NCBI GenBank assembly: GCA_913040875.1
Contig: CAJWHX010000256.1
Span: 1-5,556, forward strand
Length of the DNA stretch: 5,556 bases
Source of the DNA: an uncultured Pseudomonadota bacterium
GTDB lineage: Bacteria > Myxococcota > UBA796
Direction: 5' to 3'
The notes beneath the pieces are model-generated. The model made no database searches. It was not told the DNA's origin and worked only from the letters and a program-made list of their open reading frames with translations. This document shows, piece after piece, positions 1 to 5,556 of the stretch. How positions within the stretch are numbered: the stretch's first letter is position 1; each line of letters opens with the position of its first letter. Both the position numbers and the translations under genes were made by a program.

Positions 1-552
1 TTTTTTGCATTCCCCAAATTCCATATATTGGTTCTTTTGTTTTTTGACCAATCCAGCCTGCTGCATCGAACGTACAAACACAGTCAGTGAAACCATCAAT
101 ATGAACATTGCCATTGTGGTCATCCAATCCTGTGTTCGAAATGGCTCAAACAAATGCAATCCAAAAGGCGTCTCAGCTGAGTAGCATCCTTCTACGGCAC
201 TTGGACACAATGAAGTTACAATCGTATACTGCTGAAAGTGTTCGGGATACCAGAATATCATCAACTGACCGCATATACTTCCAAGCGTGACAATGATCAA
301 TAAGAGGAGAGACCTGTAGAAAGATATGGTGTACTTGTATTTGTCGGTTTGATTAAGCTCAGTCGACGATTGTAACACTCGATTATCCTGTGCCTTTCGG
401 GTAATATAAGCAATATGCACTTTGAGAGACTCAGCAATAAGTTGGAACAAACAAACCACTGCCAAAAGTGAATACATAGGCTGCTGGATATAACCATCAA
501 TCATCTGTCCCAAATGCAACAATACATCACCAAACAAATACAACCATCCCAT
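1..552 (-). CDS. Unrecognised multi-pass membrane protein, N-terminal part (3' end beyond left edge)
   Basis: The minus-strand frame is open from a TGA at 601-603 to base 1, so the C-terminus lies outside the window. From the ATG at 550-552, 184 residues are visible. Four hydrophobic segments lie at about residues 1-15, 26-43, 79-101 and 143-161. The 44-78 loop and the tail after 161 are rich in Lys/Arg, so both should be cytoplasmic. The 102-142 loop has few positive charges and carries Cys116 and Cys123, which fits an extracytoplasmic loop. This regular topology is the main reason to accept the gene. The start is uncertain: in-frame TTG codons at 568-570 and 562-564 would complete the first helix (LCLGVLMGWLYLFGDVLLHL, with two Arg just before it). 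I recognise no family. The tail could lead into a cytoplasmic signalling domain, but that cannot be seen. The gene is divergent from the large plus-strand gene. Confidence 0.7.
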   Translation of the reverse strand, partial: MGWLYLFGDVLLHLGQMIDGYIQQPMYSLLAVVCLFQLIAESLKVHIAYITRKAQDNRVLQSSTELNQTDKYKYTISFYRSLLLLIIVTLGSICGQLMIFWYPEHFQQYTIVTSLCPSAVEGCYSAETPFGLHLFEPFRTQDWMTTMAMFILMVSLTVFVRSMQQAGLVKKQKNQYMEFGECKK

Positions 553-557
553 CAGTA

Positions 558-562
558 CCCCC
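558..562 (-). promoter_or_regulatory. Possible ribosome binding site for the minus-strand membrane protein
   Basis: On the minus strand a run of five G lies five bases before the ATG at 550-552. It is only partly complementary to the 16S anti-SD sequence. It favours that ATG over the upstream TTG codons, although the hydrophobic segment argues for the TTG starts. Confidence 0.25.
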
Positions 563-806
563 AAACACAAACGTCTAGTGTAGAAATCATTACTGTGGAT
601 TCACACAATCTGACTTGCAAAATAACATCTCTCATGAATTAACAGGGTTCCAGAACAACATATCTCGTTCGCCGAGCTTAAGACCATTTATGATGCAAAG
701 AGTACTTGTTCATCTTGCCCAATCTGTACCGAATTCCATTCTATCTGTAAATGAACTTTCAATGCATCCAATCCATACAGAACAAAGTACTCATGGCTGA
801 AGATTC

Positions 807-850
807 ATCTTGCATTGCTGGAGGATAACTTGTAAATTTGGGTGCAAGAT
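807..850. repeat. 8-bp inverted repeat spanning the candidate promoter
   Basis: ATCTTGCA at 807-814 is exactly complementary to TGCAAGAT at 843-850, with 28 bases between the arms. The arms lie over or beside the candidate -35 and -10 boxes of the HEPN-STAND gene. This arrangement could be an operator for a dimeric regulator, but one short repeat is weak evidence. Confidence 0.35.
810..838 (+). promoter_or_regulatory. Weak candidate sigma70-type promoter for the HEPN-STAND gene
   Basis: TTGCAT at 810-815 and TAAATT at 833-838 are separated by 17 bases. They match the consensus hexamers at only 3 and 4 positions. It is the best-spaced pair I found upstream of the ATG at 881. Transcription would start around 845, giving a leader of about 35 bases. 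Confidence 0.25.
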
Positions 851-869
851 TGGAATAGGTCACACAACG

Positions 870-874
870 AGGAG
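870..874 (+). promoter_or_regulatory. Ribosome binding site of the HEPN-STAND gene
   Basis: AGGAG lies six bases before the ATG at 881. An in-frame TAA at 875-877 rules out any longer N-terminus, so the start is well fixed. Confidence 0.8.
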
Positions 875-880
875 TAATCC

Positions 881-3800
881 ATGATTCGTTTTCAAGGGTA
901 CGTCACAGAAGATGGATTCTATGTACTGGACACTGCAACAGGAGCAGTCAAGCTGGTCAAACCAAGTGGTGCTGCCGAGATTTGTACTGCATGGGCTACA
1001 CACATCTCAGTCGCACCACAAATCAGCACGCATACAGAGTCAAATCTACGACCTCCACAATCGCCAGTGGAACCCGCATACAATTTAGATCCACTAGACA
1101 TGATGGTCATTTCGTCCTTCCCCTACCCTATTGCAACAACCTACAAAAGTTTCCTGTACGAACCGGATCCAAGACTGCGATGCAAATTACTGGTTGATAC
1201 CTTCACCAACGTCATCAAAATGTGGGCTCTACAGATCTCAAGTGAGTACCTCACCGCAAAAGATGTCAAGGACACCGCCGTCAATCAAACGCTGAGTCGA
1301 GATTTCCAGCGCCCCTTGATTTCAGCTTGGAATTTGATGCTCCATCGATGCATCCCTGTATTGCAAGAAGCTGATGTTGAGTTCTTCTCACCAGAGTTGC
1401 CACGCTGCTATGAACGACTGGAGAGCCGTTGCAAAGACAAGTTCAGCGTCAAAAAAAGATACGAGGACAAAGAAGGCAACAGCAAGTTCAAGATCTCCAA
1501 ACTGGGTAAGATTCAAGCGATGATAAAATATCGCAACTCGCTAGCGCACGGATACAACCAAAGCACACAGCAAGCCGAGAAGGACCTCTCAATTTATGTA
1601 CCACTCCTGAAAGAAATCCTTGATGCCGCAAAGTTCATGACCAGCACCCCACTGTGTATGATTCAAAAGGAAGATGGAGCGTACAAAACCGTTCGATTGA
1701 TGGGCTTAACTCCAGCACCAGAAGATATGGATATCCCAGCTCTAGACTTGGATCCGGACACATCTCCTGTATTCTTATACAATCCCTCAACTAGACGTGT
1801 GCTTCCTTTGTTCTCATTCTTTGATGTTGAACAAACTGAAACCGACGGGATTGGGTTAAACCAAGACGTATTTCTATTTGAAGGAAGAACCAAGAAATCG
1901 GTCATCTATCTATCGACACAGGGCGAGCACCTAGAAAAGCAAAGTAAGTATCACTACTGGGTTGAACTCCTGTCTAAAAAGGCACTCGAAGTCAAACTCA
2001 TCAATCCAGACAAACTGGATTTGGAAATGCTTCATGCCGCCTGTACACGCATCAACAATCGAACTCTTACCAAGTTCCAAACATCCGGTCGCTTCATTCC
2101 GAAAGTCAGTCACTTTCGCACTGACTTCCACAGTCTGATGCAGCAATTCGTAGCTGGCGAGTTTCAGCTGTTTCTACTCACGGGGGACAATGGGGTCGGT
2201 AAAACGAACTATCTGTCTCAACTGGTCAAACGAAGTCAGAACATTTCACTGTACTATTCAGCCAATGAGTTCCGAAATACAGACCTAGGCTCCAAGATTC
2301 TTCGAGACATGGGCTTCCGAAGCATGTATCTGGAAGACTTCCTCGCCAATTCAAATGAGCATTTTACAAAGGCAGAACGCAAATTCTTTCTGGTGATTGA
2401 TGCACTCGGTTCATTCAATGGTGCATTACCAGAACTGATCGTCGCCATCAATCAACTGATAGAACAAACAGAAGATTACCCTTGGTTCCGGATTGTTGTG
2501 TCTATTCGCAGTGCGGCATACGAGAGATGCAGTACAAAAATACAGTCCCGATCTTCTCAGGCACTCTTTACAATGGAAGACCCACTCAAACCCGGTGAAC
2601 GGACCCACGAAATTCGGATGCTTGACTTTCCTGCCTCGATGGTGTCAGAGTGCTACGACAAGTACAGGAACTACCGATACGTAGATCCCGAAGACGAAGA
2701 AGACCCTGGAGTATACGTCTACCGACCTCGAACTCCCTTCTCCGATTTGGACTCCAATGGCAGTACGGTAGAACTTCTCAGACAACCTCTGATTATGAAA
2801 TTGATCATGAGCACGTTCCATCGACGAGAGCTGCCAAGTACGTTGACCGATGACGAAATCATGCAGATCTTTATGGAACAAGTCGTGGTTGAATCTCAAA
2901 ACCCAGGTCAGGGATACCCCAATCGAAAACGCTTCTTAGTCGCTCTAGCAAGGCAATTGTTTTCACTTGAATCTGAATCTGTAAAAGTGGAATCGTTGTA
3001 TGATATCCCGGTACTTGAAAAGGAAATCCGCAATCGAAATGCCGACAGTGCCTATGTTCAGTTGATTGACATGGGATTGATTCAAGAAGGTTGGCATGAA
3101 GAAGAGGCATTTGTATCCTTTGCAATGGACGAATTGCTTTCCTATCTTTTGGCTCAGATTCTAGAGCCCAAAATCAGTTCGGCTGATGATGTTTTGCAAT
3201 GGAGTGAAAAGGCACAGCACTTCACCCCAATTATTGATGCTGTTCGCATCGTCCTTCAACGTACCATTCGAGATGGTCGAGAGCACTTGTACCTAGACAC
3301 GCTAGACCTAATTGACGTAACAGAAGGTCAAATGGAACCGTCCAGCCTACTTATCATGCAACAATGTGTCCGTGTGATGTACAACCTGTGCATCAACAAT
3401 GATCCAAATCTGAACAAACTGCTGGAGCGACTCGAAGCAAACCCATCGTGGGGAGATTTATTGCTCATCCAACAGTTGATTGAACTCTGTCTAGTCAATG
3501 GAGTATTGGACTACATGGATATCTTATTGGAGACCGCCGAACGAGAAGGTACCGCTCTCGGAGGAGATGCTGAAATTGTGGCGTTACGACTCCAACTCAA
3601 GTCATTTTTCAAAATGGGTAAATACAAAATTGCCTCAGATTTATTTGCCTCCCGTATGAATCTTGGTATTGGAAGAGACGATGCGCTATGGGCTGACATT
3701 CTCTACTTCGCAATTAGAGTAAACAAAAGCATCGGACGTATTGATACGGCCATCGATCTGTACGAACGAGTCATCGGATTTGACACTCTAACTGTGCTCT

Positions 3801-4684
3801 TACGATCAGAACTGATGTGGCAAATGGGACTCATTCATTTTGAACAAGATCGTCCTGAAGTAGCGGAAATGCTACTGCTGCAGGCTGTCGAAGTGACAGA
3901 ACGACACGATTTAATTGAATGTCACATGAAACTATTGAATGCGCTAGCGCGAATCCAAATCGCAACTAGAAGGGTCGAAACGGGCATTGAAACCTTACGG
4001 ACGGTAATACAGATCACCAAAAAACTGGGGGATACAGTAACCGAGCTGTCGGCTCAAAACTCATTGGCCGTCACATTACGCAGTATCGGACAATTTGACC
4101 AAGCGATTGAAGGTCTGTTTAACTCTTTGGGTATTGCAGAACAGCTGGGACGTAAAGTCAGTCAGGCCATTGCGTACACCAACATCGGAGTCCTCTTCTG
4201 GATGTTGAATGATGAGCGTGCCGCTTCGCATCAACAACGGTCCCTGCAGATTTTCCAAGAGAACTCATTCATCCGAGGCATTGGGTACTGTCTATATCGA
4301 ATGATGATCATGTCACACGGTGACTCTAAAACCGTCAACACACTCTCTGCGGAACTGGAACAGTTATCTGAAAGCCTTTCCTATTCTAAGTTGCCTATTT
4401 GGTTGTCCGGTTCTCAGCTCCTGTGTTCACTCGAAGATGGTGACTCAGAGGTCATCTGGAATCAGGTGCAATCTTTGAAAGAAACACGGTCTGCAGTCAA
4501 TCTTGAAAACATCCACGTCGAGGATGGTCCTGTGTTCCCTTGGCTGTACGCTGCTCAGTACATGCAACGACAAGGTCATCTCACTAGACTGAGTGAAACC
4601 CTTTCCATGATCGATACAGAACTGAATGGACGGCACTTCCACAAACGTGAAGAACTCGAACGATTGCGGGAATATATTTTGTAA
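881..4684 (+). CDS. HEPN-STAND NTPase-TPR protein, probable NLR-like antiphage defence protein
   Basis: A complete 1267-residue protein. Residues 1-70 are a small segment of unknown fold. Residues about 75-250 are mostly helical and contain R218-N-S-L-A-H223, the Rx4-6H signature of HEPN domains, many of which are metal-independent RNases. Residues 255-395 form a strand-rich linker. The P-loop NTPase has Walker A GDNGVGKT (435-442), a Walker B strand FFLVID (D507 acidic), a sensor-1-like strand RIVVSIR (R543), and the LLRQPLIMKL segment (632-641) typical of the winged-helix entry in STAND/NACHT proteins. Residues 800-1267 are helical, with about six TPR-like pairs between 895 and 1130. By analogy with Avs and bacterial NACHT proteins, the C-terminus would sense a ligand, the NTPase would oligomerise, and HEPN would cut RNA to halt infection. 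That role is inferred. No transmembrane segment or signal peptide is visible, so it should be cytosolic. The Walker B tail is DALGSF, not the usual DALDE. No partner gene is adjacent. Alternative: a signalling STAND protein, though no DNA-binding output domain is seen. Confidence 0.85.
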   Translation: MIRFQGYVTEDGFYVLDTATGAVKLVKPSGAAEICTAWATHISVAPQISTHTESNLRPPQSPVEPAYNLDPLDMMVISSFPYPIATTYKSFLYEPDPRLRCKLLVDTFTNVIKMWALQISSEYLTAKDVKDTAVNQTLSRDFQRPLISAWNLMLHRCIPVLQEADVEFFSPELPRCYERLESRCKDKFSVKKRYEDKEGNSKFKISKLGKIQAMIKYRNSLAHGYNQSTQQAEKDLSIYVPLLKEILDAAKFMTSTPLCMIQKEDGAYKTVRLMGLTPAPEDMDIPALDLDPDTSPVFLYNPSTRRVLPLFSFFDVEQTETDGIGLNQDVFLFEGRTKKSVIYLSTQGEHLEKQSKYHYWVELLSKKALEVKLINPDKLDLEMLHAACTRINNRTLTKFQTSGRFIPKVSHFRTDFHSLMQQFVAGEFQLFLLTGDNGVGKTNYLSQLVKRSQNISLYYSANEFRNTDLGSKILRDMGFRSMYLEDFLANSNEHFTKAERKFFLVIDALGSFNGALPELIVAINQLIEQTEDYPWFRIVVSIRSAAYERCSTKIQSRSSQALFTMEDPLKPGERTHEIRMLDFPASMVSECYDKYRNYRYVDPEDEEDPGVYVYRPRTPFSDLDSNGSTVELLRQPLIMKLIMSTFHRRELPSTLTDDEIMQIFMEQVVVESQNPGQGYPNRKRFLVALARQLFSLESESVKVESLYDIPVLEKEIRNRNADSAYVQLIDMGLIQEGWHEEEAFVSFAMDELLSYLLAQILEPKISSADDVLQWSEKAQHFTPIIDAVRIVLQRTIRDGREHLYLDTLDLIDVTEGQMEPSSLLIMQQCVRVMYNLCINNDPNLNKLLERLEANPSWGDLLLIQQLIELCLVNGVLDYMDILLETAEREGTALGGDAEIVALRLQLKSFFKMGKYKIASDLFASRMNLGIGRDDALWADILYFAIRVNKSIGRIDTAIDLYERVIGFDTLTVLLRSELMWQMGLIHFEQDRPEVAEMLLLQAVEVTERHDLIECHMKLLNALARIQIATRRVETGIETLRTVIQITKKLGDTVTELSAQNSLAVTLRSIGQFDQAIEGLFNSLGIAEQLGRKVSQAIAYTNIGVLFWMLNDERAASHQQRSLQIFQENSFIRGIGYCLYRMMIMSHGDSKTVNTLSAELEQLSESLSYSKLPIWLSGSQLLCSLEDGDSEVIWNQVQSLKETRSAVNLENIHVEDGPVFPWLYAAQYMQRQGHLTRLSETLSMIDTELNGRHFHKREELERLREYIL

Positions 4685-4850
4685 TCACAAAGCGGATCTG
4701 ACAATGCTCAAAACCTGACATGTCTTTCAACACCCCCTAACAACTTCAGTTCCTTTCCATGGTTCAACCTTCAACGTTCATTACTGCAAATACACTCTGA
4801 CCACTAACCAAATTATTTTCAGTATCACATCACTAATTTGATAAATTAAG

Positions 4851-4856
4851 TATAAT
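4851..4856 (+). promoter_or_regulatory. Consensus -10 box (TATAAT)
   Basis: A perfect TATAAT sits in AT-rich DNA, so transcription would begin near 4863 and the ATG at 4883 would follow a leader of about 20 bases. No good -35 hexamer is found 15-19 bases upstream. The evidence is therefore the -10 box and its placement before a good ribosome binding site. Confidence 0.45.
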
Positions 4857-4872
4857 AACAAAGCAAATAATT

Positions 4873-4879
4873 GGAGAGG
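4873..4879 (+). promoter_or_regulatory. Strong ribosome binding site before an out-of-frame ATG
   Basis: GGAGAGG ends three bases before the ATG at 4883, with its GGAG core six bases away. The frame begun there encodes 20 residues (starting MIRFILQPKQ) and ends at TGA 4943-4945. It is not the frame of the metal-binding repeats that follow, so the start signals seem to belong to a gene whose early coding part is missing. Confidence 0.5.
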
Positions 4880-4886
4880 TCAATGA

Positions 4887-5556
4887 TACGGTTCATCTTG
4901 CAGCCGAAACAATCCATCGGATGTCTTAGACAATTCCGATTGTGAAGATAACAATGGTACCATCTTCCCTTCGGCTCCAGAACTCTGCGATGGTTTGGTA
5001 AATGACTGTAATGGTAGTCTAGCATCCAATGAAATCGACGATGACGGCGATGGATATGTAGAGTGTACCATTGATGGTGGTGGTTGGGATGGGTCTACCA
5101 TTACGGGTGGAGAGGATTGTAATGACTCACAATTTGATATTAACCCAGGTGCCACAGAGGAATGTTTCGATCAAATTGATTCAGATTGCGATGGACAACT
5201 CGATAGCAACTCTTGTACATTGGAATTGATCATTTCCGGAGATACAACAAACTACGATGTATATTCTGAGGCAGGTTCACCAAATACTCCATTGGACATC
5301 TCGGTGATCGTTAACTCCGGCATCACTGTATACTCGACAGATACTGGTATACCTGCATTCACAACTGGCTCCCTACCCTCAGGCTCTCAAGTAACCATCA
5401 CCAATAACGGTACCATTCATGGAGCAGGAGGCAATGGTTCCTGTGGTGGTGGTGCTGGTGGCGATGCCATCCAAGTGACAGTCAACACTTCAATCAACAA
5501 CGCAAGTGGCGCCATATACGGTGGTGGCGGTGGTGGCAACGGAGACGACCCTGCCG
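4887..5556 (+). CDS. MopE-type metal-binding repeat and glycine-rich adhesin-like protein, 5'-truncated, probable pseudogene, open at right edge
   Basis: The frame follows an in-frame TGA at 4884-4886 and stays open to the window end, giving 223 residues. Residues 15-106 hold two MopE-like repeats, with ELCDGLVNDCNGS (32-44), DDDGDGY (51-57), EDCNDSQFDINPGA (76-89) and DSDCDGQLD (98-106). The paired Cys and Asp-rich DGDG loops suggest calcium or other metal binding on the cell surface. Residues 112-223 resemble phage-tail or adhesin modules that pack glycine-rich strands: strand-rich sequence, then TITNNGTIHGAGGNG (170-184) and INNASGAIYGGGGGGNG (203-219). There is no in-frame ATG and no signal peptide, and the first codon falls in the middle of a DGDGYG-like loop. 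The 5' part, including the export signal, is therefore missing or shifted in frame. Alternatives are a single-base assembly error plus a deletion, a silent cassette, or a start at a downstream TTG or GTG. Confidence 0.65.

Follow-up and report, generated by a model that had tools for sequence, protein, structure and literature searches.

What kind of protein joins a candidate RNase domain, a STAND NTPase and a long TPR array in a single chain? This question is raised by a stretch of 5,556 nucleotides from an uncultured Pseudomonadota bacterium, analysed at its full length and here called the window, in which such a gene occupies positions 881 to 4684. The initial annotation had read it as a stand-alone, single-gene antiphage system. 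In the reading favoured here, which we regard as likely, the gene product is an NLR-like immune receptor that is complete in itself and combines a phage sensor with an RNase effector.

Domain layout, family and sister family

The following features were assigned to the locus.

870 to 874, plus strand: ribosome-binding site AGGAG, 6 nt 5' of the ATG (sequence)
881 to 4684, plus strand: coding sequence of the HEPN-STAND-TPR protein, 1267 aa from ATG; ORF intact
881 to 991, plus strand: N-terminal beta module, residues 1-37; four short strands (4-34, AlphaFold2)
992 to 1063, plus strand: spacer, residues 38-61, probably disordered (pLDDT <50)
1091 to 1648, plus strand: HEPN-like helical domain, residues 71-256, predicted RNase effector (profiles, alignment, AlphaFold2)
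1532 to 1549, plus strand: Rx4H motif R218-N-S-L-A-H223; R218 and H223 identical in 61/61 rows
1649 to 1939, plus strand: beta-rich linker, residues 257-353 (strands 258-353, AlphaFold2); alignable in family and sister family
2078 to 2650, plus strand: P-loop NTPase core of STAND type, residues 400-590; nearest named relative Avs2 (profiles, fold)
2183 to 2206, plus strand: Walker A, G435-T442 including K441; G435, G438, G440 and K441 identical in 61/61 rows
2399 to 2413, plus strand: end of Walker B, D507-A-L-G510-S511; family consensus D-A-x-N-E, with E in 60/61 rows and S in the window
2651 to 3250, plus strand: conserved region 3' of the NTPase core, residues 591-790 (alignment, AlphaFold2)
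3338 to 4681, plus strand: TPR superhelix, residues 820-1267, presumed sensor and fastest-evolving part (Pfam, AlphaFold2, alignments)

Judged from its sequence, the protein is one chain of beta module, HEPN-motif helical domain, beta linker, Avs2-like STAND NTPase and TPR array. The open reading frame is intact, and the R218-N-S-L-A-H223 motif and the P-loop G-D-N-G-V-G-K441-T sit where they had been placed. The protein was modelled with AlphaFold2 in two parts, with a mean pLDDT of 87.6 for residues 1-425 and 90.7 for 381-1267. Residues 71-255 were predicted as helices, with the motif lying between helix 210-221 and helix 229-255, and the C-terminal model consists of an alpha/beta NTPase followed by 24 repeat helices, in agreement with a Pfam TPR_12 match of the window protein at 1.5e-13. 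By analogy, residues 591-790 are presumed to be a winged-helix or ARC-like part. The N-terminal beta module, in which R3, G6, G12, L16, D17 and G21 are nearly invariant in the family alignment, bears a weak likeness to one beta-propeller blade.

Does the gene stand alone, as initially described? Within the 5.6 kb window it does: the upstream ORF lies on the opposite strand, and the next plus-strand ORF of at least 60 aa in the window ORF list begins at 310 bp downstream. The description reaches no further, as the window is the whole contig. The database cluster of the window protein holds two sequences on four contigs, the longest of which has 5556 bases, as the window does.

When 5.8 billion proteins were searched, 65 matched. 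Sixty-one proteins, the window protein included, form one family at 424 bits or more, and the next match below them reaches 57 bits over 9% of the query. On these matches, the window protein belongs to a small, discrete and unnamed family of 61. Eleven residues (R218, N219, L221, A222, H223, G224, G435, G438, G440, K441 and D507) are identical in all 61 rows; because the rows are 26-40% identical overall to the window protein, neither RNxLAHG nor the P-loop is attributed to chance. Alignments A2 (50 rows) and A3 (46 rows) have a fragment of the window protein as their first row and the others picked from the 61. Named members come from Bacteroidetes, Labilithrix and Polyangiaceae. The six genome loci (L001 to L006) belong to three Flavobacteriales, one Chitinophagaceae, one other Bacteroidetes and one "uncultured proteobacterium".

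By profile search the occurrence of the family is patchy and rare. With a profile of this family and its sister family, at least 1 of 396 genomes had a match in the order of genome G005 and at least 1 of 71 in the class of G001, in both cases the seed genome. In the order of G002, the HEPN or NTPase part was covered by a match in at least 7 of 299 genomes (three family seeds and four sister), and another 35 had matches to the TPR part alone; all of these counts are lower bounds, as two candidates were scored per genome in most genomes. No match was found in plasmid, phage or viral collections, so a link to mobile elements is limited to an integrase near L003.

The sister family is represented in L002 by a second protein of the same plan, encoded 116 bases downstream of the family gene, and G005 has two further sister copies. 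A search with one sister member gave 672 proteins at E <=0.001. The best 120, all at 1249 bits or more, were studied; the remaining matches may include TPR-only ones. The motif RNxxLGHG is found in 119 of these best 120, and the miss, P0072, is an N-terminally incomplete piece. The two families differ at the N-terminus: by pattern, the beta module was seen in 56 of 61 family proteins versus 0 of the best 120 sister proteins. Simple patterns sorted the N-termini of the latter into 91 with a four-cysteine zinc ribbon, 16 SAM-like, 9 with a partial CPxC and 4 others, two of which (P0155 and P0158) are SAM-like by eye. SAM_2 scores above its cut-off in sister protein P0077. The SAM domain is a homotypic interaction module. 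Given the zinc ribbon or SAM domain found there in sister proteins, the N-terminal end probably serves as an adaptor slot that tethers or recruits a partner. The initial annotation mentioned neither the sister family nor this exchange of N-terminal modules, nor the missing Walker B glutamate described below.

The NTPase core and the divergent window copy

Is the central domain a STAND NTPase? The P-loop and Walker B aspartate of STAND proteins are present in all 61 rows, and their layout of an NTPase followed by superstructure repeats is indicated by the top Foldseek match, the STAND-TPR protein 6mfv (E 2.8e-9). The TM-scores of 0.24/0.31 and the rmsd of 19.9 for 6mfv against the window model indicate that the parts match and that their relative placing does not. 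Pfam gave the window protein nSTAND3 at E 0.032, below the curated cut-off, and no NACHT row at E <=10. A set of 36 proteins (A4; 33 of the 61 family proteins and 3 sister proteins) was also scanned. PADLOC Avs2 profiles matched all 36 (best 6.8e-21; residues 338-560 in the window protein), and at E <=0.1 Pfam matched NACHT in 29 and nSTAND3 in 9; two of six relatives checked passed the NACHT cut-off. The window protein was rejected as an Avs2 itself, since it scored 38.4 bits against an NCBIfam cut-off of 1000 and matched at residues 404-549 only. The initial statement that it matches no named Avs type therefore holds for Avs2, the best match.

The window copy has diverged from its family. 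In a quick tree it has the longest end branch (1.08 versus a median of 0.13). Its mean identity to the family is 0.546 in the HEPN part (family pairs, 0.581) and 0.300 in the NTPase part (family pairs, 0.461). The HEPN part is thus nearly as conserved as usual, and the NTPase is not. At near-invariant columns, its changes affect the NTPase (13 of 28) and the region after it (13 of 42) more than the HEPN part (7 of 61) and the linker (1 of 23); the NTPase changes could be decay. The consensus N510-E511 is G510-S511 in the window, which breaks the family's own Walker B consensus at 511, where all 60 other rows keep the glutamate. This residue was not taken as STAND-defining because Avs5, a STAND protein, is also described without the h4D[D/E] form (PMC12931631). 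Because Walker A and D507 are intact, ATP binding has probably been kept in the window copy; because a serine replaces E511, hydrolysis may be reduced or absent. For Avs5, one acidic residue in Walker B is described as sufficient and the E410Q variant keeps protection (PMC12931631), so the loss of E511 may alter the switch and not abolish it.

Could the window copy be a derived helper or decoy that binds ATP without turnover, acting either as a pre-armed receptor or as one partner of a second HEPN-STAND protein in a mixed assembly? The changes at 510 and 511, the higher share of changed positions in the NTPase than in the HEPN part and the long end branch would fit such a role. So would the adjacent family and sister genes in L002 and the STAND pairs described in PMC8195603, in which one eroded member is fused to GT4 or HEPN. 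We nevertheless consider this role unlikely: Walker A, D507 and R549 are intact, the window has no second HEPN-STAND gene, and by the example of Avs5 the Walker B change need not matter. The missing glutamate of the window copy offers a natural test of the need for hydrolysis.

Turnover of the TPR half and genomic neighbourhoods

How do the two halves of the protein evolve? Mean pairwise identity is 49.5% over residues 71-790 versus 23.2% in the C-terminal part, and conservation is higher on the N-terminal side for 99.9% of 1711 pairs, a comparison in which repeats may be aligned out of register. For this reason the C-terminal parts were also aligned locally, in pairs with at least 75% identity, more than 500 aligned columns and both C-termini longer than 350 aa. 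Eighteen of the pairs listed are at least 90% identical over residues 71-790, though not independent, as proteins are shared between pairs and P0027 equals P0028 over this range; their best C-terminal alignment is below 60% in 12 and 63-100% in 6. The pair P0002/P0004, 92% identical over 71-790, reaches 34% in the best C-terminal alignment, and when counted in steps of 50 aligned positions its identity is 0.72-1.0 as far as position 900 and 0.18-0.38 thereafter.

The C-terminal arrays also vary in length among relatives. Mutually similar repeat units, a sign of recent repeat gain, were found in 9 of 61 family and 63 of the best 120 sister proteins (84-residue stretch, units 30-59 residues apart, at least 60% identity), with a spacing of 40 in the family and 42 in the sister family; the window protein is without them (0.2). 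Six relatives have longer C-termini with a weak TPR signal, and P0048 alone of these passes the TPR_12 cut-off. A conserved effector-NTPase half joined to a fast-changing TPR half is as expected of an arms-race sensor, and on these evolutionary grounds the TPR half may bind a ligand.

Neighbouring genes were annotated for L002 to L006, and L001 is represented by ORFs only. The defence-rich locus is L005, in which the family gene is broken into two ORFs. Its next 9.4 kb on the downstream side encode, besides an ADP-ribosylglycohydrolase, the defence neighbours that stand between the family gene and a sister gene (L005/L046), namely a WYL regulator, NADAR and AbiEi/AbiEii. L003 encodes an AAA_14/DUF4143 protein matching the PADLOC candidate PDC-S01 (E 1.1e-165), with the integrase and a caspase-domain protein nearby. 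The setting of L002 is mixed: besides the paralogue pair it holds a thioesterase and a DUF4407/OmpA/DUF350 cluster. L004 is flanked by a chorismate-binding/TPP-enzyme pair on one side and carbamoyl-phosphate synthase on the other, and L006 has PheT and HisS at least 3.5 kb upstream. By blastp, the neighbours recurring between the six family loci are few (DUF4407-cluster genes and one small protein, in L002 and L003 only), and thus no obligate partner is seen among them.

The initial annotation had named a consistent housekeeping setting of homologues as evidence against defence. Among the annotated loci, L004 and L006 lie near housekeeping genes, and these differ between the two, so the setting is not consistently of this kind. 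The putative antiphage role is favoured by the defence-rich L005 and by the C-terminal turnover; the positions of L004 and L006 near housekeeping genes weigh on the other side. Could the protein instead be a signal-transducing STAND regulator like MalT or AfsR, which answers a physiological signal and uses its HEPN domain for RNA binding or mRNA cutting outside defence? Such a regulator would suit the housekeeping genes near L004 and L006, and the TPR region does match models of AfsR, FimS and similar proteins, far below their cut-offs. It is rendered very improbable by the patchy occurrence of the family, by Pfam rows of the window protein that include no DNA-binding domain, and by a sensor half that evolves much more quickly than the remainder, as a receptor with a constant ligand would not.

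The predicted RNase effector and comparison with known systems

Is the helical domain a HEPN? The R-x4-6-H pattern of HEPN domains is present in all 61 rows as R218-x4-H223. In the window protein, Pfam placed HEPN_MAE_28990 at residues 107-232 (E 0.0065; 17.1 bits versus a cut-off of 26.8) and gave RiboL-PSP-HEPN an E of 0.021 (15.1 bits versus 28.4). In the 36 scanned proteins, these profiles matched 22 (best 7.4e-6) and 12 (best 3.7e-6), respectively, at E <=0.1. Profile-profile alignment (hhalign) with two known HEPN groups, whose profiles were thin (3 and 7 proteins), gave probabilities of 56% over 18 columns and 37% over 16. For these profiles 14 HEPN loci were fetched, of which 4 without a usable ORF were omitted. 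As controls, the TPR and post-NTPase regions gave 0.1-0.2% and the two known groups 95% against each other. No HEPN chain was among the matches listed for the 425-aa model (Foldseek, VIA structure searches).

Because of the invariant motif, the Pfam HEPN profiles and the short profile-profile match, residues 71-256 are assigned as HEPN-like and probably HEPN. The HEPN RNase claim of the initial annotation, which had called for a predicted HEPN bundle near residues 75-250, thus keeps its motif and a confident helical domain (71-255), and lacks both a Pfam score above cut-off in the window protein and a HEPN chain among the listed fold matches. Those two points might suggest some other helical adaptor in which RNxLAHG arose by chance, an idea that is scarcely credible against a motif kept in 61 of 61 family rows and 119 of the best 120 sister proteins, two HEPN-family profiles placed over it, and hhalign values of 37-56% versus 0.1-0.2% in the controls. 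The proposed domain layout and NLR logic agree with the 6mfv fold match, the Avs2-like NTPase, the invariant motif in a helical domain and the C-terminal turnover. The gene at 881-4684 encodes a genuine candidate for an NLR-like receptor, which is well conserved and whose effector is probably a HEPN RNase.

How might such an immune receptor work? On the precedent of Avs5 (PMC12931631) and Tha (PMC11087260), as described there, the TPR arm would keep the NTPase closed at rest until bound by a phage protein. ATP-bound NTPase units would then assemble, and their assembly would pair the HEPN domains and so form the R218/H223 site, which would cut RNA and stop the growth of the infected cell. If this is true, Avs-like receptors gain HEPN RNA cleavage as an output, and near-identical chassis with natural sensor changes, such as P0002/P0004, would allow a direct test of whether phage choice is set by the TPR part alone. 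A broader scheme is offered as a tentative and rather doubtful one. It is a modular kit with a constant HEPN-STAND chassis, exchangeable N-terminal tags (beta-propeller-blade-like, zinc ribbon or SAM), swappable TPR sensors and paralogues paired in one genome; within this kit the window lineage would have become an ATP-locked or helper receptor with its RNase constrained and its Walker B glutamate lost.

The initial annotation had matched the N-terminal architecture to no named Avs type. HEPN-STAND(-TPR, S1) fusions in bacteria were predicted in 2013 (Anantharaman et al., PMC3710099), so the kind was already predicted and the window family is a variant of it. Those fusions combine HEPN, STAND ATPase and TPR, as the window protein does. 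They were filed under the Swt1-like HEPN family, whereas the profiles matched by the window family are MAE_28990 and RiboL-PSP. The sequences given there (Npun_F6454 and others) may include the window family. No experimentally tested HEPN-STAND-TPR defence protein was found in the literature, covered mostly through abstracts and passages and for few subscription papers, and hyphenated names such as HEPN-STAND returned 0 papers. DefensePredictor is described as adding 31 validated systems, of which 4 contain HEPN and 7 contain P-loop NTPase domains (PMC13092281); one of these systems could be of this kind.

Several characterized systems share parts of the plan. Tha is a HEPN-containing antiphage protein that is activated by phage tail proteins and for which RNase activity has been reported; its abstract mentions no STAND or TPR part, and the likeness to the window protein is one of description only (PMC11087260). 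Avs5 is, like the window protein, a STAND protein with TPR or Sel1-like repeats, and unlike it in that "HEPN" is absent from the main text (PMC12931631). Avs2 (AVAST type 2) shares a STAND NTPase core with an effector in front and repeats behind, and the window protein differs in having a HEPN-type domain in the effector position. The TIR-STAND-TPR protein of P4-like satellites, described as antiphage, has the same single-chain layout of effector, STAND and TPR; as described there, the effector place in these satellite proteins holds TIR, SIR2, Mrr_cat or BpuSI_N and not HEPN (PMC9122126). With its sensor at the tail and its effector at the front, the window protein is also similar in layout to the immune receptors of animals and plants.

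A small protein downstream of the sister gene

Seven sister loci were read, and in three of them the gene that immediately follows the sister gene downstream encodes a protein of about 186 aa:
L002 (which also holds a family gene), 18834-19394
L049 (a further HEPN-STAND locus), 13673-14236
L051 (likewise), 7499-8059
The L002 copy had no match in a Pfam and PADLOC scan. This protein is a possible partner.

The DUF4407, OmpA and DUF350-like cluster

HEPN-STAND genes of both families have a recurrent neighbour, a cluster of DUF4407, OmpA-domain and DUF350-like genes (Pfam names taken from the L002 copies). Locus comparison showed the cluster to be common to L002, L003 (a family locus) and L049; L051, at a contig edge, has the DUF350-like gene in common:
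L002, 2055-7796, cluster
L003, 304-6007, cluster
L049, 73-5516, cluster
L051, 15104-15613, DUF350-like gene, contig edge

Other neighbouring genes

Window, 4995-5555, + strand, ORF with MopE-type metal-binding motif (E 4.1e-10)
L049, 6166-9405, - strand, divergent 1080-aa protein adjoining the sister gene
L046 (a sister locus), 925-6412, - strand, 1452-aa leucine-rich-repeat protein and AAA_5 ATPase
The window ORF, downstream of the HEPN-STAND-TPR gene, extends past the contig end; it also has sub-threshold EF-hand matches. In the 1080-aa protein, an RNQDAHA motif lies within the N-terminal third, and close to the end of the chain there is a Fib_succ_major domain. In L046, the ATPase adjoins the leucine-rich-repeat protein, with the sister HEPN-STAND gene close by.
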